A stretch of DNA of 64,000 nucleotides from an uncultured Bacteroidia bacterium (GTDB lineage: Bacteria > Bacteroidota > Bacteroidia > Bacteroidales > UBA932), in NCBI GenBank assembly GCA_902798975.1, contig CADBYT010000012.1:1-64000 (forward strand), given 5' to 3'. Below the pieces are notes generated by a model, which saw only the letters and a program-made list of their open reading frames with translations, did no database searches and was not told where the DNA came from. Positions 1 through 64,000 of this stretch are shown here, one piece after another. Made by a program: the position numbers and the translations under genes. How positions within the stretch are numbered: the stretch's first letter is position 1; each line of letters begins with the position of its first letter.

Positions 1-951
<951 letters not shown>

Positions 952-985
952 TCAGACTCCGGGGCTTAAGCCCGGAATGACGAAG

Positions 986-1013
986 GGCCCGGTAATAATC
1001 CGGGCCTTTTTTT
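986..1013 (+). terminator. Rho-independent terminator of the esterase gene
   Basis: GGCCCGG (986-992) pairs with CCGGGCC (1000-1006) around a 7-nt loop, followed by seven T residues. The stem can extend by A-T and G-T pairs into the T tract. The T tract runs directly into the promoter of the next gene. Confidence 0.85.
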
Positions 1014-1014
1014 G

Positions 1015-1022
1015 TACCTTTG
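1015..1022 (+). promoter_or_regulatory. Bacteroidota -7 box TACCTTTG, near-leaderless
   Basis: TACCTTTG fits TAnnTTTG exactly and ends four bases before the ATG at 1027. Transcription would start at or next to the start codon, giving a leaderless or almost leaderless mRNA. No Shine-Dalgarno sequence could fit. Confidence 0.55.
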
Positions 1023-1026
1023 CGGC

Positions 1027-2712
1027 ATGAAAGAATTATTCCTGGGGACAGGCATCGCCCATACCATCCTGTTGTTTGCCATTGTCATCGGTTCCGGTCT
1101 TCTGCTTGGGAAGGTCAAGGTCAAAGGTGTCTCGATCGGCTCCACCTGGATTCTGTTCCTGGGCATCCTGCTCAGCCACTTCGGCTTCCGGGCGGACCCG
1201 GTCGCGCTGGCCTTCATGAAGGATTTCGGCCTCATCCTCTTCGTCTTCTCCATCGGCCTGCAGGTCGGCCCCGGCTTCTTCCAGTCCTTCCGGAAAGGGG
1301 GCGTTACGATGAACCTGCTTGCCGCAGGCATGATTCTGCTTGCGGTGATGGTGACCCTCGCCGTCCACTGGATCACGGGAGAGAGCCTCACCACGATGGT
1401 CGGCGTCATGTCCGGCGCCGTGACCAATACCCCGGGCCTGGGCGCCGGCCAGCAAACGCTCGTCGATGCCATGGCCGCCAACGGAGATTCGCACGCCATG
1501 GCCGCCGAAGCCTCCGCCACCCTGGCCTCCGCTTACGCGGTCGCCTACCCGGTCGGCGTACTCGGTGTCATCTTCCTCATCATCCTGATGAAGAGCATCT
1601 TCAAGATCGATTTGAATCACGAAAAGGCCGAACTGGAGCAGGCGGAGAAACCAGTGGATTCCGCCCGGCGCATGCACTGCGAAGTGGAGAATCCGGCCGT
1701 GTTCGGCAAACGCCTCGCGGAGGTCATGACCGACATGAGCGACAAGTTTCTGGTATCACGCCTCATGCGGAACGGCGTCATCTCCATTCCTGGACCGGAT
1801 ACCGTCCTGGAAAAGGGAGACAAATTGCTCATCGTGACTTCGCAACCCCATGTGGACACCGTTCGCATCATCTTCGGCGAGGAAGTGCCGATGCACCTCG
1901 ACGACTGGATCCGCCAGGATGAGCATATTGTCTCCCGCCGCCTCAGCATTACCCGTTCATCCCTCACCGGCAAACACCTGCGCGATCTGAACATCCGCAA
2001 CAGCTACGGTGTCTCCGTGACACGCATCATGCGCGCCGGCGTGGAACTCGTGGCGCGCCCGAACCTCATCCTCCAGATGGGCGACGACATCCAGGTCGTC
2101 GGTTCGCAGGAAGGCATCGACCACGTCGCGCATCTGGTCGGCAACAAGCCTGAACGCCTGAGCCGGCCGAACCTGGTCCCCATCTTCTTCGGCATCGCGC
2201 TCGGCGTCATTTTCGGATCCATTCCGATCCGTTTCCCGGGCATTCCGCAGCCGGTCCGGCTCGGTCTCGCCGGCGGCCCGCTCATCATCGCCATCCTCCT
2301 CGGGCACTTCGGCCCGAAATGGCGCATCACCACCTTTACCACGCTCAGTGCCAACATGATGATACGCGAGATCGGCATCAGTTTCTTCCTCGCTGCCGTA
2401 GGACTGGGGGCCGGTGAAGGCTTCGTCAGCGCCGTTGTGAACGGCGGTTACTGGTGGATTCTGTACGGGGCGCTGATCACCCTGATTCCGGTGTTCGTGA
2501 CGGGGCTGATCGCCCGCCTCGCCTTCAGGTTCAATTTCTATCAGATCTGCGGACTGCTGTCCGGCGGCACCACCGATCCCGCGGCGCTCGCCTTCGCGCA
2601 GGGCGCCTACGGCACGGACTACACCTCCATCAATTACGCCACGGTCTACCCGATGACGATGTTTCTCCGCGTGCTCGCCGCCCAGCTGCTGGTCCTGTTC
2701 GCTATTGCGTGA
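1027..2712 (+). CDS. AspT/YidE/YbjL-family transporter with two RCK_C (TrkA-C) domains
   Basis: This 561-residue inner-membrane protein has the architecture of the AspT/YidE family: a hydrophobic block of about five helices (residues 1-185), two cytoplasmic TrkA-C-like domains (about 205-370, with the repeated GDxLxxVGS-type ending), and a second membrane block to the C-terminus. GAVTNTPGLGAGQQ and SGGTTDPAALAFAQ are the paired Gly/Thr/Pro signatures of the two halves. AspT itself exchanges aspartate and alanine; most relatives have no known substrate. The start at 1027 is preferred over the in-frame TTG at 1012 because that TTG lies just ahead of the -7 box. The 3' end overlaps the convergent DUF3737 gene by 11 bp. 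Confidence 0.85.
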   Translation: MKELFLGTGIAHTILLFAIVIGSGLLLGKVKVKGVSIGSTWILFLGILLSHFGFRADPVALAFMKDFGLILFVFSIGLQVGPGFFQSFRKGGVTMNLLAAGMILLAVMVTLAVHWITGESLTTMVGVMSGAVTNTPGLGAGQQTLVDAMAANGDSHAMAAEASATLASAYAVAYPVGVLGVIFLIILMKSIFKIDLNHEKAELEQAEKPVDSARRMHCEVENPAVFGKRLAEVMTDMSDKFLVSRLMRNGVISIPGPDTVLEKGDKLLIVTSQPHVDTVRIIFGEEVPMHLDDWIRQDEHIVSRRLSITRSSLTGKHLRDLNIRNSYGVSVTRIMRAGVELVARPNLILQMGDDIQVVGSQEGIDHVAHLVGNKPERLSRPNLVPIFFGIALGVIFGSIPIRFPGIPQPVRLGLAGGPLIIAILLGHFGPKWRITTFTTLSANMMIREIGISFFLAAVGLGAGEGFVSAVVNGGYWWILYGALITLIPVFVTGLIARLAFRFNFYQICGLLSGGTTDPAALAFAQGAYGTDYTSINYATVYPMTMFLRVLAAQLLVLFAIA

Positions 2713-3547
2713 TTTCGACGACGCAGTCGTCCGGCGCCTTGGCGTTCGCATCGCGTATCACTTCCCCGCAGGATTCAACCTTGACGTGGCCTGTGCGCGG
2801 GTTCTTGATGGACACGACGTGGCCTTTGATCGTGGCCTGGACGTCGGAATACTCCAGCGCCAGGTCGGCGTCGGGTTCAAACGTGCAGTCCTCCAGGACG
2901 AGGCCTTCGATATAGCAGAGCGGCTGTGTGCCGCCGATGCGGCAGCGGACCAGCCGGAGGTTCCTGGAATGCCAGCCGAGATACTCCCCGTTGATGAACG
3001 AATCGTAAACCGTCACATTCTCGCTTTCCCACAGGGAATCCTTGCTCTGCAGGTCGCTGTCGCGGATTTCCACGTTGCGTGCGTGCTGGAAGGCATAGTT
3101 GCCGAAAAGCCGGAGATTCCGGACACGCACGTCGCTGCAATGCATGAAGATATAGTCCGCCTCGCGGGCTTCCACGTCTTCGATGTCGATTCCCGAGCAG
3201 GACCAGAAAGTCTCATGCGCATGCGGCATTACCACGTGGCGGAGCCTGATATCTTCGCTCTCGCGGAACATCTTCGGCGCCTCCTGCAGGCAATCGCGCA
3301 GCTCCATCCCGCGGCTGTGCCACAGCGATGACCGGGCCCCTTCGGTGAAATGGCAGTCCGCCGCGAGGAAGTTCTCGCAGCACCAGAAAACGTATTTTCC
3401 CTCGAAACGGCAATGGCGTGCCACGATATCGGAGCCTTCCTTGATGGACGACTCCCCTGCATGGATGGTAACGTTCTCCAGACGCAGCCCATGCATGTTG
3501 TACAGCGGCCGCTCGCCGCCGAATTCCCGGTCAACAATGGTTTCCAT
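2702..3547 (-). CDS. DUF3737 family protein, right-handed beta-helix
   Basis: This 281-residue protein has no signal peptide and is probably cytoplasmic. It is built of regularly spaced short strands with recurring units such as DSDLQSKDSLWESENV, each rung rich in Trp, Cys, His and Asp, as expected for a parallel beta-helix. It matches what I recall of DUF3737, whose members are described only as predicted sugar-acting or hydrolase-like proteins. No catalytic residue can be named from sequence. The start at METIV is chosen because the longer frame begins inside the promoter region. A -7 box TATCTTTG lies at 3563-3570 on this strand. Confidence 0.75.
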   Translation of the reverse strand: METIVDREFGGERPLYNMHGLRLENVTIHAGESSIKEGSDIVARHCRFEGKYVFWCCENFLAADCHFTEGARSSLWHSRGMELRDCLQEAPKMFRESEDIRLRHVVMPHAHETFWSCSGIDIEDVEAREADYIFMHCSDVRVRNLRLFGNYAFQHARNVEIRDSDLQSKDSLWESENVTVYDSFINGEYLGWHSRNLRLVRCRIGGTQPLCYIEGLVLEDCTFEPDADLALEYSDVQATIKGHVVSIKNPRTGHVKVESCGEVIRDANAKAPDDCVVEITQ

Positions 3548-3562
3548 AAAAATATCTTGTTG

Positions 3563-3598
3563 CAAAGATAGCATTTTGCAATTAATTGGGTAAATTTG
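3563..3598. promoter_or_regulatory. Divergent -7 boxes for DUF3737 (minus) and the aminotransferase operon (plus)
   Basis: On the minus strand TATCTTTG lies at 3563-3570, 15 bp before the DUF3737 ATG. On the plus strand TAAATTTG lies at 3591-3598, 32 bp before the aminotransferase ATG. Both fit TAnnTTTG. The -33 elements are not clear. Confidence 0.5.
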
Positions 3599-3630
3599 CA
3601 AGAATTTATACTATTAAATTTAATAGCCCT

Positions 3631-4854
3631 ATGTCCCTGCATATTTCAGCCAAGACGCAGGCCATGCCTGCCTCTGCCATCCGCAAGCTGGTTCCCCTCT
3701 CCGACGCCGCCAAGGCCCGGGGCATCCACGTGTACCACCTCAACGTCGGCGCACCGGACATCAAGTCCCCCGACTGCGCCTTCAACGCCGTCGTGGACAA
3801 GTGCAAGGGCATGCACCACCTCTCCTACACCAACTCCGCGGGCCTCATCGAGCTCCGCGAAGGCATGGTGGAGAAATACTACAAGAAGATCGGTATCGAC
3901 ATCGAGGTGAGCGAACTGCTCATCGACGTGGCCGGCAGCGAGGCCTTCGCCGTGGCCATGCAGGTGGCCGCCGATCCCGGCGACGAAATCATCGTCGTGG
4001 AGCCGTTCTACACCAACTACCAGACTTTCGCCTACCTGGGCGGCATCACCCTGAAGGCCGTTCCGACCAATATCCGCGAGGGCTTCAAGGTCCCCGACAT
4101 CGCCGAGTTCGAGAAGCTCGTGACCCCGAAGACCCGCGCCGTCCTGATCAGCAACCCGTGCAACCCGTCCGGCAAGCTCTTCACCAAAGACGAGATGCTC
4201 CAGATCGGCGACTTCTGCAAGCGCCACGACCTGTTCCTCATCTCCGACGAGGTGTACCGCGAGTTCTGCTACACCGACGAGCCGCACTTCTCCGCGATGA
4301 ACATCCCGGGCTGCGAGCAGAACGTCATCCTGGTCGACTCCGTGTCCAAGCGCTACAACCTCTGCGGCGCCCGCATCGGCTGCATCGTCTCGCACAACAA
4401 GGACGTGATGGCCGCAGCGCTCAAGTTCGCCCAGTCCCGCCTCTGCCCGCCCGTGCTCGGCCAGTACGCCGCCATCGGCGCCCTCGACACGCCGCAGTCC
4501 TATTTCGACGAAGTCAAGGAAGAATATATCCGCCGTCGCGACTGCGCCGTCGAAATGCTGAACGCCATCCCCGGCGTCTTCGCCCCCAAGCCCTACGGCG
4601 CTTTCTACACCGTCGTGGAACTGCCTGTCGAGAACGCGGAAGACTTCGCCCGCTGGATGCTGACCGACTTCACCCGCGACGGAGCCACCACCATGGTGAC
4701 CCCGGCCGCGTCCTTCTACAAGACGCCCGGCGTAGGACGCAACCACGTCCGCATCGCCTATGTCCTCGAGGTCCCTGCCCTGCGCAAGGCCCTCACCATC
4801 CTGGCCGAAGGCCTCGCGGAATACCAAAAACTGCATCCCGATGGGCTGGCGTAA
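3631..4854 (+). CDS. PLP-dependent class I/II aminotransferase
   Basis: This 407-residue fold-type I aminotransferase carries LNVGAPDI near the N-terminus, NPCNPSG around 175-181, SDEVYREF around 205-212 and the PLP lysine K240 in SVSKRYNLCGARIG. It belongs to the AspB/AspC-like group of Bacteroidota; the amino donor and acceptor cannot be read from sequence. ATG 3631 is used because earlier in-frame residues fall in the promoter. The gene overlaps the following acyltransferase by 14 bp, so the four-gene run to 8328 is probably one operon. Its link to lipid genes is unexplained; it could simply supply aspartate, or transaminate aromatic amino acids, a step absent from the nearby aro operon. 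Confidence 0.85.
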   Translation: MSLHISAKTQAMPASAIRKLVPLSDAAKARGIHVYHLNVGAPDIKSPDCAFNAVVDKCKGMHHLSYTNSAGLIELREGMVEKYYKKIGIDIEVSELLIDVAGSEAFAVAMQVAADPGDEIIVVEPFYTNYQTFAYLGGITLKAVPTNIREGFKVPDIAEFEKLVTPKTRAVLISNPCNPSGKLFTKDEMLQIGDFCKRHDLFLISDEVYREFCYTDEPHFSAMNIPGCEQNVILVDSVSKRYNLCGARIGCIVSHNKDVMAAALKFAQSRLCPPVLGQYAAIGALDTPQSYFDEVKEEYIRRRDCAVEMLNAIPGVFAPKPYGAFYTVVELPVENAEDFARWMLTDFTRDGATTMVTPAASFYKTPGVGRNHVRIAYVLEVPALRKALTILAEGLAEYQKLHPDGLA

Positions 4855-5395
4855 ATTCTGTGGCTGGGCCCTCCGCAAGCTCGGCTGGACCGTCGGCGAA
4901 GACCTCCCCGAGGAGAAGAAGTGCATCATTCTCGGCGTGCCCCATACCACCGTGTGGGATTTCCTGATCTCGTATCTGTATTACAAATCCATCGGCGGCG
5001 ACGCGCTCTGTATGGTCAAGAAAGAGATGTTCTTCCCGCCGCTGGGCTGGATCCTGCGCGCGATGGGTGCCATCCCCGTCGACCGTTCCAACTCCGGTGC
5101 CCTGGTTCGCAGCCTGATTTCCGAGATGAACAACCGGGAGAATTTCCACCTGGCCATCGCCCCGGAAGGCACCCGTAAACCCGTCAAACGCTGGAAAACC
5201 GGCTACCACCTCATCGCCCGCGAGGCCGGCGTGCCCGTGTATCTGGGCTACTTCGACTGGAAACGCAAGCGCGTGGGTCGCGGACAGAAATTCGAACTCA
5301 CTGACGACGCTGCTGCCGACACCAAGCGCATCCAGGAGATTTATGAGGCGATGGACCTGGGCGCCCGATATCCGGAAAACTACATCACTCACTGA
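4841..5395 (+). CDS. 1-acyl-sn-glycerol-3-phosphate acyltransferase-like (PlsC family)
   Basis: The 184-residue protein has the HX4D acyltransferase motif as H35-TTVW-D40 and the EGTR glycerol-phosphate motif in APEGTRKPV. It is short, soluble-looking and has one hydrophobic stretch around 42-60, typical of compact PlsC relatives in Bacteroidota. It would transfer an acyl chain to lysophosphatidate or another lysolipid at the inner membrane. It starts inside the aminotransferase gene (14 bp overlap), and its TGA shares one base with the ATG of the acyl-CoA ligase, which indicates translational coupling. Confidence 0.85.
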   Translation: MGWRKFCGWALRKLGWTVGEDLPEEKKCIILGVPHTTVWDFLISYLYYKSIGGDALCMVKKEMFFPPLGWILRAMGAIPVDRSNSGALVRSLISEMNNRENFHLAIAPEGTRKPVKRWKTGYHLIAREAGVPVYLGYFDWKRKRVGRGQKFELTDDAAADTKRIQEIYEAMDLGARYPENYITH

Positions 5396-6943
5396 TGCGA
5401 CACGATTTCAAGACCCTTGCTGATTTATACGATTACGCTTCGTTAAAATACGCCAAACGCACCGCCGCGGAGTTCACTACCGGCGGACAAGCCTATACCT
5501 ATGCCCATTACCGGGAAAGCGTCGACAACCTCTCCCGCACCTTGTGCAATTTCGGCATCGGATTCAGCGACAAAGTAGCCATCCTGTCGGAGAACATGCC
5601 CAACTGGGGCGTTGCCTTCTTCACCACCACGGTCTACGGACGCATCGCCGTCCCGCTTCGTCTCCCGCCGCCAGCTCAAGAAGGTGAGCGATGCGGCAAT
5701 GGCGCGCCTGAGTCTCGTCATCGACATCGAGACCTTCGAATTCATCAAGCAAGACGACGACGCTTTCACCTGCGACGGACGCGTAGCGACGCCCAACCCC
5801 ATGGACATGGCCGCGCTCATCTACACCTCCGGCACCACCGGTTCACCGAAGGGCGTGATGCTCAGCCACCGCAATTTCTGCGCGTCGGTGCTCGATGCCT
5901 GGTACGCCCAGCCGGAAAACAAGCACTCCGTCTTCCTGTCCATCCTGCCGATGGCCCACACCTACGAGATGACGCTCGGGCTGCTGTATCCCTTCTCCGT
6001 CGGCGCGCGCGTCTGCTACCTGCAGCGCGTCCCCACCCCGACCATCCTCAAGCAGACCCTCAAGGAAGTCCGCCCCACGACGATGCTCGCCGTGCCGCTC
6101 ATCATCGAGAAGATGTACAAGACCAGCATCCTCCCGACCATTCGCGGCAGCAAGTTCCTCTCCTACCTGGAGCAGCACACGCCCCGCCTGCTTTGCATGC
6201 TGGTCGGATTCAAGCTCCGCAGCATCTTCGGCGGCCGCCTGCATTTTTTCGGTATCGGCGGCGCCAAGCTCGACCCCGAGGTGGAGACCTTCCTGCACCG
6301 CGCCGGGTTCCCCTACGGCATCGGCTACGGCCTCACGGAAACCGCTCCCCTCATCTGCGGCGCTCCCCCGTTCAAGACGCATGTCGGCTCGACCGGCCTG
6401 CCCTGCCACGGCGTGCAGGTCCGCCTGGACAACGTCAATCCGGAGACCGGCATGGGAGAGATCCTGGCCAAAGGGCCCAACGTGATGATGGGCTACTACA
6501 AAGATTACGAGCGCACACAGTCCGTGCTCAGCCAGGACGGCTGGTTCCGCACCGGCGACCTCGCCTCCATGGATGCCAAGGGCCGCTTCTTCATCCGCGG
6601 CCGCCTGCGCAACATGATCGTGGGCGCCTCCGGCGAGAATATCTATCCCGAGGAGATCGAGCACGTGATCAACAGTTTCGACGGCATCGGCGAATCGCTG
6701 GTCATCCAGCGCAACGGCCAGCTGATCGCCCTGGTGAAGTTCGAGGACAATGTCCTGGACTGGAACCTCGAGGGACAGGACAAGTTCATCGAGGAGGTCG
6801 AGAAGAAGCGCCAGGCCGTCCTGGACTTCGTCAACGACAAGGTCAGCCGTTTCTCCAAGATCAAGGATGTCGAGATCCAGAAGGAGCCCTTCAACAAGAC
6901 GGCCACCCACAAAATCCGCCGCTTCCTCTACGAGAAGAAATGA
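5395..6943 (+). pseudogene. AMP-binding long-chain acyl-CoA ligase with internal deletion and frameshift
   Basis: The N-terminal 87 residues (5395-5655, ending YGRIAVP) are in one frame. The rest, from FVSRRQLKKVSD at about 5657 to the TGA at 6943, is in the next frame. The join lacks roughly 20-25 residues that the family normally has between the GRIAVP strand and the next helix. The remainder is intact: P-loop YTSGTTGSPKGV, GYGLTETAP, and the C-terminal GRLRNMIVG and K-region. The full protein would activate fatty acids as acyl-CoA for the adjacent PlsC enzyme. The 3' end overlaps the aldehyde dehydrogenase as ATGA. It may be a real pseudogene, strain variation or a sequencing/assembly error; the intact downstream frame suggests a recent event. 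Confidence 0.8.
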
Positions 6944-8328
6944 CCAACACCGATCCCGCGCGCATCCACGAGCTGAACAAACTCCAGCGCCAGTACTACG
7001 CCTCCGGGGCTACCCGCGACCTGCATTTCCGCAAGGAGATGCTCCGCAAGCTCCTCGGCGCCATCCGGCAATGGGAAAAGCCCCTTTACGAAGCCCTGTG
7101 GGCTGACCTGCACAAATCCGAGCCGGAAGCCTTCCTGACGGAAGTCAGTCTTGTGACCGGCGAAATCCGGAACCACCTGCGCCACCTGTCCGGCTGGGCC
7201 CGCACGAAGTGCAAGCCCACACCGATGCAGATGCTGCCCTCGCGCAGCCGCATTGTTCCGGAGCCGCTGGGCAGCGCGCTGATTGTCGCCCCGTGGAATT
7301 ATCCCTTCCAGCTGCTGCTGAATCCGCTCGTCGGCGCCATTTCAGCCGGCTGCACGGCCGTACTGAAACCCTCGCCTTATGTTCCGAACGTCTCGCGCGT
7401 GATCGGGGAAATGATCTCCAAGACCTTCGACGAGCGCTATATCGCCGTCGTCCAGGGCAACCGGGAGGTTAACGCGCAACTGCTCGCGCAGCGATGGGAC
7501 ATCATCTTCTTCACCGGCAGCCCGGCCCTCGGGCGCCTCGTGATGGAGGCCGCCGCCAAGAACCTGACCCCCGTCGTGCTGGAGCTGGGCGGCAAGAGCC
7601 CCTGTTTTGTCACCGCTGACGCGGACCTCAAACTGGCCGCCCGGCGCCTCGCCTGGGGCAAGGCCCTGAATGCCGGACAAACCTGTATCGCCCCGGATTA
7701 CGTATTGATTGACAAGCGGATACAGGATTCCTTCATAGAAGAATACTTCCGCCAGATACATGCCCTGCTGGGCGAGAATCCGCAGGAGACCGAGCACTTC
7801 GTGCGCCTGGTCAGCGACAAAGCCTTCGCGCGCGTTGCGTCCTACATCTCTGGCCCGGACGCCTCCGGCACGGTAATCGGCGGCCAGACCGACCCGGCTA
7901 CGCGTTATATCGCGCCGACGGTCGTCGTCGATCCGGCTCCGGACTCCGCGGTCATGACCACCGAGATCTTCGGCCCGGTCCTGCCGGTCTGCAGCTACGA
8001 CACGCTGGATGAGGCTGTCGCCTTCGTGAACGGCCGCGAGAAACCGCTGGCCCTCTATTTTTTCGGAAAACTGAATGATGGCAAGGATATCATCCGGCGC
8101 ACCTCTTCCGGCGGCGCCTGCATCAACGACACCATCATGCACATCGTCAACGAGAAGGTCCCTTTCGGCGGTGTCGGCAACTCGGGCATGGGCAGCTACC
8201 ACGGGAAACTGAGCTTCGACGCCTTCACGCATGAGCGCGCGGTCATCATCACCCCGCGCCGCTTCGACCTCCCGTTCCGCTACATGCCCTACAAACTCTA
8301 CGGACTCTTCCGGAAGATATTGGGGTAG
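6940..8328 (+). CDS. Aldehyde dehydrogenase, fatty-aldehyde (class 3) type
   Basis: The 462-residue enzyme has APWNYP (Asn120), the general base Glu215 in LELGGKSP and the nucleophile Cys249 in NAGQTCIAPDY. The PFGGVGNSGMG signature lies near the C-terminus, followed by a hydrophobic tail. The length and the short N-terminal arm match class 3 ALDHs, which oxidise long-chain and aromatic aldehydes to acids. The ATG overlaps the ligase stop as ATGA. Because the ligase is frameshifted into this same frame, a naive translation fuses the two; that fusion is not real. With PlsC and the ligase it suggests recycling of fatty aldehydes into lipids. Confidence 0.9.
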   Translation: MTNTDPARIHELNKLQRQYYASGATRDLHFRKEMLRKLLGAIRQWEKPLYEALWADLHKSEPEAFLTEVSLVTGEIRNHLRHLSGWARTKCKPTPMQMLPSRSRIVPEPLGSALIVAPWNYPFQLLLNPLVGAISAGCTAVLKPSPYVPNVSRVIGEMISKTFDERYIAVVQGNREVNAQLLAQRWDIIFFTGSPALGRLVMEAAAKNLTPVVLELGGKSPCFVTADADLKLAARRLAWGKALNAGQTCIAPDYVLIDKRIQDSFIEEYFRQIHALLGENPQETEHFVRLVSDKAFARVASYISGPDASGTVIGGQTDPATRYIAPTVVVDPAPDSAVMTTEIFGPVLPVCSYDTLDEAVAFVNGREKPLALYFFGKLNDGKDIIRRTSSGGACINDTIMHIVNEKVPFGGVGNSGMGSYHGKLSFDAFTHERAVIITPRRFDLPFRYMPYKLYGLFRKILG

Positions 8329-8335
8329 CCGCCCC

Positions 8336-8413
8336 GTGCGAGAGCGTCGTGGAGGGCGGAGCGGAAATTGGTTTTTCGGGCTACTGCACGTAAAATAATT
8401 TCCGGCCGCCCGC
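8336..8413 (+). repeat. Dispersed repeat, copy 1 (B and C parts)
   Basis: The core GGGCGGAGCGGAAATTGG and the following GCTACTGCACG match the copy at 15319-15392 and, inverted, the copy inside the radical SAM gene. The final 19 bases (8395-8413) are identical to the distal end of the radical SAM copy (14260-14278, inverted), while the A segment between them is missing here. It starts 8 bp after the ALDH stop codon. Confidence 0.8.
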
Positions 8414-8428
8414 GAGGAAAGGGGCGGC
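8405..8428. terminator. GC-rich hairpin between convergent genes
   Basis: GCCGCCC (8405-8411) pairs perfectly with GGGCGGC (8422-8428) around a 10-nt loop. There is no T tract, so termination is only a guess. It partly uses the repeat end and separates the ALDH gene from the convergent aroG-type gene. Confidence 0.4.
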
Positions 8429-8433
8429 TGGGG

Positions 8434-9465
8434 CTAAACCCAGAGGTCGGCCAGGTCAAGGATCAACCGTTCGGTCTTCTCCCAGCCCAGGCAGGGATCG
8501 GTAATGGATTTGCCGTAGACACCCTCCTCGGGCTTCTGGCAGCCGTCCACGAGGTAGGACTCGATCATCAGGCCCTTGACCAGGCGGTGGATCTCATCGC
8601 TGTGGCGGGTGCTGTGCAGGACCTCCTTGGCGATGCGGACCTGCTCGTCATAACGCTTGCCGGAATTGCAGTGGTTCGTGTCCACGAGCACGGCCGGATT
8701 CACCAGCCCGCTCCCCTGATACAGCTCGTACAGCCGGACCAGATCCTCATAATGATAATTTGGATGCGTGATCCCATGCGAATCCATGTAGCCGCGCAGG
8801 ATGGCGTGCGCGAAGGGATTACCCTTGCTCTCCACCTCCCAGTTGCGATAAATGAACATGTGCGCGCTCTGGGCCGCCTTCAGCGCATTCATCATCACGG
8901 ACAGGTCGCCGCCCGTCGGGTTCTTCATGCCCACGGGGACATCCAGCCCGCTCGCCGTCATGCGGTGCTGCTGATCCTCCACGGAACGGGCGCCCACGGC
9001 CACGTACGAGAGCACGTCGTCCAGGAAGCGGTGATGCTCCGGATAGAGCATCTCGTCCGCACAGGAGAAACCGGTCTCGTTGATAGCGCGCATGTGCAGC
9101 TTGCGAATGGAAATCAGGCCCCGGAGCATGTCGGACTGCGCCTGCGGGTTCGGCTGGTGCAGCATGCCCTTGTAACCGGCGCCGGTGGTGCGCGGCTTGT
9201 TGGTATAGATGCGCGGCACGATCAGGATCTTGTCCGCCACCCGCTCCTGCAGCGGACGCAGGCGGGAAATATACTCGATCACCGCATCCTCCCGGTCGGC
9301 CGAGCAGGGCCCGATCACGACCAGCAGCTTGTTGCTCTCGCCGGAGAGCACGGCACGGATGCTTTCGTCATTGCTGCGCTTGGCGGCCGCACCCTCCGGA
9401 GAGATCGGATACATCTCCTTGATCTCCTTGGGGATGGGCAGCTTGCGCTTGAAAATCATATTCAT
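8434..9465 (-). CDS. aroG: 3-deoxy-7-phosphoheptulonate synthase (DAHP synthase), class I AroFGH type
   Basis: This cytoplasmic enzyme condenses phosphoenolpyruvate and erythrose 4-phosphate, the first step of the shikimate pathway. The 343 residues align along their length with E. coli AroG: LLVVIGPCSADR, RIYTNKPRTTGAGYKG, VGARSVEDQQHR, PVGMKNPTGGD, DTNHCNSGK and GKSITDPCLGWE. There is no fused chorismate mutase, which many Bacteroidota relatives carry. ATG 9465 is preferred over the upstream TTG. The start lies 6 bp after the tyrA stop, as the last gene of a pheA-aroC-tyrA-aroG operon. Feedback control by an aromatic amino acid is expected from the family, but which one cannot be read here. 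Confidence 0.93.
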   Translation of the reverse strand: MNMIFKRKLPIPKEIKEMYPISPEGAAAKRSNDESIRAVLSGESNKLLVVIGPCSADREDAVIEYISRLRPLQERVADKILIVPRIYTNKPRTTGAGYKGMLHQPNPQAQSDMLRGLISIRKLHMRAINETGFSCADEMLYPEHHRFLDDVLSYVAVGARSVEDQQHRMTASGLDVPVGMKNPTGGDLSVMMNALKAAQSAHMFIYRNWEVESKGNPFAHAILRGYMDSHGITHPNYHYEDLVRLYELYQGSGLVNPAVLVDTNHCNSGKRYDEQVRIAKEVLHSTRHSDEIHRLVKGLMIESYLVDGCQKPEEGVYGKSITDPCLGWEKTERLILDLADLWV

Positions 9466-9471
9466 GGTCAA

Positions 9472-10335
9472 CTACTTTTTGTCAAAGAAAGAACGCCGGT
9501 ACGTGGACAGGCGCATCATCTCCTTCATCGTTTCTTCGTCCCCGGCCTTCAGCGCGTCGCGCAGCTGCGCGAACTTATCGAGGAAGAGGTCCATCTGCGA
9601 CAGCAGTTCGTCCCGGTTGTCCAGGAAGAGCTCCGTCCACATATTCTCATTAATCCGGGCGATACGCGTAAGGTCGCGGAACGAGTCGCCCGTATATTCA
9701 GCCAGTTTCTCGGAATCCTTGCAGTCCATCAGCACCACGGCGATGCAGTGCGTGAGCTGCGAGAGGAAGCCGATCATCTCGTCGTGTGCCTCGATGGACA
9801 GCACGGCAATGTGCCGGAATCCCAGGATGCAGCCCAGCGTGCGCACCAGCTCGATTCCCTCCGGAGAATTCCGTTCCGTGGGCGTGATGATGAAGTTGGC
9901 GTCCGCGAACACGCGGCAATCGGCATACTCCACGCCGGAACGCTCCCGGCCGGCCATCGGGTGCGCCGGCACGAACTCCACGTCCGGCCGCAGCATCCCC
10001 TGCACGGCGGGCACCACCGCCCGCTTGACACCGGTCACGTCCGTAATCACGGCACCCGGCTGGAAGAAATCCTGATACTGGCGGATCCAGTCCACGAACG
10101 CCTTGGGATACAAGGCGAAGACCACCAGGTCGAACTGGGAAACATATTCGCGCGTGACTTCCGTCTGCCCGTGGGCGATGAAACCGTGCTCCAGTGCATA
10201 GTCAATCGTAGACTGGCGCCGTGCCAGCGCGCCCACCTCGAAGCCCAGCGCGGTGAGCTTCTGCGCATACGAACCGCCGATCATACCGAGGCCCACGATG
10301 AGCACACGCCGGTAATTGATGAATCCTTTCGTCAT
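9472..10335 (-). CDS. tyrA: Prephenate dehydrogenase
   Basis: The 287-residue protein has the NAD-binding fingerprint VGLGMIGGS near residue 13, DVTGVKR, the substrate-binding HPMAGRERSG and an all-alpha C-terminal dimerisation domain ending in basic YRRSFFDKK. It oxidatively decarboxylates prephenate to 4-hydroxyphenylpyruvate, the tyrosine precursor. There is no ACT or chorismate mutase domain. The gene overlaps aroC upstream by 4 bp (ATGA) and is followed closely by the DAHP synthase gene. Confidence 0.93.
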   Translation of the reverse strand: MTKGFINYRRVLIVGLGMIGGSYAQKLTALGFEVGALARRQSTIDYALEHGFIAHGQTEVTREYVSQFDLVVFALYPKAFVDWIRQYQDFFQPGAVITDVTGVKRAVVPAVQGMLRPDVEFVPAHPMAGRERSGVEYADCRVFADANFIITPTERNSPEGIELVRTLGCILGFRHIAVLSIEAHDEMIGFLSQLTHCIAVVLMDCKDSEKLAEYTGDSFRDLTRIARINENMWTELFLDNRDELLSQMDLFLDKFAQLRDALKAGDEETMKEMMRLSTYRRSFFDKK

Positions 10336-11423
10336 TCCGCTGCCAAATAATCGGTGCCGAAGCGCAGGGCGAGCTGGTCGCAGAGCACGACGGACACCAG
10401 CGCCGTCACCACGGGGCAGATCCGCCGGATGATGGCCGGATCATGCCGCCCGGTGAGGGCCAGTTCTACATCTTTTCCTTCCACGAAATCCACCGTACGC
10501 TGGGTGCGGGCGATGGAAGGCGTGGGTTTTACTGCCATATTGAAAATGACGGGCATCCCGTTGGTGATGCCGCCGTTGATGCCGCCACTGCGGTTGGTTT
10601 CCGTGACCACCCGTCCTTCCTGCATCCGGAAGGGATCGTTGGCCTGCGATCCGCGCAGGGACGCGAGGCCGAAGCCGTCGCCAAACTCGATGCCTTTGAC
10701 ACCGCCCACGGCGAATACCGCCCGGGCAAGCACACCCTCAAGCGAGTCGAACCAGGGCTCCCCCAGCCCGGCGGGCAGGCCGCAGATGCCGGTCTGGATG
10801 ACGCCGCCGACCGAATCCTGTTCGGATTTCGCGGCCAGGATGGCCGCTTCCACCCGCTCTTCGAGATCGAGGATCAGCGGGAAACGGCGCGCCTCGATGC
10901 GGCCGATCTCGGAAGCCACGTCCGTGAACGGAGCGTCCTCCACGCCGGCGCAGCGCAGGATGTGCGTACCCAGGCGGATGCCCTTGCGCTCCAGCGCCTG
11001 ACGGCATATCGCACCGGCCGCCACGATTCCGGCCGTGACGCGGCCGGAGAAATGTCCGCCGCCGCGCGGGTCCTGGAAACCGTGGTACTTGGCCTGGGCC
11101 GTATAATCCGCATGCGAAGGACGGGCGACCGTCTGGACGGCGCCGTAATCCGCACTGCGGACATTCTCGTTGGGAATCAGGATGGTGAGGGGCGTCCCGG
11201 TCGTGCGGCCCTGGTAGACGCCGCTGACCAGCTGGAAGCGGTCCGGCTCCACGCGGGCGGTGTCGGCCGGGCCGGCGGGCCGGCGGCGGGCAAGCTGCTC
11301 CGCGATATAGGCCTCATCGACGGGAAGGCCGGGCGCCAGGCCGTCCAGCACGATGCCGACGGCCGGTCCGTGGCTCTCGCCGAAGACCGTCAGGATAACG
11401 CTTTCACCGATCGAATTCTTCAT
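10332..11423 (-). CDS. aroC: Chorismate synthase
   Basis: The 363-residue protein shows the three family signatures: GESHGPAVGIVLDG near the N-terminus, the central ArgPro-rich RPSHADYTAQAKYHGFQDPRG-type region split by FSGRVTAG, and GSQANDPF with SGGINGGITNG towards the C-terminus. It converts EPSP to chorismate with reduced FMN, in the cytoplasm. It lies 3 bp after pheA and overlaps tyrA by 4 bp. Placing chorismate synthase between the two prephenate-using enzymes links production of chorismate directly to phenylalanine and tyrosine synthesis. Confidence 0.95.
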   Translation of the reverse strand: MKNSIGESVILTVFGESHGPAVGIVLDGLAPGLPVDEAYIAEQLARRRPAGPADTARVEPDRFQLVSGVYQGRTTGTPLTILIPNENVRSADYGAVQTVARPSHADYTAQAKYHGFQDPRGGGHFSGRVTAGIVAAGAICRQALERKGIRLGTHILRCAGVEDAPFTDVASEIGRIEARRFPLILDLEERVEAAILAAKSEQDSVGGVIQTGICGLPAGLGEPWFDSLEGVLARAVFAVGGVKGIEFGDGFGLASLRGSQANDPFRMQEGRVVTETNRSGGINGGITNGMPVIFNMAVKPTPSIARTQRTVDFVEGKDVELALTGRHDPAIIRRICPVVTALVSVVLCDQLALRFGTDYLAAE

Positions 11424-11426
11424 ACG

Positions 11427-12518
11427 CTAATGGGTGTAAAAGGAGCCGACGAGTTTGAGGCGGTCGCAGAACGGGGCGAGTTCCTGCATCATGCTGTTGC
11501 CCTCGTCCGTGGCCACGTCGCCGTCCAGTTCGACGAAGAAATAATAGTTCCACAGCAGTTCCTTCATCGGGCGGCTGTGGAGATTGCACATGTTGAAATT
11601 GTGGGCGCCGATGATGTTCAGCGTCTGCGCCAGGGCGCCGGCTTCATTCTTGACGGTGTACATCAGGATGAAGTGCTTGTCCATCTTGCGCTTACTTATC
11701 GTGTCCAGGCGCAGCATGCGCGAGAAGGACGCGAAACGCGTCGTGTTGGTACGGCTGGTGTTGATGCGCGGCTCGAGGATTTCCAGCCCGTACAGGGAGG
11801 CCGCCTCGGCGGTGCCGATGGCCGCGCAGGTCGGGTCCTGCTTCTCCGCCACGCGCTTGGCCGCGACGGCGGTATTGGACGATTCGCGCGTCTCCAGGCC
11901 GTGGCCGTTGATGTATTCCACGCACTGGGCCAGCGCCTGGGGATGGCTGTAAACTTTGCGGATCTTGGATTTGTCGGCGCCGGGCAGGCCGAGCAGGTTC
12001 TGCTCCGCCTCCACTTCGATGACCTGATTCACATAAAGTGAACCGGAGAACATCAGGTCCGTCACGGACGAGACCTCGCCGGCGAAACTGTTCTCGAACG
12101 GCAGCACGGCCACGTCGCAATCGCCCCGCTCGCAGGCCTGGTAAGCCTCTTCAAAGCCCGCGAAGGGCACCAGCTCCGCCCCCGGATAGAGGCGCAGCGC
12201 AGCGATATAGGCAAAGGCACCGGGCACGCCGCTGTAGGCAACGCGCAGGCCCGAACTCAGGCGGCGCTGCCAGTCGCGCGACAGGGCCAGCACTTCCTTC
12301 TGGAGGCTGACATAGTATTCCCGGATGTCACGGTCCTCCACCCGGGCGGCACCGCGACGGAGGATTTCCGCTTCGCGCGCCGGATCTGCGGTGGACAGTC
12401 CGTGGGCGGATTTGAACGCGGTGATTTCGCGCACGAGTTCCATGCGCCGCTCAAAGAGCGGAGCAATCTGCGCGTCCACTTCGTCTATCCTTTTTCTGAT
12501 TTCTTCGAGTTGGTCCAT
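11427..12518 (-). CDS. pheA: Bifunctional chorismate mutase / prephenate dehydratase (P-protein)
   Basis: The 363-residue protein has three domains: AroQ chorismate mutase (about 1-85, starting EEIRKRIDEVDAQI), prephenate dehydratase (about 95-270, with the catalytic NTTRFASF motif) and a C-terminal ACT domain (about 280-360). The ACT ligand motif normally written ESRP reads HSRP here. It turns chorismate into phenylpyruvate and is expected to be inhibited by phenylalanine through the ACT domain. MDQLEE at 12518 is the start; eight earlier in-frame residues would fall between the -7 box and the ATG. It heads the operon. Confidence 0.93.
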   Translation of the reverse strand: MDQLEEIRKRIDEVDAQIAPLFERRMELVREITAFKSAHGLSTADPAREAEILRRGAARVEDRDIREYYVSLQKEVLALSRDWQRRLSSGLRVAYSGVPGAFAYIAALRLYPGAELVPFAGFEEAYQACERGDCDVAVLPFENSFAGEVSSVTDLMFSGSLYVNQVIEVEAEQNLLGLPGADKSKIRKVYSHPQALAQCVEYINGHGLETRESSNTAVAAKRVAEKQDPTCAAIGTAEAASLYGLEILEPRINTSRTNTTRFASFSRMLRLDTISKRKMDKHFILMYTVKNEAGALAQTLNIIGAHNFNMCNLHSRPMKELLWNYYFFVELDGDVATDEGNSMMQELAPFCDRLKLVGSFYTH

Positions 12519-12539
12519 ATTCGATACACTACCAAATTG

Positions 12540-12560
12540 CAAAAATAGTTTTTATCTTTG
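12540..12560. promoter_or_regulatory. Tightly packed divergent -7 boxes (pheA operon and phosphatase)
   Basis: TATTTTTG occupies 12540-12547 on the minus strand, 22 bp from the pheA ATG. TATCTTTG occupies 12553-12560 on the plus strand, 25 bp from the phosphatase ATG. The boxes are only 5 bp apart, so each promoter's upstream element overlaps the other's transcribed region and the two should compete for polymerase. Confidence 0.55.
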
Positions 12561-12584
12561 TGAAAGACAAATTATACCCCATAT

Positions 12585-13883
12585 ATGAACATCACCAGAC
12601 TCGCTGCCGCGGCCGTCACGCTGTTTCTCTGCAGCACCCTTTCCGCCCAGACCGGCTACGAAGAAGCCATCCGCCAGGATCCTGACCGCGCCGCAGGCGT
12701 CCATCATTCCTACGAATACATTCCCTCCGCCGAGACGCCTGCCCCGCGCGGCTACAAGCCCTTCTACCTCAGCCATTACGGCCGCCACGGTTCCCGCCGC
12801 GCCACCAAGAGCTCGGCCGAACATGGCTTCGAATACATGACCGCCGCCCACGAGGCCGGCATCCTGACCCCCCTCGGCGAGGAGCTCTACGAAGCCGTCG
12901 TCCGCATCCACGACGACCATGTCGGCATGGTCGGGGAGCTGACCGCCCGCGGCGGACGCGAGCACCGCGCCATCGCGGACCGGCTCTACGATCGTCATCC
13001 GCGCATCTGGCGGGACAAGTTCCGCACCCAGGTGCACGTCCAGTCCAGCAACATCCCCCGCTGCCTGGTCAGCATGGCCAATTTCACCGCCAGCCTGGAC
13101 GACCGGGCGCCGCAGCTGCTGTTCGACTTCGTCACCGGCGACAAATACCTGGAGCTGGTGGCGCACGACTACTACGATGACGACGCGATTTCCGCCTTCG
13201 GCAGCACCCTGATGCGGGAAATGCTTCCGGCCAGCCTGGATATCTCCCGCTTCATGAAGGCCATTTTCATGGTCGATGAAGGACGCGTGGCCGAACTCGT
13301 CGCCGACCCCCTGAACATCATTTACCAGGTCTTCCTGACCGGCGGCATCCGCCAGTGTACCGAGACGGAAAACGCCGAGATTTTCAGACGCTTCTTCACC
13401 ATCGACGAGCTCATCACCCTGTACCGCTGCTACAACTCCCGGATCTACAACTCGATGGGCAACGCGGCGGAATTCAGCGCCAATCACCTCTGGGCCGCCT
13501 GCGGCCTGCTGCGCGACATCATCGACCGCGCTGACGCCGCCCTCGCAGCCGGCTCCCCCACCGCCGCGGACCTGCGCTTCGGCCACGACTCCGGCATTCT
13601 GCCGCTGGTCGGCCTGATGGACCTCATCGGTCCCGGCGACTGCGTCCCGGCCGCCCGGGCCTATGAAAGCTGGCAGAGCTACCGCCGCGTCCCGATGGCC
13701 TCCAACCTCCAGATGATCTTCTTCCGGAAGAAGGGCGCCGAGCCGCTCGTCAAACTCTATTACAACGAAGAAGAAACGCTCATCCGCGGCCTGGAGCCCG
13801 TCCAGGGCCCCTACTACAGTTGGTCAGCGCTCAAAGCCCACTTCGAGCGCCGCATCGCAAGCTACGAGCATTATTTCGATTAG
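12585..13883 (+). CDS. Secreted histidine-acid phosphatase, MINPP/phytase-like
   Basis: The 432-residue protein begins with a signal peptide cleaved after SAQ (about residue 21). It has the histidine phosphatase catalytic motif YGRHGSR (about 67-73) and the proton-donor site RFGHDSG near residue 325. Length and motifs resemble multiple inositol polyphosphate phosphatases described in Bacteroides, which release phosphate from phytate; substrate assignment is by analogy. The protein is probably periplasmic or outer-membrane-vesicle associated. Its stop overlaps the convergent radical SAM gene by 4 bp, with no terminator between them. Confidence 0.82.
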   Translation: MNITRLAAAAVTLFLCSTLSAQTGYEEAIRQDPDRAAGVHHSYEYIPSAETPAPRGYKPFYLSHYGRHGSRRATKSSAEHGFEYMTAAHEAGILTPLGEELYEAVVRIHDDHVGMVGELTARGGREHRAIADRLYDRHPRIWRDKFRTQVHVQSSNIPRCLVSMANFTASLDDRAPQLLFDFVTGDKYLELVAHDYYDDDAISAFGSTLMREMLPASLDISRFMKAIFMVDEGRVAELVADPLNIIYQVFLTGGIRQCTETENAEIFRRFFTIDELITLYRCYNSRIYNSMGNAAEFSANHLWAACGLLRDIIDRADAALAAGSPTAADLRFGHDSGILPLVGLMDLIGPGDCVPAARAYESWQSYRRVPMASNLQMIFFRKKGAEPLVKLYYNEEETLIRGLEPVQGPYYSWSALKAHFERRIASYEHYFD

Positions 13884-15085
13884 CCCTTGATTTTGGCGTA
13901 ATGGCAATTCAGCACGGAGGCACAGTCTCCGTGCCAGTTGTGCATGCCGTTGCCCAGGCAGTCCCGCCAGACCTTGCAGTCCGCGCAGCGGCCCTTCCGC
14001 GTCCAGCGGCGGTCCCGGAAGGGCGCGAAACGCTCCTCCCAGACCTGGTAGAAATTGTCCTGGTAGATGTTGCCCTGGCTAAAGACGTCCCGGTCGATGT
14101 TGGGGCAGGCACAAATGCGTCCGTCAATCAGCACGGAAGCGATGTTGACGCCCGCGTGGCAGAAATACGGCACGTCCCGGACCTGCCGCTCATACCGGCC
14201 CAGATACCCCTCGCAGCTGAACGTCACCTTCATCGGACGCGATTCGCCGGTCATCCCCTGCGGGCGGCCGGAAATTATGACCGGGTGGCGTTCCCCCCGG
14301 ACCCCCTGAGTCACTTCGTTCCGAGCAGCTACCAGAAAAACCTTTTTCCGCTCCGCCCTCCACGACGCTTCCGCACGACCGGCGAATGACGAATGCCGTT
14401 TGGCGGCGATGAAATCCAGCAGCGCCGTGAATTCCGCATCGGAGAGCTGCATGTCGGGATCGTCCGCCGCACGGCCGATGGGAATGACGGTAAAGATGCG
14501 CCACTGCGGCACACCCAGCTCCTGCAGGCGCGCATACAGCGCTTCCAACTCATTGAAATTCCGCCTGTTGACACAAGTCACCACATCAAAGGCCAGGCGC
14601 GGCCCCTCGGCAGCCGCCAGCGCAATGGCACGCTCCGCCCGCACATAGCTGCCTGGGTGCCCGCGCATCCAGTCGTGCGACTCCGCCAGCCCGTCCAGGC
14701 TGATGGTCAGCGTACCCATCCCGGCGTCCATCAGCCTGCGGTGCATCGCCTCGTCGTAGAACCAGCCGTTGGAAACCATCCCCCAGCTGACGCCCCGGCT
14801 GCGCAACGCCCGGCCGACCTCCGTGATGTCGGGACGCAGCAGCGGTTCGCCGCCCGTCAGCACGACGGTAAACGGCTTCGCGCGCCCCTCCGCGGGAATG
14901 GTGTCGAAAGCCCGCAGGAAGTCCTCCAGCGGCATATCCACGTCCCGGCTCGCCGCAAAACAATCACTGCCGCAATGGCGGCAGTGAAGGTTGCAGCGGG
15001 TCGTGCACTCCCAGAAAAGGTAATTGAGTTCGTGCACCGCCGTCTCGTTGGCGCGGAAAGCGCGATGGAGCAGGCGGCCGATCAT
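13880..15085 (-). CDS. Radical SAM/SPASM enzyme of an rSAM/lipoprotein system, carrying an in-frame repeat insert
   Basis: The 401-residue protein has the radical SAM motif C31-x3-C35-x2-C38, then LTGGEPLLRP and TISLDG. A C-terminal SPASM-type cysteine cluster (ACPNID, CADCKVWRDC, DCASVLNC) would bind auxiliary Fe-S clusters. It resembles the family annotated as the rSAM/lipoprotein system (TIGR04133, from memory), whose reaction is unknown. Residues about 229-283 are an insert rich in Arg, Ala and Gly, encoded by a dispersed repeat copy (14260-14391); the conserved KVTFSCEGYLG resumes right after it. The gene overlaps the lipoprotein gene upstream by 4 bp, so the two are cotranscribed. Confidence 0.85.
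   Translation of the reverse strand: MIGRLLHRAFRANETAVHELNYLFWECTTRCNLHCRHCGSDCFAASRDVDMPLEDFLRAFDTIPAEGRAKPFTVVLTGGEPLLRPDITEVGRALRSRGVSWGMVSNGWFYDEAMHRRLMDAGMGTLTISLDGLAESHDWMRGHPGSYVRAERAIALAAAEGPRLAFDVVTCVNRRNFNELEALYARLQELGVPQWRIFTVIPIGRAADDPDMQLSDAEFTALLDFIAAKRHSSFAGRAEASWRAERKKVFLVAARNEVTQGVRGERHPVIISGRPQGMTGESRPMKVTFSCEGYLGRYERQVRDVPYFCHAGVNIASVLIDGRICACPNIDRDVFSQGNIYQDNFYQVWEERFAPFRDRRWTRKGRCADCKVWRDCLGNGMHNWHGDCASVLNCHYAKIKG
14260..14391 (-). repeat. Dispersed repeat, copy 2, in frame inside the radical SAM gene (B-A-C)
   Basis: Read on the minus strand, the first part (14391 to about 14325) matches copies at 15319 and 8336. The middle part (14324 to 14276) matches 47764-47811 almost base for base. 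The end (14278-14260) is identical to 8395-8413. It also contains the inverted repeat CCGGTCAT/ATGACCGG (14247-14254 and 14277-14284). The whole stretch is translated without a stop as about 45-55 extra residues. Confidence 0.8.
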
Positions 15086-15279
15086 TCAGCGACGATCTGC
15101 TCCGTCTCCTCCGCGGCGCGTTCTTCTTCCGCGACGGACTCCTCGACAAGCTCCATTTCATTATCCAGCTCCAGGACATCATAGTCCGGTCCCGGTGGCG
15201 TGCCGTAGCAGGCCTGGAAGACAAACAGCGCCGTCGTGAGCGATGCGCCCTTCAGCGCGCGGTGGATCCACTTTCTCAT
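15082..15279 (-). CDS. Small acidic lipoprotein paired with the radical SAM enzyme
   Basis: This 65-residue protein has a basic N-terminus (MRKWIHR), a hydrophobic segment and a lipobox VFQAC with lipid-anchor Cys24. The remaining 41 residues contain CYGTPPGPDYD and an almost uniformly acidic tail dominated by Glu. It matches the general idea of the lipoprotein partner in rSAM/lipoprotein systems, though I recall those being longer. The 4-bp overlap with the radical SAM gene makes it the likeliest substrate or partner; that is inference. The start is set by the signal peptide and by the -7 box TATATTTG at 15300-15307. Confidence 0.72.
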   Translation of the reverse strand: MRKWIHRALKGASLTTALFVFQACYGTPPGPDYDVLELDNEMELVEESVAEEERAAEETEQIVAE

Positions 15280-15299
15280 ATCGCAAACAGATCTTTCCG

Positions 15300-15307
15300 C
15301 AAATATA
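15300..15307 (-). promoter_or_regulatory. -7 box of the lipoprotein/radical SAM operon
   Basis: TATATTTG on the minus strand fits TAnnTTTG and lies 20 bp upstream of the lipoprotein ATG. Repeat copy 3 begins about 12 bp further upstream. Confidence 0.5.
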
Positions 15308-15318
15308 AACATTTTTTC

Positions 15319-15392
15319 GTCATTCTCCGGTCGTGCGGCAGCGTCGTGAAGGGCGGAGCGGAAATTGGTTTTCCAAGCTGCTGCACGGAAAA
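15319..15392 (+). repeat. Dispersed repeat, copy 3 (B part)
   Basis: Starting CGTCATTCTCCGGTCGTGCG, it matches the inverted radical SAM copy with roughly one difference in seven over 70 bases, and shares GGGCGGAGCGGAAATTGG with the 8336 copy. It fills the gap between the GH3 stop (15398, minus strand) and the lipoprotein promoter. Confidence 0.8.
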
Positions 15393-15397
15393 TCAAT

Positions 15398-17731
15398 CTA
15401 CAACAGTTTCTGAATTGGCTGCTGCGGGGCCAGCACGTTGTGCGCCGGCCAGGACTTCGCCTCGGTGAGCGTGAAGGGTGCAGTCGCGCGCAGATCGCGG
15501 GAGCTGGCGCCAAATGCGAGGGTGTACTCGCCGGAAGCAGTCTCCCAGGCGGACGCGGCCTCGTTGAAGGAAGCCAGGCCGTAGCCGTCCACCTTCAGGG
15601 TCACCACCTCGCTCTCACCCGGCTTCAGCTCGCGCGTCTTGGCGTAAGCCTTGAGTTCGCGGACCGGCTTGTCCAGGCCGCCGGCGGGGGCGCTCACGTA
15701 GAGCTGCACCACTTCCTTGCCGGCCACGGTGCCGATATTGCTCACCTTGATGCTGGCCTCGAAGCCGTCGCCCGCAGCCTTCACAGAAGGCTCGGTATAG
15801 GCGAAGCTCGTATAGCTCAGGCCATAACCGAAGGGATAGGAAACCTCCATGTTCTTCTTGTCGAACCAGCGGTAACCCACATAGATATCCTCGGCGTAGA
15901 CCGTACGGTCCACATCCTTCTGGCCGATGTCCTCGCGGCGGTTGATGAAGTAAATGCCTGCATCCGCGTCAATCGGGAAGTTGGAAGAGGAACCGGCGTC
16001 GGTCAGGCGCACCGGGAAAGTCATCGGAAGGCGTCCGGAAGGGCTCTGCTTGCCCGTCAAGATGTCGGTCACGGAGTTGCCGCCCTCCTGTCCGGCCTGC
16101 CAGGCCAGCAGGACGGCGTCGGGAATGTTCTTCCAGGAAGCGGTCTCGATTACGCCGCCGATATTCAGCACCACAACGACCTTCTTTCCTGCCTTGTGGA
16201 AGGCGGTCGTCACGTCCTGCAGGAGCTTGCGCTCCTTGGCGGAGAGGGAGAAGTCGGCAGCGCTGCGGTCGAAGAATTCGCCGGAATTGCGGCCGAAGGT
16301 GATGATGGCCACGTCATTGGCCCGGGCGGAAGCGTTCAGCTCAGCCGCAGACGGAATCAGCTCGGACGGGCGCGGGGTCGGATAGAAGGCGGACGTGCCG
16401 TCGTTCGGGAGCGAAGCCTGGAAGGCCGCCGCCTCGTCGGCGATGTGCTTCAGGTATATGTCCTTCTTGCTGTCGTCCACCGTAAAGCCGGCGTTCTTCA
16501 GACCGTCCAGCAGGGACACGGTGTAGGCGCGGTTCACGTTGCCGGAACCGGTGCCGCCCGCGACAAAATCATAGGAGGTGCAGCCGAACACGGCCACCTT
16601 GTTCACGTTCTTGAGCGGAAGCACACCCTTGTTCTCCAGCAGGACCATGCCCTCGAGCGCGCTCTGGCGCGTGACGGCGGCATGGGCCGTGAGGTCGGGT
16701 TCATTGCTGTAGGCATAGCCCTTCATCTTGGGGCTGCGGAGCACGAGTTCGAGGCAGCGGCGCACGCAGACGTCCAACTCGGCCTCGCTGAGCGTGCCGT
16801 TCTGGATGGCTGCCATGATCTGGTCGTACTGCAGGTTGGTGCCCGGCTGGAGCATGTCGTTGCCGGCGCGAATCTGGGCCGCACCGTCGTCACCGCCGTA
16901 CCAGTCGGTCATTACGGTGCCCTTGTAGCCCCACTCGTCGCGCAGGATGGTGGTCACGAGATCGCGGCTCTGGGAAGTATAGGTGCCGTTGATCTTGTTG
17001 TAAGAGGTCATGATCGTCCAGGGATCAGCTTCCTTGACCGTGATTTCGAAGCCCTTAAGGTAGATCTCACGCTGGGCGCGCTGGCTGATGACGGCGTCGT
17101 TGCCCGTGCGGTTGGTCTCCTGGTTGTTGTAGGCGAAGTGCTTGATGGAGGTGCCCACGTCATTCTTCTGAACACCGCGCACGTAAGCGGCAGCCGTCTT
17201 GCCGGCCACCACGGGATCTTCGGAATAATACTCGAAGTTACGTCCGTTCAGCGGGTTGCGGTGGATGTTCAGGGCCGGAGCCAGGTAGACGTCGGCGCCG
17301 TACTCATGCACCTCCTCGCCCATCGCGGTGCCCACCTGCTCGACGAGTTCCTGATTCCAGGTGGAGGCCAGCAGGGTCCCGATCGGGAAATGGGTGCAGT
17401 AGTAGGTGCGGTCATCCCCTTCCCGGATCGGGTCGATACGCAGGCCGGCGGGGCCGTCCGCCAGGACGATGGCCGGGATGCCGAGGCGCTCGACGGGATA
17501 GGTCGTGCCGGCGGCGCCGGGCACGATGTTCTTGGTGGCGCCGATCGTCGCGGCCACGCCTTCGTCAGTGCCGATACCGCTCATGCCGGTACCGATCACG
17601 AAATGAACCTTCTCCTCGAGCGTCATCGCTTTGAGGACTTTGTCAATGGAAGCCTTCCCCAACTGCGGATCGCCGCCCGAACAGGCGGCGAAGAGCAGCA
17701 CGGAGGAAGCAAGGATCAATGCTTTCTTCAT
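15398..17731 (-). CDS. Glycoside hydrolase family 3 beta-glucosidase-type lipoprotein
   Basis: The 777-residue protein starts with a lipoprotein signal, LLFAACSGG, with Cys17 as anchor, so it probably sits in the periplasm or on the outer membrane. The GH3 barrel follows, with LADGPAGLR, KHFAYNNQETNR and the nucleophile Asp276 in VMTDWYGG. The alpha/beta sandwich domain comes next (VAVFGCTSYDFVAGGTGSGNVN), then a C-terminal fibronectin-III-like domain with SYPFGYGLSYTSFAY. Family members cleave terminal beta-glucosyl or beta-xylosyl residues; the exact sugar is not readable. It is the second gene after a paralog ending 8 bp upstream, and both are transcribed leftwards. Confidence 0.92.
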   Translation of the reverse strand: MKKALILASSVLLFAACSGGDPQLGKASIDKVLKAMTLEEKVHFVIGTGMSGIGTDEGVAATIGATKNIVPGAAGTTYPVERLGIPAIVLADGPAGLRIDPIREGDDRTYYCTHFPIGTLLASTWNQELVEQVGTAMGEEVHEYGADVYLAPALNIHRNPLNGRNFEYYSEDPVVAGKTAAAYVRGVQKNDVGTSIKHFAYNNQETNRTGNDAVISQRAQREIYLKGFEITVKEADPWTIMTSYNKINGTYTSQSRDLVTTILRDEWGYKGTVMTDWYGGDDGAAQIRAGNDMLQPGTNLQYDQIMAAIQNGTLSEAELDVCVRRCLELVLRSPKMKGYAYSNEPDLTAHAAVTRQSALEGMVLLENKGVLPLKNVNKVAVFGCTSYDFVAGGTGSGNVNRAYTVSLLDGLKNAGFTVDDSKKDIYLKHIADEAAAFQASLPNDGTSAFYPTPRPSELIPSAAELNASARANDVAIITFGRNSGEFFDRSAADFSLSAKERKLLQDVTTAFHKAGKKVVVVLNIGGVIETASWKNIPDAVLLAWQAGQEGGNSVTDILTGKQSPSGRLPMTFPVRLTDAGSSSNFPIDADAGIYFINRREDIGQKDVDRTVYAEDIYVGYRWFDKKNMEVSYPFGYGLSYTSFAYTEPSVKAAGDGFEASIKVSNIGTVAGKEVVQLYVSAPAGGLDKPVRELKAYAKTRELKPGESEVVTLKVDGYGLASFNEAASAWETASGEYTLAFGASSRDLRATAPFTLTEAKSWPAHNVLAPQQPIQKLL

Positions 17732-17739
17732 GTGGTTGA

Positions 17740-20064
17740 CTATTTGCGAGTTACAGTGATTTCATCCAGAGGGGCGTTGAGCTTGAACAGGTCGTTCACG
17801 GGCCAGTTCTGAGCCTTCTTCAGCTTGTATTCCGCCGTAGCGCGAATGTCCGCCACGCTGGCACCGAAATGCAGTTTGTAGGTCCCGGCGGGAGCCTCCC
17901 AGGCGGAAGCGGCGTCGTTGAAGGAAGCGATGCCGTAGTTGTCCACCTTGAGGGTAAGGGTCTGGCTCTCGCCCGGCTTCAGTTCGCGGGTCTTGGCGAA
18001 AGCCTTGAGCTCGCAAGCCGGCTTGGCGAGACCGGCCTCGGGGGCCGTCACGTAGAGTTCGACCACTTCCTTGCCGGCCACCTTGCCCGTGTTGGTCACG
18101 GTGATGCTGGCCTCGAAGCCATTGGCTGTGGCCTTCACGCTCGGCTTGCCGTAGGCGAAGCTCGTGTAGGAAAGGCCGAAGCCGAAGGGATAGGACACCT
18201 CCACGCCGGCCGTGCTGAAGTAGCGGTAACCCACGTAGATGCCTTCCTTATATTCGGTGTAGTCCACATCCTTCTGCGGCTGGCGCGGGCCCCAGCCCCA
18301 ACCGGTATTCTGGGCCGCCTGATAGTTGTACGGGAAGTTGGCGGAGGACGGGTGGTCCATGAAGTTCAGCGGGAAGGTCATCGGGAGCTTGCCGGAAGGG
18401 TTTACCTTGCCGGTCAGCACGTCCGCAACGGCGTTCGCGCCTTCCTGGCCCGGAGACCAGGGCAGGACGATGGCGTCCACGAGGTTCTTCCAAGAGTTGG
18501 TCTCGATCACGCCGCCGATGTTCAGCACGACGACGACCGGCTTGCCGGCTGCATGGAAAGCGGTGCTGACGTCGCGGAGCAGGTCGCGCTCGACCGTGGT
18601 CAGTTCGAAATCGTCGATCTGCTTGCGGTCGGCGCCTTCGCCCGCGTTGCGGCCCAGGACCACGACGGCCACGTCGTTGGCTTTCGCCTCATTGGCGATG
18701 GCCGTGGCGGGAATGGCGATCTCGGCCAGCTTGTGGCTGGTGAACCAGGAGAAGACCGTGCCGCTGAGCGTGGTCTGCGCCTTGTCATAGGCGATATATG
18801 CCTTATAGTAGTCGGAGAGGGTCTTGTCCAGCTGGAAGCCGGCATTCACCATGGCGTCCTCCATATTCACGACATAGGCCTTGTTCACGTCGCCGGAGCC
18901 GGTGCCGCCGGCCACGAAATCCAGGGCGGAAATGCCGTAGAGGGCCACCTTCTCATTGCCCTTGAGCGGCAGCACACCCTCGTTGCGGAGGAGCACCATC
19001 GATTCACCGGCAGCCTTGCGGGCCACCTGGGCATGGGCCTTCAGGTCGGGCTTGTTGGAATACTTGTATTTCGCGAAGGACGGGGTGCGGACGATGTACT
19101 CGAGCATGTGGCGGACGTTGCGGTCCACGTCCTCGATGGCGAGGCTGCCGTCCTTGACGCCTGCGATGATGCGGTCTATTTCGTTCTGGTTGCCCGGCTC
19201 CATGAGGTCGTTGCCGGACCAGGCGGACTTGACGGTGCCGGCCTTGTTGCCCCAGTCGGTCATCACGATACCCAGGTAGCCCCACTCGTCACGCAGGATG
19301 GTGGTGAGGAGGTCCTTCTTCTGCTGGGTATATTCCCCGTTGATCTGATTATAAGAGGACATCACCGTCCAGGGAGCGGACTCCTTGACGGCAATCTCGA
19401 AGTTCTTGAGGTAGATTTCGCGCAGGGCGCGCTCGCTGACGCGGGCGTCGTTCTCGTTGCGGTTGGTCTCCTGGTTGTTCGCCGCATAGTGCTTGATGGA
19501 GGTGCCCACGCCGTTGCTCTGGATGCCGCGCACATAAGCGGCAGCCATCTTGCCGGAGAGGAGCGGATCCTCGGAGAAGTACTCGAAATTACGACCGCAG
19601 AGCGGGTTGCGGTGGATGTTCATGCCCGGGGCAAGGAGCACGTCCACGCCGTATTCGTGGACTTCATTTCCCATCGCGGTGGTCACTTCTTCCACGAGGG
19701 CGGTGTCCCAGGAGCTGGCGAGCAGCGTTCCCACGGGGAAACCGGTGCAGTAGAAGGTCTGGCTGGTCCCCTGACGGGTCGGCTGGATGCGAAGGCCGGC
19801 AGGGCCGTCGGCCAGCACGGTGCCGGGGATGCCGAGGCGCGCGATGGGGCGGGTGTTGCCGGCTGCACCGGGCACCTGGGCGGCTACGCCGGAAGTGACG
19901 CCGTTCACGATTTCGGCACGGGCGCCTCCGACCAGCAGGGTGGCTTTTTCTTCAAGGGTCATGGCAGCAAGGACCTCATCGATGTTGTCCCTGCGCAGTT
20001 GCGGCTGGGCCAGAGCGGACAGGGTCATCAGTCCGGTGGCTGCCATCAAGAATATCTTCTTCAT
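17740..20064 (-). CDS. Glycoside hydrolase family 3 beta-glucosidase-type enzyme, paralog of the next gene
   Basis: The 774-residue protein has a cleavable signal peptide ending ALAQ (residue 20) rather than a lipobox, so it is periplasmic. Domain order matches its neighbour: GH3 barrel with KHYAANNQETNR and nucleophile Asp270 in VMTDWGNK, sandwich domain with DFVAGGTGSGDVNKAYVV, and a fibronectin-III-like domain with PFGFGLSYTSFAY. The two proteins are clearly a tandem duplication with different anchoring. A -7 box TATTTTTG at 20100-20107 gives a leader of about 30 nt. Confidence 0.92.
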   Translation of the reverse strand: MKKIFLMAATGLMTLSALAQPQLRRDNIDEVLAAMTLEEKATLLVGGARAEIVNGVTSGVAAQVPGAAGNTRPIARLGIPGTVLADGPAGLRIQPTRQGTSQTFYCTGFPVGTLLASSWDTALVEEVTTAMGNEVHEYGVDVLLAPGMNIHRNPLCGRNFEYFSEDPLLSGKMAAAYVRGIQSNGVGTSIKHYAANNQETNRNENDARVSERALREIYLKNFEIAVKESAPWTVMSSYNQINGEYTQQKKDLLTTILRDEWGYLGIVMTDWGNKAGTVKSAWSGNDLMEPGNQNEIDRIIAGVKDGSLAIEDVDRNVRHMLEYIVRTPSFAKYKYSNKPDLKAHAQVARKAAGESMVLLRNEGVLPLKGNEKVALYGISALDFVAGGTGSGDVNKAYVVNMEDAMVNAGFQLDKTLSDYYKAYIAYDKAQTTLSGTVFSWFTSHKLAEIAIPATAIANEAKANDVAVVVLGRNAGEGADRKQIDDFELTTVERDLLRDVSTAFHAAGKPVVVVLNIGGVIETNSWKNLVDAIVLPWSPGQEGANAVADVLTGKVNPSGKLPMTFPLNFMDHPSSANFPYNYQAAQNTGWGWGPRQPQKDVDYTEYKEGIYVGYRYFSTAGVEVSYPFGFGLSYTSFAYGKPSVKATANGFEASITVTNTGKVAGKEVVELYVTAPEAGLAKPACELKAFAKTRELKPGESQTLTLKVDNYGIASFNDAASAWEAPAGTYKLHFGASVADIRATAEYKLKKAQNWPVNDLFKLNAPLDEITVTRK

Positions 20065-20099
20065 AAAAAAGGTTTTGGAGTTTTACGTGTTTGGTACTG

Positions 20100-20107
20100 C
20101 AAAAATA
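20100..20107 (-). promoter_or_regulatory. -7 box of the GH3 operon
   Basis: TATTTTTG on the minus strand fits TAnnTTTG, 35 bp upstream of the ATG of the GH3 pair. Confidence 0.5.
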
Positions 20108-20121
20108 CGGCTTTCCCACAA

Positions 20122-20142
20122 GACGGATAGCATCTATCCGTC
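20122..20142. promoter_or_regulatory. Perfect palindrome, operator or terminator
   Basis: GACGGATAG (20122-20130) pairs with CTATCCGTC (20134-20142) around CAT. It lies 31 bp beyond the aldo/keto reductase stop and 15 bp upstream of the GH3 -7 box. Position fits a repressor/activator site for the GH3 genes or a weak terminator; without a T tract the former is slightly favoured. Confidence 0.45.
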
Positions 20143-20172
20143 CATAATCTGTTCTGTATGTTCAAAAAAGGG

Positions 20173-21564
20173 CTACCGGACCCTGGCGACCAGACCCCGG
20201 ATGCGGTCCATGTGCTGCGGGATGCTGATGTGCTGCGGGCACTTGGACAGGCAGGCGTTGCACTTGACGCACGCGTCTGCACGCACTCCGGCCGGCTGGC
20301 CGTCGTAGAGTTTCAGGAAGGCCTTGCGCTTGTCCGCGAAATCCTTCCGGTCGCTGTCCAGGGCGAGCAGCGCGTCGCTCGCGCTGTTGAAGATCTTGAA
20401 ATTACCGGGAATGTCCACGCCGGCCGGACAGGGCATACAGTATGCACAGGCCGTGCAGGGAATCTGCCCCTTGGACTTGTACAAGTCCGCGACCGTCAGC
20501 ATGAACGCGTGCTCCCCTTCGTCGAAGGGCTTGAAACCAGTAAACAGGGAAACATTCTCCTTGAGCTGCACCATGTTGGACATGCCGCTCAGCGTCACCA
20601 TCACGCCCGGGAGCGAGCCGACGAAGGTCAGGGCATTCGCCGCCGGCGTCAGCTCGGGATGGCGCTCGCGCATGACCGCCGCGACACCGTCGCTCACATT
20701 GGCCAGCGCGCCGCCCTTGACGGGTTCCATCACCAGCACGGGAATGCCCTTGCCGACCAGGTAATTATAAAGGTACTCGGAGCTGGTCGTGCCGGAATTC
20801 CCGCCCCAGCCCGCCGACATCTCCTTCCAGTCGGCATAGTTCAGCTGGATCTGCACGAAATCCCAGTCGTGGTAGTCCACCAGTGCGGGGAAATCGGCAT
20901 TGGTCCCGTGGAACGAGAAGCCCAGGTGCCGGATGCGGCCTTTCTTCTTCTGTTCAAGCAGCCAGTCAAACAGGCCGTTGTCGATGAAGCGGGACCTGAA
21001 GCCCGCCATATTCTGGATATTGTGGCACAGCAGGAAGTCGATGTAGTCCACCTGCAGGTTCTTCAGGGAAGTCTCGAACATCTGCTTGCCGGCCTCGAGG
21101 GTCGCCCGGCCGTTCATGTTGGAAATCTTCGTCGCAATCTTGAAGGAGCTGCGCGGGTGGCGGCTCAGCGCCTTGCCCGTCACCACTTCCGATTCGCCGT
21201 AGGCTGGAGCGGTGTCAAAATAATTGATACCGTGCGCAATGGCATAATCCACCATCACATTGACGGCTTCCTGGTCCAGCGGCTGCCGGCGGCCGAAACC
21301 GCCTCCGCCACCGCCACCGAGCGTCGGCAGGCGCATGCAGCCCAAGCCGAGCATGCCGAGGGTCTCCCCCATTTTAACCCAGGTGCGGGAATCAATCTTG
21401 CTGCCTTCCGGAGCTTCGGTCCAGGGCGCAGCGTTCGAAGCGTTCGCAGTTTCAGCATCCGTGCCGAGCGCCCGCAGCAGCGGGCCGCTGGCGGCGAGTC
21501 CCATCCCGGCCAGGAACATGCCCTTGAGGGCCTCTCGACGTGTCATTTTGTTTTCCTTGGACAT
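20173..21564 (-). CDS. Aldo/keto reductase with C-terminal 4Fe-4S ferredoxin domain and Tat-like signal
   Basis: The 463-residue protein starts with a twin-arginine-like signal (MTRREALKGMF followed by a hydrophobic stretch), so export by Tat is likely. The TIM-barrel reductase part shows YFDTAPAYGESE, KIATKISN and LLCHNI. Two ferredoxin-like cysteine groups follow: CTACAYCMPCPAG (about 390) and CVKCNACLSKCPQ (about 440). A run of seven glycines (GGGGGGGFGRR, about residue 84-90) replaces the usual short loop and could vary in length by slippage. Substrate unknown. It lies 2 bp after lpd and is probably cotranscribed with it. Confidence 0.88.
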   Translation of the reverse strand: MSKENKMTRREALKGMFLAGMGLAASGPLLRALGTDAETANASNAAPWTEAPEGSKIDSRTWVKMGETLGMLGLGCMRLPTLGGGGGGGFGRRQPLDQEAVNVMVDYAIAHGINYFDTAPAYGESEVVTGKALSRHPRSSFKIATKISNMNGRATLEAGKQMFETSLKNLQVDYIDFLLCHNIQNMAGFRSRFIDNGLFDWLLEQKKKGRIRHLGFSFHGTNADFPALVDYHDWDFVQIQLNYADWKEMSAGWGGNSGTTSSEYLYNYLVGKGIPVLVMEPVKGGALANVSDGVAAVMRERHPELTPAANALTFVGSLPGVMVTLSGMSNMVQLKENVSLFTGFKPFDEGEHAFMLTVADLYKSKGQIPCTACAYCMPCPAGVDIPGNFKIFNSASDALLALDSDRKDFADKRKAFLKLYDGQPAGVRADACVKCNACLSKCPQHISIPQHMDRIRGLVARVR

Positions 21565-21566
21565 AT

Positions 21567-22940
21567 CTAACAGTTGTTAATGGTTTCCTTGATGATTTCC
21601 GACACGGTCGGATGCGGGAAAACGACCGTCTTGAGCTGCTCAACCGTCATCTTCTGTTCGATGGCGATGCAGGCGCTCTGGATAATCTCGGAGCAGGGGT
21701 TGCCCAGCATGTGGACGCCGAGCACGCGGCGCGTGGCCTTGTCCACGACGATCTTGCACAGGCCCTCGCCCCGTTCGTTTTCGGCCACGAAGCGGCCGGA
21801 GAAGGCCATCGGGAGCTTCACCACACTGACGTCCAGCCCCTTCGCGGCGGCCTCGGCCTCGGTCAGGCCGACCCCGGCGACTTCCGGATTCGTATAGACC
21901 ACGCCCGGAATGGCGTCATAGCGCATGCAGTCCGGCCTGCCGAGGATATCGTTCACCGCCACCTCGCCCTCGCGGGAAGCGGTGTGCGCCAGCATCGAGA
22001 ATCCTGTCACGTCCCCGGCGGCGTACACGCCGGGCACGCTGGTGCGCATGTGTTCGTCCACCCGGATGCCGTAAGGACGGCCGGCGGGATTGAGCGCCGG
22101 CTCCACGCCCAGTTTCTCGAGACCGAAGCCCTGAAGCACCGCCCGGCGTCCCACGGAAACCAGGATCCTGTCCCCGTGCACCCGGCAGGTCTCCCCTTCC
22201 GGGGTCTCATAGACCACCGTGTCGCCCTCGACCGCCACGACCTTGCAGCCCAGCCGGAATTCCACGCCCTTCTTGGCATACTGGGCCTGCAGCATGGCAC
22301 TGATCTCGTCATCCATGGGCCCGAGGATCTTGGGAAGCATCTCCACGACCGTCACCTTCGTGCCGATGGAGTTGAAGAAGCTGGCGAACTCCATTCCGAT
22401 TACGCCGCCGCCGATGATGACCAGCTCCGCGGGCTGCTCCCCGAGCGCGAGGATCTCGCGGTTGGTCACGACGGCCGCGCTCTCGCACAGGCCGGGAATG
22501 AGAGGTACCACCGCCTCGGAGCCACTGCAAATCAGCAAGTTGCGGGCGACGTATTCCTCACCGTCGGCCACGACGGCAAATCCTTCCCCGCTGCGGCCGG
22601 CGATCCCGGCCTGCGCGGCGACCACCTCCACGCCCGCATTTTTCATCTGCGCCTTCACGCCCGCCACCAGCTTGCGCACCACTTTTTCCTTGCGCTTCAG
22701 GATCGCGGCGAAGTCGAGGGACGAGCCGTCGACGGTCACGCCATAGCGCTCGGCATGTTGCGCATAATCATATACTTTCGCGCTGTACAGCAAAGTTTTG
22801 GTGGGAATGCAGCCCTCGTTGAGACAGACGCCTCCCAGACTGTTCTTCTCGAAAAGGACGACGGAGAGCCCGGCAGCGCCGGCACGTTCCGCAGCGACAT
22901 AACCGCCGGGACCGCCTCCGATAATGGCTAAATCAAGCAT
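21567..22940 (-). CDS. lpdA: Dihydrolipoyl dehydrogenase
   Basis: The 457-residue flavoprotein has the FAD fingerprint IIGGGPGGYVAAERA at the start, the redox disulfide C39-x4-C44 in GGVCLNEGCIPTK, the NAD-binding GGGVIGMEFASF, and a C-terminal HPTVSE active-site motif. It reoxidises lipoamide in 2-oxoacid dehydrogenase or glycine cleavage complexes; no other complex subunit is nearby, so it may serve several complexes from elsewhere. Start MLDLAIIGGG is fixed by the FAD motif; the upstream open frame runs through the promoter. A -7 box TAAATTTG lies at 22964-22971 on this strand. Confidence 0.95.
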   Translation of the reverse strand: MLDLAIIGGGPGGYVAAERAGAAGLSVVLFEKNSLGGVCLNEGCIPTKTLLYSAKVYDYAQHAERYGVTVDGSSLDFAAILKRKEKVVRKLVAGVKAQMKNAGVEVVAAQAGIAGRSGEGFAVVADGEEYVARNLLICSGSEAVVPLIPGLCESAAVVTNREILALGEQPAELVIIGGGVIGMEFASFFNSIGTKVTVVEMLPKILGPMDDEISAMLQAQYAKKGVEFRLGCKVVAVEGDTVVYETPEGETCRVHGDRILVSVGRRAVLQGFGLEKLGVEPALNPAGRPYGIRVDEHMRTSVPGVYAAGDVTGFSMLAHTASREGEVAVNDILGRPDCMRYDAIPGVVYTNPEVAGVGLTEAEAAAKGLDVSVVKLPMAFSGRFVAENERGEGLCKIVVDKATRRVLGVHMLGNPCSEIIQSACIAIEQKMTVEQLKTVVFPHPTVSEIIKETINNC

Positions 22941-22963
22941 GGGTGAATATTCGTGGTTACATG

Positions 22964-22971
22964 CAAATTTA
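22964..22971 (-). promoter_or_regulatory. -7 box of the lpdA operon
   Basis: TAAATTTG on the minus strand fits TAnnTTTG, 23 bp upstream of the lpdA ATG. The divergent nucleoside hydrolase has only an imperfect match (TATCTTCG at about 23003). Confidence 0.45.
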
Positions 22972-23040
22972 ACGCGTTTTTTGATATTATCTCCAAAAAA
23001 ACTATCTTCGCATGTCAGTAATTTACCAAAACAGTATAGA

Positions 23041-24405
23041 ATGAAAAAATTATTCCTTGCCATTGCGCTCTGCTGCGCTTTCCTCCCCGCCTTCTCCCAG
23101 AAGGAGAAGATCTCGGATAAGGACCTGGTCAACGTCATCTATGCCATGGGACAGATGTATCCCGACGGATTCACCCTCGACCTCAACACCATGCGCCAGC
23201 CGACCGAAGGCCTGATGGTCTCCTACAAAGAGACGCAGAACAGTTTTGACCGCAAGAGCCTTCCGGCCGTCATCAAGCATGCACACGCACACGAGAACCT
23301 CGTCGGCGGCTGGTATAATCCCGAGGAGGACCGCTACTACTTCGACAGCACCCGCTGCTTCCCGGAGGACAGCCTGGCCGCCGCGGTCGAATTCGCCCGC
23401 CAGAACGACCAGCACACGGTCTACGTGGCCTCCAAGGACATTAACATCTGGACCAACTATGAGCAGAAGGACATCCGCGTGATCCTCGACTGCGACATGG
23501 GCTCCTCCACCGACGACCTCTTCGCCCTGATGATGCTTTACCGCTACATGGACATGAAGCGCTGCAACCTCATCGGCGTAATCGTGGACCGCATGGGCAA
23601 GGCCAATGCCGACATCGTGGACGTGCTCAACAATTTCTACGGTTATCCTGACATCCCCATCGGACTGGAGACCCAGGGCATTCCCGACCCGCACGTCTTC
23701 ATCACCTATCATAACCTTCCCTACGCTCGTTCCACGGAAGCGGTGCCCATGTTTAAGCGCAGCGTCGGCGACAACGGCAGCTACATGGAGAGCTACAAGC
23801 TCTACCGCAAACTCCTCGCCGCGCAGCCGGACAAGTCCGTCACCATCGCCTCCATCGGCTTCGTGACCTCCCTGGCCCGCCTGCTTGAGTCCGGTCCGGA
23901 CGAGTACTCCCCGCTGAGCGGTGTCGAGCTGGTCCGCCGCAAGGTGAAGGAAATCTACGCCATGGGCGGCGTGTTCGGCGATGCCGTCGAGCCCGACTAC
24001 AACTTCAAGGCAGCCATCGACTTCTCCCTCAAGTTCTTCGAGCTCCTGCCGAAGGAAGTGGACATCGTCTTCTCCCCGGGCGAGGTGGGTGATCCGCTGG
24101 ACTACCGTCCCGAGACCGTCATCGCCGACATGGACTGGACGGACCTGCACCCGATCAAGTGGACCTATCAGTTCCTCAACTGCGACACGGGCCAGAAGAT
24201 GTGGGATCCGCAGGCGGTCATCAACGCCGTCGAGGGCGACCAGCTCTACAAGCTCTCCCCGCGCGGCTGGGTGACCCTCACCCCCAACGGCGAGACCCTC
24301 TTCCGCGAGGATCCCAAGGGCAACGCCCGCTACCAGTATCCCGGCGACCCGGTCTGGTGCGACATGGTTCTTAAATATATTCGCTTAATGGCAATTCAGC
24401 ACTGA
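23041..24405 (+). CDS. Secreted nucleoside-hydrolase-family protein with extra N-terminal domain (copy 1)
   Basis: The 454-residue protein has a signal peptide cleaved after FSQ (residue 20). Residues about 25-137 form a compact domain (GFTLDLNT, SYKETQNSFDR, VGGWYNPEEDRYYFDSTR). This resembles, from memory, a small domain found in mobile-element polyproteins rather than any hydrolase part. The nucleoside hydrolase domain follows: DCDMGSSTDDLFAL (D150, D152, D158, D159) is the calcium-binding aspartate cluster in the longer DxDxGxxxDD form, with Ser in place of one usual Asp. It would hydrolyse N-glycosidic bonds of nucleosides in the periplasm, but catalysis is uncertain. A close paralog follows. 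Confidence 0.78.
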   Translation: MKKLFLAIALCCAFLPAFSQKEKISDKDLVNVIYAMGQMYPDGFTLDLNTMRQPTEGLMVSYKETQNSFDRKSLPAVIKHAHAHENLVGGWYNPEEDRYYFDSTRCFPEDSLAAAVEFARQNDQHTVYVASKDINIWTNYEQKDIRVILDCDMGSSTDDLFALMMLYRYMDMKRCNLIGVIVDRMGKANADIVDVLNNFYGYPDIPIGLETQGIPDPHVFITYHNLPYARSTEAVPMFKRSVGDNGSYMESYKLYRKLLAAQPDKSVTIASIGFVTSLARLLESGPDEYSPLSGVELVRRKVKEIYAMGGVFGDAVEPDYNFKAAIDFSLKFFELLPKEVDIVFSPGEVGDPLDYRPETVIADMDWTDLHPIKWTYQFLNCDTGQKMWDPQAVINAVEGDQLYKLSPRGWVTLTPNGETLFREDPKGNARYQYPGDPVWCDMVLKYIRLMAIQH

Positions 24406-24477
24406 CGTGCTGTCAGTGCCCCATGATTGAGGGGGCGAACCCCCTCAAACTCCCCTGCGTCGCTGACGCTCCGAACC
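24399..24477 (+). repeat. Stop-codon hairpin plus dispersed repeat core (A-like)
   Basis: GCACTGAC (24399-24406, containing the TGA of the first nucleoside hydrolase) pairs with GTCAGTGC (24412-24419). A second perfect hairpin, TTGAGGGGG/CCCCCTCAA with loop CGAA, lies at 24427-24448. The following CCCCTGCGTCGCT...CGCTCCGAA (24452-24474) matches the repeat core at 47790-47812. The region may also act as a terminator or processing site between the paralogs. Confidence 0.65.
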
Positions 24478-24492
24478 AACAAACCAAGAAAA

Positions 24493-25860
24493 ATGAGACG
24501 TTTTCTACTGATAATCACCGCGTTGCTGGCCGTTTCACTGACGGGATACAGCCAGCAGAAGCTTTCTGACAAGGATCTGGCCACGGCCGTCTGGGTGATC
24601 GGGCAGACCTTCAGCGAGGGATTCACCCTGGACCTCAACACGATGACCTACCCGAAGGAAGGCCTCTTCGTATCCTATAGAGAGACGCAGAACAGCTTCG
24701 ACCGCAAGAGCCTTCCGGCCGTCATCAAGCACGCCCACGCACACGACAACATCGTCGGCGGCTGGCGCGATCCCGAAACCGGACTCTATTATTTCGACAG
24801 CACCCGCAAGTTCGCGGAGGACGACCTCGCCGACGCCCTGGCCTTTGCGCGCGAGCACGGCCAGCATACCGTCTACGATGCCGCCCTTGACATCAACGTC
24901 AAGTCCAACTACGAGCAGGAGGACATCCGCGTGATCCTCGACTGCGACATGGGCTCCTCCACCGACGACCTCTTCGCCCTGATGATGCTCTACCGCTACA
25001 TGGATATGAAGCGCTGCACCCTGCTGGGCGTGATCGTGGACCGCATGGACCGCGCCAATGCCGACGCCGTGGATGTGATGAACAACTACTACGGCTATCC
25101 CGACATCCCCATCGGCCTGGAGAAGGCCGGCGTCGAAGCCCCGCACGTCTATATCCCCTACCACAACATGGCCTACGCCCGCTCGACGGACGGCGAGCCC
25201 CTGTTCAAGCGCAGCATCGGCGACGACGGCGAGTACATGGACGGATACAAACTCTACCGCAAGATCCTGGCCGCGCAGCCGGACAAGTCCGTCACCATCG
25301 CCTCCATCGGTTTCGTGACCTGCCTGGCCCGCCTGCTTGAATCCGGTCCGGACGAGTATTCCCCGCTCAGCGGCGTGGAACTCGTGCAGCGCAAGGTCAA
25401 GAACATCTACTGCATGGGCGGCGTGTTCGGCGATTCCTTCGAGCACGACTACAATTTCACGGCAGCCATCGATTTCTCCCTCAAGTTCTTTGATCTGTGG
25501 CCGAAGGACATCGACATCGTCTTCTCTCCGGGCGAGGTCGGCGATCCGCTTTACTACAGCGCCGCGCAGATCATCAAGGACATGAGCTGGACGAAGGTCC
25601 ACCCCATCAAGTGGATCTATGAGTTCCTGGTCGAGGACAAATTTCAGAAGATGTGGGATCCCCTCGCGGTCATCAACGCAGTCGAGGGTGACGATATCTT
25701 CTACGAGCTCTCCCCGCGCGGCTGGGTGACCCTCACCCCCACCGGCGAGACCATCTTCAAAGAGGATCCCAAGGGGAATGCCCGCTACCAGCATCCCGGT
25801 CCCGAGGGCTGGTCGGACTACGTCCTCAAATATATTCGTTTAATGGCTATTCAACATTAA
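24493..25860 (+). CDS. Secreted nucleoside-hydrolase-family protein with extra N-terminal domain (copy 2)
   Basis: The 455-residue paralog has a signal peptide ending GYSQ and the same two-part layout: an N-terminal GFTLDLNT/SYRETQNSFDR/VGGWRDPETGLYYFDSTR domain, then DCDMGSSTDDLFALMMLYRY. Identity with copy 1 is high along the full length, including the C-terminal LKYIRLMAIQH. The shared Asp-to-Ser change in the metal site suggests it was fixed before duplication. The start at MRRFLL follows the repeat region and is supported by the signal peptide. The stop codon overlaps the likely ATT start of the C10 protease. Confidence 0.78.
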   Translation: MRRFLLIITALLAVSLTGYSQQKLSDKDLATAVWVIGQTFSEGFTLDLNTMTYPKEGLFVSYRETQNSFDRKSLPAVIKHAHAHDNIVGGWRDPETGLYYFDSTRKFAEDDLADALAFAREHGQHTVYDAALDINVKSNYEQEDIRVILDCDMGSSTDDLFALMMLYRYMDMKRCTLLGVIVDRMDRANADAVDVMNNYYGYPDIPIGLEKAGVEAPHVYIPYHNMAYARSTDGEPLFKRSIGDDGEYMDGYKLYRKILAAQPDKSVTIASIGFVTCLARLLESGPDEYSPLSGVELVQRKVKNIYCMGGVFGDSFEHDYNFTAAIDFSLKFFDLWPKDIDIVFSPGEVGDPLYYSAAQIIKDMSWTKVHPIKWIYEFLVEDKFQKMWDPLAVINAVEGDDIFYELSPRGWVTLTPTGETIFKEDPKGNARYQHPGPEGWSDYVLKYIRLMAIQH

Positions 25861-27862
25861 AAGATTAATAATCATATTGTTTGTTGCGCTGTTGTCCTTC
25901 GGGGTGACGGCGCAACAAGTTGATAGCCGGAAGGAACCGCAAGGGCTGGTGAGTTTCCGTGTGCTGCTGCCGGAGGGGCCGATTATGCAAGGCGACCGCG
26001 TGCAGCTGTGCTATGAGCTCATCACCACACACTACAAGATTTCCGGCTTCGACGGCGGCATGGAAGGCGCCGTTCTCGAGTCCGTCGGCCTCGAGAAACC
26101 GGACAGCGGCAATCCGCGCCTGTACCGCGTGCTCGTGAATGCCGTTTGCCGCATCACGGCCTGCGGGCCGCTGAAGGTCAAGCCCATGAGCTGTCTGATC
26201 GGCGAGCAGCGCGTGCGTTCCGATTCGCTCGTCGTGGAGGTGCTTCCGCATCCGGAATACGGGCAGGAATGGCAGCAGGCCCGGCAGTTCCTGCAGGCGC
26301 GCGGCGCAGCCGGAGACGGGCTCCGGATGGAATACAAATTCGGCCGGGAAGGCCTCTGCGCCTTTTCCGACCCCGTCGGCAAGGCCTTCGCCTTCGTGGC
26401 CCGGCAAGATTTCCAGCCCTACATCGAGAATCCCATTCTCGCCTGGGGTATCGGCAACGCGATGTGGGAAGCCGGCCAGGATGAGCAGGGCGACGCCATC
26501 GACCGCCTCCTGCAGCGCTACGACCGCCAACTCGTCTGGCTGCGCAGCCAGGGCGAGAAATACCGGAGCCTCCGGCCATCCACATATAATCCGGATCCAG
26601 ATGGCGTGGCACCCCTGCTCGGGGCAATCGCCTTCGGCCAGACCGCTCCCTACAACCGCCTGTTCCCGAAGGAGAAGTTGGCCGGGCGCGATTCATCCTG
26701 CGTGACGGGCTGCGGTCCCGTGGCCCTGGCCCAGATTCTCAGCTATTACCGCCATTCCGGTCAGCCGCACGGGCTTTGTGACGTGACTACCAAGAGCGGC
26801 AAGCGCTACCGGCTCAATCTCTCCGATTATCCGGTGCGCTGGGACGATTTCGACCCCGCTCCCCTGATGCTCGCCTGTGCCGGCAGCGTGCTGGCAGACA
26901 TGGGCACTGCGGCTACCTCCAGTTCGCTCTACAATTTCAAGGGTGCACTCATCGACAACTGGGATTATAGCCCCCAATGCACCTGGATTGACAATTACCA
27001 CGATGCCAACATGCTCGCGATGCTCTACCGCGAGCTCGACGAGGGACGGCCCGTCATCGTGGCCGACGACAATCATCTCATGGTCGCGGACGGCTATTAT
27101 CAGGATTATTTCCACCTGAATCTCGGCTGGGGCGGTTACTGCAACGGCTACTACCGCGCCCTGCTCATTCCCTCGCTGCAGGAGCGGCAGTTGCCCTTCC
27201 GCGAGATGCTCATCGGCATCCGTCCGATGGGGCGCGACGAGGCGCTCACGCGCAAGGTAAACGTCCGCGAACCCGGCACGCTCGCCCGCCTGCTGGGCAA
27301 GGACCGGCAGCGCATCACCCGGCTCGTCGTGTCCGGAAAGCTGGACGGAGATGACCTCGAATGCATCCGCTCCATGGCCGGTGCCCCCTGGCGGCTCGGG
27401 GATTACGAGCACGGCCACGGCTCCCTGATGGAGCTGGACCTCACCCACGCCACGATCGTCTCAGGCAAGCCCTACGCCTACACCCCTGCCGAGGGCGTCA
27501 CCCTGAACGGCAGCGTCACGCGTCTCGGCAGGCGTTTCGACTACAAATACAAGGTGGATGAGCTGACGGAGGCGGACTGGGAAGAGATTCACCTCTGGGG
27601 TATCGACGACAACGCCAGTTTCCGGCTCGGCAGGACCCCGGAAGGCCAGGTCTACCTGGCATTCAAGACCAAGGACAATGTCGTCGGCGCCCACCTGTTC
27701 GCCTTCTGCGACAACCTGCGCAGCGTCTGGCTGCCGGAGAACGCCACGGCCGTCGAGCACGAGGCCTTCATCGCCTGCCGCGCCCTCGAACACGTCTACA
27801 ACCTCCCCGCAGACACCGCCCCCGGCGCCTTCAAATACGCTGTCCGCTACCAGCCGGAATAA
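25856..27862 (+). CDS. Secreted C10 (streptopain-type) cysteine peptidase, probable ATT start
   Basis: The protease domain shows VTGCGPVALAQILSYY (catalytic Cys in TGC), DDNHLMVADGYYQ (catalytic His) and LNLGWGGYCNGYY. Before it, about 130 residues form a beta-rich domain; after it, about 200 residues include a segment resembling leucine-rich-repeat ends. No ATG precedes the hydrophobic signal. Translating from ATT at 25856 gives M-KRLIIILFVALLSF, a textbook signal peptide with a basic start, and ATT shares a T with the upstream TAA stop (ATTAA). The alternative TTG at 25877 removes the basic residues. The protein is about 668 residues and probably secreted; it may act in nutrient digestion. 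Confidence 0.8.
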   Translation: MKRLIIILFVALLSFGVTAQQVDSRKEPQGLVSFRVLLPEGPIMQGDRVQLCYELITTHYKISGFDGGMEGAVLESVGLEKPDSGNPRLYRVLVNAVCRITACGPLKVKPMSCLIGEQRVRSDSLVVEVLPHPEYGQEWQQARQFLQARGAAGDGLRMEYKFGREGLCAFSDPVGKAFAFVARQDFQPYIENPILAWGIGNAMWEAGQDEQGDAIDRLLQRYDRQLVWLRSQGEKYRSLRPSTYNPDPDGVAPLLGAIAFGQTAPYNRLFPKEKLAGRDSSCVTGCGPVALAQILSYYRHSGQPHGLCDVTTKSGKRYRLNLSDYPVRWDDFDPAPLMLACAGSVLADMGTAATSSSLYNFKGALIDNWDYSPQCTWIDNYHDANMLAMLYRELDEGRPVIVADDNHLMVADGYYQDYFHLNLGWGGYCNGYYRALLIPSLQERQLPFREMLIGIRPMGRDEALTRKVNVREPGTLARLLGKDRQRITRLVVSGKLDGDDLECIRSMAGAPWRLGDYEHGHGSLMELDLTHATIVSGKPYAYTPAEGVTLNGSVTRLGRRFDYKYKVDELTEADWEEIHLWGIDDNASFRLGRTPEGQVYLAFKTKDNVVGAHLFAFCDNLRSVWLPENATAVEHEAFIACRALEHVYNLPADTAPGAFKYAVRYQPE

Positions 27863-27864
27863 GG

Positions 27865-28428
27865 TTAGATCTCAGAAGCGAAGTCCTCGAGGGGCTGGCG
27901 GTCGCTGTGCTTGAGGCCGGCGCCGGCGTCGGGGACGCCCACCGGGAAATCGGCCTTGATCTTCGCAGGGTCGAAGGAACCCACCCAGACATTGCCCAGG
28001 CCCAGGGCCGAAGCCTCCAGCATGATATGCGTGCCGACGATGGCGGCATCCACTTCGGCGCCGTTCTTGCCGTCGTACTTGCGCACCCAGGCGGCATCGG
28101 GCTTCGCACCCACCATGAAGACGACAGGAGCGCCGTAGATATAATTCGTAGCGCCTTTCAGCTTCTCCAGCGCCTCCGGGCTTTTGACCACCCACACATG
28201 CACCGGCTGCTTGTTGGCGGCGGTAGGAGCCACCCGGGCGGCCTCTAGAATACGATCGATCTGCGTTTGCGTGAGCGGCGTATCCTTGAAGCTGCGGCAG
28301 GAATAACGCGCCTTGGCAAGTTGCAGGAAGGACGGATCCGACGCATCGGGATTCGGCAGATTCGAGAAAGCCGCACGTTTGTGGAGATGCGTAATGTCGC
28401 TGAGTTTTTCGAGGAATGACTTCTTCAT
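27865..28428 (-). CDS. Nitroreductase family protein
   Basis: The 187-residue FMN enzyme has RYSCRSFKDTPLT (phosphate-binding Arg/Ser region), AARVAPTAANKQPVHVWVV, and GTHIMLEASALGLGNVWVGSF near the C-terminus. These are the usual nitroreductase landmarks at the usual length. It would reduce nitro or quinone compounds with NAD(P)H; the natural substrate is unknown. MKKSFLEK is chosen as start. It converges with the C10 protease gene (2-bp gap, no terminator) and diverges from GH43. Confidence 0.88.
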   Translation of the reverse strand: MKKSFLEKLSDITHLHKRAAFSNLPNPDASDPSFLQLAKARYSCRSFKDTPLTQTQIDRILEAARVAPTAANKQPVHVWVVKSPEALEKLKGATNYIYGAPVVFMVGAKPDAAWVRKYDGKNGAEVDAAIVGTHIMLEASALGLGNVWVGSFDPAKIKADFPVGVPDAGAGLKHSDRQPLEDFASEI

Positions 28429-28502
28429 GGCCGTACCATTTTTAGTGTTCTGGTGCAATATACATTATTTTTCTGTATTTTTACCGAAAATCCGTTCACT
28501 TT

Positions 28503-29840
28503 ATGAAATTTAAAGCTCTCCACCTGTTGTTGGCGGCCGCCCTGCTCGGCGCCTGCGCGCCCAAAGCGACACCTGTCAAAACCTGCATTTTCCCGGGCGA
28601 CTATCCGGATCCGTCCATCCTTCGCGACGGCAACGACTTCTACATCACCCACTCCTCCTTCACCTACTTCCCCGCCCTGCTGGTCTGGCACTCCACCGAC
28701 CTGCTGCACTGGGAGCCCATTGCACGGGCTGTCAAGGACGGAGACTACTCCATCTACGCCCCGGAACTGTGCAAGGTGAACGGCAAATTCTATATCTACT
28801 ACCCCACCAGCCGGGGCGAGAATTACGTCGTCACGGCCGACCGGCCCGAAGGCCCCTGGAGCAAACCGGTCAAGCTGGATGTGGGCGGCATCGACCCTGG
28901 CCACGTCGTCGCCGAGGACGGGCAGCGTTATCTCTATACCAACAACGGCTGGGTCACGCCCCTGACCCCGGACGGTCTGGCCGCCGCCGGCAAGCCGAAG
29001 AAAGTCTATGACGGCTGGGAGTTCCCCGCCGAATGGGAGACCGAGGGCATGTGGCTCGAATCCCCGAAACTGCTCAAGCGCGGCGACTGGTTCTACCTCG
29101 TGAGCGCCGAAGGCGGCACCGCCGGCCCTGCGACCAGCCACATGGTGGTGGTCGCCCGCAGCAAATCCGCCCTGGGCCCCTGGGAGAACAGCCCCCACAA
29201 CCCGATGGTACATACCTACACCGCCGACGAAGCCTGGTGGTCCAAGGGCCACGGCACCCTCGTCGATGACGCCGAGGGCAACTGGTACATCGTCTATCAC
29301 GCCTACCGCAACGGCTTCCACACCCTGGGCCGCAATACCATCATCGAGAGCGTCGAGTGGACCGGGGACGGCTGGCCCGTCCTGGCCGAGAAGGACGGCG
29401 CAAAATGGGAACAGGGCGGCCTGCAGGGCGACTACAGCGCGCTGCGCGACACGGACAACCCGCTGCTCTGGTCCAGGTGGCAGCCCGGCTTTGAAGACGG
29501 CACGCTCTGGCTGATGACAGCCGTGGACACCTCCTACGAGATCACGGCAGAATTCTCCGTACCGGAAGGCGGCAACGCCGGCCTCTTCCTCTTCTACAAC
29601 GAGGCGGCCAACCTCGGCATCCGCAGCCAGGGCACGCAGTGCACCCTGCGCATCCGCAACGAGAACAACGTCGCCAGCACCTGGAAGAAACTCCCAGGCG
29701 CGGAATGGGAAGCAGTCGCGGAAGGCATCGACGTTTCAGGTATGCACCACAACAACTACAACGGCTTCTTCGCCCTTCGCCCGGGCTATCTGCTCACGGG
29801 CGATGCGAAGCTGGTCAGCTTTGAATACAAGCCGCTTTAA
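28503..29840 (+). CDS. Glycoside hydrolase family 43 lipoprotein
   Basis: The 445-residue protein has a lipoprotein signal, LLGACAPK, with Cys18. The five-bladed propeller carries YPDPSIL (general base Asp36), a central Asp in the GGIDPGH region, and the general acid Glu in MWLESPKL. A C-terminal beta-sandwich follows from about residue 320. GH43 enzymes remove xylose or arabinose from plant polysaccharides; the specific activity is not readable. It fits with the two GH3 enzymes and the esterase as part of plant-fibre degradation. The last 4 bp overlap the convergent ybaK-like gene. Confidence 0.9.
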   Translation: MKFKALHLLLAAALLGACAPKATPVKTCIFPGDYPDPSILRDGNDFYITHSSFTYFPALLVWHSTDLLHWEPIARAVKDGDYSIYAPELCKVNGKFYIYYPTSRGENYVVTADRPEGPWSKPVKLDVGGIDPGHVVAEDGQRYLYTNNGWVTPLTPDGLAAAGKPKKVYDGWEFPAEWETEGMWLESPKLLKRGDWFYLVSAEGGTAGPATSHMVVVARSKSALGPWENSPHNPMVHTYTADEAWWSKGHGTLVDDAEGNWYIVYHAYRNGFHTLGRNTIIESVEWTGDGWPVLAEKDGAKWEQGGLQGDYSALRDTDNPLLWSRWQPGFEDGTLWLMTAVDTSYEITAEFSVPEGGNAGLFLFYNEAANLGIRSQGTQCTLRIRNENNVASTWKKLPGAEWEAVAEGIDVSGMHHNNYNGFFALRPGYLLTGDAKLVSFEYKPL

Positions 29841-30301
29841 ATAGGATAGAGCTCCGCACCGACGAAACGGATCAGGTCCTGCGGAGCGAGTTTCAGCTGA
29901 AGTCCGCGCTGCCCTGCACTGATGTAGATGAAGTCGTAGAGCAGCGCGGATTCGTGAATGTAGGTCGGAAAGGGCTTCTTCATCCCGATCGGCGAGCAGC
30001 CGCCGCGGATATATCCGGTGGTCGGCAGCAGTTCCTTGAGATGGAGCATCTCGCAGTTTTTGTTGCCGGAGATGCGCGCCGCCACCTTGAGATCCACTTC
30101 GAAATCCCCCGGAATCACGCACACAAAGCAACCCGTGCGGTCGCCGCGCAGGACCAGGGTCTTGAACACCCGGTCGATGTCCTCTCCCAGCTCGGCGGCC
30201 ACGTGCTGCGCACTCAGGTCGTCCTCCGTGAAGGCGTAAGGAATTAGTTCATACTGGATTCCGGCAGCATCCAGCAAGCGGGCCGCATTCGTTTTTAACA
30301 T
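29837..30301 (-). CDS. ybaK: Cys-tRNA(Pro)/Cys-tRNA(Cys) deacylase, YbaK/EbsC family
   Basis: The 154-residue protein has the YbaK landmarks: YAFTEDDLSAQHVAAELG, VFKTLVLRGD, VIPGDFEVDLKVAA, and GYIRGGCSPIGMKKPFPTYIHE with the conserved Gly-x-x-Ser-Pro-Ile-Gly core. It hydrolyses mischarged Cys-tRNA(Pro) as a trans-editing factor in the cytoplasm. Length is normal. The 3' end overlaps the GH43 gene by 4 bp. Upstream is an AT-rich 226-bp gap with the sigma-54-like element. Confidence 0.92.
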   Translation of the reverse strand: MLKTNAARLLDAAGIQYELIPYAFTEDDLSAQHVAAELGEDIDRVFKTLVLRGDRTGCFVCVIPGDFEVDLKVAARISGNKNCEMLHLKELLPTTGYIRGGCSPIGMKKPFPTYIHESALLYDFIYISAGQRGLQLKLAPQDLIRFVGAELYPI

Positions 30302-30324
30302 TTTTCAAAATATTTTTTTTCGTT

Positions 30325-30340
30325 TTGGCACGGTGCTTGT
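30325..30340 (+). promoter_or_regulatory. Sigma-54-like promoter (-24/-12)
   Basis: TTGGCACGGTGCTTGT matches the sigma-54 consensus TTGGCACG-N4-TTGC at every position except the last, where T replaces C, as I recall also for E. coli pspA. The GG and GT are 10 bp apart, as required. Transcription would start near 30352. Confidence 0.55.
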
Positions 30341-30351
30341 TATTAGTACGG

Positions 30352-30425
30352 TCGAATAGATTTTCATTGGTTAATAATTTTGGTTAGAATTGCGAAAGGG
30401 CTGCGATGCGAATCGCGGCCTTTTT
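30352..30425 (+). ncRNA. Candidate small RNA between a sigma-54-like promoter and a terminator
   Basis: About 74 nt from the predicted sigma-54 start to the end of a terminator T tract. There is no plausible ORF. The 5' half is AT-rich and unstructured; the 3' half is the terminator hairpin. Nothing in it matches an RNA family I recognise. It could also be a truncated leader of the downstream threonine aldolase gene. Confidence 0.35.
30399..30425 (+). terminator. Rho-independent terminator
   Basis: GGCTGCGAT (30399-30407) pairs with ATCGCGGCC (30412-30420) with one G-T pair around GCGA, followed by TTTTT. It lies on the plus strand about 100 bp before threonine aldolase and does not end any visible plus-strand gene: GH43 ends 560 bp earlier. 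Confidence 0.8.
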
Positions 30426-30488
30426 CGTTTCCACCGCATTTATCACAAAAATACATAATCCCCGGGTATATCCAATCGTTTTTTTTCT

Positions 30489-30496
30489 TACCTTGC
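30489..30496 (+). promoter_or_regulatory. Likely -7 box of the threonine aldolase operon
   Basis: TACCTTGC is one base away from TAnnTTTG and lies 31 bp before the ATG, downstream of the terminator. It would give the operon its own housekeeping promoter. Confidence 0.35.
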
Positions 30497-30527
30497 AAAG
30501 AATATACGTTTAGTTGGTAGCCCACGC

Positions 30528-31565
30528 ATGTTTTACTTCGAAAGCGACTACTTGGAAGGATGCTGTCCCCAAATTCTGGAAGCCCTTCAGGCGACGAACC
30601 TGGAGCAGACTCCCGGCTACGGAGAAGATCCCCATTGCGCGAAAGCGGCCGACATGATCCGCTTCGTCTTCGACTGTCCCGACGCCGACATCCATTTCCT
30701 GGTCGGCGGCACGCAGACCAATGCCACCGTCATCGCTTCCCTGCTCCGGCCGCACCAGGGCGTCCTTTGCGCGGCCAGCGCGCACATCAACGTCCATGAG
30801 ACCGGCGCCGTGGAGCACAGCGGCCACAAGATTCTCGCCCTCCCCGCCCCGGACGGAAAGATCCGTGCGGCGCAGGTGCAAGAGGCGCTGGAAGCCCACC
30901 AGCGCGACTTCAGCCGCGAGCACATGGTGCAGCCCGGCATGGTCTACATCTCCTTCCCGACGGAACTCGGCACCATCTACACGAAACAGGAGCTCACAGA
31001 CCTGCACGCCGTGTGCACGGAATGGGAGATCCCCTTGTTCATCGACGGCGCCCGCCTCGGCTACGGCCTGGAGGCCTCCGGCTGCAACGTCCTCCCCAAG
31101 GACCTCCCCCGCCTGTGCGACGTCTTCTACATCGGCGGCACCAAGCAGGGAGCCCTGTTCGGCGAAGCCGTCGTCTTCTCCGACACCCGCCTTTCCGAGG
31201 ACTTCCGCTATTTCATCAAGCAGAACGGCGGCATGCTCGCCAAAGGGCGCCTGCTCGGCATCCAGTTCGAGGCGCTGATGAACAACGGCCTCTACTTCCA
31301 GCTTGCCCGCCGCGCCGACCGCCTGGCCGACCGCATCCGTGCGGCATTCGCCCGCAAGGGCATCGCTTTCCTGGTCAGGAACACCACGAACCAGGTTTTC
31401 CCTGTCCTCACGAAGGACGCCATCGCCCGCTTCGCGGCCGAATTCGGCTTCGAGGAGTGGCAGGCCGTGGACGCGGAGCACAGCGCCGTGCGTTTCTGCA
31501 CCAGCTGGGCCACGCCGGACCGTGCCATCGACGATCTTGAAGCATATATCGAAAAGAATTTATAA
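30528..31565 (+). CDS. Low-specificity L-threonine aldolase (beta-eliminating lyase family)
   Basis: The 345-residue PLP enzyme begins FYFESDYLEGCCPQIL, has HFLVGGTQTNATV, HINVHETGAVEHSGHKI, FIDGARLGYGL and the PLP lysine in YIGGTKQGALFGE. It splits threonine into glycine and acetaldehyde; closely related Bacteroidota enzymes are annotated this way, but other beta-eliminating lyases share the fold. It is followed after 22 bp by trpB2, so the run to the 5'-nucleotidase at 34544 is probably one transcript. Confidence 0.9.
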   Translation: MFYFESDYLEGCCPQILEALQATNLEQTPGYGEDPHCAKAADMIRFVFDCPDADIHFLVGGTQTNATVIASLLRPHQGVLCAASAHINVHETGAVEHSGHKILALPAPDGKIRAAQVQEALEAHQRDFSREHMVQPGMVYISFPTELGTIYTKQELTDLHAVCTEWEIPLFIDGARLGYGLEASGCNVLPKDLPRLCDVFYIGGTKQGALFGEAVVFSDTRLSEDFRYFIKQNGGMLAKGRLLGIQFEALMNNGLYFQLARRADRLADRIRAAFARKGIAFLVRNTTNQVFPVLTKDAIARFAAEFGFEEWQAVDAEHSAVRFCTSWATPDRAIDDLEAYIEKNL

Positions 31566-31587
31566 ACCAATTATCCGTAAGACAGTT

Positions 31588-32904
31588 ATGAAGCAGAAGA
31601 GATTCATTCTCCCGGAGTCCGAGATTCCCACCCAATGGTATAACATCCAGGCCGACATGGTCAACAAGCCCCAGCCGATGCTCAACCCCGGCACCAAGGA
31701 GCCCATCAAGGCGGAGGACCTCTATCCCCTTTTCGCAGAAGAATGCGCCAACCAGGAAGTGAACCAGACCGACCGCTGGATCGACATCCCCGCGGAAGTG
31801 CGTGAGAAATACGCCTACTACCGCTGCACCCCGCTCGTGCGCGCCTACGGCCTCGAGGAAGCCCTCGGTACCCCGGCCCACATCTACTTCAAGAACGAGA
31901 GCGTGAACCCGCTGGGGTCCCACAAGCTCAACTCCGCCATCCCGCAGGCATACTACTGCAAGCAGCAGGGTGTGACCAACGTGACCACGGAGACGGGCGC
32001 CGGCCAGTGGGGCGCGGCCCTTTCCTACGCCGCCAAGCTCTACGGCCTCGACTGCGCCGTCTACCAGGTGAAGATCAGCTACGAACAGAAGCCCTACCGC
32101 CGCAGCATCATGCAGGTCTTCGACGCGCTGGTGACTCCGTCCCCGTCGATGTCCACCCGCGCCGGCAAGGACATCCTCACCGCCGACCCGAACCACCAGG
32201 GCTCGCTCGGCACCGCCATTTCCGAGGCGGTCGAACTCGCCATGAGCACCCCGAACTGCAAGTACCTGCTGGGGTCCGTGCTCAACCACGTCTGCCTGCA
32301 CCAGACCGTGATCGGCCTGGAGGCCGAGAAGCAGATGGCCATGGCGGGTGAATATCCCGACATCGTGATCGCCTGCTTCGGCGGCGGCTCCAACTTCAGC
32401 GGCATCGCCTATCCTTTCCTGCGCCACAAGCTCTCCGGCGAGAAGAAGAACACGCGCTTCATCGCCGCGGAGCCCGCTTCCTGCCCGAAGCTTACCCACG
32501 GCAAGTTCATGTATGACTTCGGCGACGAGAGCGGCTACACCCCGCTCATCCCGATGTTCTCCCTCGGCCACGACTTCCGTCCCGCCAACATCCACGCGGG
32601 CGGCCTGCGCTACCACGGCGCCGGTGCCATTGTCTCGCAGCTCCTCAAGGACGGCCTGATCGAGGCCACCGACATCCGCCAGCTGGATTCCTTCGCCGCC
32701 GGCACGCTCTTTGCCCAGGCAGAAGGCATCATCCCGGCCCCGGAGTCCTGCCACGCCATCGCGGCAGCCATCAACGAAGCCAACAAGTGCAAGGAGACCG
32801 GCGAAGAGAAAGTCATCCTCTTCAACCTCTCCGGCCACGGCCTCGTGGACATGACCGCCTACGACCAGTACATTTCCGGCACCATGGCCAATACGGGTGA
32901 ATAA
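31588..32904 (+). CDS. trpB: Tryptophan synthase beta chain, TrpB2 type
   Basis: The 438-residue protein is the TrpB2 form: the N-terminus has an extra about 80 residues compared with TrpB1, PLP lysine K113 is in NPLGSHKLNSA, and ETGAGQWGAA, CFGGGSNFSG and SGHGLVDM follow. It can make tryptophan from indole and serine. No trpA lies nearby, and TrpB2 proteins usually do not pair with TrpA. Start at MKQKRF is taken because upstream sequence is the end of threonine aldolase. With threonine aldolase next door, a role in serine/indole salvage is possible. Confidence 0.93.
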   Translation: MKQKRFILPESEIPTQWYNIQADMVNKPQPMLNPGTKEPIKAEDLYPLFAEECANQEVNQTDRWIDIPAEVREKYAYYRCTPLVRAYGLEEALGTPAHIYFKNESVNPLGSHKLNSAIPQAYYCKQQGVTNVTTETGAGQWGAALSYAAKLYGLDCAVYQVKISYEQKPYRRSIMQVFDALVTPSPSMSTRAGKDILTADPNHQGSLGTAISEAVELAMSTPNCKYLLGSVLNHVCLHQTVIGLEAEKQMAMAGEYPDIVIACFGGGSNFSGIAYPFLRHKLSGEKKNTRFIAAEPASCPKLTHGKFMYDFGDESGYTPLIPMFSLGHDFRPANIHAGGLRYHGAGAIVSQLLKDGLIEATDIRQLDSFAAGTLFAQAEGIIPAPESCHAIAAAINEANKCKETGEEKVILFNLSGHGLVDMTAYDQYISGTMANTGE

Positions 32905-32907
32905 GCT

Positions 32908-33108
32908 ATGAACGTAACCGTCAACCGTACGAAGGTCGAGATTTTCGAAGGCGCGCAGGCACAGCACGCCGTGCTGCGCTATCTCGTCCACCGGCACCTC
33001 GCCCAATCATGGCTCAAGCGCGGCTGCATCCAGGATGCCTACGGGCACCAAATCGGCCTGGACGCCCCGCTTCGCGAAGGACAAATCATTAAATTCAAAA
33101 TACGATGA
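32908..33108 (+). CDS. Small beta-grasp-like protein of unknown function
   Basis: The 66-residue protein (MNVTVNRTKVEIFEGAQ) has alternating strands, a short helix and a final strand IIKFKIR, a pattern like ThiS/MoaD or a minimal ferredoxin-like fold. It has no C-terminal GlyGly and only one Cys, so it is neither a sulfur carrier nor a ferredoxin. It lies 3 bp after trpB2 and overlaps the 5'-nucleotidase by 4 bp (ATGA), which makes it a true coupled gene. I do not recognise a named family. Confidence 0.65.
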   Translation: MNVTVNRTKVEIFEGAQAQHAVLRYLVHRHLAQSWLKRGCIQDAYGHQIGLDAPLREGQIIKFKIR

Positions 33109-34544
33109 AAAAACTTTTACTGACCCTTGCCGCGGCCTGCCTGCTCGCTTCCGCAGCCTTTGCAGAGAAGAAGGAGATCCACATCGTCTCCATCAACGAC
33201 ATGCACGCAAAGATCGAGAACTTCCCGCAGTTTGCCGCCGTCATCGACAGCCTGCGCGCCATTTATCCCGAGTTGCTGATCTTCTCCGCCGGCGATAACC
33301 GCACCGGAGAGCCGCTGAACGACCTTTACGAGATTCCCGCCTATCCGATGGTGGCCCTGATGAACCAGATCGGTTTCGACGCCACCACCCTCGGCAACCA
33401 CGAGTACGACGGTGGCCAGGCCAACCTCGCCAGGCTGATCAACCTGTCCAATTTCCCGTATCTCGCCTGCAACATCATCCCGGATCCGAAGTGGGGCATC
33501 AACGTGCTTCCCTACAAGATGTTCTTCGTCAACGAGCTGCGCGTCGCCGTGATCGGCGCCACCCAGGTGGGCCCTGCCGGCCATCCGGACACGCACCCCG
33601 ACAATTGCACGGAGATCCTCTTCACCCCCGTCGAGGAGACCCTGCAGGAGTACAAGTGGCTCCGTGACGAGAGCGACGTGGTCATCCTCCTGACCCACAT
33701 CGGCTATGAGGAAGACGTCGAACTGTCCAAGTACGTTCCTTGGGCCGACCTCATCATCGGCGGTCACTCCCACACGCAGGTGGCGGGCGGTGAGTTCCAT
33801 AACGACGTGATGATCACCCAGGACATCAACCGCCTCGAGCGCGTCACCTTCATCACCCTGACCGTCGAGAACGGCAAGGTCATCGACCGCAAGGCCAAGA
33901 ACATCGAGATCGCCGGCTATCCCAAGCAGAACAAGATCGTCGCCGAAATGGTCCGCTATTTCAGCGACAACCCTGCCTTCCAGCGCCAACTCGCCACGCT
34001 CACGGCCCCGATGACCACCTACGAGGAGCTCGGTTGCATGATGACCGATGCCTGGCGCGTGGAAACGGGTTCCGACATCGCCTTCACCAACACCGGCGGC
34101 GTCCGCTACGACTACCTTCCGGCCGGTCCGTTTACGGTCAGCGACGTACTGCGCCTCGACCCGTTCGGCAACACCCTCGTCCAGTTCAGTCTCACGGGCC
34201 AGGAACTCAAGGACATGCTCATTGCCACGCACTATGCCGATATCGAATACGGCTTCCCGAAGGTCAGCGGCATTCTCTGCAACGTCATCCTCGACAAGAA
34301 GGACAATAAAAAGATCAAGGACCTCAAGATCACCAACCCGGACGGCAGCAAGTTCGATCTCAAGAAGACCTACCAGGTCGTGACCAACAGCTATACGGCC
34401 GCCATCGCGAAATCCCCGCGCAAAGACCAGGGCCGCGATCTGAACCGCACCACGGCCGCCGTCATCCAGGAATACCTGGAGCACCAGGGCACCCTCGACT
34501 ACACGGGCGTAAATCGCGTGACGCAGAGCGTCTCGGCCAAATAA
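33105..34544 (+). CDS. Periplasmic 5'-nucleotidase/metallophosphatase (UshA-like)
   Basis: The 479-residue protein has a signal peptide ending AFA (about 21). The metallophosphatase domain carries SINDMHAKI, SAGDNRTGE, GNHEYDGG and GGHSHTQ, the di-metal ligands of the UshA family. The C-terminal 5'-nucleotidase domain has NTGGVRYDYLPAGP and the FGNTLVQFSLTG strand. It would release nucleosides from nucleotides outside the cytoplasm; UDP-sugar hydrolysis is also possible. A bidirectional terminator follows. Confidence 0.92.
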   Translation: MKKLLLTLAAACLLASAAFAEKKEIHIVSINDMHAKIENFPQFAAVIDSLRAIYPELLIFSAGDNRTGEPLNDLYEIPAYPMVALMNQIGFDATTLGNHEYDGGQANLARLINLSNFPYLACNIIPDPKWGINVLPYKMFFVNELRVAVIGATQVGPAGHPDTHPDNCTEILFTPVEETLQEYKWLRDESDVVILLTHIGYEEDVELSKYVPWADLIIGGHSHTQVAGGEFHNDVMITQDINRLERVTFITLTVENGKVIDRKAKNIEIAGYPKQNKIVAEMVRYFSDNPAFQRQLATLTAPMTTYEELGCMMTDAWRVETGSDIAFTNTGGVRYDYLPAGPFTVSDVLRLDPFGNTLVQFSLTGQELKDMLIATHYADIEYGFPKVSGILCNVILDKKDNKKIKDLKITNPDGSKFDLKKTYQVVTNSYTAAIAKSPRKDQGRDLNRTTAAVIQEYLEHQGTLDYTGVNRVTQSVSAK

Positions 34545-34569
34545 ATTCCCAGTGTAGCTGTTAATGGAA

Positions 34570-34599
34570 GAGGCCCTGCAAAATCGTTTGCAGGGCCTC
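34570..34599. terminator. Bidirectional terminator between the 5'-nucleotidase and pfp genes
   Basis: A perfect 13-bp stem, GAGGCCCTGCAAA (34570-34582) with TTTGCAGGGCCTC (34587-34599) around ATCG. It serves both convergent genes; the flanking T/A tracts are short. Confidence 0.85.
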
Positions 34600-34625
34600 T
34601 TGCTATGTAGGAGCGCGCCAGGCGC

Positions 34626-35855
34626 CTACCAGTTCAGGATCTTCTTGAAGTCGTAGGCCTCCGGATCGGAGACATACTTCTTCGCCGCCTCATAGTCGGC
34701 CGGCGTGATGAAGTGGCAGATGTTATTGTAGTAGTTCTGGGCGATACCGCCCTCGATCTCGACACGGCGCGGCGGGATCTTGCCCTCCTCATTCTGCAGG
34801 TCGTGCAGGTAGAGCGGCTTGGCGTTGCCGAACGCGTCGACGTACACCATGCAGCCGGTCTCGCCCTTCTTGAAGAGCTCGTACACACCCATGGCAAGCT
34901 CAGAGCAGTAGGTCAGGTCGTAACCGATCGGATCCTGGCAGCGGACATCGTAGCCGATCTCCACCGGACGGGTCTTGGCCTTGATGTTGGTCTTCTTCAT
35001 CTCCTTCTCGAGCAGCTCGTTGAAGAGCACCGCCTTGGAGATCTTGCCGAGCTCGGGATGGCCGTGCTCATCGTAGGTCATGTGCACGCCGGCGGCCTTG
35101 ATATCCTCGTCCTTCAGGTCGTGGAACACGCCTTCGGCGACCACCACAGTACCGTAACCGATGCCGAGGATGCTGCGCTTGATGATGGCGGAGAGGGTCA
35201 GCTTAATGATCTTGTCGATGGTGATGTCGGTCTTGTTGAACATCTCCGGGATGATGGTCATCGGAGCGTGCGTGGCCTCGCCGATACCCAGGGCCAGGTG
35301 GCCGGCGCTGCGGCCCATGGCGCTGATGAGCAGCCAGTTGCCGGAGGTGCGGGCATCCTCGTACACGGTGCGGGCGATGTGGGCGCCTTCGTCCTTGGCG
35401 GAGTTGAAGCCGAAGGTCGGGGCGTTGTTCGGCAGCGGAAGGTCGTTGTCGATCGTCTTGGGCACGTGGATGTTGGCGATGGGATATTTCTTGGCCTCAA
35501 GGAACTTCGCGATGCGGTTGGCGGTGGAAGCGGTGTCGTCGCCGCCGACGGTCACGAGGAGCTTGATGTTATTCTCGGTGAACAGGGAGAGGTTGAAGTT
35601 CTCTTCAAAATCCTTGTCCGTGGGCTTGAAGCGGCTCATCTGGAGGTAGGAACCGCCGCGGTTGAAGTAGGCGTCGGCCTTGAAGAAGTCGAGGTCCTCG
35701 GTGCGCGGGCTCTTGCTGAACAGGCCGCTGTAACCACCGTGAAGGCCGATGACACGATAACCGCCGGCCAGGAAGGTCTTGGCCACGGAACAAACGACGG
35801 TGTTCATGCCCGGAGCAGGGCCGCCACCGCAAAGGATGATGATAGAATCTTTCAT
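34626..35855 (-). CDS. pfp: Pyrophosphate-dependent phosphofructokinase
   Basis: The 409-residue protein phosphorylates fructose 6-phosphate, with PPi as phosphate donor. Two residues decide this: GGDDT with Asp107 where ATP enzymes have Gly, and PKTIDND with Lys133 where ATP enzymes have Gly. The NAPTFGFNSA and MGRSAGHLALGIG regions complete the active site. It is a cytoplasmic glycolytic/gluconeogenic enzyme. MKDSIIILCGGG is the start; 27 earlier in-frame residues run through the promoter region. It is transcribed alone between the terminator and the TonB receptor. Confidence 0.93.
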   Translation of the reverse strand: MKDSIIILCGGGPAPGMNTVVCSVAKTFLAGGYRVIGLHGGYSGLFSKSPRTEDLDFFKADAYFNRGGSYLQMSRFKPTDKDFEENFNLSLFTENNIKLLVTVGGDDTASTANRIAKFLEAKKYPIANIHVPKTIDNDLPLPNNAPTFGFNSAKDEGAHIARTVYEDARTSGNWLLISAMGRSAGHLALGIGEATHAPMTIIPEMFNKTDITIDKIIKLTLSAIIKRSILGIGYGTVVVAEGVFHDLKDEDIKAAGVHMTYDEHGHPELGKISKAVLFNELLEKEMKKTNIKAKTRPVEIGYDVRCQDPIGYDLTYCSELAMGVYELFKKGETGCMVYVDAFGNAKPLYLHDLQNEEGKIPPRRVEIEGGIAQNYYNNICHFITPADYEAAKKYVSDPEAYDFKKILNW

Positions 35856-35936
35856 GTGTATAGAATGCTTACTAATTGAACTTTCAATAAATCCTGCGAA
35901 TTTACACATTTTCGGCGGGAATTGCAAGAAGCCCAA

Positions 35937-38858
35937 TTAAAGCATATTGTACATCGCGTCCTGCACACGGGCGTTCTTGGCAGGGTTCATCTTGCCGAAG
36001 CTCCACTTGACGGAGAACATCGCGTAGCGGCCCATGATGAGGCCGTAGCGGTCCTCGACATACTCCGCCCGTACCGTATGCTGCTGCATACGCTCCTGGT
36101 TCAGGATATCCGATACGCCCAGACTCAGCGTGAACGCCTTGATATTCTTGCTGACGGAAACATTCCAGATGCAGTACGGATCGTTGAATCCGCCCGTGTA
36201 GCCCAGGAAATGGTTGTATTCCAACGTCGTTTTGAACTCCCACCCGTGCAGGGTTTCGTACAGCAGGTCGAGGTGATGTCCGAAGCGCCAGTAATTCGTG
36301 TTGGCGGAAGGATCGAGACTATAACTACTGCGTTCGTTTACAGCATAGGAATAATACTCGGCCGAGAAACGGTCCAGCCTGTACTCAAGCTCCACCTCTC
36401 CCTCGATGGACAACTGACGCACCCGGCTCTCGGAAAAGCCGCTCTGTCCGCTATAGAAGCGGCTTCCGGCCGCATCGCCCCAGAAGTCAGCCATGAAGGC
36501 ATTGTAGTCGAACGACAGCAGGTTCATCCCGGCCCGGCGGCCCGACGCCTGGTAATGCGTGCTGAAGGACATGCTCCCGTAAACGCCAAGGGTCAGGGTC
36601 AGCTGTTTCTTCTTTCCGATGGGCTGGCGCCAGTAAATATTGGTGTATACGGAATAAGCGGGGCTGAGGGTATTGACGGGGACGGAATACCGGACACCTT
36701 CCGCATCAAACCACGAAGCGAAGACAATCCCGCGCTGGGTCATCGTGCCGTCGAGATAAAGGCTGATATTGGAGAAGCTCTTCTTGTTGTTGTAATTCCA
36801 GGTGACGTACGCATCATGCTGGTAACTCGGACGGAGATAGACATTGCCGGTGGAAATCTCCAGCGGATTGGAGATGTCCAGCACCGGGTTGATCCGGACC
36901 GCCGACGGCTGCGACGACGTCCCCTGATAGTACCCCCGGATGGCGTGTCCGCTCTCCCAGTTCCAACGGAAGCTGACATACGGCGACCAGTCGTGCAGCC
37001 ACTCGCCGATACCGGTCTCCGAGTCACGGCCGAGCTGGTGGGAACGCATTTCGTTCCGGGTCTGGTCGTGCGTCAGGCCGAAGTAGAACTGATTGTTTTC
37101 CTTGCGGTACTGCATCTGCAGGCTTTGGTGCAACAGGAGGTAGTCATTGCGCGAAAGCGTGGAATAATAGTCGTTGGCCGAGCCGTCCGCATTGAAGGCG
37201 GCCTTCTCGTTGTTCCGCTGCTGCCAGCGCGTGGAGACGATCGCCGCGAGCCCCCAGTATTTCCCGAAGGGCTCCAGATAGGAGAGGTTGCCGCTGAGCA
37301 TCTTGCCGTTGCCGCCGGTGTCGTAACGCAGGTCGCGCGGCGTGACGCTCGAGCCGTACCAGGTCCGGGAATCCTCCCGGCTCTCACCGAGGTTTTTGTT
37401 GAAGTTGTAATTGACGGTCAGGTTCAGGCTGCGCCGCTCCTTTCCGAAATCCTTGTAGCCGGTCGAGATGCGCCCGTTGGCCTGGAACGTACGCGACGAA
37501 GCGGATTTGGCCGCATCCGTGCCGTTGACTTCCGCGCCCTGCGCGTCCGACGTGATCGACTGGTTGCGGGAACTTGAAGCGCTGCTGTTGAAAGCGAATT
37601 TGGGCTGGAAGGTGAAGTTGAATTTCTTGGGATCCTTCTTATTCAGCTCGAAGTTGAGATTAACCCTGTTCGTCCGGCTGTTGCCGCTCACCCGGCCGTC
37701 CGTGAACAGGGGGTTCTCCCCCACCAGCGTAGACTGGCGCGCGCTGCGCGTCCCGGAAACCTGATCGGAGAAATTGTAACTGACACTGGCCGTGGTCTCC
37801 ATGCCCTTGACCCGGTCGGTGTTGAGATTGGCTCCGGCCATCGCGGACGTCTTCAGGCCGCCGATCAGGGAAATGGCATCCAGGCTTTCGAGGTCTATGT
37901 CGTCATCCCCGCTCCAGGAGATAAAGACGGCGTTGCTGCTGGCGGGTTCCGGGGCGTTCTGCCCGTTGGCGAGCAGGGTCAGCTGGTCCTGCTCGTTGTA
38001 GCCGCTGAGCAGGAAGTTTCCGTTGAACAGGGCATGGCGGTCATCCCCCAGGCCCTCCTTGTCGCTGCCCGGCCGCCAGCCGCCGCCCAGCCGGGCGTTA
38101 CCGAACCAGCCCTGCTTGTATTCCTCTTTGAGCTGCAGGTCCATCACCTTTTCCCGGTTCTCTTCAGAAGCGATGCCCGAGAAGGAGGCATCTTTGTTCT
38201 CCTGGTCGACGACCTTGATCTTGTCCACGATCTTGGCCGGAAGGTTCTTGAGGGCCGCCGATGGATCGTTGAAGAAGAAGGTCTTGCCGCCGACGGTGAT
38301 CTTGTCCACCTTCTCGCCGTTCACCTTGACCGTGCCGTCCTCGTCCACCTCCATGCCGGGCATCTTCTTGATCAGGTCCTCCAACATGGCGTTGTCGCCC
38401 ACGTGGAAGGCCGCGGCGTTGTAGATCAGCGTGTCCTGCCGGACCTCGACGGCGTTGCCCACCGTCGTGATGGTAGCCGCGTCGATAATCTCCGGATTCT
38501 CTTCCATCCGGATTTTGCCAAGGTCCTCCTCGTAGTTGCGGAAATTGCAGTCCTTCCGGAACGGCGTGTAGCCGATCAGTTCCACGTTCAGCCGGTAGCG
38601 GCCCACGGGCACGTCCTTGATCTCCACGTCGCCCTTCATGTCAGAGAGCGCGAAATGGGTGATGGTCGTGTCGCCCTGCGGATTCAGGTACACCGTGGCG
38701 AAGGGCAGCGGTTCCTCGGTCTTGGCGTCCAGGACGGACAGTTTGACCTTGATATTCCGGTTGCTCATGAACATGTCGTAGTCCATTACGACGACCTGTG
38801 CGTGAAGGGCGCCGGAAACCAACAATCCGGCCAGGAGAAAAAAGAACCTTCTTAACAT
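35937..38858 (-). CDS. TonB-dependent receptor-like outer-membrane beta-barrel protein
   Basis: The 973-residue protein has a signal peptide ending LHAQ (about 21), then a carboxypeptidase-regulatory-like domain (KVKLSVLDAKTEEPLPFATVYL...DVPVGRYRLNVELIGY). A plug domain follows (MLEDLIKKMPGMEVDEDGTVKVNGEKVDKITVGG), and after it a long beta-barrel. It lacks the SusC-type TonB box order and has no SusD partner, so it belongs to the general outer-membrane beta-barrel family rather than a polysaccharide utilisation pair. Cargo unknown. The start is set by the signal peptide; a -7 box TATATTTG lies at 38879-38886 on this strand. Confidence 0.88.
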   Translation of the reverse strand: MLRRFFFLLAGLLVSGALHAQVVVMDYDMFMSNRNIKVKLSVLDAKTEEPLPFATVYLNPQGDTTITHFALSDMKGDVEIKDVPVGRYRLNVELIGYTPFRKDCNFRNYEEDLGKIRMEENPEIIDAATITTVGNAVEVRQDTLIYNAAAFHVGDNAMLEDLIKKMPGMEVDEDGTVKVNGEKVDKITVGGKTFFFNDPSAALKNLPAKIVDKIKVVDQENKDASFSGIASEENREKVMDLQLKEEYKQGWFGNARLGGGWRPGSDKEGLGDDRHALFNGNFLLSGYNEQDQLTLLANGQNAPEPASSNAVFISWSGDDDIDLESLDAISLIGGLKTSAMAGANLNTDRVKGMETTASVSYNFSDQVSGTRSARQSTLVGENPLFTDGRVSGNSRTNRVNLNFELNKKDPKKFNFTFQPKFAFNSSASSSRNQSITSDAQGAEVNGTDAAKSASSRTFQANGRISTGYKDFGKERRSLNLTVNYNFNKNLGESREDSRTWYGSSVTPRDLRYDTGGNGKMLSGNLSYLEPFGKYWGLAAIVSTRWQQRNNEKAAFNADGSANDYYSTLSRNDYLLLHQSLQMQYRKENNQFYFGLTHDQTRNEMRSHQLGRDSETGIGEWLHDWSPYVSFRWNWESGHAIRGYYQGTSSQPSAVRINPVLDISNPLEISTGNVYLRPSYQHDAYVTWNYNNKKSFSNISLYLDGTMTQRGIVFASWFDAEGVRYSVPVNTLSPAYSVYTNIYWRQPIGKKKQLTLTLGVYGSMSFSTHYQASGRRAGMNLLSFDYNAFMADFWGDAAGSRFYSGQSGFSESRVRQLSIEGEVELEYRLDRFSAEYYSYAVNERSSYSLDPSANTNYWRFGHHLDLLYETLHGWEFKTTLEYNHFLGYTGGFNDPYCIWNVSVSKNIKAFTLSLGVSDILNQERMQQHTVRAEYVEDRYGLIMGRYAMFSVKWSFGKMNPAKNARVQDAMYNML

Positions 38859-38878
38859 ACCTACTAAATGTTTCTTCG

Positions 38879-38886
38879 CAAATATA
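38879..38886 (-). promoter_or_regulatory. -7 box of the TonB-receptor-like gene
   Basis: TATATTTG on the minus strand fits TAnnTTTG, 20 bp upstream of the ATG. Confidence 0.5.
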
Positions 38887-38952
38887 TCGACATCCGGTTT
38901 GAAATCCAAGGCAGAATCCCTCTGAACGGCTGTCAAATCCCCTTTTTACCCC

Positions 38953-38989
38953 AAAAACCGGGGGCGAGGCGGGGATTTTTCGCTCCCGG
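38953..38989 (-). terminator. Rho-independent terminator of the blaI-M56 operon
   Basis: Read on the minus strand, CCGGGAGCGA pairs with TCGCCCCCGG (one A-C mismatch) and is followed by TTTTT. It begins 11 bp after the M56 peptidase stop codon. Confidence 0.7.
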
Positions 38990-39000
38990 CGGTCAGATTG

Positions 39001-40485
39001 CTACTTCGAGGTATTGCGCACCTTGAAAACAATGGGAATTCTCAGATTCGTGTCGATGGGCGTCCCGTTCTTCGTGGTTCCCGGCTCCCACTTCGGGGAT
39101 TGCTGGATGGTGGCAGCCACCAGCGCATCCAGCTCCGGACACACGCTTTCCGTTACTTCGACGTCCCCGACGGTCCCGTCGGCCAGCACCTCGAACGACA
39201 CCTTCATTGTGCCTTCGTGATTGCAGTCCTTCGGCACATCAATCCGCTGGCAGAGCCATTTGGAAAACTCGTTGAGGTCTCCGCCCTGGAATCTCGGCAT
39301 CTGATCCGGAATCAGGCGGAACGCGATAGGTTCCTCTTCCTTTTCCCGATAGCTGACCACGACGATTTCCTCCATCTCCATCGGGGCCTTCAGCGTGATG
39401 ACCACCACGCCGTGCGCCGCCTTGTCGCCGTATTTCTTGTACGCGGCCTCATCTTTCATAAACCCGATGGATTCAATGCGGCCCGTGCTGAGCTCGTCGT
39501 ACTCCTCCTTGGTAATCTCATGCTCTTCTCCCCACGCCTGCCGCAGGATAATCAACGGGTTCTGCCCGATTTGCACCGTCATGGGGTGATATTCAAAGTT
39601 TTTGTTATCTTTGTCCTTCGGGACATAGACAGTCCGTGCCTGCAGGCCAAGCCCTAAGCAGATGAGCGGGAGCAGATAGAGCGCCCGCAGGCCTCTCGCG
39701 AGAGAGGATTTGGATTTTGACATCATAGTAATACGATTTTTAAGGATACTGTGATTAAAGCTGTTAGCAACTGAGTAGCCGCTCTTGCTGACAGCTTTTC
39801 TTATTAATAGATACTGATAGTCTCTCAGATTGGCGCCACTGCGCAGCACGGCGTCATCCGCCTCATACTCATGTAGTTCCTGCAGATCCGCGCGGAGCAT
39901 CCAGATGGCCGGATTGAACCACTGGAGGGCGGACAGGACGTCCACCAGGAGCCGCTCCACGGAGTGCCCGTAGGCGACGTGCGCCTTCTCGTGCGCGAGA
40001 ATAGGTGCGTGGTCCCCTTCCCAGTCCTTGCGGGACAGGACGATGTAGCGCATCCAGCTGAAGGGGTCGATATCCCGTTCCGTCACGATAATCTTGCATC
40101 CGTCCTCCTCCCGGACCAGTTCGCCCCGGCGGGCGATGCGCGCAATGCAGAGGATGGAAGCCACGACCCGGATAAGCACGAAGGCCGCGCCGACCCAGAA
40201 CAGGATGGCGAGCGCGGTCGGCCACCAGGGAGCGGAGGATGCTTCCGCGACCGGCGTCAATTCCGCGACGCCGACGACCGGCTGGGCCGCCGTGGTCTCC
40301 ATTTCCACCGGCTTATGTATGGTAATGATGCACAGCGGCAGCAGGAACGACAGCACCGCCGTGCCGACCAGCACCACACGGTTGAAACGGTGGAAGGTTT
40401 CCTTCTTAAGGAGGAAACGGTAGAAAAGGTAGAAGACCAGCAGCGCCACGGCCACCTTGCCTTCATAGACGAGGAGATTCATCAT
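39001..40485 (-). CDS. BlaR1-like M56 membrane peptidase with plug-like and TonB C-terminal domains
   Basis: The 494-residue protein has membrane helices at about 8-24, 38-56, 88-112 and 285-300. The M56 zinc protease motif is H165-EKA-H169, with E206/E208 in HEYEADD as further ligand region. Instead of the penicillin sensor of BlaR1, the C-terminal part has a TonB-plug-like segment (IESIGFMKDEAAYKKYGDKAAHGVVVITLK region) and a TonB_C domain ending in KVRNTSK. It probably senses an envelope signal and cleaves the BlaI-like repressor. Its start overlaps the blaI-like stop by 4 bp. Confidence 0.88.
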   Translation of the reverse strand: MMNLLVYEGKVAVALLVFYLFYRFLLKKETFHRFNRVVLVGTAVLSFLLPLCIITIHKPVEMETTAAQPVVGVAELTPVAEASSAPWWPTALAILFWVGAAFVLIRVVASILCIARIARRGELVREEDGCKIIVTERDIDPFSWMRYIVLSRKDWEGDHAPILAHEKAHVAYGHSVERLLVDVLSALQWFNPAIWMLRADLQELHEYEADDAVLRSGANLRDYQYLLIRKAVSKSGYSVANSFNHSILKNRITMMSKSKSSLARGLRALYLLPLICLGLGLQARTVYVPKDKDNKNFEYHPMTVQIGQNPLIILRQAWGEEHEITKEEYDELSTGRIESIGFMKDEAAYKKYGDKAAHGVVVITLKAPMEMEEIVVVSYREKEEEPIAFRLIPDQMPRFQGGDLNEFSKWLCQRIDVPKDCNHEGTMKVSFEVLADGTVGDVEVTESVCPELDALVAATIQQSPKWEPGTTKNGTPIDTNLRIPIVFKVRNTSK

Positions 40486-40847
40486 TGCTGCTGGCCTTTT
40501 TCGACGAGTTCAATCAGTTCTTTCAGCTCTTCGACGCTGATCTTTTCCTCTTTGACCAGGGCTGAGACGGCGCTCAGGTAGGAGTTGTCGAAGTATTTGT
40601 CGATGAGACCGATCAGCGAGCGCTGTTTGTACTCTTCGCGTGTGACTTTGGCGAAGTACTGGTAGGTCGGGCCGTAGGCCTTGTGGTCGATGAAGCCTTC
40701 TTCCTGAAGCGTGCGCACCTGGGTGGACAGCGTGGAGAAGTGGGGTTTGGGGTCGGGGTACAGTTCCCGTAACTCCCTGACAAACAATGGCCCCCGCTCC
40801 CAAAAGTGATCCATGATCACCTCTTCCTTTTTGGTCAGTCGTTTCAT
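40482..40847 (-). CDS. BlaI/MecI/CopY family repressor
   Basis: The 121-residue protein is a winged-helix dimeric repressor: TKKEEVIMDHFWERGPLFVRELRELY, then HFSTLSTQVRTLQEEGFIDHK (recognition helix and wing) and a C-terminal dimerisation helix pair rich in Glu/Leu. In known systems the partner M56 peptidase cleaves it to release transcription. The pair overlaps by 4 bp. A 19-bp dyad just upstream is a likely binding site, implying autoregulation. Nothing here indicates beta-lactam resistance. Confidence 0.92.
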   Translation of the reverse strand: MKRLTKKEEVIMDHFWERGPLFVRELRELYPDPKPHFSTLSTQVRTLQEEGFIDHKAYGPTYQYFAKVTREEYKQRSLIGLIDKYFDNSYLSAVSALVKEEKISVEELKELIELVEKGQQQ

Positions 40848-40865
40848 ACTCGCAGTTGTTTACTG

Positions 40866-40890
40866 CAAATATAGCTAAATTTTTTAACTA
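40866..40890 (-). promoter_or_regulatory. Promoter and likely BlaI operator
   Basis: A -7 box TATATTTG (40866-40873, minus) is directly abutted by the dyad TAGCTAAA-TTT-TTTAACTA (40872-40890, one mismatch). TAGT repeats recur just upstream (TAGTTGCGTAGTT on the minus strand). Repressor bound here would block the polymerase. Confidence 0.5.
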
Positions 40891-40962
40891 CGCAACTATT
40901 TTGAAATAATTATTCGATTATTTTTTGTAATCGACACTCGGGTAGCTCGGCTCCGGCAAGGT

Positions 40963-41013
40963 TGCCCCCTGCGGGCAAAAAAACCAGCTGTCGCTAAATG
41001 CCCGCCGGGGGCA
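40963..41013. terminator. Long imperfect hairpin downstream of the propeller lipoprotein gene
   Basis: TGCCCCCTGCGGGCA (40963-40977) pairs with TGCCCGCCGGGGGCA (40999-41013) with one mismatch around a 21-nt loop. It can act as terminator of the gene ending at 41048, although the T-rich stretch lies in the loop. Confidence 0.5.
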
Positions 41014-41084
41014 GCTTGCCAGTCGCCGGACAAAACAACGACTGGCACTAGTATTCCGCTGAAGTCAGCTTGCCAGTCGCCGGA
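41012..41084. repeat. 19-bp direct repeat across the lipoprotein gene stop codon
   Basis: CAGCTTGCCAGTCGCCGGA occurs at 41012-41030 (outside the gene) and 41066-41084 (inside it, coding PATGKL). The 35 bp between them hold the stop codon. An inverted part, CGACTGG (41039-41045), can pair with CCAGTCG in the outside copy (41019-41025). Confidence 0.7.
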
Positions 41085-42025
41085 AGCAACGAATAGCGAA
41101 CAATTTCGAAACTGCCGTCGGACGCAGGGCGGAGGTGGTAGTTACAGCCGTCATGGATGATGCCGAGCGGATAATCCTCCTGCCGGACGGCCTTGTACTG
41201 CTTATTCTTCACGTTGTAGATGAGGACGGCGCGCTCCCCTTCCAGCTCGAAAGCAAGATAGACCCGGTCGGCCGTTGCCTGGGCGTTGGTGAAGCGGGGC
41301 TGCCGCTTGCCGAAGTCCCAATGGTACGGATCACAGACAAAGTCATCCCCGGTGTATCTGCTTATTTCGCCGGACCGGGTGTAAAAGCTGTAAACGGACC
41401 CGTTGCTGCGATAAAAGCGGGAATTCTCGATTTCTGCTACCGGGACATGCGCGCGCGTAATCAAATAATCTACCGCCGGTATCGGGGAGGGATGGATACC
41501 GACCATGCCGACGATATAGTCGCAGTTATACGCAATCCCGTCCTTGCTGCCCAGCATGAAAATGGTATCCTCGTCCACACGAGCGACGCATTTCAAGCTG
41601 ATATCCTCGTCCAGGAACGGGTATTCCGTCAGGAGAGAGCCGTCCGTCACGGAATAATCGATGATGGCCTTCTGCGTCAGGACATCCAGGACCTCGTCCT
41701 GATACGCGGAGGCATCGAGAATGGTCTCCGCGCTTCCGATGGCAGTCACATACGCGCCATTCCAGTCGAAGATCCGGATCTCGTTCTTTCCTTCATCCAG
41801 CAGGAAGAAACGGTTCGCAGCGACATCCAGCAGCCTGGTTTCCTGCCCGGGCTCCATCCCTTCCGGGCAGCGGAGCGGGATCGCCACGGCCTCCGCGTAC
41901 ACATCCCGGGCGCTGACCGGATGCTTCAGCGCCCGGTCGAGATTCACCTTCAGCGGATCGAAGCGGCCCTGCCAGCAGGAGACGGCCAGCAGGGCGACCA
42001 ACAGCAGGGAACAAAAACGTTTCAT
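41048..42025 (-). CDS. Lipoprotein with predicted 6-bladed beta-propeller
   Basis: The 325-residue protein has a lipoprotein signal, LLAVSCW, with Cys17. The rest shows repeated strand blades with turns such as FLLDEGKNEIRIFDWNGAYV, a typical 6-bladed propeller blade found in many Bacteroidota surface lipoproteins, often annotated DUF4934-like. Function is unknown; such proteins are often near transport systems. It starts 2 bp after the small membrane protein gene, so the two form an operon. Confidence 0.72.
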   Translation of the reverse strand: MKRFCSLLLVALLAVSCWQGRFDPLKVNLDRALKHPVSARDVYAEAVAIPLRCPEGMEPGQETRLLDVAANRFFLLDEGKNEIRIFDWNGAYVTAIGSAETILDASAYQDEVLDVLTQKAIIDYSVTDGSLLTEYPFLDEDISLKCVARVDEDTIFMLGSKDGIAYNCDYIVGMVGIHPSPIPAVDYLITRAHVPVAEIENSRFYRSNGSVYSFYTRSGEISRYTGDDFVCDPYHWDFGKRQPRFTNAQATADRVYLAFELEGERAVLIYNVKNKQYKAVRQEDYPLGIIHDGCNYHLRPASDGSFEIVRYSLLPATGKLTSAEY

Positions 42026-42027
42026 CG

Positions 42028-42372
42028 CTACAGGCGGGGCTTCTGGATGATCCGGATGACCAGGGAAACCAGATAGATGCACATGCCGTAGATGACTGGG
42101 ATCAGGATGACCTTGATGCCGAAGAACACGCCCGGAGAGATGAGATCGAACAGGCCGTTGACTCCCTCGCCGATATCGATGGCCACCTGCTGCAGGGTGG
42201 ACAGGGCGCCATAGAGCGGGAACAGCGGAGATACGAGACCGAATACCAGGGCGAACAGGCCGATTTCCTTCACCCAGCGGGGCGCTTTCCAGGCGGCAAA
42301 GAAAAGGGCTACCAGAAGAATCGTGAGGACGGACATATAGACGAGACCGCCTTCCATAAAATACTTGAACAT
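42028..42372 (-). CDS. Small membrane protein, MotA/TolQ/ExbB-like
   Basis: The 114-residue protein has a short N-terminus (MFKYFMEGG) and three hydrophobic helices (about 11-27, 36-58, 80-107), the last pair separated by an amphipathic stretch. The N-terminal FMEGGLVYMS and the helix layout look like ExbB/TolQ relatives, but it is too short for a full ExbB and no ExbD is adjacent. I would call it only weakly related. A -7 box TACATTTG lies at 42403-42410 on this strand. Confidence 0.55.
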   Translation of the reverse strand: MFKYFMEGGLVYMSVLTILLVALFFAAWKAPRWVKEIGLFALVFGLVSPLFPLYGALSTLQQVAIDIGEGVNGLFDLISPGVFFGIKVILIPVIYGMCIYLVSLVIRIIQKPRL

Positions 42373-42402
42373 AAGGCTATGAGTTTTGTGGGTTACCGGG
42401 AG

Positions 42403-42410
42403 CAAATGTA
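42403..42410 (-). promoter_or_regulatory. -7 box of the small membrane protein/propeller operon
   Basis: TACATTTG on the minus strand fits TAnnTTTG, 30 bp upstream of the ATG. Confidence 0.45.
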
Positions 42411-42505
42411 TAGGACGGCAGCTTCTTATCCAAGCCGAAACCCCGTGAAGGGAAGTTAAATCCCCAATGTCGGCTTTGTGTTGTCGGGAAATGCGGTTTA
42501 TTTAC

Positions 42506-42513
42506 TATTTTTG
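42506..42513 (+). promoter_or_regulatory. -7 box of the membrane LytTR gene
   Basis: TATTTTTG fits TAnnTTTG and ends 8 bp before the ATG at 42522, so the leader would be only a few nucleotides. Confidence 0.5.
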
Positions 42514-42521
42514 TATAGGTC

Positions 42522-43238
42522 ATGAAACGGCTGCTGATCATATCCTACTGGGTTGTCTCCATCCTGCTGGTGGCGATGATTCTCGTCAGCCTGGGCTACC
42601 GCTTCCTGGAAGCGCTCTTCGTCGGAACGCTGTTCCTGCCCGGCGCGCTGGCGGCCAAGTTCTTTTTCCCGAAGGTCAACTTCAGGAAGCGCAAATCGGG
42701 AATCAAGGACGCCGTCTTCGTCGTACTGGGAATCCTGGTCGGAGAGATGCTGCTGTTCCTGGTTGCGCACTATTACATTTCTCTCCTCCGGGAAGGGCAT
42801 CACATCCCGCCCCAGCTCATGCCGGACATTCCCCATCTCCTGACCAATCCCGTCTTCATCGCCATCATCCTGACCGCGCTGGCCGCGGGCTGCTATTTCT
42901 TCGGGTCCTGGCTGGACCGGAAGCGTCCCACGCCGCCCGGCCTCATTTCCTTCACCTCGGACCGCAAGCCGGTCAGCCTGCCCGTTGACGATATTCTCTA
43001 TGTGGAGTCCAACGACGACGCCACGACCGTCGTCGCCAAAGACGGACGGCGCTTCAAGAACTATACGCCGATTTCCCAGTGGGAGGCCAACCTGAGCCCC
43101 CATTTCGTCCGCATCCACCGCGCCTTCCTGGTCAACCGGACCGCCATCACCCGCGTCGATGTGGACCTCCTCTGTCTCGGCGACATCCAGCTCCCCATCT
43201 CCCGGAAGTACCGGGACGCAGTGACCGGGTGCAAATAG
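42522..43238 (+). CDS. Membrane-anchored LytTR DNA-binding protein
   Basis: The 238-residue protein has four hydrophobic segments (about 6-22, 26-48, 62-86, 110-130) and then a LytTR domain (about 143-238: YVESNDDATTVVAKDGRRFKNYTPI, FVRIHRAFLVN, ISRKYRD). There is no receiver domain, so the membrane part probably senses or positions the regulator. It lies directly upstream of four phased repeats that look like LytTR sites and may bind them, or regulate itself. The next gene begins 188 bp downstream. Confidence 0.8.
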   Translation: MKRLLIISYWVVSILLVAMILVSLGYRFLEALFVGTLFLPGALAAKFFFPKVNFRKRKSGIKDAVFVVLGILVGEMLLFLVAHYYISLLREGHHIPPQLMPDIPHLLTNPVFIAIILTALAAGCYFFGSWLDRKRPTPPGLISFTSDRKPVSLPVDDILYVESNDDATTVVAKDGRRFKNYTPISQWEANLSPHFVRIHRAFLVNRTAITRVDVDLLCLGDIQLPISRKYRDAVTGCK

Positions 43239-43291
43239 CCCCCATTTTGCTCCCGGCAACCGCTTTCCCATGCGGCCGTTCGCCGACGAAT

Positions 43292-43361
43292 TCGTCGAAG
43301 CGAAAAGCGCGTTCGTCGAAAGGGCCGGTTTTTCGTCGAAAGGAAAGGGACGCTCGTCGAA
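43292..43361 (+). promoter_or_regulatory. Four phased direct repeats, likely LytTR operator
   Basis: TCGTCGAA occurs at 43292, 43313, 43333 and 43354, at 21-, 20- and 21-bp intervals, i.e. two helical turns. The fuller unit is TTCGTCGAAA. LytTR proteins are known to bind direct repeats with this spacing. The last repeat ends 29 bp before the -7 box TAATTTTG (43391-43398), an activator position. Confidence 0.65.
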
Positions 43362-43390
43362 AGTTCATTGACTCAGGGGTTTGGCTGTGG

Positions 43391-43398
43391 TAATTTTG
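43391..43398 (+). promoter_or_regulatory. -7 box of the outer-membrane receptor gene
   Basis: TAATTTTG fits TAnnTTTG, 28 bp upstream of the ATG at 43427. ATTG at 43367-43370 is a weak -33 candidate with a 20-bp spacer. Confidence 0.55.
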
Positions 43399-43426
43399 CA
43401 CCAGAAACAAACAAAAAACCACAGAT

Positions 43427-45913
43427 ATGAAACGCATCATCACCACCCTCGCTCTTTCCGTGATCTTCTGCACGGCGCTTTCCGCCCAGCGTACCACCGT
43501 CACCGGTGACGTCCTCGACGCGCTTACCCGTCAGGGTGAGCCTGCCGCCGTGCTGCAGTTCTTCAAGGCCGACGACACCACCCCGATCGCGTACACCACG
43601 ACCGACATGGACGGTGTCTTCTCCCAGGTGCTCACCGGCAAGGGATCCTACACGCTCTACTTCTCCGGCATCGGCCGGCAGGACCGCAAGGTTCCCTTCA
43701 CCCTGGACGGCGAAGAGACCCTTGACCTCGGCGAGATCCTGATCGAGGATGATATCGAAGCCCTCGCGGAGGCGTCCGTGACCGCGCAGCGCCCGCTCGT
43801 AAAAATGGAAGTGGACCGCATGACCTACAACGTGGCCGACGACGTGGATTCCAAGACCGCCACGGTCCTGGACATGCTCCGCAAGGTCCCCATGGTCACC
43901 GTGGACGGCCAGGACAACATTACCGTGAACGGTTCCTCCAGCTTCCAGGTCACCGTGGACGGCAAGCCCAGCCAGATGTTCTCCGGCAACCCGTCCCAGA
44001 TCTTCAAGATGATGCCCGCGAGCTACGTCAAGGATATCCAGGTCATCACCAACCCGGGCGTGAAATATGACGCCGAGGGCGTGGGCGGCGTGCTCAACCT
44101 CATTACCAACCGCGAAGCCACGGGCGGCCAGAGCATGGCGGACGCCTTCTACGGCTCGGTCCGCGCGATGGGCAGCACCCGCGGCGGCGGTGGCGGTCTC
44201 TTCCTGACCCAGCAGGCCGGCAAATTCACCTGGAGCCTCAACGGCAACGGCATGTACATGAGCATGCCCGGCACCACGACCGACGTGACCCGTGAAATGC
44301 TCGGCGCCGCAGCCGGCACGACCAAGACCCACAGCGAGTCCGCGATGACGATGCCCATGGCCATGGGCAACCTGAGCGCCAGCTACGAAATCGACGACCA
44401 GAACCTGATCTCCGCCACCGCCGGCCTGATGCATTTCGGCACCACGATGGACGGCCTGACCTCCACGGCCATGAGCGGCGGCATCTACGGCACCGGCTTC
44501 AGCTACGACGGCACTTCCCTGACGAAGATGACCTCCAACGCCATCACCGCCAGCATCGACTACCAGCATCTGTGGAGCGACAACCCCGGCCGCAGTCTCA
44601 TCTTCTCCTACCAGTTCTCCGGTACCCCGACCAACTCGCTGAGCGAGAACACCTTCGCCAACAAGCTGCTGGGCGGCCTCGACCTGACCAACCGCAAGAC
44701 CGACGGCAAACAGGGCTCCACTGACCACACCTTCCAGGTGGACTTCACCACGCCTATCGGCATCTCCGGTACGCTCAGCGCCGGCGCCAAGTTCATCAGC
44801 CGCCACAACAGCTCCAACCAGCTTTCCTACCTGTGGGACGGTGCCAACTGGAACCTCAACCCACTCAGCAGTCTGGACTACAACTTCTATAACCGCATCG
44901 GCGCCCTCTATACCGAATACAAGGTTTCCTTCGGCTCCGTGAGCCTGCTCGGCGGTGTCCGCTACGAGCACACCTGGCAGAACGTCACCTACGCCGCCGG
45001 CCAGGGCAACAACTTCAGCACGCAGTACGGCAGCATCGTCCCGACCGCCAGCCTCCAGTTCAACATCAGCCAGACCCAGAACATCGGCCTGTCCTACAAC
45101 ATGCGCATCAGCCGTCCGGGCATCAGCTACCTCAATCCTTACGTAGACGTCTCCGATCCGACCGCCCGCAGCTACGGCAACAGCGACCTCGAAGTCGAGC
45201 GCGGCCACAACATCAGCCTCGTCTACAACCTCTACAGCCCGAAGTGGATCGTGAACCTCACCCTGCGCGAGCAGCTGGTCGCCAATGGCATTTCCTCCTA
45301 TAGCTTCTACGACGCGAACAACCTCCTGAACACGACCTACGGCAACATCGTCCGCAGCAGCGTGACCGGCCTGAGCGCCTTCATCAACTGGAACGCCAGC
45401 CCGACCACCCGCATCTTCCTGAACGGCGGCCTGAACTACACCGACCTGCGCAGCGAGGTCCTCGGCCAGTCCAACAGCGGCCTGAGCTACAACGCGATGC
45501 TCGGCATCCAGCAGGCCCTCCCGCTCAACTTCAGCCTCAGCGCCAACATCGTTGCCATGGGTAAGAATTATTCCCTGCAGGGCTGGAGCTCCGGCATGAG
45601 CATGGCGATGGTCGGCGTGACCAAGAGCTTCCTGGACGACCGCCTCGGCATCAGCATCAACTACACGCTTCCGCTCACCGGCGGCAAGGGCATGGAGATG
45701 CGCAGCGTCAGCGAAGGCAAGGATTTCCGCTCCGTCAGCGTGAACACCATCCCGATGCAGCAGCTCAACTTCAGCATCAGCTGGAGCTTCGGAAAGCAGG
45801 GCAACGCCCGCGTCAAGAGCGCCCGCAAGACCATCAAGAACGACGATATCATCAACGCCGAGAGCACGACCGAAAGCCTGGGTTCCAGCATGATGGGCGG
45901 TGGTATGATGTAA
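43427..45913 (+). CDS. TonB-dependent receptor-like outer-membrane protein, regulated with a LytS/LytTR pair
   Basis: The 828-residue protein has a signal peptide ending LSAQ (20), a carboxypeptidase-regulatory-like domain (TTVTGDVLDALTRQGEPAAV, about 22-105), a plug domain (VLDMLRKVPMVTVDGQDNITVNG...VITNPGVKYDAEGVGGVLNLIT) and a barrel ending RKTIKNDD. The C-terminal tail is rich in Met and Gly (SSMMGGGMM), which is odd for a barrel end and could bind metal. Cargo unknown. It is followed after 36 bp by a sensor kinase and response regulator, suggesting a self-regulated envelope system. Confidence 0.87.
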   Translation: MKRIITTLALSVIFCTALSAQRTTVTGDVLDALTRQGEPAAVLQFFKADDTTPIAYTTTDMDGVFSQVLTGKGSYTLYFSGIGRQDRKVPFTLDGEETLDLGEILIEDDIEALAEASVTAQRPLVKMEVDRMTYNVADDVDSKTATVLDMLRKVPMVTVDGQDNITVNGSSSFQVTVDGKPSQMFSGNPSQIFKMMPASYVKDIQVITNPGVKYDAEGVGGVLNLITNREATGGQSMADAFYGSVRAMGSTRGGGGGLFLTQQAGKFTWSLNGNGMYMSMPGTTTDVTREMLGAAAGTTKTHSESAMTMPMAMGNLSASYEIDDQNLISATAGLMHFGTTMDGLTSTAMSGGIYGTGFSYDGTSLTKMTSNAITASIDYQHLWSDNPGRSLIFSYQFSGTPTNSLSENTFANKLLGGLDLTNRKTDGKQGSTDHTFQVDFTTPIGISGTLSAGAKFISRHNSSNQLSYLWDGANWNLNPLSSLDYNFYNRIGALYTEYKVSFGSVSLLGGVRYEHTWQNVTYAAGQGNNFSTQYGSIVPTASLQFNISQTQNIGLSYNMRISRPGISYLNPYVDVSDPTARSYGNSDLEVERGHNISLVYNLYSPKWIVNLTLREQLVANGISSYSFYDANNLLNTTYGNIVRSSVTGLSAFINWNASPTTRIFLNGGLNYTDLRSEVLGQSNSGLSYNAMLGIQQALPLNFSLSANIVAMGKNYSLQGWSSGMSMAMVGVTKSFLDDRLGISINYTLPLTGGKGMEMRSVSEGKDFRSVSVNTIPMQQLNFSISWSFGKQGNARVKSARKTIKNDDIINAESTTESLGSSMMGGGMM

Positions 45914-45925
45914 TGGAATAATTGC

Positions 45926-45933
45926 TATCTTTG
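45926..45933 (+). promoter_or_regulatory. -7 box before the sensor kinase
   Basis: TATCTTTG fits TAnnTTTG, 16 bp before the kinase ATG, within the 36-bp gap after the receptor gene. The kinase/regulator pair may therefore have a promoter of its own. Confidence 0.5.
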
Positions 45934-45949
45934 TAAAAATGCTCGAGAG

Positions 45950-47002
45950 ATGAACAGAAAGAACAATCGTCTCATACTCAACGTCGCGCAAGTCCTGATC
46001 TGGGCCTGCGCGATGTTGCTGCCCGCTGGCGTGACCTGGCTGATTTCGGGCGACAGCGTCCGTTTCTCGATGACCTTCTGGTCCTCGTTCCGCATGCTGA
46101 TGCCGATCTGCCTGGTGTATCTGGTCAATTATTTCCTGCTGGTCCCGAAATTCCTGTTCCGCAAGCAGATTGTCTGGTTCGTTGTCTTGAACCTCGTTCT
46201 GTTGGCGCTGCTCAACATCCCGAACTTCGTGCCGCGCGGGGAGATTCCCGAGCCCTGGCGGGAGCACGTTCAGCGGCGCGATATCCTGGCGTTCCGCATC
46301 CCGACCCTTATCTCCGCCGGCTTCTTCCAGCTGGTGTTCATCTTCCTCGCGATCGGTGCGCGCTCCATCATCCGCTCCAACGACATCCAGTTCCAGCTGC
46401 AGGAAGAGAAACGCAAGACCGCAGAGGCCGAGTTGACCTGGCTCAAGCACCAGCTCAACCCGCACTTCCTCTTCAATACCCTGAATAACATCTCTTCCCT
46501 GACGCAGATCGATCCCGACAAGGCGCAGGAGAGCATCGGAGAGCTCAGCGACACGCTCCGCTACGCCCTCTACGACACCGACACCGACAAGGTCCCGCTC
46601 TCGGGCGAAGTGGCCTTCATGAAGAATTACATCCACCTGATGCAGCTCCGCTGCAATGAGCTCACGGAGGTCAAGACCTCCTGGGATCTGCCGGCCGGCG
46701 ACGTGAAAATCGCCCCGCTGCTGTTCATTTCTCCGATTGAGAACGCGTTCAAGCATGGCGTCAACGCCCGCATGGCGTCGTTCGTACATGTCGGGCTGAG
46801 CACAGAAGGGCAGGATCTGGTGTTCAACTGCGAGAATTCCCTCTTCGAGAAAACGGGCGAGGACCACATCGGCTCCGGCATCGGAGTGGAGAACCTGAAG
46901 CGTCGCCTGGAACTGATTTATCCGGGCGCCTACAGCTATGAACAACACGAACAGGACGGCGTTTATTCCGTCCGCATCACCCTCAAGAATCTGCTTGGAT
47001 GA
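45950..47002 (+). CDS. LytS-type sensor histidine kinase
   Basis: The 350-residue inner-membrane kinase has four hydrophobic helices (about 10-145), a coiled-coil-like linker (QFQLQEEKRKTAEAELTWLKHQ), the phospho-acceptor in HQLNPHFLFNTLNNIS and a degenerate HATPase with GIGVENLKRRLELIYP. This is the His_kinase (LytS/YehU) type. Its TGA overlaps the regulator ATG (ATGA). It probably phosphorylates the regulator and thereby controls the receptor gene upstream. Confidence 0.92.
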   Translation: MNRKNNRLILNVAQVLIWACAMLLPAGVTWLISGDSVRFSMTFWSSFRMLMPICLVYLVNYFLLVPKFLFRKQIVWFVVLNLVLLALLNIPNFVPRGEIPEPWREHVQRRDILAFRIPTLISAGFFQLVFIFLAIGARSIIRSNDIQFQLQEEKRKTAEAELTWLKHQLNPHFLFNTLNNISSLTQIDPDKAQESIGELSDTLRYALYDTDTDKVPLSGEVAFMKNYIHLMQLRCNELTEVKTSWDLPAGDVKIAPLLFISPIENAFKHGVNARMASFVHVGLSTEGQDLVFNCENSLFEKTGEDHIGSGIGVENLKRRLELIYPGAYSYEQHEQDGVYSVRITLKNLLG

Positions 47003-47712
47003 AAGCGCTGAGTTGCATTGTCGTCGATGACGAGCCGCTGGCCGTCAAGATGCTGGAGAATTATATTTCCAAGGTTTCTTTCCTGTCCCTGGAGGCTTCC
47101 TATACCGACCCCGTAGCAGCGCTGGAGGCCATCCGGGAGACCCGTCCCCAGCTGGTTTTCCTGGACATCCAGATGCCGGACCTGAACGGCATGGAGCTCT
47201 CGCGCATGGTCCCGGAAGGGACCCGCGTCATCTTCACCACGGCGTTCAAGGACTACGCCTTCGACAGCTACGAAGTGTCCGCGCTGGACTTTCTGCTCAA
47301 GCCGATCCGCTACCAGAAATTCCTGGAAGCAGCCGAGAAGGCGCGGCAGTGGTTCGGGCTCCTGGAGAGCGCGGAAGCCGGTGCCGATGCGCCGCAGGGA
47401 AATGCTTCGGCGCAGCAGGATTCCATTTTCGTCAAATCCGAGGGGCAGCTGCACAAGGTGGCCTTCTCCGACATCCGTTACGTGGAGGGGATGAAGGATT
47501 ACGTCCTGCTGTATCTCTGCTCCGAGAAGCGGCCGCTCGTCACGCATATCACGATGAAGGCCGTCGAGGAACTGCTTCCGGAGGGCACCTTCATGCGGGT
47601 CCACCGCTCCTACATCATCGCCCTGGACAAAATCGAGTCCATCGGCGGCTCCTACGACATTTCCATCGGCGGCGCCCTCATCCACGTCTCCGACGCCTAC
47701 AAACCAGCGTTT

Positions 47713-50118
<2,406 letters not shown>

Positions 50119-50124
50119 CATACG

Positions 50125-51060
50125 ATGAGGATAGCGCGGAAAATAACGGACCTGTTCAGCGACCGGATCTGGACCCTGGATACCAGCAGGAGCTCCAAGA
50201 TCTATGCGTGGATCGTCCGGACTTGGAAGATCATCCGCATCACCTTCCGCACCTTCACGGAGAACCGGATGGGCTTCCAGTGCGTCTCGCTGAGCTACTT
50301 CATCACCCTGGCCCTCGTGCCCTCGATTGCCTTCGCTTTCGCGATCACGGGCGGCCTGGGCCTGGAAAGCAAGATCACGGAAGTGCTCCAGATGGCCCTG
50401 CCGTCCCATCCGGAAATTGTCACGATGCTCGCCGAGAAGGCCGACAACATCCTGGTCTCCGCCCAGGGCGGCGGCCTGGGACTCATCTCCGCCCTGATGT
50501 TCCTCTGGGCTATCCTGTGGATGATGTTCCAGGTGGAGCGCGTTTTCAACAACGTCTGGGGCATCCTCAAGATCCCCCGCAAGATTTACAAGCGCTTCGG
50601 TTTCTACTTCCTGGTGCTCTTCCTCACCCCGTTCATCGTCATCATCTTCGGTGCCGGCATCGTCTACGCCACCAACGTGACCGACCTCTTCGGCCTGAAC
50701 ATGAAGGAAGTGCGGGGCCTGTTCAAGTGGCTCGGCAACATCGCCTTCTACGCCATTTCGGTGGGCACGTTCACGGTCATGTACAAATACATCCCCGCCA
50801 CGTACGTCAAGCCGAAATACGCCTTCTGGTCGGCCCTGATCACCGGCGTCATCTTCCTGCTGTTCCAGCACATTTACCTGCACACGCAGATGTTCGTGGG
50901 ACGGCTCAGCCAGACCTACGGGCTTCTGGCCGCCATCCCGCTCTTCCTGATCTGGCTGAACTTCAGCTGGCAGATCATCATCTACGGCGCGCAGCTTACA
51001 TACAGTTTCCAGAATGTCGACCAGTATAACGTCTCCGCGTGGGACACTGAAAACAGATAA
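50125..51060 (+). CDS. YihY/BrkB family inner-membrane protein
   Basis: The 311-residue protein has six predicted transmembrane helices after a 45-residue cytoplasmic N-terminus. The family motif is visible in VSLSYFITLALVPSIAFAF and in the C-terminal LLAAIPLFLIWLNFSWQIIIYGAQL. The family was once called tRNA-processing RNase BN but is now regarded as membrane proteins of uncertain, possibly transport, function. It lies 6 bp after ligA and its TAA overlaps the relA/spoT ATG by one base. Confidence 0.9.
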   Translation: MRIARKITDLFSDRIWTLDTSRSSKIYAWIVRTWKIIRITFRTFTENRMGFQCVSLSYFITLALVPSIAFAFAITGGLGLESKITEVLQMALPSHPEIVTMLAEKADNILVSAQGGGLGLISALMFLWAILWMMFQVERVFNNVWGILKIPRKIYKRFGFYFLVLFLTPFIVIIFGAGIVYATNVTDLFGLNMKEVRGLFKWLGNIAFYAISVGTFTVMYKYIPATYVKPKYAFWSALITGVIFLLFQHIYLHTQMFVGRLSQTYGLLAAIPLFLIWLNFSWQIIIYGAQLTYSFQNVDQYNVSAWDTENR

Positions 51061-53246
51061 TGAGCATCTCCAAGTTCACACCCGATGATCTCCGCTGCAT
51101 CGACGAGGCCTACACCTCGCTGATGCAGGTTGCCGCCAAGCGCTGCAAGGACAAGACGGAGGTGGAGACCGTGCGGAAAGCTTTCAAATTCGCCAACCAG
51201 GCCCACAAGAACGTGCGCCGGCGCTCGGGCGAGCCCTATATCCTGCACCCCATCGCCGTGGCCGAAATCGTCGTCTCGGAGATCGGCCTGGGCTGCAAGT
51301 CCATCTGCGCCGCCCTGCTGCACGACGTGGTCGAGGACACCGCCTACACGGTGGACGACATCCGCAACCTCTTCGGCGACAAGATCGCCACGCTGGTGGA
51401 CGGCCTCACCAAGATCAAGACCGTGCTGGACAACGAAGACCGCAAGGGAGAAGCGGCCAGTACCGAAAGCCTGCAGGCGGAGAACTTCAAGCGCATCCTG
51501 CTCACCCTCAACGACGACGTCCGCGTCGTCCTGATCAAGCTGGCGGACCGGCTGCACAACTGCCGGACCATCGAATATATGCCCGAGCACAAGCGGGACA
51601 AGATCCTCTCCGAGACCATGTTCATCTTCATCCCGCTGGCGCACCGCCTCGGCCTGTACAGCGTCAAGTCGGAGATGGAGAACATCTGGCTCCGCTACAA
51701 GGAGCCGGAGGACTACCGCCGCATCACCGAACGCATCAAGGGCAACGTCGCCACGCGCGACAAGGACATCGACACCTTCATCGCCCCCATCGAGCAGTCG
51801 CTCAAGGAGGCCGGGTACAAGTTCACCATCAAGAAGCGCATCAAGACCCCCTACTCCATCTGGTACAAGATGCGCACGAAGCAGGTGCCCTTCGAGCAGA
51901 TCTACGACCTCTACGCCGTCCGCATCATCTTCGACCCGACGGAGAACAACATCCAGACCGAGCGCGGGCAGGCCTACCTCATCTTCTCCACCGTCACCCA
52001 CCTCTACCGGGAGAACCTGACCCGGCGCCGCGACTGGATCTCCCAGCCCAAGAGCAACGGCTACGAAGCCCTGCACTGCACCCTGATGAGCCATTCCGGC
52101 TTCTGGGTGGAAGTCCAGATCCGCTCCCGCCGCATGGACGACATCGCCGAGAAGGGTATCGCCGCCCACTGGGCTTACAAGAACGACGGCTATATCTCCG
52201 AGAACGATTCCGAGATGGACAAGTGGCTCGCCGAGGTGCAGGAGATCCTGCTGAGCGACGATGTCAGCGACCTCGAACTGCTGGACATCATCCACAAGGA
52301 CCTCCTCAGCAGCGAGATCGTCGTCTTCACGCCGAAAGGCGAACAGAAAGCCATCCGCGGCGGCGCCACGGCGCTGGATTTCGCCTACCAGATCCATACG
52401 GAAATCGGCAACAGGGCCATCGCCGCCAAGGTAAACATGAAGCTCGTCCCGCTCTCCTACACGCTCAAGGCCGGAGACCAGGTCGAGATCATCACGGCGG
52501 AGAACGCCCGGCCCAAGATGGACTGGATCTCCGTCCTGCACACGCGCTACGCACGCAACCGCGTCATTGAATACTTCCGCCGCGACTTCAACGTCATCGC
52601 CCGCGAGGGCGAGCGCATCTTCGAGGAGCGCGTCCGCCTGATGGGCCTCCAGAACTCCCACGAGCTCATCCGCAAGTTCCAGGACTATACCCAGCTCCGC
52701 GACGAGGACGAACTCTTCTTCCGCATCGGTCTGGGCCTGCTCGGCCCCGAAGAATTCAAGGCCATCATCGACGAGAAGGACCTCTCGTCCGGAGAGCGCC
52801 GGAAGAGCACCACGCTCCGGGAAGACAGCGCCGTCCAGTACAAGATCGCGGAATGCTGCCACCCCATCCCGGGCGACCCGGTGATCGGTTTCTCGATGAG
52901 CGACAGCCTCGTGATCGTGCACAAGAAGTCCTGCCCCGTGGCGGAGAGCCTCGCCAGCAAATACGGCAACCGCATGGTTGTCCCCCGCTGGGAGGCCGTC
53001 CAGCAGGAATATCCGATCCGTATCTCGCTCAAGGGCATCGACCGCATCGGCCTGCTGGGCGACATCTCCAACTTCATTTCCCAGACCCTGGGCATCAACA
53101 TCCGCAAGCTCCAGCTCTCCACGGACGACGGCCTGTTCGAAGGCTTCATCGAGCTGCGCGTCCGCGACAAGCGGAACCTCGAGCGGATGGTGGACGGCCT
53201 CTCCAAGATCGACGGCATCCAGGATGTCGTCAGAACCGACCTCTGA
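51060..53246 (+). CDS. Bifunctional (p)ppGpp synthetase/hydrolase (RelA/SpoT)
   Basis: The 728-residue stringent-response enzyme has an intact hydrolase HD domain (LLHDVVEDT, H88/D89), an intact synthetase domain (YSIWYKMRTK, KSNGYEALHCTLM, VEVQIRSRRMDDIAEKG), a TGS domain (EIVVFTPKGEQKAIRGGATALDFAYQIHT) and a C-terminal ACT domain. It makes and degrades ppGpp according to amino acid supply and carbon state. Start overlaps the previous stop (TAATG). The 3' end is 4 bp before the Ig-like lipoprotein gene, so it shares a transcript with ligA and ispG. Confidence 0.95.
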   Translation: MSISKFTPDDLRCIDEAYTSLMQVAAKRCKDKTEVETVRKAFKFANQAHKNVRRRSGEPYILHPIAVAEIVVSEIGLGCKSICAALLHDVVEDTAYTVDDIRNLFGDKIATLVDGLTKIKTVLDNEDRKGEAASTESLQAENFKRILLTLNDDVRVVLIKLADRLHNCRTIEYMPEHKRDKILSETMFIFIPLAHRLGLYSVKSEMENIWLRYKEPEDYRRITERIKGNVATRDKDIDTFIAPIEQSLKEAGYKFTIKKRIKTPYSIWYKMRTKQVPFEQIYDLYAVRIIFDPTENNIQTERGQAYLIFSTVTHLYRENLTRRRDWISQPKSNGYEALHCTLMSHSGFWVEVQIRSRRMDDIAEKGIAAHWAYKNDGYISENDSEMDKWLAEVQEILLSDDVSDLELLDIIHKDLLSSEIVVFTPKGEQKAIRGGATALDFAYQIHTEIGNRAIAAKVNMKLVPLSYTLKAGDQVEIITAENARPKMDWISVLHTRYARNRVIEYFRRDFNVIAREGERIFEERVRLMGLQNSHELIRKFQDYTQLRDEDELFFRIGLGLLGPEEFKAIIDEKDLSSGERRKSTTLREDSAVQYKIAECCHPIPGDPVIGFSMSDSLVIVHKKSCPVAESLASKYGNRMVVPRWEAVQQEYPIRISLKGIDRIGLLGDISNFISQTLGINIRKLQLSTDDGLFEGFIELRVRDKRNLERMVDGLSKIDGIQDVVRTDL

Positions 53247-53250
53247 AGCC

Positions 53251-55035
53251 ATGAAACGATTCCTGCCCCTGATCCTCCTGGTCTGCGCCTGCCTGCTGCC
53301 GCTCTTCTTCCCCTCCTGCGCCAACACGACGCAGGCCCCTTCGGGCGGCAAGAAGGACACCATTCCCCCGTTGATCATCGACATCAAGCCGCTCCCGGGC
53401 ACGGTGGACGTTCCGCTCCAGGGCGCCAGTTTCGTATTCACTTTCAACGAATACGTGTCCATCAAGACGCCGACGAACATCGTCCTCTCGCCGCCCCTGA
53501 ACCGCCAGCCCAAGTCCCGGGTGCGCGGGCACAACGTCGTCGTCTCCTTCGAGGAAGCACTCCAGCCCAATACCACCTACACGATTACCTTCACCGACGC
53601 CATCGCGGACACCAACGAAGGCAACATGTTCCCGGGCTACACCTACGTCTTCTCCACCGGATCGCAGATCGATTCGATGATGATCACGGGCACCGTGCTC
53701 GACTGCAACACGCTCGCGCCCGTCAAGGGCGCCACCGTGCTCCTGCACAAGGACCACGCGGACTCCGCCGTGCTGCTCCACCGGCCTACGGCCGCCGTCA
53801 AGACGGACGACTGGGGATTCTTCGCCCTGCCCTTCATCCAGGACACGCTATACCGGATCTACGCCATCCGGGACGCCAACAACAATAACATCTACGACCC
53901 TGAGACGGAGACCGTCGCCTTCATCGATTCGCTCATCCGGCCCGTCCTGATTGCGCACGACACCGTCCCGGAGATGCTCAAATACGACATGACGGACACG
54001 GTGCGCTGCGAGGCGCGCCGCAGCGAATACGAGCTCAAGCTCTTCCGTGAAAAGCCGAGCAAGCAGTACATCGTGAACAAGGTCCGCACCGCCGAGCGCT
54101 CCGCCTACCTGACCTTCCAGGCCCCGGGCGCCTGGATCGACTCGCTGTGGATACGCGGCTACCGCGCCGACCAGCTCATCAGCCAGTTCAACATCCTGCA
54201 GGACAGCCTGGAGCTGTGGATCAACAGCCGCAGGGCCGCTCCCGACACGATGCGCATCTACGTCAATTACCGCAAGACGGACACCCTGGGGCGGCTCGTC
54301 CCCACCCAGGAAATCATCCGGCTCCCGATGCCGGCCGAAAAGCGGACCTACTCCAAGAGCGTCCGGCGCAACCTCAAGCACGAAGACACCATCTGCGTCT
54401 ATCAATTCCAGGCATCCCCGGAGACCGTGGAGCAGAACGGCTTCGAGCTGGAATTCCGCAACCCCATCATCACGGAGCATTTCGATTCCGTGCAGTTCAT
54501 TGCGATCAACACCCGCCAGCGGCAGAGCCGCGCCGAGTTCACCGTGGAGCAGGACAGCCTCAACCTTCGCCGCTACATCCTGCGGCCGAAGGAAAAGCTG
54601 ATGCCGGGCTTCGAATACCAGATGAAGCTCCCGTACCGCGCCTTCCGCGACATCAACGGCTTCTGGTCCGACAGTACCCTCGTCAAGGTAAGCCTTCCGA
54701 CCGACGAGACCCTGAGCACCCTGGAACTCGATCTCTCCGGCGTGGACCGCAAGCTCATCGTGGACCTATTGGGCGAGAAGCGCGACAAGGTCCTGCGCAG
54801 CCACGTCACGGACTGTGACGGCGTGCTCACCTTCCCTTATCTCCGGGCCGGGCGCTACAGCATCCGCATCACCGCGGACGGCAACCGCAACTCCATCATC
54901 GACACCGGTTCGCTACTGGAGCACCGCCAGCCCGAGAACGTCGTTTTCCTGGACTTCTCCGGCAGCCAGCACCTCAACATTCCCGCCAGCGCCGAGCTCA
55001 CGCAACGCGTAGACGTCAGTTCCCTATTCCGTTGA
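53251..55035 (+). CDS. Ig-like domain lipoprotein
   Basis: The 594-residue protein has a lipoprotein signal, FFPSCANT, with Cys23. It has an Ig-like Big_5 domain at about 40-145 (DTIPPLIIDIKPLPGTVDVPLQ, FTFNEYV, NTTYTITFTDAIADTNEGN). A carboxypeptidase-regulatory-like domain, a central beta-rich region and a C-terminal beta-sandwich (ADGNRNSIIDTGSLLEHRQPE) follow. Proteins of this layout are conserved in Bacteroidota next to relA/spoT or ispG, function unknown. It is likely outer-membrane anchored. ATG 53251 follows the relA/spoT stop directly. Confidence 0.8.
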   Translation: MKRFLPLILLVCACLLPLFFPSCANTTQAPSGGKKDTIPPLIIDIKPLPGTVDVPLQGASFVFTFNEYVSIKTPTNIVLSPPLNRQPKSRVRGHNVVVSFEEALQPNTTYTITFTDAIADTNEGNMFPGYTYVFSTGSQIDSMMITGTVLDCNTLAPVKGATVLLHKDHADSAVLLHRPTAAVKTDDWGFFALPFIQDTLYRIYAIRDANNNNIYDPETETVAFIDSLIRPVLIAHDTVPEMLKYDMTDTVRCEARRSEYELKLFREKPSKQYIVNKVRTAERSAYLTFQAPGAWIDSLWIRGYRADQLISQFNILQDSLELWINSRRAAPDTMRIYVNYRKTDTLGRLVPTQEIIRLPMPAEKRTYSKSVRRNLKHEDTICVYQFQASPETVEQNGFELEFRNPIITEHFDSVQFIAINTRQRQSRAEFTVEQDSLNLRRYILRPKEKLMPGFEYQMKLPYRAFRDINGFWSDSTLVKVSLPTDETLSTLELDLSGVDRKLIVDLLGEKRDKVLRSHVTDCDGVLTFPYLRAGRYSIRITADGNRNSIIDTGSLLEHRQPENVVFLDFSGSQHLNIPASAELTQRVDVSSLFR

Positions 55036-55039
55036 CGCC

Positions 55040-55829
55040 ATGAGAAAGTTCATCGCCATCCTCCTGCTGTTCGGCCTGGCCGTCCCCGCCCTCCGGGCGC
55101 AGGCGACCTTCGACGCCGACACCACCCTGCAGGAGACGCCGGCCAAGAAGGCCATGATCAACGACTACATCATGATCGGCGTCAACTACGGCGTCACCTT
55201 TTCCAACATGGCCTACAACCCTGCCAAGCACAACCGCGCCTGGCAGTTCAACCCGAACTACGTGAGCGTCACCTTCACGAAGTTCAGCAAGATGTTCGAC
55301 AATATCCCGATGTTCGCCCTCGTGGTGGGCGTGGCCCACGGCTACGAAGGATTCGGCTTCCTGCGCGATCCCTCCACAGGCCGCTCGCAGGAGGTGGACG
55401 GCGCCGAACAGGCAACGATCGAAGTCTTCGAGATTCCGGCGCTCGCACAGGTGCACATCGATTTCCATCCCGCCAAGATCATGGCCAACATCGGCGTCTA
55501 CGGCGGCTGGCGCAACAGCATTTCGCGCAGCGGACCCAATCTGGAGCCGGAATACGCCAACGCCTTCCGGCCCTACGAGAACCGCTGGGAATACGGCCTG
55601 CAGGGCGGCGCCGGATTCGCGCTCATGTTCGACCCGGTCGAAATCCATTTCAACGCCCTGCTCCGCTGGTCCTGGTCCTCGCTCTACGCGCCGGATTCCG
55701 CCAGCCAGTACTATTACCGCTACGCCTACCCGATGGACATCATCGCCACCGTGGGCGTTCATTTCCAGCTGACCAAACGCTCCGGCAAGACCACCTCGCA
55801 ACTGCGCCGCGAAGCAAAAGACATCGTAT

Positions 55830-55843
<14 letters not shown>
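55040..55843 (+). CDS. PorT-like outer-membrane beta-barrel protein
   Basis: The 267-residue protein has a signal peptide ending LRAQ (about 21). The mature part is made of amphipathic strands rich in Tyr, Trp and Phe (WQFNPNYVSVTFTKFSKMF, YGLQGGAGFALMFDPVEIHFNALLRWSW). This fits an eight- to ten-stranded barrel of the PorT/OmpW size class, and the last strand YPMDIIATVGVHFQL is followed by a basic tail. It overlaps ispG by 14 bp. Role unknown; a gliding or type IX secretion role is only a guess from size. Confidence 0.65.
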
Positions 55844-57191
<1,348 letters not shown>

Positions 57192-57197
57192 TAATCC

Positions 57198-58295
57198 TCA
57201 GATTCTGGACATTTTCCTGAATCCGATATTCAAACCAACGGAGAAATTGATGGTGGGAATAATAGTTTTCTGGGCAGCGTAATACATTTCATCGGCATAT
57301 AGCCTGAACTGCAGACTCATATCCCGTGCCTGGGGTGTCTTGGCAAGGAAGTCGACGGTCCTGTGAAGATGCAAGTCCATACAAAGACCTTCGGTAAGCG
57401 TCAAGCCGCTGGCCGTCGGCGGAGAAATCAGGTTCCCTTCCTTCCAGGAAGTGTAACCAACCCCCGCGAACAAACTAAAGTTGATATGATCATCGGAGAG
57501 CAGGATACGTCCGTACTTGGCGGAAAGGCCGAGGTAGGATCCGCGAGTAGAAAAACTGCCGCCATAAACAGGATCATACCCTTCCGGCTTAAATCCAATA
57601 ATTCCCACGGACAAGTCGCCACGGAAATAATTCTTTCCTTCCCGGTATCCATATCCGGCAGAAAAACCGAAAGCCGGAGAAAACGACTTGGCCAGATAGC
57701 CCATCGGGACAACGACAATGAGGGAGAACAGGGCCTCCGATGCCCCAGATGCTAACTGATAGGGATACTTCGTTATGTCGAAGTCTTCCCGGGACACGGG
57801 ATATGCGTTGGCGTCCCCGGTTTTCCGGTATTCTTCGAGGGTAGATTTGAACTGCATCAAATAATCCCTTTCGTCAAGTTTATGCTTGGCCTCCAGGGGA
57901 AAATAGTTTTCATAGCGGTCAGTTTTCGGATCGGTATAGAACATATATTCTTCCCGATAGCGCTCAGCATAATACTGAAGAATATCGAACTCCTGCTGAT
58001 GCTTCCGAAGGTTACGGTCATTCTGGCCCTCGGCTTTCACCCATGACTGTTTGGGATCGATGGCTGCAGATACATCCTGATACTTATAGGTAATCCCCTT
58101 TGTCTTGACTTTCTTGTTTTCGCGGATCAGCGAAAAAGAAACGTGAGAAGTCGCGGAAGTATCTGCGCGTTCCGGACCGGCAATCTGGAAATCATTCCAG
58201 GTCAACGGCCCCGACGTCCAGGAGCGGGGTCCTTGTCCAAGGCAACACACAGCGGGAGCGAGGCAGGTAACAAGGAGAATTAAACCTTTTTTCAT
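57198..58295 (-). CDS. Secreted DUF922-like protein with degenerate zinc motif, AT-richer than its surroundings
   Basis: The 365-residue protein has a signal peptide ending CCLGQ (about 21). Its N-terminal half (about 28-135: LTWNDFQIAGPE, FSLIRENKKVKT, LRKHQQEFDILQYYAERY) resembles DUF922 putative zinc proteases. The expected HExxH reads HQQEF, so catalysis is doubtful. The C-terminal half is a predicted beta-barrel or large sandwich with alternating Gly/Tyr strands, ending GLNIGFRKM. GC content is visibly lower than in flanking genes, which suggests recent acquisition. A -7 box TATTTTTG lies at 58329-58336 (minus). It converges with ispG with a 6-bp gap. Confidence 0.6.
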   Translation of the reverse strand: MKKGLILLVTCLAPAVCCLGQGPRSWTSGPLTWNDFQIAGPERADTSATSHVSFSLIRENKKVKTKGITYKYQDVSAAIDPKQSWVKAEGQNDRNLRKHQQEFDILQYYAERYREEYMFYTDPKTDRYENYFPLEAKHKLDERDYLMQFKSTLEEYRKTGDANAYPVSREDFDITKYPYQLASGASEALFSLIVVVPMGYLAKSFSPAFGFSAGYGYREGKNYFRGDLSVGIIGFKPEGYDPVYGGSFSTRGSYLGLSAKYGRILLSDDHINFSLFAGVGYTSWKEGNLISPPTASGLTLTEGLCMDLHLHRTVDFLAKTPQARDMSLQFRLYADEMYYAAQKTIIPTINFSVGLNIGFRKMSRI

Positions 58296-58328
58296 AGATA
58301 ATAAGAATAATTGGTTATTACATTATTA

Positions 58329-58336
58329 CAAAAATA
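58329..58336 (-). promoter_or_regulatory. -7 box of the DUF922-like gene
   Basis: TATTTTTG on the minus strand fits TAnnTTTG, 33 bp upstream of the ATG. It lies between this gene and the end of rlmI, so the gene has its own promoter. Confidence 0.5.
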
Positions 58337-58364
58337 CTCTTTTCCCGCAATAATGTCAAGGACG

Positions 58365-59696
58365 CTACTCCACGTACAGCAGCAGACCTTTAAGATACTC
58401 CCCTTCCGGGTGATAGATGCTGACCGGATGGTCGGCGCCCTGGCAGAGGCGGTCCAGGATACGCACGCTGCGCCCGGTGTGGGCGGCGGCGGAGAAGACC
58501 GTGTTGGCAAAGGTAATCTTATCGACGACCTGCGAGCAGCTGAAGGTGAACACCAGGCCGCCGGGCGCCACGCGGGCGATGGCGGCGGCGTTCAGCCGCT
58601 GGTAGGCGCGCAGCGCGTTCTTCAGCGCGCCGCGGTGCTTGGCGAATGCCGGCGGATCCACGATCATCAGGTCGTACTTCCCCTCCGGCGTCTTCCGCAA
58701 AAATTCGATTGCATCCTCGCAATAGTTGTGGACTTCCGCACCGTCGCCATTCAGTTCAATATTGCGGGCAACCAGATCCATCGCGCGGGCAGACGAGTCG
58801 ACGGAATCGACCAGCGCCGCACCGGCAGTCAGCGCATAGATGCTGAAGCCACCCGTATAGCAAAAGAGATTGAGCACACGGCGCCCGGCGGCATACTTGC
58901 CCACCAGCTCGCGATTGTCCCGCTGATCCAGGAAAAAGCCGGTCTTCTGCCCTTCCTCCCAGTTGACGAGGAACTTGCGGCCGTTCTCCAGCACCACCGT
59001 CTCGGACGCTTCGAAACCCGATGCCCGATACAGATAGCCGTCAATCAGTTCGAGCCCCGCCTTGAACGGCGCCGTCCCTGAACTCTTGTCATACACGGCC
59101 TTCAGGTGCTCGCCGAATACGGCCTTCAGCGCCTCGCAGATCTGCATCTTTGAGCGGAACATACCGACCGAATGGGCCTGCAGCACGCACACCCCGTCAT
59201 ACCAGTCGATAATCAATCCCGGAAGACCATCTCCCTCTCCGTGTATCAGCCGGAAACAGTTTGTCTCCGGTCTGTACGGAGCAGCCGCACGGACCTCTCC
59301 AGCAGAACCGTGGCCACCCGCGGCCTCGTAAGCGGGAGGGGCCCAACCGTCAGGTTGGGAGGGATGAGCGCGCAGCGCGAAGTTCTGTCGGAGAGCGTCC
59401 GTGCGGGGCGGCGCAGAATACAGGCCGACGGCCTCGCGGACGGCGAGGGCGCGGGCAATGGAGTCCTCCCAGAAACCGGGAGCGGTGGGATCGGCATCGA
59501 ATGAAAGGATGCGGACGGCAATAGAGCCGATCTGCCAGTGGCCGGAGGCCAGGAACTGCCCCTCGGCGCTGTAGACGCCAACAATGTCGCCCTCGGCGGG
59601 CGAACCCTGCACCTGGGCGACAGCCCCGCTGAACACCCACGGATGGAACCGGCGCAACGACTCATCGCGCCCGTGCTTCAGAAAAACCTTAACCAT
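58365..59696 (-). CDS. rlmI: RlmI-like 23S rRNA (cytosine-C5) methyltransferase with in-frame insert
   Basis: The 443-residue protein has an N-terminal PUA domain (HPWVFSGAVAQVQG), a middle domain (NCFRLIHGEGDGLPGLIIDWYDG) and a Rossmann methyltransferase domain (NLFCYTGGFSIYALTAGA, MIVDPPAFAKH). It should methylate a cytosine in 23S rRNA using SAM. Residues about 96-140 are an extra Ala/Pro/Gly-rich stretch between the two N-terminal domains, absent from usual relatives. Its DNA contains the perfect hairpin CCCAACC/GGTTGGG (59342-59359). The start overlaps the exonuclease stop by 8 bp; last gene of the pepC operon. Confidence 0.9.
   Translation of the reverse strand: MVKVFLKHGRDESLRRFHPWVFSGAVAQVQGSPAEGDIVGVYSAEGQFLASGHWQIGSIAVRILSFDADPTAPGFWEDSIARALAVREAVGLYSAPPRTDALRQNFALRAHPSQPDGWAPPAYEAAGGHGSAGEVRAAAPYRPETNCFRLIHGEGDGLPGLIIDWYDGVCVLQAHSVGMFRSKMQICEALKAVFGEHLKAVYDKSSGTAPFKAGLELIDGYLYRASGFEASETVVLENGRKFLVNWEEGQKTGFFLDQRDNRELVGKYAAGRRVLNLFCYTGGFSIYALTAGAALVDSVDSSARAMDLVARNIELNGDGAEVHNYCEDAIEFLRKTPEGKYDLMIVDPPAFAKHRGALKNALRAYQRLNAAAIARVAPGGLVFTFSCSQVVDKITFANTVFSAAAHTGRSVRILDRLCQGADHPVSIYHPEGEYLKGLLLYVE
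59277..59411. repeat. Palindromic low-complexity insert within rlmI
   Basis: The in-frame segment encoding residues about 96-140 holds CCCAACC-GTCA-GGTTGGG (59342-59359). It resembles GC-rich intergenic repeats in style, but no second copy is visible here. Confidence 0.45.
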
Positions 59697-60441
59697 TATC
59701 CTGTTGCTGCGCCTCTGCGGGCTTCTTCGACTTGCTGCGATGACGCCGGCGGCGCTTCCGCGCCTTCGCCTTCTCCCCCTCCTCGGCAGGAGCAGCCTCC
59801 ACCTTCGGCTGCACCGGTTGCGGCTGCGGCGGATTCAACTCCTCCGGAGTGAGCGGATGCTTCTCCGACTGCAGGAGCTTCAGATACATCTCCCGACACA
59901 CCCAGGCATCCGTCGCCGCATACATCTGTTGCGCGGCCGAAAGTTGCTCCGCCTCCCAATTGGAAAGCTGCTGCGACTTCGAGATGCGCACGCCGAGAAT
60001 ATTCGCGGCCATCTTCTTCACACTCTTGTCCCGGATCCCCCACTCGTACGCGATCTTCTGCAGATCCACGAAGCCCTTCGCATCGAAACGGCGGTAATAC
60101 TGCAGCCCGCGCACATCATCGTGGACCGCAGCCCCGACCTTGATGATACGCGGATTGGACATGATTGCGCACAACAGGCGGTTCATGCCCATCGTCCCCA
60201 CGCGGAACAGGAAAGCCTTCCCGCCGCCGGAGAGCTGGAGGAGCGCCACATGATTGTGGCGCTGGCCCGGCGAAAACACCGGACGCGTCTCCGTATCGAA
60301 ACCGATGATGCGCTGCGTGCCCAGATAGGCGATCGCCCGCACGAAATCGAGTCCGGTCTTGTCTATCACATGAATCTTGCCGGGAAAGGATCCCAGCGGC
60401 ATTTGCTCTATTTCTTCAGGCTGAATGCTAATTTTGTACAT
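59689..60441 (-). CDS. 3'-5' exonuclease, DEDDy type, with basic tail
   Basis: The 250-residue protein has IGFDTETRPVF (first Asp-Glu pair), AAVHDDVRGLQYY (second Asp) and YAATDAWVCREMYL (Tyr-x3-Asp of the DEDDy type), the RNase D/WRN-like fold. The last about 45 residues are Pro/Ala-rich and then strongly basic (KARKRRRRHRSKSKK), likely for nucleic acid binding. It could process tRNA or degrade DNA. It overlaps the upstream lipoprotein gene by 14 bp and rlmI by 8 bp. Confidence 0.88.
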   Translation of the reverse strand: MYKISIQPEEIEQMPLGSFPGKIHVIDKTGLDFVRAIAYLGTQRIIGFDTETRPVFSPGQRHNHVALLQLSGGGKAFLFRVGTMGMNRLLCAIMSNPRIIKVGAAVHDDVRGLQYYRRFDAKGFVDLQKIAYEWGIRDKSVKKMAANILGVRISKSQQLSNWEAEQLSAAQQMYAATDAWVCREMYLKLLQSEKHPLTPEELNPPQPQPVQPKVEAAPAEEGEKAKARKRRRRHRSKSKKPAEAQQQDNG

Positions 60442-61522
60442 AAGAACCAGGAATCAGGATGATCGAACCGTCCACGGACTCCGGCTTGCGGACCGGACGG
60501 AAAAACGTCACCTGGGGTTTGGCTATATTGTGGGTGAACAGGTTGTTCGCCCGCAAGAAGCTGTAACACTGACCAGACACCGTCTCAAAGGTGTCCAGGA
60601 AGAAAAAGTTGCGCGAAACCAGACGCCCGAGCGTCATGGAACTCTCGTTCATCACGGAAACGATCTCCGCCAGCTCGGTCTTGATCAGATCGACATCCAC
60701 CGAGAGGTCGTCGACAAGGATGACGTCCAGCGGCTTGGCATGTCCCGCCGCCTGGTAGCGGTTCAGGAAATCATACAGCACGCTGTCCCGCCGCTCGGCG
60801 CCGAACACCACGCAACTGGCGCCCTTGCTGCCGCGCTCCGCGGCCTTCCGGGCGAAAATTTTCTCATAAATCCCCGTCGAATCATACTGCGGCGCGCAGA
60901 GAATGCCCACCGACAGGTCCCAGCGGCCGCCCAACTCAAAAGCCTGGTCGATCATCTGCTCGATCGGGCTGAAAACCGGAATCCGGCAGTCGAGCGAACG
61001 GAACAGGGTATCCACGTCGAAGCCGCCGTACTCGCAGAGATACGGATCCGCCAGCACGACGATCTTGGACGTCGGCTTGACGGACAGGCCCTCCATGTCG
61101 TAGGGGCTGATGTGGGCCACCGTGTCGACGGCAGCCAGCACGCGCAGCAGCGTCTGCTGGCGGAGCGCCTCGGCGCCGTCACGCGCCAGCACGTCCGCAT
61201 ACGGCTCCACGTCCTCGATGCACACGAAGGTTTCGCCGGCATAATCCGGCAAACCGTCCACCGACACGCGCGCATCCACGTTGTCCTGCTTGTCCCGGAA
61301 AGAGAATCCCTCCGCCAGGCGGTCGCAGGCGAACTCTGAACCGATAATCGTGATATCCGACAGCGGCACGGACACCCGCTCGCGCAACATCTGCGCACGC
61401 GAATCGGACCGGTCGGCGATGATCTCCCGCACCAGCGGAATGGTCGGACGCGTCTCCACCACCTGGCGGTTGCACGCGACAGGCAGCAGCAGAAGCGTCA
61501 GCAGGAAGAATCTAGCTTTCAT
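60428..61522 (-). CDS. Lipoprotein of unknown function
   Basis: The 364-residue protein has a lipoprotein signal, LLPVACNR, with Cys17. The mature part is mixed alpha/beta with no motif I recognise, including VGILCAPQYDSTGIYEKIF and DVILVDDLSVDVDLIKTELAEIV, a pattern vaguely like a two-lobed periplasmic binding fold. It overlaps pssA by 4 bp and the exonuclease gene by 14 bp, so its translation is coupled to both. No function can be assigned. Confidence 0.7.
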   Translation of the reverse strand: MKARFFLLTLLLLPVACNRQVVETRPTIPLVREIIADRSDSRAQMLRERVSVPLSDITIIGSEFACDRLAEGFSFRDKQDNVDARVSVDGLPDYAGETFVCIEDVEPYADVLARDGAEALRQQTLLRVLAAVDTVAHISPYDMEGLSVKPTSKIVVLADPYLCEYGGFDVDTLFRSLDCRIPVFSPIEQMIDQAFELGGRWDLSVGILCAPQYDSTGIYEKIFARKAAERGSKGASCVVFGAERRDSVLYDFLNRYQAAGHAKPLDVILVDDLSVDVDLIKTELAEIVSVMNESSMTLGRLVSRNFFFLDTFETVSGQCYSFLRANNLFTHNIAKPQVTFFRPVRKPESVDGSIILIPGSYVQN

Positions 61523-62238
61523 ATCTTGAAGACGGCGTAAACCAGATTGTTCAGGATGTAGAACAGCAGTCCCAGCACCACGGTCAGCGACCAGTGGTGG
61601 CCGGCAACCAGGCAGAAGACGGCAGCCGCCACGAAGAAGGCGACCAGCGTCCAGCGCTTGACCTGCAGGGTGCGGCTGTCGCCCCGGTGCATCTTGAACG
61701 AGAACATCGGGACCTCGCTGACCAGCAGGACGCAGAGAACGAGGGTGAGCAGCGGAATAAACGCCGGACCGGACACCCAGGTGGACAGGAACTCCAGCGG
61801 CGTGTGGCAGCAATAGCAGCACAGTGCCCCGCAGAACAGCGCGGCGGCCGGGGTGGGCAGGCCCAGGAAGCCGGAACTCTGGCGTTCGTCCACGTTGAAC
61901 TTCGCCAGGCGCAGCGCGCTGAAAAGCGTCAGCACCAGCGGCGTCCAGCTCAGCAGGCTCCCGTTGAAGCAATACAGCTGCAGCAGGATGCAGAGCATCA
62001 GTCCCGGCAGGAAACCGAAGCTGACCAGATCGCAAAGCGAATCCAGCTCCTTGCCCATGTCGGAATACGCGCACAGCGCACGGGCCGCCAAGCCGTCGAG
62101 AAAATCGAAGACGGACGCCGCCAGCATGCAGTAGAACGCGAGGTCCAGCCGGTAGCGGAGCGCGAAAACCACCCCGACGAGTCCGGCAATCAGATTCATC
62201 GAGGTGATGCAGTTCGGAATATGCTTGCGCAGCGCCAT
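61519..62238 (-). CDS. pssA: CDP-diacylglycerol-serine O-phosphatidyltransferase
   Basis: The 239-residue integral membrane protein has the CDP-alcohol phosphatidyltransferase motif D-G-x2-A-R-x8-G-x3-D-x3-D in DGLAARALCAYSDMGKELDSLCD and about seven hydrophobic helices. It makes phosphatidylserine, the precursor of phosphatidylethanolamine; a psd gene is not visible here. The ATG shares one base with the pepC stop (TAATG). Confidence 0.92.
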   Translation of the reverse strand: MALRKHIPNCITSMNLIAGLVGVVFALRYRLDLAFYCMLAASVFDFLDGLAARALCAYSDMGKELDSLCDLVSFGFLPGLMLCILLQLYCFNGSLLSWTPLVLTLFSALRLAKFNVDERQSSGFLGLPTPAAALFCGALCCYCCHTPLEFLSTWVSGPAFIPLLTLVLCVLLVSEVPMFSFKMHRGDSRTLQVKRWTLVAFFVAAAVFCLVAGHHWSLTVVLGLLFYILNNLVYAVFKI

Positions 62239-63428
62239 TACTTCACGCCGAGTTTCTTCTTCAAATCCTTGGTCAGCGCGGACTTGTGGACGGTAATGTC
62301 CAGGGTCTGGGCCTTCACGAACGCCTCGGTGGCGTACCAGATGCCCTTGTAAACGCCGGTCTCACCCCAGGAATTCTTGACCATGTAGTATTTCTTGCCA
62401 TCCTGGTCCTGGGCGATGCCGAAGATGTGCATACCGTGGTCGTCGGTCATGGTCTTGTTGTCGAACTCGATCTGGCGGGACTCCTGCGTCGGGGTGCCTT
62501 CCACGATCTTGATGGTGGCGGGCTTGCCCTCGATCTTGCCGACCCAGCGCTCCTGGTCGGAGCCAGCCATGGTCGCTTCCTCGTCCACCAGGATGGCATG
62601 GCCGCCGCGGGTGAAGCCGTTGTGGCTCACGTCGGCGCCCCAGCAGATGGTGTAGCCGTTCTCAAGGGCGTTGTCCACCACAGCCATCAGTTCGTCGATC
62701 GGCACGTTATAGGACAGGGAGCTGCGCCAGTTGTCGCAGACCTCCAGGGCAAACCATGTATAGAACGGATGGTGCGTGAAGGAAGTCAGTTCCACGTAGT
62801 CGTCCGGATTGATTTTCATCGCGTCGCGATAGGAAGCCGGGGTGTAGGTCTTGCCGTCCACCACGAAGGTCTCGGGGGCCTTGCCCAGGTATTCGTCCAC
62901 GACGGCGTCGAAGCCGCGCTTCCAAGCCGTGGAGAGCTTGCCGCGGGTCTTCGACACGGCCTCCACATAGGCGGCCAGCACGGCATCCATCTCGGCCTGC
63001 TGCGGAAGTGAAGTGCCGTAGTTCATGCCGGTCATGAACTCGTTGGGCACGATGCCGTGGTTGCGCACGACGTCGAACACATCGCCCGCACCGGAGCCGG
63101 CGCTGAAGCCCAGCTTGCCGTCCAGACGTACATACTTCTCGGCGCGCTCTTTATAGGAGTTGGACACCACGAAGAATTCGGAGAAATCGGGATATTTCGC
63201 TTCGTCCTTGATATTGCAGAGGCGGATAGCCTCGGACTCCAGGAAGCTGATGGCGGAGAAGGACCAGCAGGTGCCGCTGCTCGCCTGATTCTTGATGGAC
63301 GTGATCGGAGCAGCCTTGACGGTCGTGAATTTATACTCGGGGAGCTGCTCAGGCGCGGGGCGCTGCTGTGCGAAAGCGGAAATGCCCAGACACAGGAGGG
63401 CGGCCGCAAGCATGGAAATCTTCTTCAT
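62238..63428 (-). CDS. pepC: Secreted C1B cysteine peptidase (PepC/bleomycin hydrolase type)
   Basis: The 396-residue protein has a signal peptide ending AFAQ (21), unlike cytoplasmic PepC of Gram-positives. The catalytic residues are present: Gln in SIKNQASSGTC, Cys54 in SGTCWSFSA, His in TRGGHAILVD and Asn in VKNSWGETG. It is an aminopeptidase, probably in the periplasm, releasing amino acids from peptides. The C-terminus ends LKKKLGVK. First gene of a five-gene overlapping operon with pssA, lipoprotein, exonuclease and rlmI. Confidence 0.92.
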   Translation of the reverse strand: MKKISMLAAALLCLGISAFAQQRPAPEQLPEYKFTTVKAAPITSIKNQASSGTCWSFSAISFLESEAIRLCNIKDEAKYPDFSEFFVVSNSYKERAEKYVRLDGKLGFSAGSGAGDVFDVVRNHGIVPNEFMTGMNYGTSLPQQAEMDAVLAAYVEAVSKTRGKLSTAWKRGFDAVVDEYLGKAPETFVVDGKTYTPASYRDAMKINPDDYVELTSFTHHPFYTWFALEVCDNWRSSLSYNVPIDELMAVVDNALENGYTICWGADVSHNGFTRGGHAILVDEEATMAGSDQERWVGKIEGKPATIKIVEGTPTQESRQIEFDNKTMTDDHGMHIFGIAQDQDGKKYYMVKNSWGETGVYKGIWYATEAFVKAQTLDITVHKSALTKDLKKKLGVK

Positions 63429-63475
63429 ACTGTTGTCAGTGATATGGATATGGTTATTCGTTTCTATTAAACTTA

Positions 63476-63483
63476 CAAATATA
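63476..63483 (-). promoter_or_regulatory. -7 box of the pepC operon
   Basis: TATATTTG on the minus strand fits TAnnTTTG, 47 bp before the pepC ATG, immediately downstream of the gapA terminator. Confidence 0.5.
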
Positions 63484-63486
63484 ACA

Positions 63487-63514
63487 AAAGGATGGCAGAA
63501 ATCTGCCACCCTTT
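63487..63514 (-). terminator. Rho-independent terminator of gapA
   Basis: On the minus strand AAAGGGTGGCAG pairs with CTGCCATCCTTT around ATTT, with one G-T pair, and is followed by TTG. It ends gapA, and its 3' end abuts the pepC -7 box. Confidence 0.8.
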
Positions 63515-63539
63515 CGTAAAAAAGTCAATGTACTCCTGC

Positions 63540-64000
<461 letters not shown>

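Follow-up and report, generated by a model that had tools for sequence, protein, structure and literature searches.

The 64-kb window, by which we mean the whole stretch of DNA analysed, carries a gene for a radical SAM/SPASM protein (Table 1), which matched the NCBIfam model TIGR04133 with 443.4 bits (cut-off 425) in two stretches, the best covering residues 5-232. Pfam placed the Radical_SAM domain at residues 26-185 and SPASM at 309-371, and the ortholog alignment located an insert between them, at about residues 233-281. An earlier note on this DNA had proposed that a dispersed repeat keeps the reading frame here and adds about 45-55 residues between the barrel and SPASM; the alignment bears this out with 49. 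Twelve ortholog loci were taken and 11 aligned (L036 had no usable ORF), and all 11 lacked the segment, as the note had suggested might be the case for residues 229-283. The ortholog of genome G036, 81% identical ahead of the insert, has none. When the protein was searched in relatives, some match was found in 65 of 81 genomes, many of them paralogs, and the better matches broke at about 230/282. The insert is somewhat wider than the 14260-14391 given in the note. An AlphaFold model of the protein alone (pLDDT 44) was too poor for use.

Table 1. Positions of the radical SAM gene, of the parts and copies of the repeat, and of the RAYT-like genes. Numbers alone refer to the window.
Feature	Position	Strand	Basis or context
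Radical SAM/SPASM protein gene, TIGR04133 family, 401 aa, insert host	13880..15085	-	NCBIfam and Pfam profiles
Composite insert, in frame, about 147 nt / 49 residues	14242..14391	-	ortholog alignment
5' arm of CGTC-type REP, CGTC + ATTCGCCGG	14379..14391	-	exact match
3' arm of this REP (coding strand: CCGGCGAAT)	14242..14250	-	outermost helix of predicted fold
Left arm of core hairpin (part C of the earlier note), GCGGGCGGCCGGAAATTAT	14260..14278	+	BLAST, copy comparison
Module A nested in core	14277..14323	+	94% to A consensus; same core position in other full long copies
Right arm of core hairpin (part B of the earlier note)	14335..14378	+	BLAST, copy comparison
Second core copy, left arm missing, CGTC-REP arm (one mismatch)	15318..15390	-	between two tandem genes
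Third core copy, own outer stem AGCCGCCCC/GGGGCGGCT	8335..8422	-	between 3' ends of convergent genes
Module A alone, between direct repeats of neighbouring sequence (by eye)	47764..47811	+	BLAST
HemW, in-frame core copy	C10:50116		profile search
Family-2 glycosyltransferase (GT2), in-frame core copy	C9:13642		profile search
MetH, in-frame core copies	C13:9229, 10075, 10597		profile search
ATP synthase gamma (AtpG), in-frame core copies	C13:55989, 56472		profile search
TrpC, in-frame core copy	C15:27824		profile search
ManA-like protein, in-frame core copy	C22:9218		profile search
RimO, in-frame core copy	C24:11387		profile search
RAYT-like Y1 transposase gene	L032:1243-2292		GATGCGACCCCC...GGGGGTCGCATC hairpins on both sides
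RAYT-like Y1 transposase gene	L031:889-1755	-	then two GTGTCC/GGACAC hairpins

The segment is a nested palindromic repeat, in which a CGTC-type REP forms the outer stem, a hairpin core of about 85 bp occupies the loop of that REP, and a G/C-rich module, A, sits in the core. The three parts that the note had distinguished are thus real, but they are modules of one nested element and not a mosaic specific to this gene. The 11-nt outer stem of this copy, ATTCGCCGGTC/GACCGGCGAAT, includes the 3' arm of the REP. Self-BLAST of the window with 14240-14410 recovered the two further copies of B reported at 15319 and 8336, both on the opposite strand (15316-15364, 49 nt, 94%, E 6e-16; 8343-8377, 35 nt, 94%, E 6e-10), the 19 identical bases of C at 8395 (8395-8413, E 3e-5) and the copy of A at 47764 (47774-47811, 38 nt, 89%, E 5e-7). 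The partial copy of A claimed at 24452 was not confirmed: the search gave no match there at E ≤ 10, and inspection by eye shows an A-type hairpin that has diverged. Rfam over window positions 14200-15450 gave 0 matches at E ≤ 1.

We then turned to the whole genome, a MAG of 2,087,122 bases (2.09 Mb) in 39 contigs that is 71% complete. A 137-bp query gave 62 matches at E ≤ 10 (the best 40 of 63 candidates were scored), and apart from the segment itself the top eight ranged from E 3e-33 to 2e-17; at the same cut-off a 108-nt short consensus gave 47 matches and module A 41. The two outcomes that the note had set against its own proposal, a segment common to distant orthologs and a genome lacking further copies, were therefore not seen. 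Merged by place, the matches amount to 45 core copies and 20 copies of A alone; of the core copies, 36 are short, and 9, including a partial one, are long and contain A. The order C-A-B recurs in eight further copies, one of them partial, and in all eight full long copies it is the same portion of the core that gives way to A, so that these look like one composite lineage. By eye, three of the A-only copies (C12:47764, C18:13563 and C4:29885; L116, L113, L112) have short flanking direct repeats, unlike the core. Two A copies in tandem adjoin a core copy elsewhere (L012/L021, C8:4298-4440), and a core subfamily with a short 3' end follows GTCTTCCAGA (L129, L133 and L140; C4:63133, C4:184426 and L140 near 563, minus).

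The bare REP is also abundant. The pattern CATTCGCCGG-n-CCGGCGAAT had 60 exact matches in the genome, with loops of 4-6 nt, compared with 0 for the reversed control pattern, and a CGTC tag (once TGTC) stood ahead of every bare copy in 20 loci. CGTC-type REPs are described as high-copy repeats with a CGTC tag, an 8-9 bp stem starting AT and a loop of 4-5 nt (PMC3733652); CGTC-ATTCGCCGG-CTTGA-CCGGCGAAT and its near variants, present in high copy, belong to this type, some loops being one base over the published length. In the radical SAM gene the REP loop is occupied by the core. Bare CGTC-REPs also occur in frame at L257 and L258: one separates regions 2 and 4 of a sigma-70-family protein, the other lies within the C-terminal domain of a formyltransferase.

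The core forms an imperfect hairpin some 85 bp long. Across 48 of the 65 distinct cores collected from this genome and others, its 19 stem positions are paired in 97.9% of cells. Two-sided changes occurred in 43 stem cells, compared with 7.7 ± 2.3 in shuffles. The 87-nt consensus core folds at -31.7 kcal/mol (z -4.1), and the whole insert segment of the radical SAM gene at -65.2 kcal/mol (z -1.7), a modest excess since 11 of 200 shuffles did equally well. We discarded the idea that evolution had shaped the core to keep every frame open: one version of the consensus was open in five of six frames, but about 30% of dinucleotide shuffles match that. Covariation of this kind is what one would look for if the hairpins were selected functional elements, such as RNA attenuators, terminators or useful protein loops, and not selfish DNA. 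It need not mean selection, since template switching can itself write compensatory changes (PMC8794818).

The outer stem varies from copy to copy. The best complementarity between the flanks averaged 8.0 nt, compared with 5.18 ± 0.14 when flanks were exchanged among copies; of 95 copies, 86 were used, as five had no right anchor and four no left anchor. That every outer stem was a pre-existing REP or target is ruled out by the stem GGCTTGCC/GGCAAGCC, as GGCTTGCC...GGCAAGCC never occurs alone, without the core. Some outer stems correspond to REPs that are also found on their own, and others resemble copies of the flank of the kind that template switching would make. In L183, the TrpC insert has as its right arm AACGGGGCC, which inverts the native sequence GGCCCCGTT upstream (left) of it; the empty TrpC ortholog L216 lacks this arm. 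Such copy-specific stems, together with differences in orientation, would fit a purely replicative origin, in which replication errors (template switching plus gene conversion) duplicate, lengthen, homogenise and invert existing hairpins and no mobile element with an enzyme is involved; template switching is reported to homogenise arms and invert spacers (PMC8604942). It poorly explains how similar cores came to lie at 45 places in one genome and in at least 12 MAGs, or how the radical SAM gene gained a whole 147-nt unit. We thus regard this origin as unlikely, and template switching as a process that probably acts after insertion, not instead of it.

Reading frames that span the copies, combined with profile searches for protein families, identified eleven core copies in frame in eight conserved genes: besides the radical SAM gene, those of HemW, GT2, MetH (three copies), AtpG (two), TrpC, a ManA-like protein and RimO (Table 1). 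The repeat in frame within a gene that the note had described thus has counterparts in seven other conserved genes, and the element behaves as RPEs do, being a palindromic repeat that several unrelated protein genes carry in frame. For TrpC (via the L163 ortholog), HemW and RimO, homologs of known structure align on either side of the insert and not across it; the corresponding alignment of MetH is gapped across the first insert, stops within the second and restarts only past the third. The ManA-like proteins of G008 and G015 (82% identical) match up to residues 226-229 and restart at 258. The matches in G009, G012, G013, G021 and G024 are single and gapped across the site, some of them without net shortening, and these genomes may carry other sequence there. 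Less certain copies were kept outside the eleven: one at C24:29594 in an MBOAT protein, whose DltB-like match starts directly after the insert, one at C4:36610 with no family and one at C4:63133 upstream of a Porin_10 match, as well as A-only copies in KsgA, near the C-terminus of LplA and in a protein with a YfhO match below the cut-off.

Since ORF scans can find in-frame cases only, we added a classifier that is blind to the element: a three-periodic Markov model with the window as its training set, which reads only the flanks and placed 120 of 125 fragments of training genes correctly. Applied to 96 copies (45 from this genome and 51 from others), it found coding flanks on the same strand for 19, on opposite strands for 17, on one side for 44 and on neither for 14; two copies lay at edges. 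Eleven of the 19 same-strand copies were in frame and open, eight in this genome (the radical SAM gene, GT2, the three MetH copies, one AtpG copy, the ManA-like protein and RimO) and three elsewhere (L159 and two copies in L167). The remaining eight lay between tandem genes, five with different Pfam families on either side and three (C12:15318, L169, L171) with a family on one side and none on the other. No frame-breaking insertion was thus found among the 19 copies with same-strand coding flanks. The classifier is insensitive, as at least ten known intragenic copies, among them three of this genome (HemW, TrpC and the second AtpG copy) and several from elsewhere, fell among those with one coding side, and a broken gene could therefore hide in that class.

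These data bear on whether the inserts might be skipped, by mRNA splicing or ribosome bypass, to give proteins of normal length. The strong consensus hairpin within reading frames could be taken to favour skipping, and hairpin elements that mitochondrial ribosomes bypass are known. Skipping would, however, lift the pressure on frame and stop codons, whereas the 11 copies assigned to gene interiors are without exception open and in frame, and the TrpC orthologs keep the frame whichever way the element points; we consider skipping very unlikely.

Between genes, the element prefers 3' ends. The opposite-strand pairs comprised 17 convergent and 0 divergent ones, and when one flank was coding (44 copies, intragenic ones included), 34 copies faced the 3' end of the gene and 10 a 5' end. 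This preference, like the covariation, speaks for a function of the hairpins, as do the AtpG and TrpC loops that are occupied again and again. Such recurrence would also arise where few loops tolerate insertion, the host genes are unrelated, and different frames and orientations give unrelated peptides at the same site. Moreover, presence is patchy: by DNA similarity, 5 of 81 genomes carried the element, this one included and all of one genus (at most the best 11 candidates per genome). Altogether, a selected function appears to us improbable, less likely even than the replicative origin discussed above.

A scan of contigs with a degenerate pattern found the core in at least 50 stretches from at least 12 named MAGs titled Bacteroidia or Bacteroidales, whose isolate names point mostly to ruminant guts. 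Module A, searched as a pattern with one mismatch, occurred in 2 of 81 genomes, this one and G008, and an exact pattern found no copies in viral contigs. TrpC is filled at one site in five genomes, with the element forward in this genome, L163 and L170 and reversed in L158 and L183, and it remains in frame in either orientation; identity to the L163 protein is 77% for L158, 80% for L170 and 73% for L183. An AlphaFold model of TrpC made with four sequences (pLDDT 38) was too poor for use. Other sites of this genome are filled elsewhere as well, in AtpG (L167 twice, L162), MetH (L159) and HemW (L140), and further in-frame cases were met in diaminopimelate epimerase (L154, L179) and in an ABC-F-like protein with two ABC domains (L157). 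As the source is a fragmented MAG, one might suspect that misjoins driven by the repeat during assembly or binning put the element into genes. The same TrpC, AtpG (L167) and MetH sites are filled in separate MAGs, and none of the 11 copies classified as intragenic interrupts the frame, which leaves such an artefact with next to no weight.

In other species of the genus, the same two AtpG loops are filled by other palindrome-like peptides (by eye; 28 of 30 loci had an ORF; L187-L211), for instance MADQVGGDVSVMPG and MADQVGHDVSVMPG in L190 and SFRPERSGVEESP in L195. In this genus a few housekeeping loops, namely AtpG loops 1 and 2, TrpC before the 'SESGI' strand, the MetH linkers and HemW, might be standing landing sites where different palindromic elements repeatedly settle, replace one another and flip, always in frame. 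We put this forward tentatively, as a possibility that we would not yet favour.

The genome has two Y1_Tnp (RAYT-like) genes, which scored 23.5 and 23.3 bits (cut-off 23), 22.8 and 21.9 in a second profile run, and 38 and 40 bits against NF047646, below its cut-off of 80. Each has a long composite copy on one side within about 200 bp, an arrangement whose chance for both genes we estimate, roughly and post hoc, at about 5e-5. The hairpins that border each gene (Table 1) differ between the two and are not the core. No GT[AG]G foot is conserved at the core in the copies inspected (by eye), which sets it apart from classical REPs and REPINs. Viewed as a MITE, the element has outer stems that vary by copy, no target duplication evident around the radical SAM insert in the comparison with G036, and no copy with cargo in the window and L135-L184, where a search for unpaired arms returned 17 entries that, by eye, resemble mutated or truncated elements.

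Taken together, these results make it probable that the segment is a selfish, translated, non-autonomous nested palindromic repeat of the Rickettsia RPE and intragenic REP type, which spreads as a hairpin. The unit would be the imperfect hairpin core with module A as an optional second hairpin in one arm, often seated in the loop of a further stem that in the radical SAM gene is the CGTC-type REP. The core may move as single-stranded hairpin DNA through a Y1/HUH (RAYT-like) nuclease acting in trans. Copies that have a coding flank mostly face gene 3' ends, and those that land within genes would survive if the frame is kept, no stop is introduced and the site is a loop or a domain linker. A surviving insert would presumably be translated as an extra loop, and template switching during replication could later extend the stems and flip the interior. 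As the insert keeps the reading frame, the host proteins probably gain an extra loop from parasitic DNA.

The closest known system in behaviour is the RPE, a palindromic repeat some 150 bp long that occurs in frame within numerous unrelated genes (PMC10969869). The likeness drawn here is one of behaviour. RPEs belong to another phylum, and the nested modules and the two orientations at one site in different genomes distinguish the present element. With CGTC-tagged repeats, which have been listed from Bacteroidetes among other phyla, the outer palindrome shares the tag, a 9-bp stem with an initial AT and a short loop, but a separate hairpin of about 85 bp lies here in the REP loop. Di Nocera et al. 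2013 described intragenic REPs, and REPs within palindromes, and their section on intragenic REPs names no Bacteroidetes species (PMC3733652). REPtrons of RAYT/TnpAREP subclasses 2.4 and 2.6 are likewise present in Bacteroidetes. In subclass 2.4, abundant in Cyanobacteria and Bacteroidetes, REPs lie within tnpAREP genes without disrupting the frame, and subclass 2.6 genes have atypical hairpins alongside (PMC6006769); here the inserts are in housekeeping genes, and the core differs from the hairpins bordering either RAYT-like gene. The BrickBuilt MITE of Porphyromonas gingivalis is also a small non-autonomous dispersed repeat of Bacteroidota, but is reported as strictly intergenic (PMC10969869). 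In Nematomorpha mitochondrial genes, inverted repeats form translated parts of functional proteins (PMC6649704), and both of their arms specify conserved protein sequence, whereas here the added stretches are lacking in orthologs. The statement of the earlier note that no equivalent was known in Bacteroidota was thus too broad with regard to CGTC repeats and in-frame tnpAREP REPs, and held for housekeeping genes, for which we found no report of such in-frame repeats within open-access PubMed Central. As far as these searches reach, an in-frame, probably translated element in Bacteroidota housekeeping genes is new.

Selfish DNA in coding genes is best known from Rickettsia and REP-rich bacteria, and here it is met in Bacteroidia MAGs. 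The hosts are core enzymes (ATP synthase gamma, methionine synthase, TrpC, RimO), and related genomes hold empty, filled and flipped versions of the same sites, a natural experiment on which loops tolerate insertion, on how hairpin DNA moves and inverts and on how proteins gain new loops. For annotators, loop insertions in such MAGs may be mobile DNA and not adaptive domains. If the idea of standing landing sites is true, orthologs that are 73-80% identical carry unrelated loop peptides, and hairpins landing in hairpins would be an engine, built from mobile DNA, of protein-loop diversification in gut bacteria.
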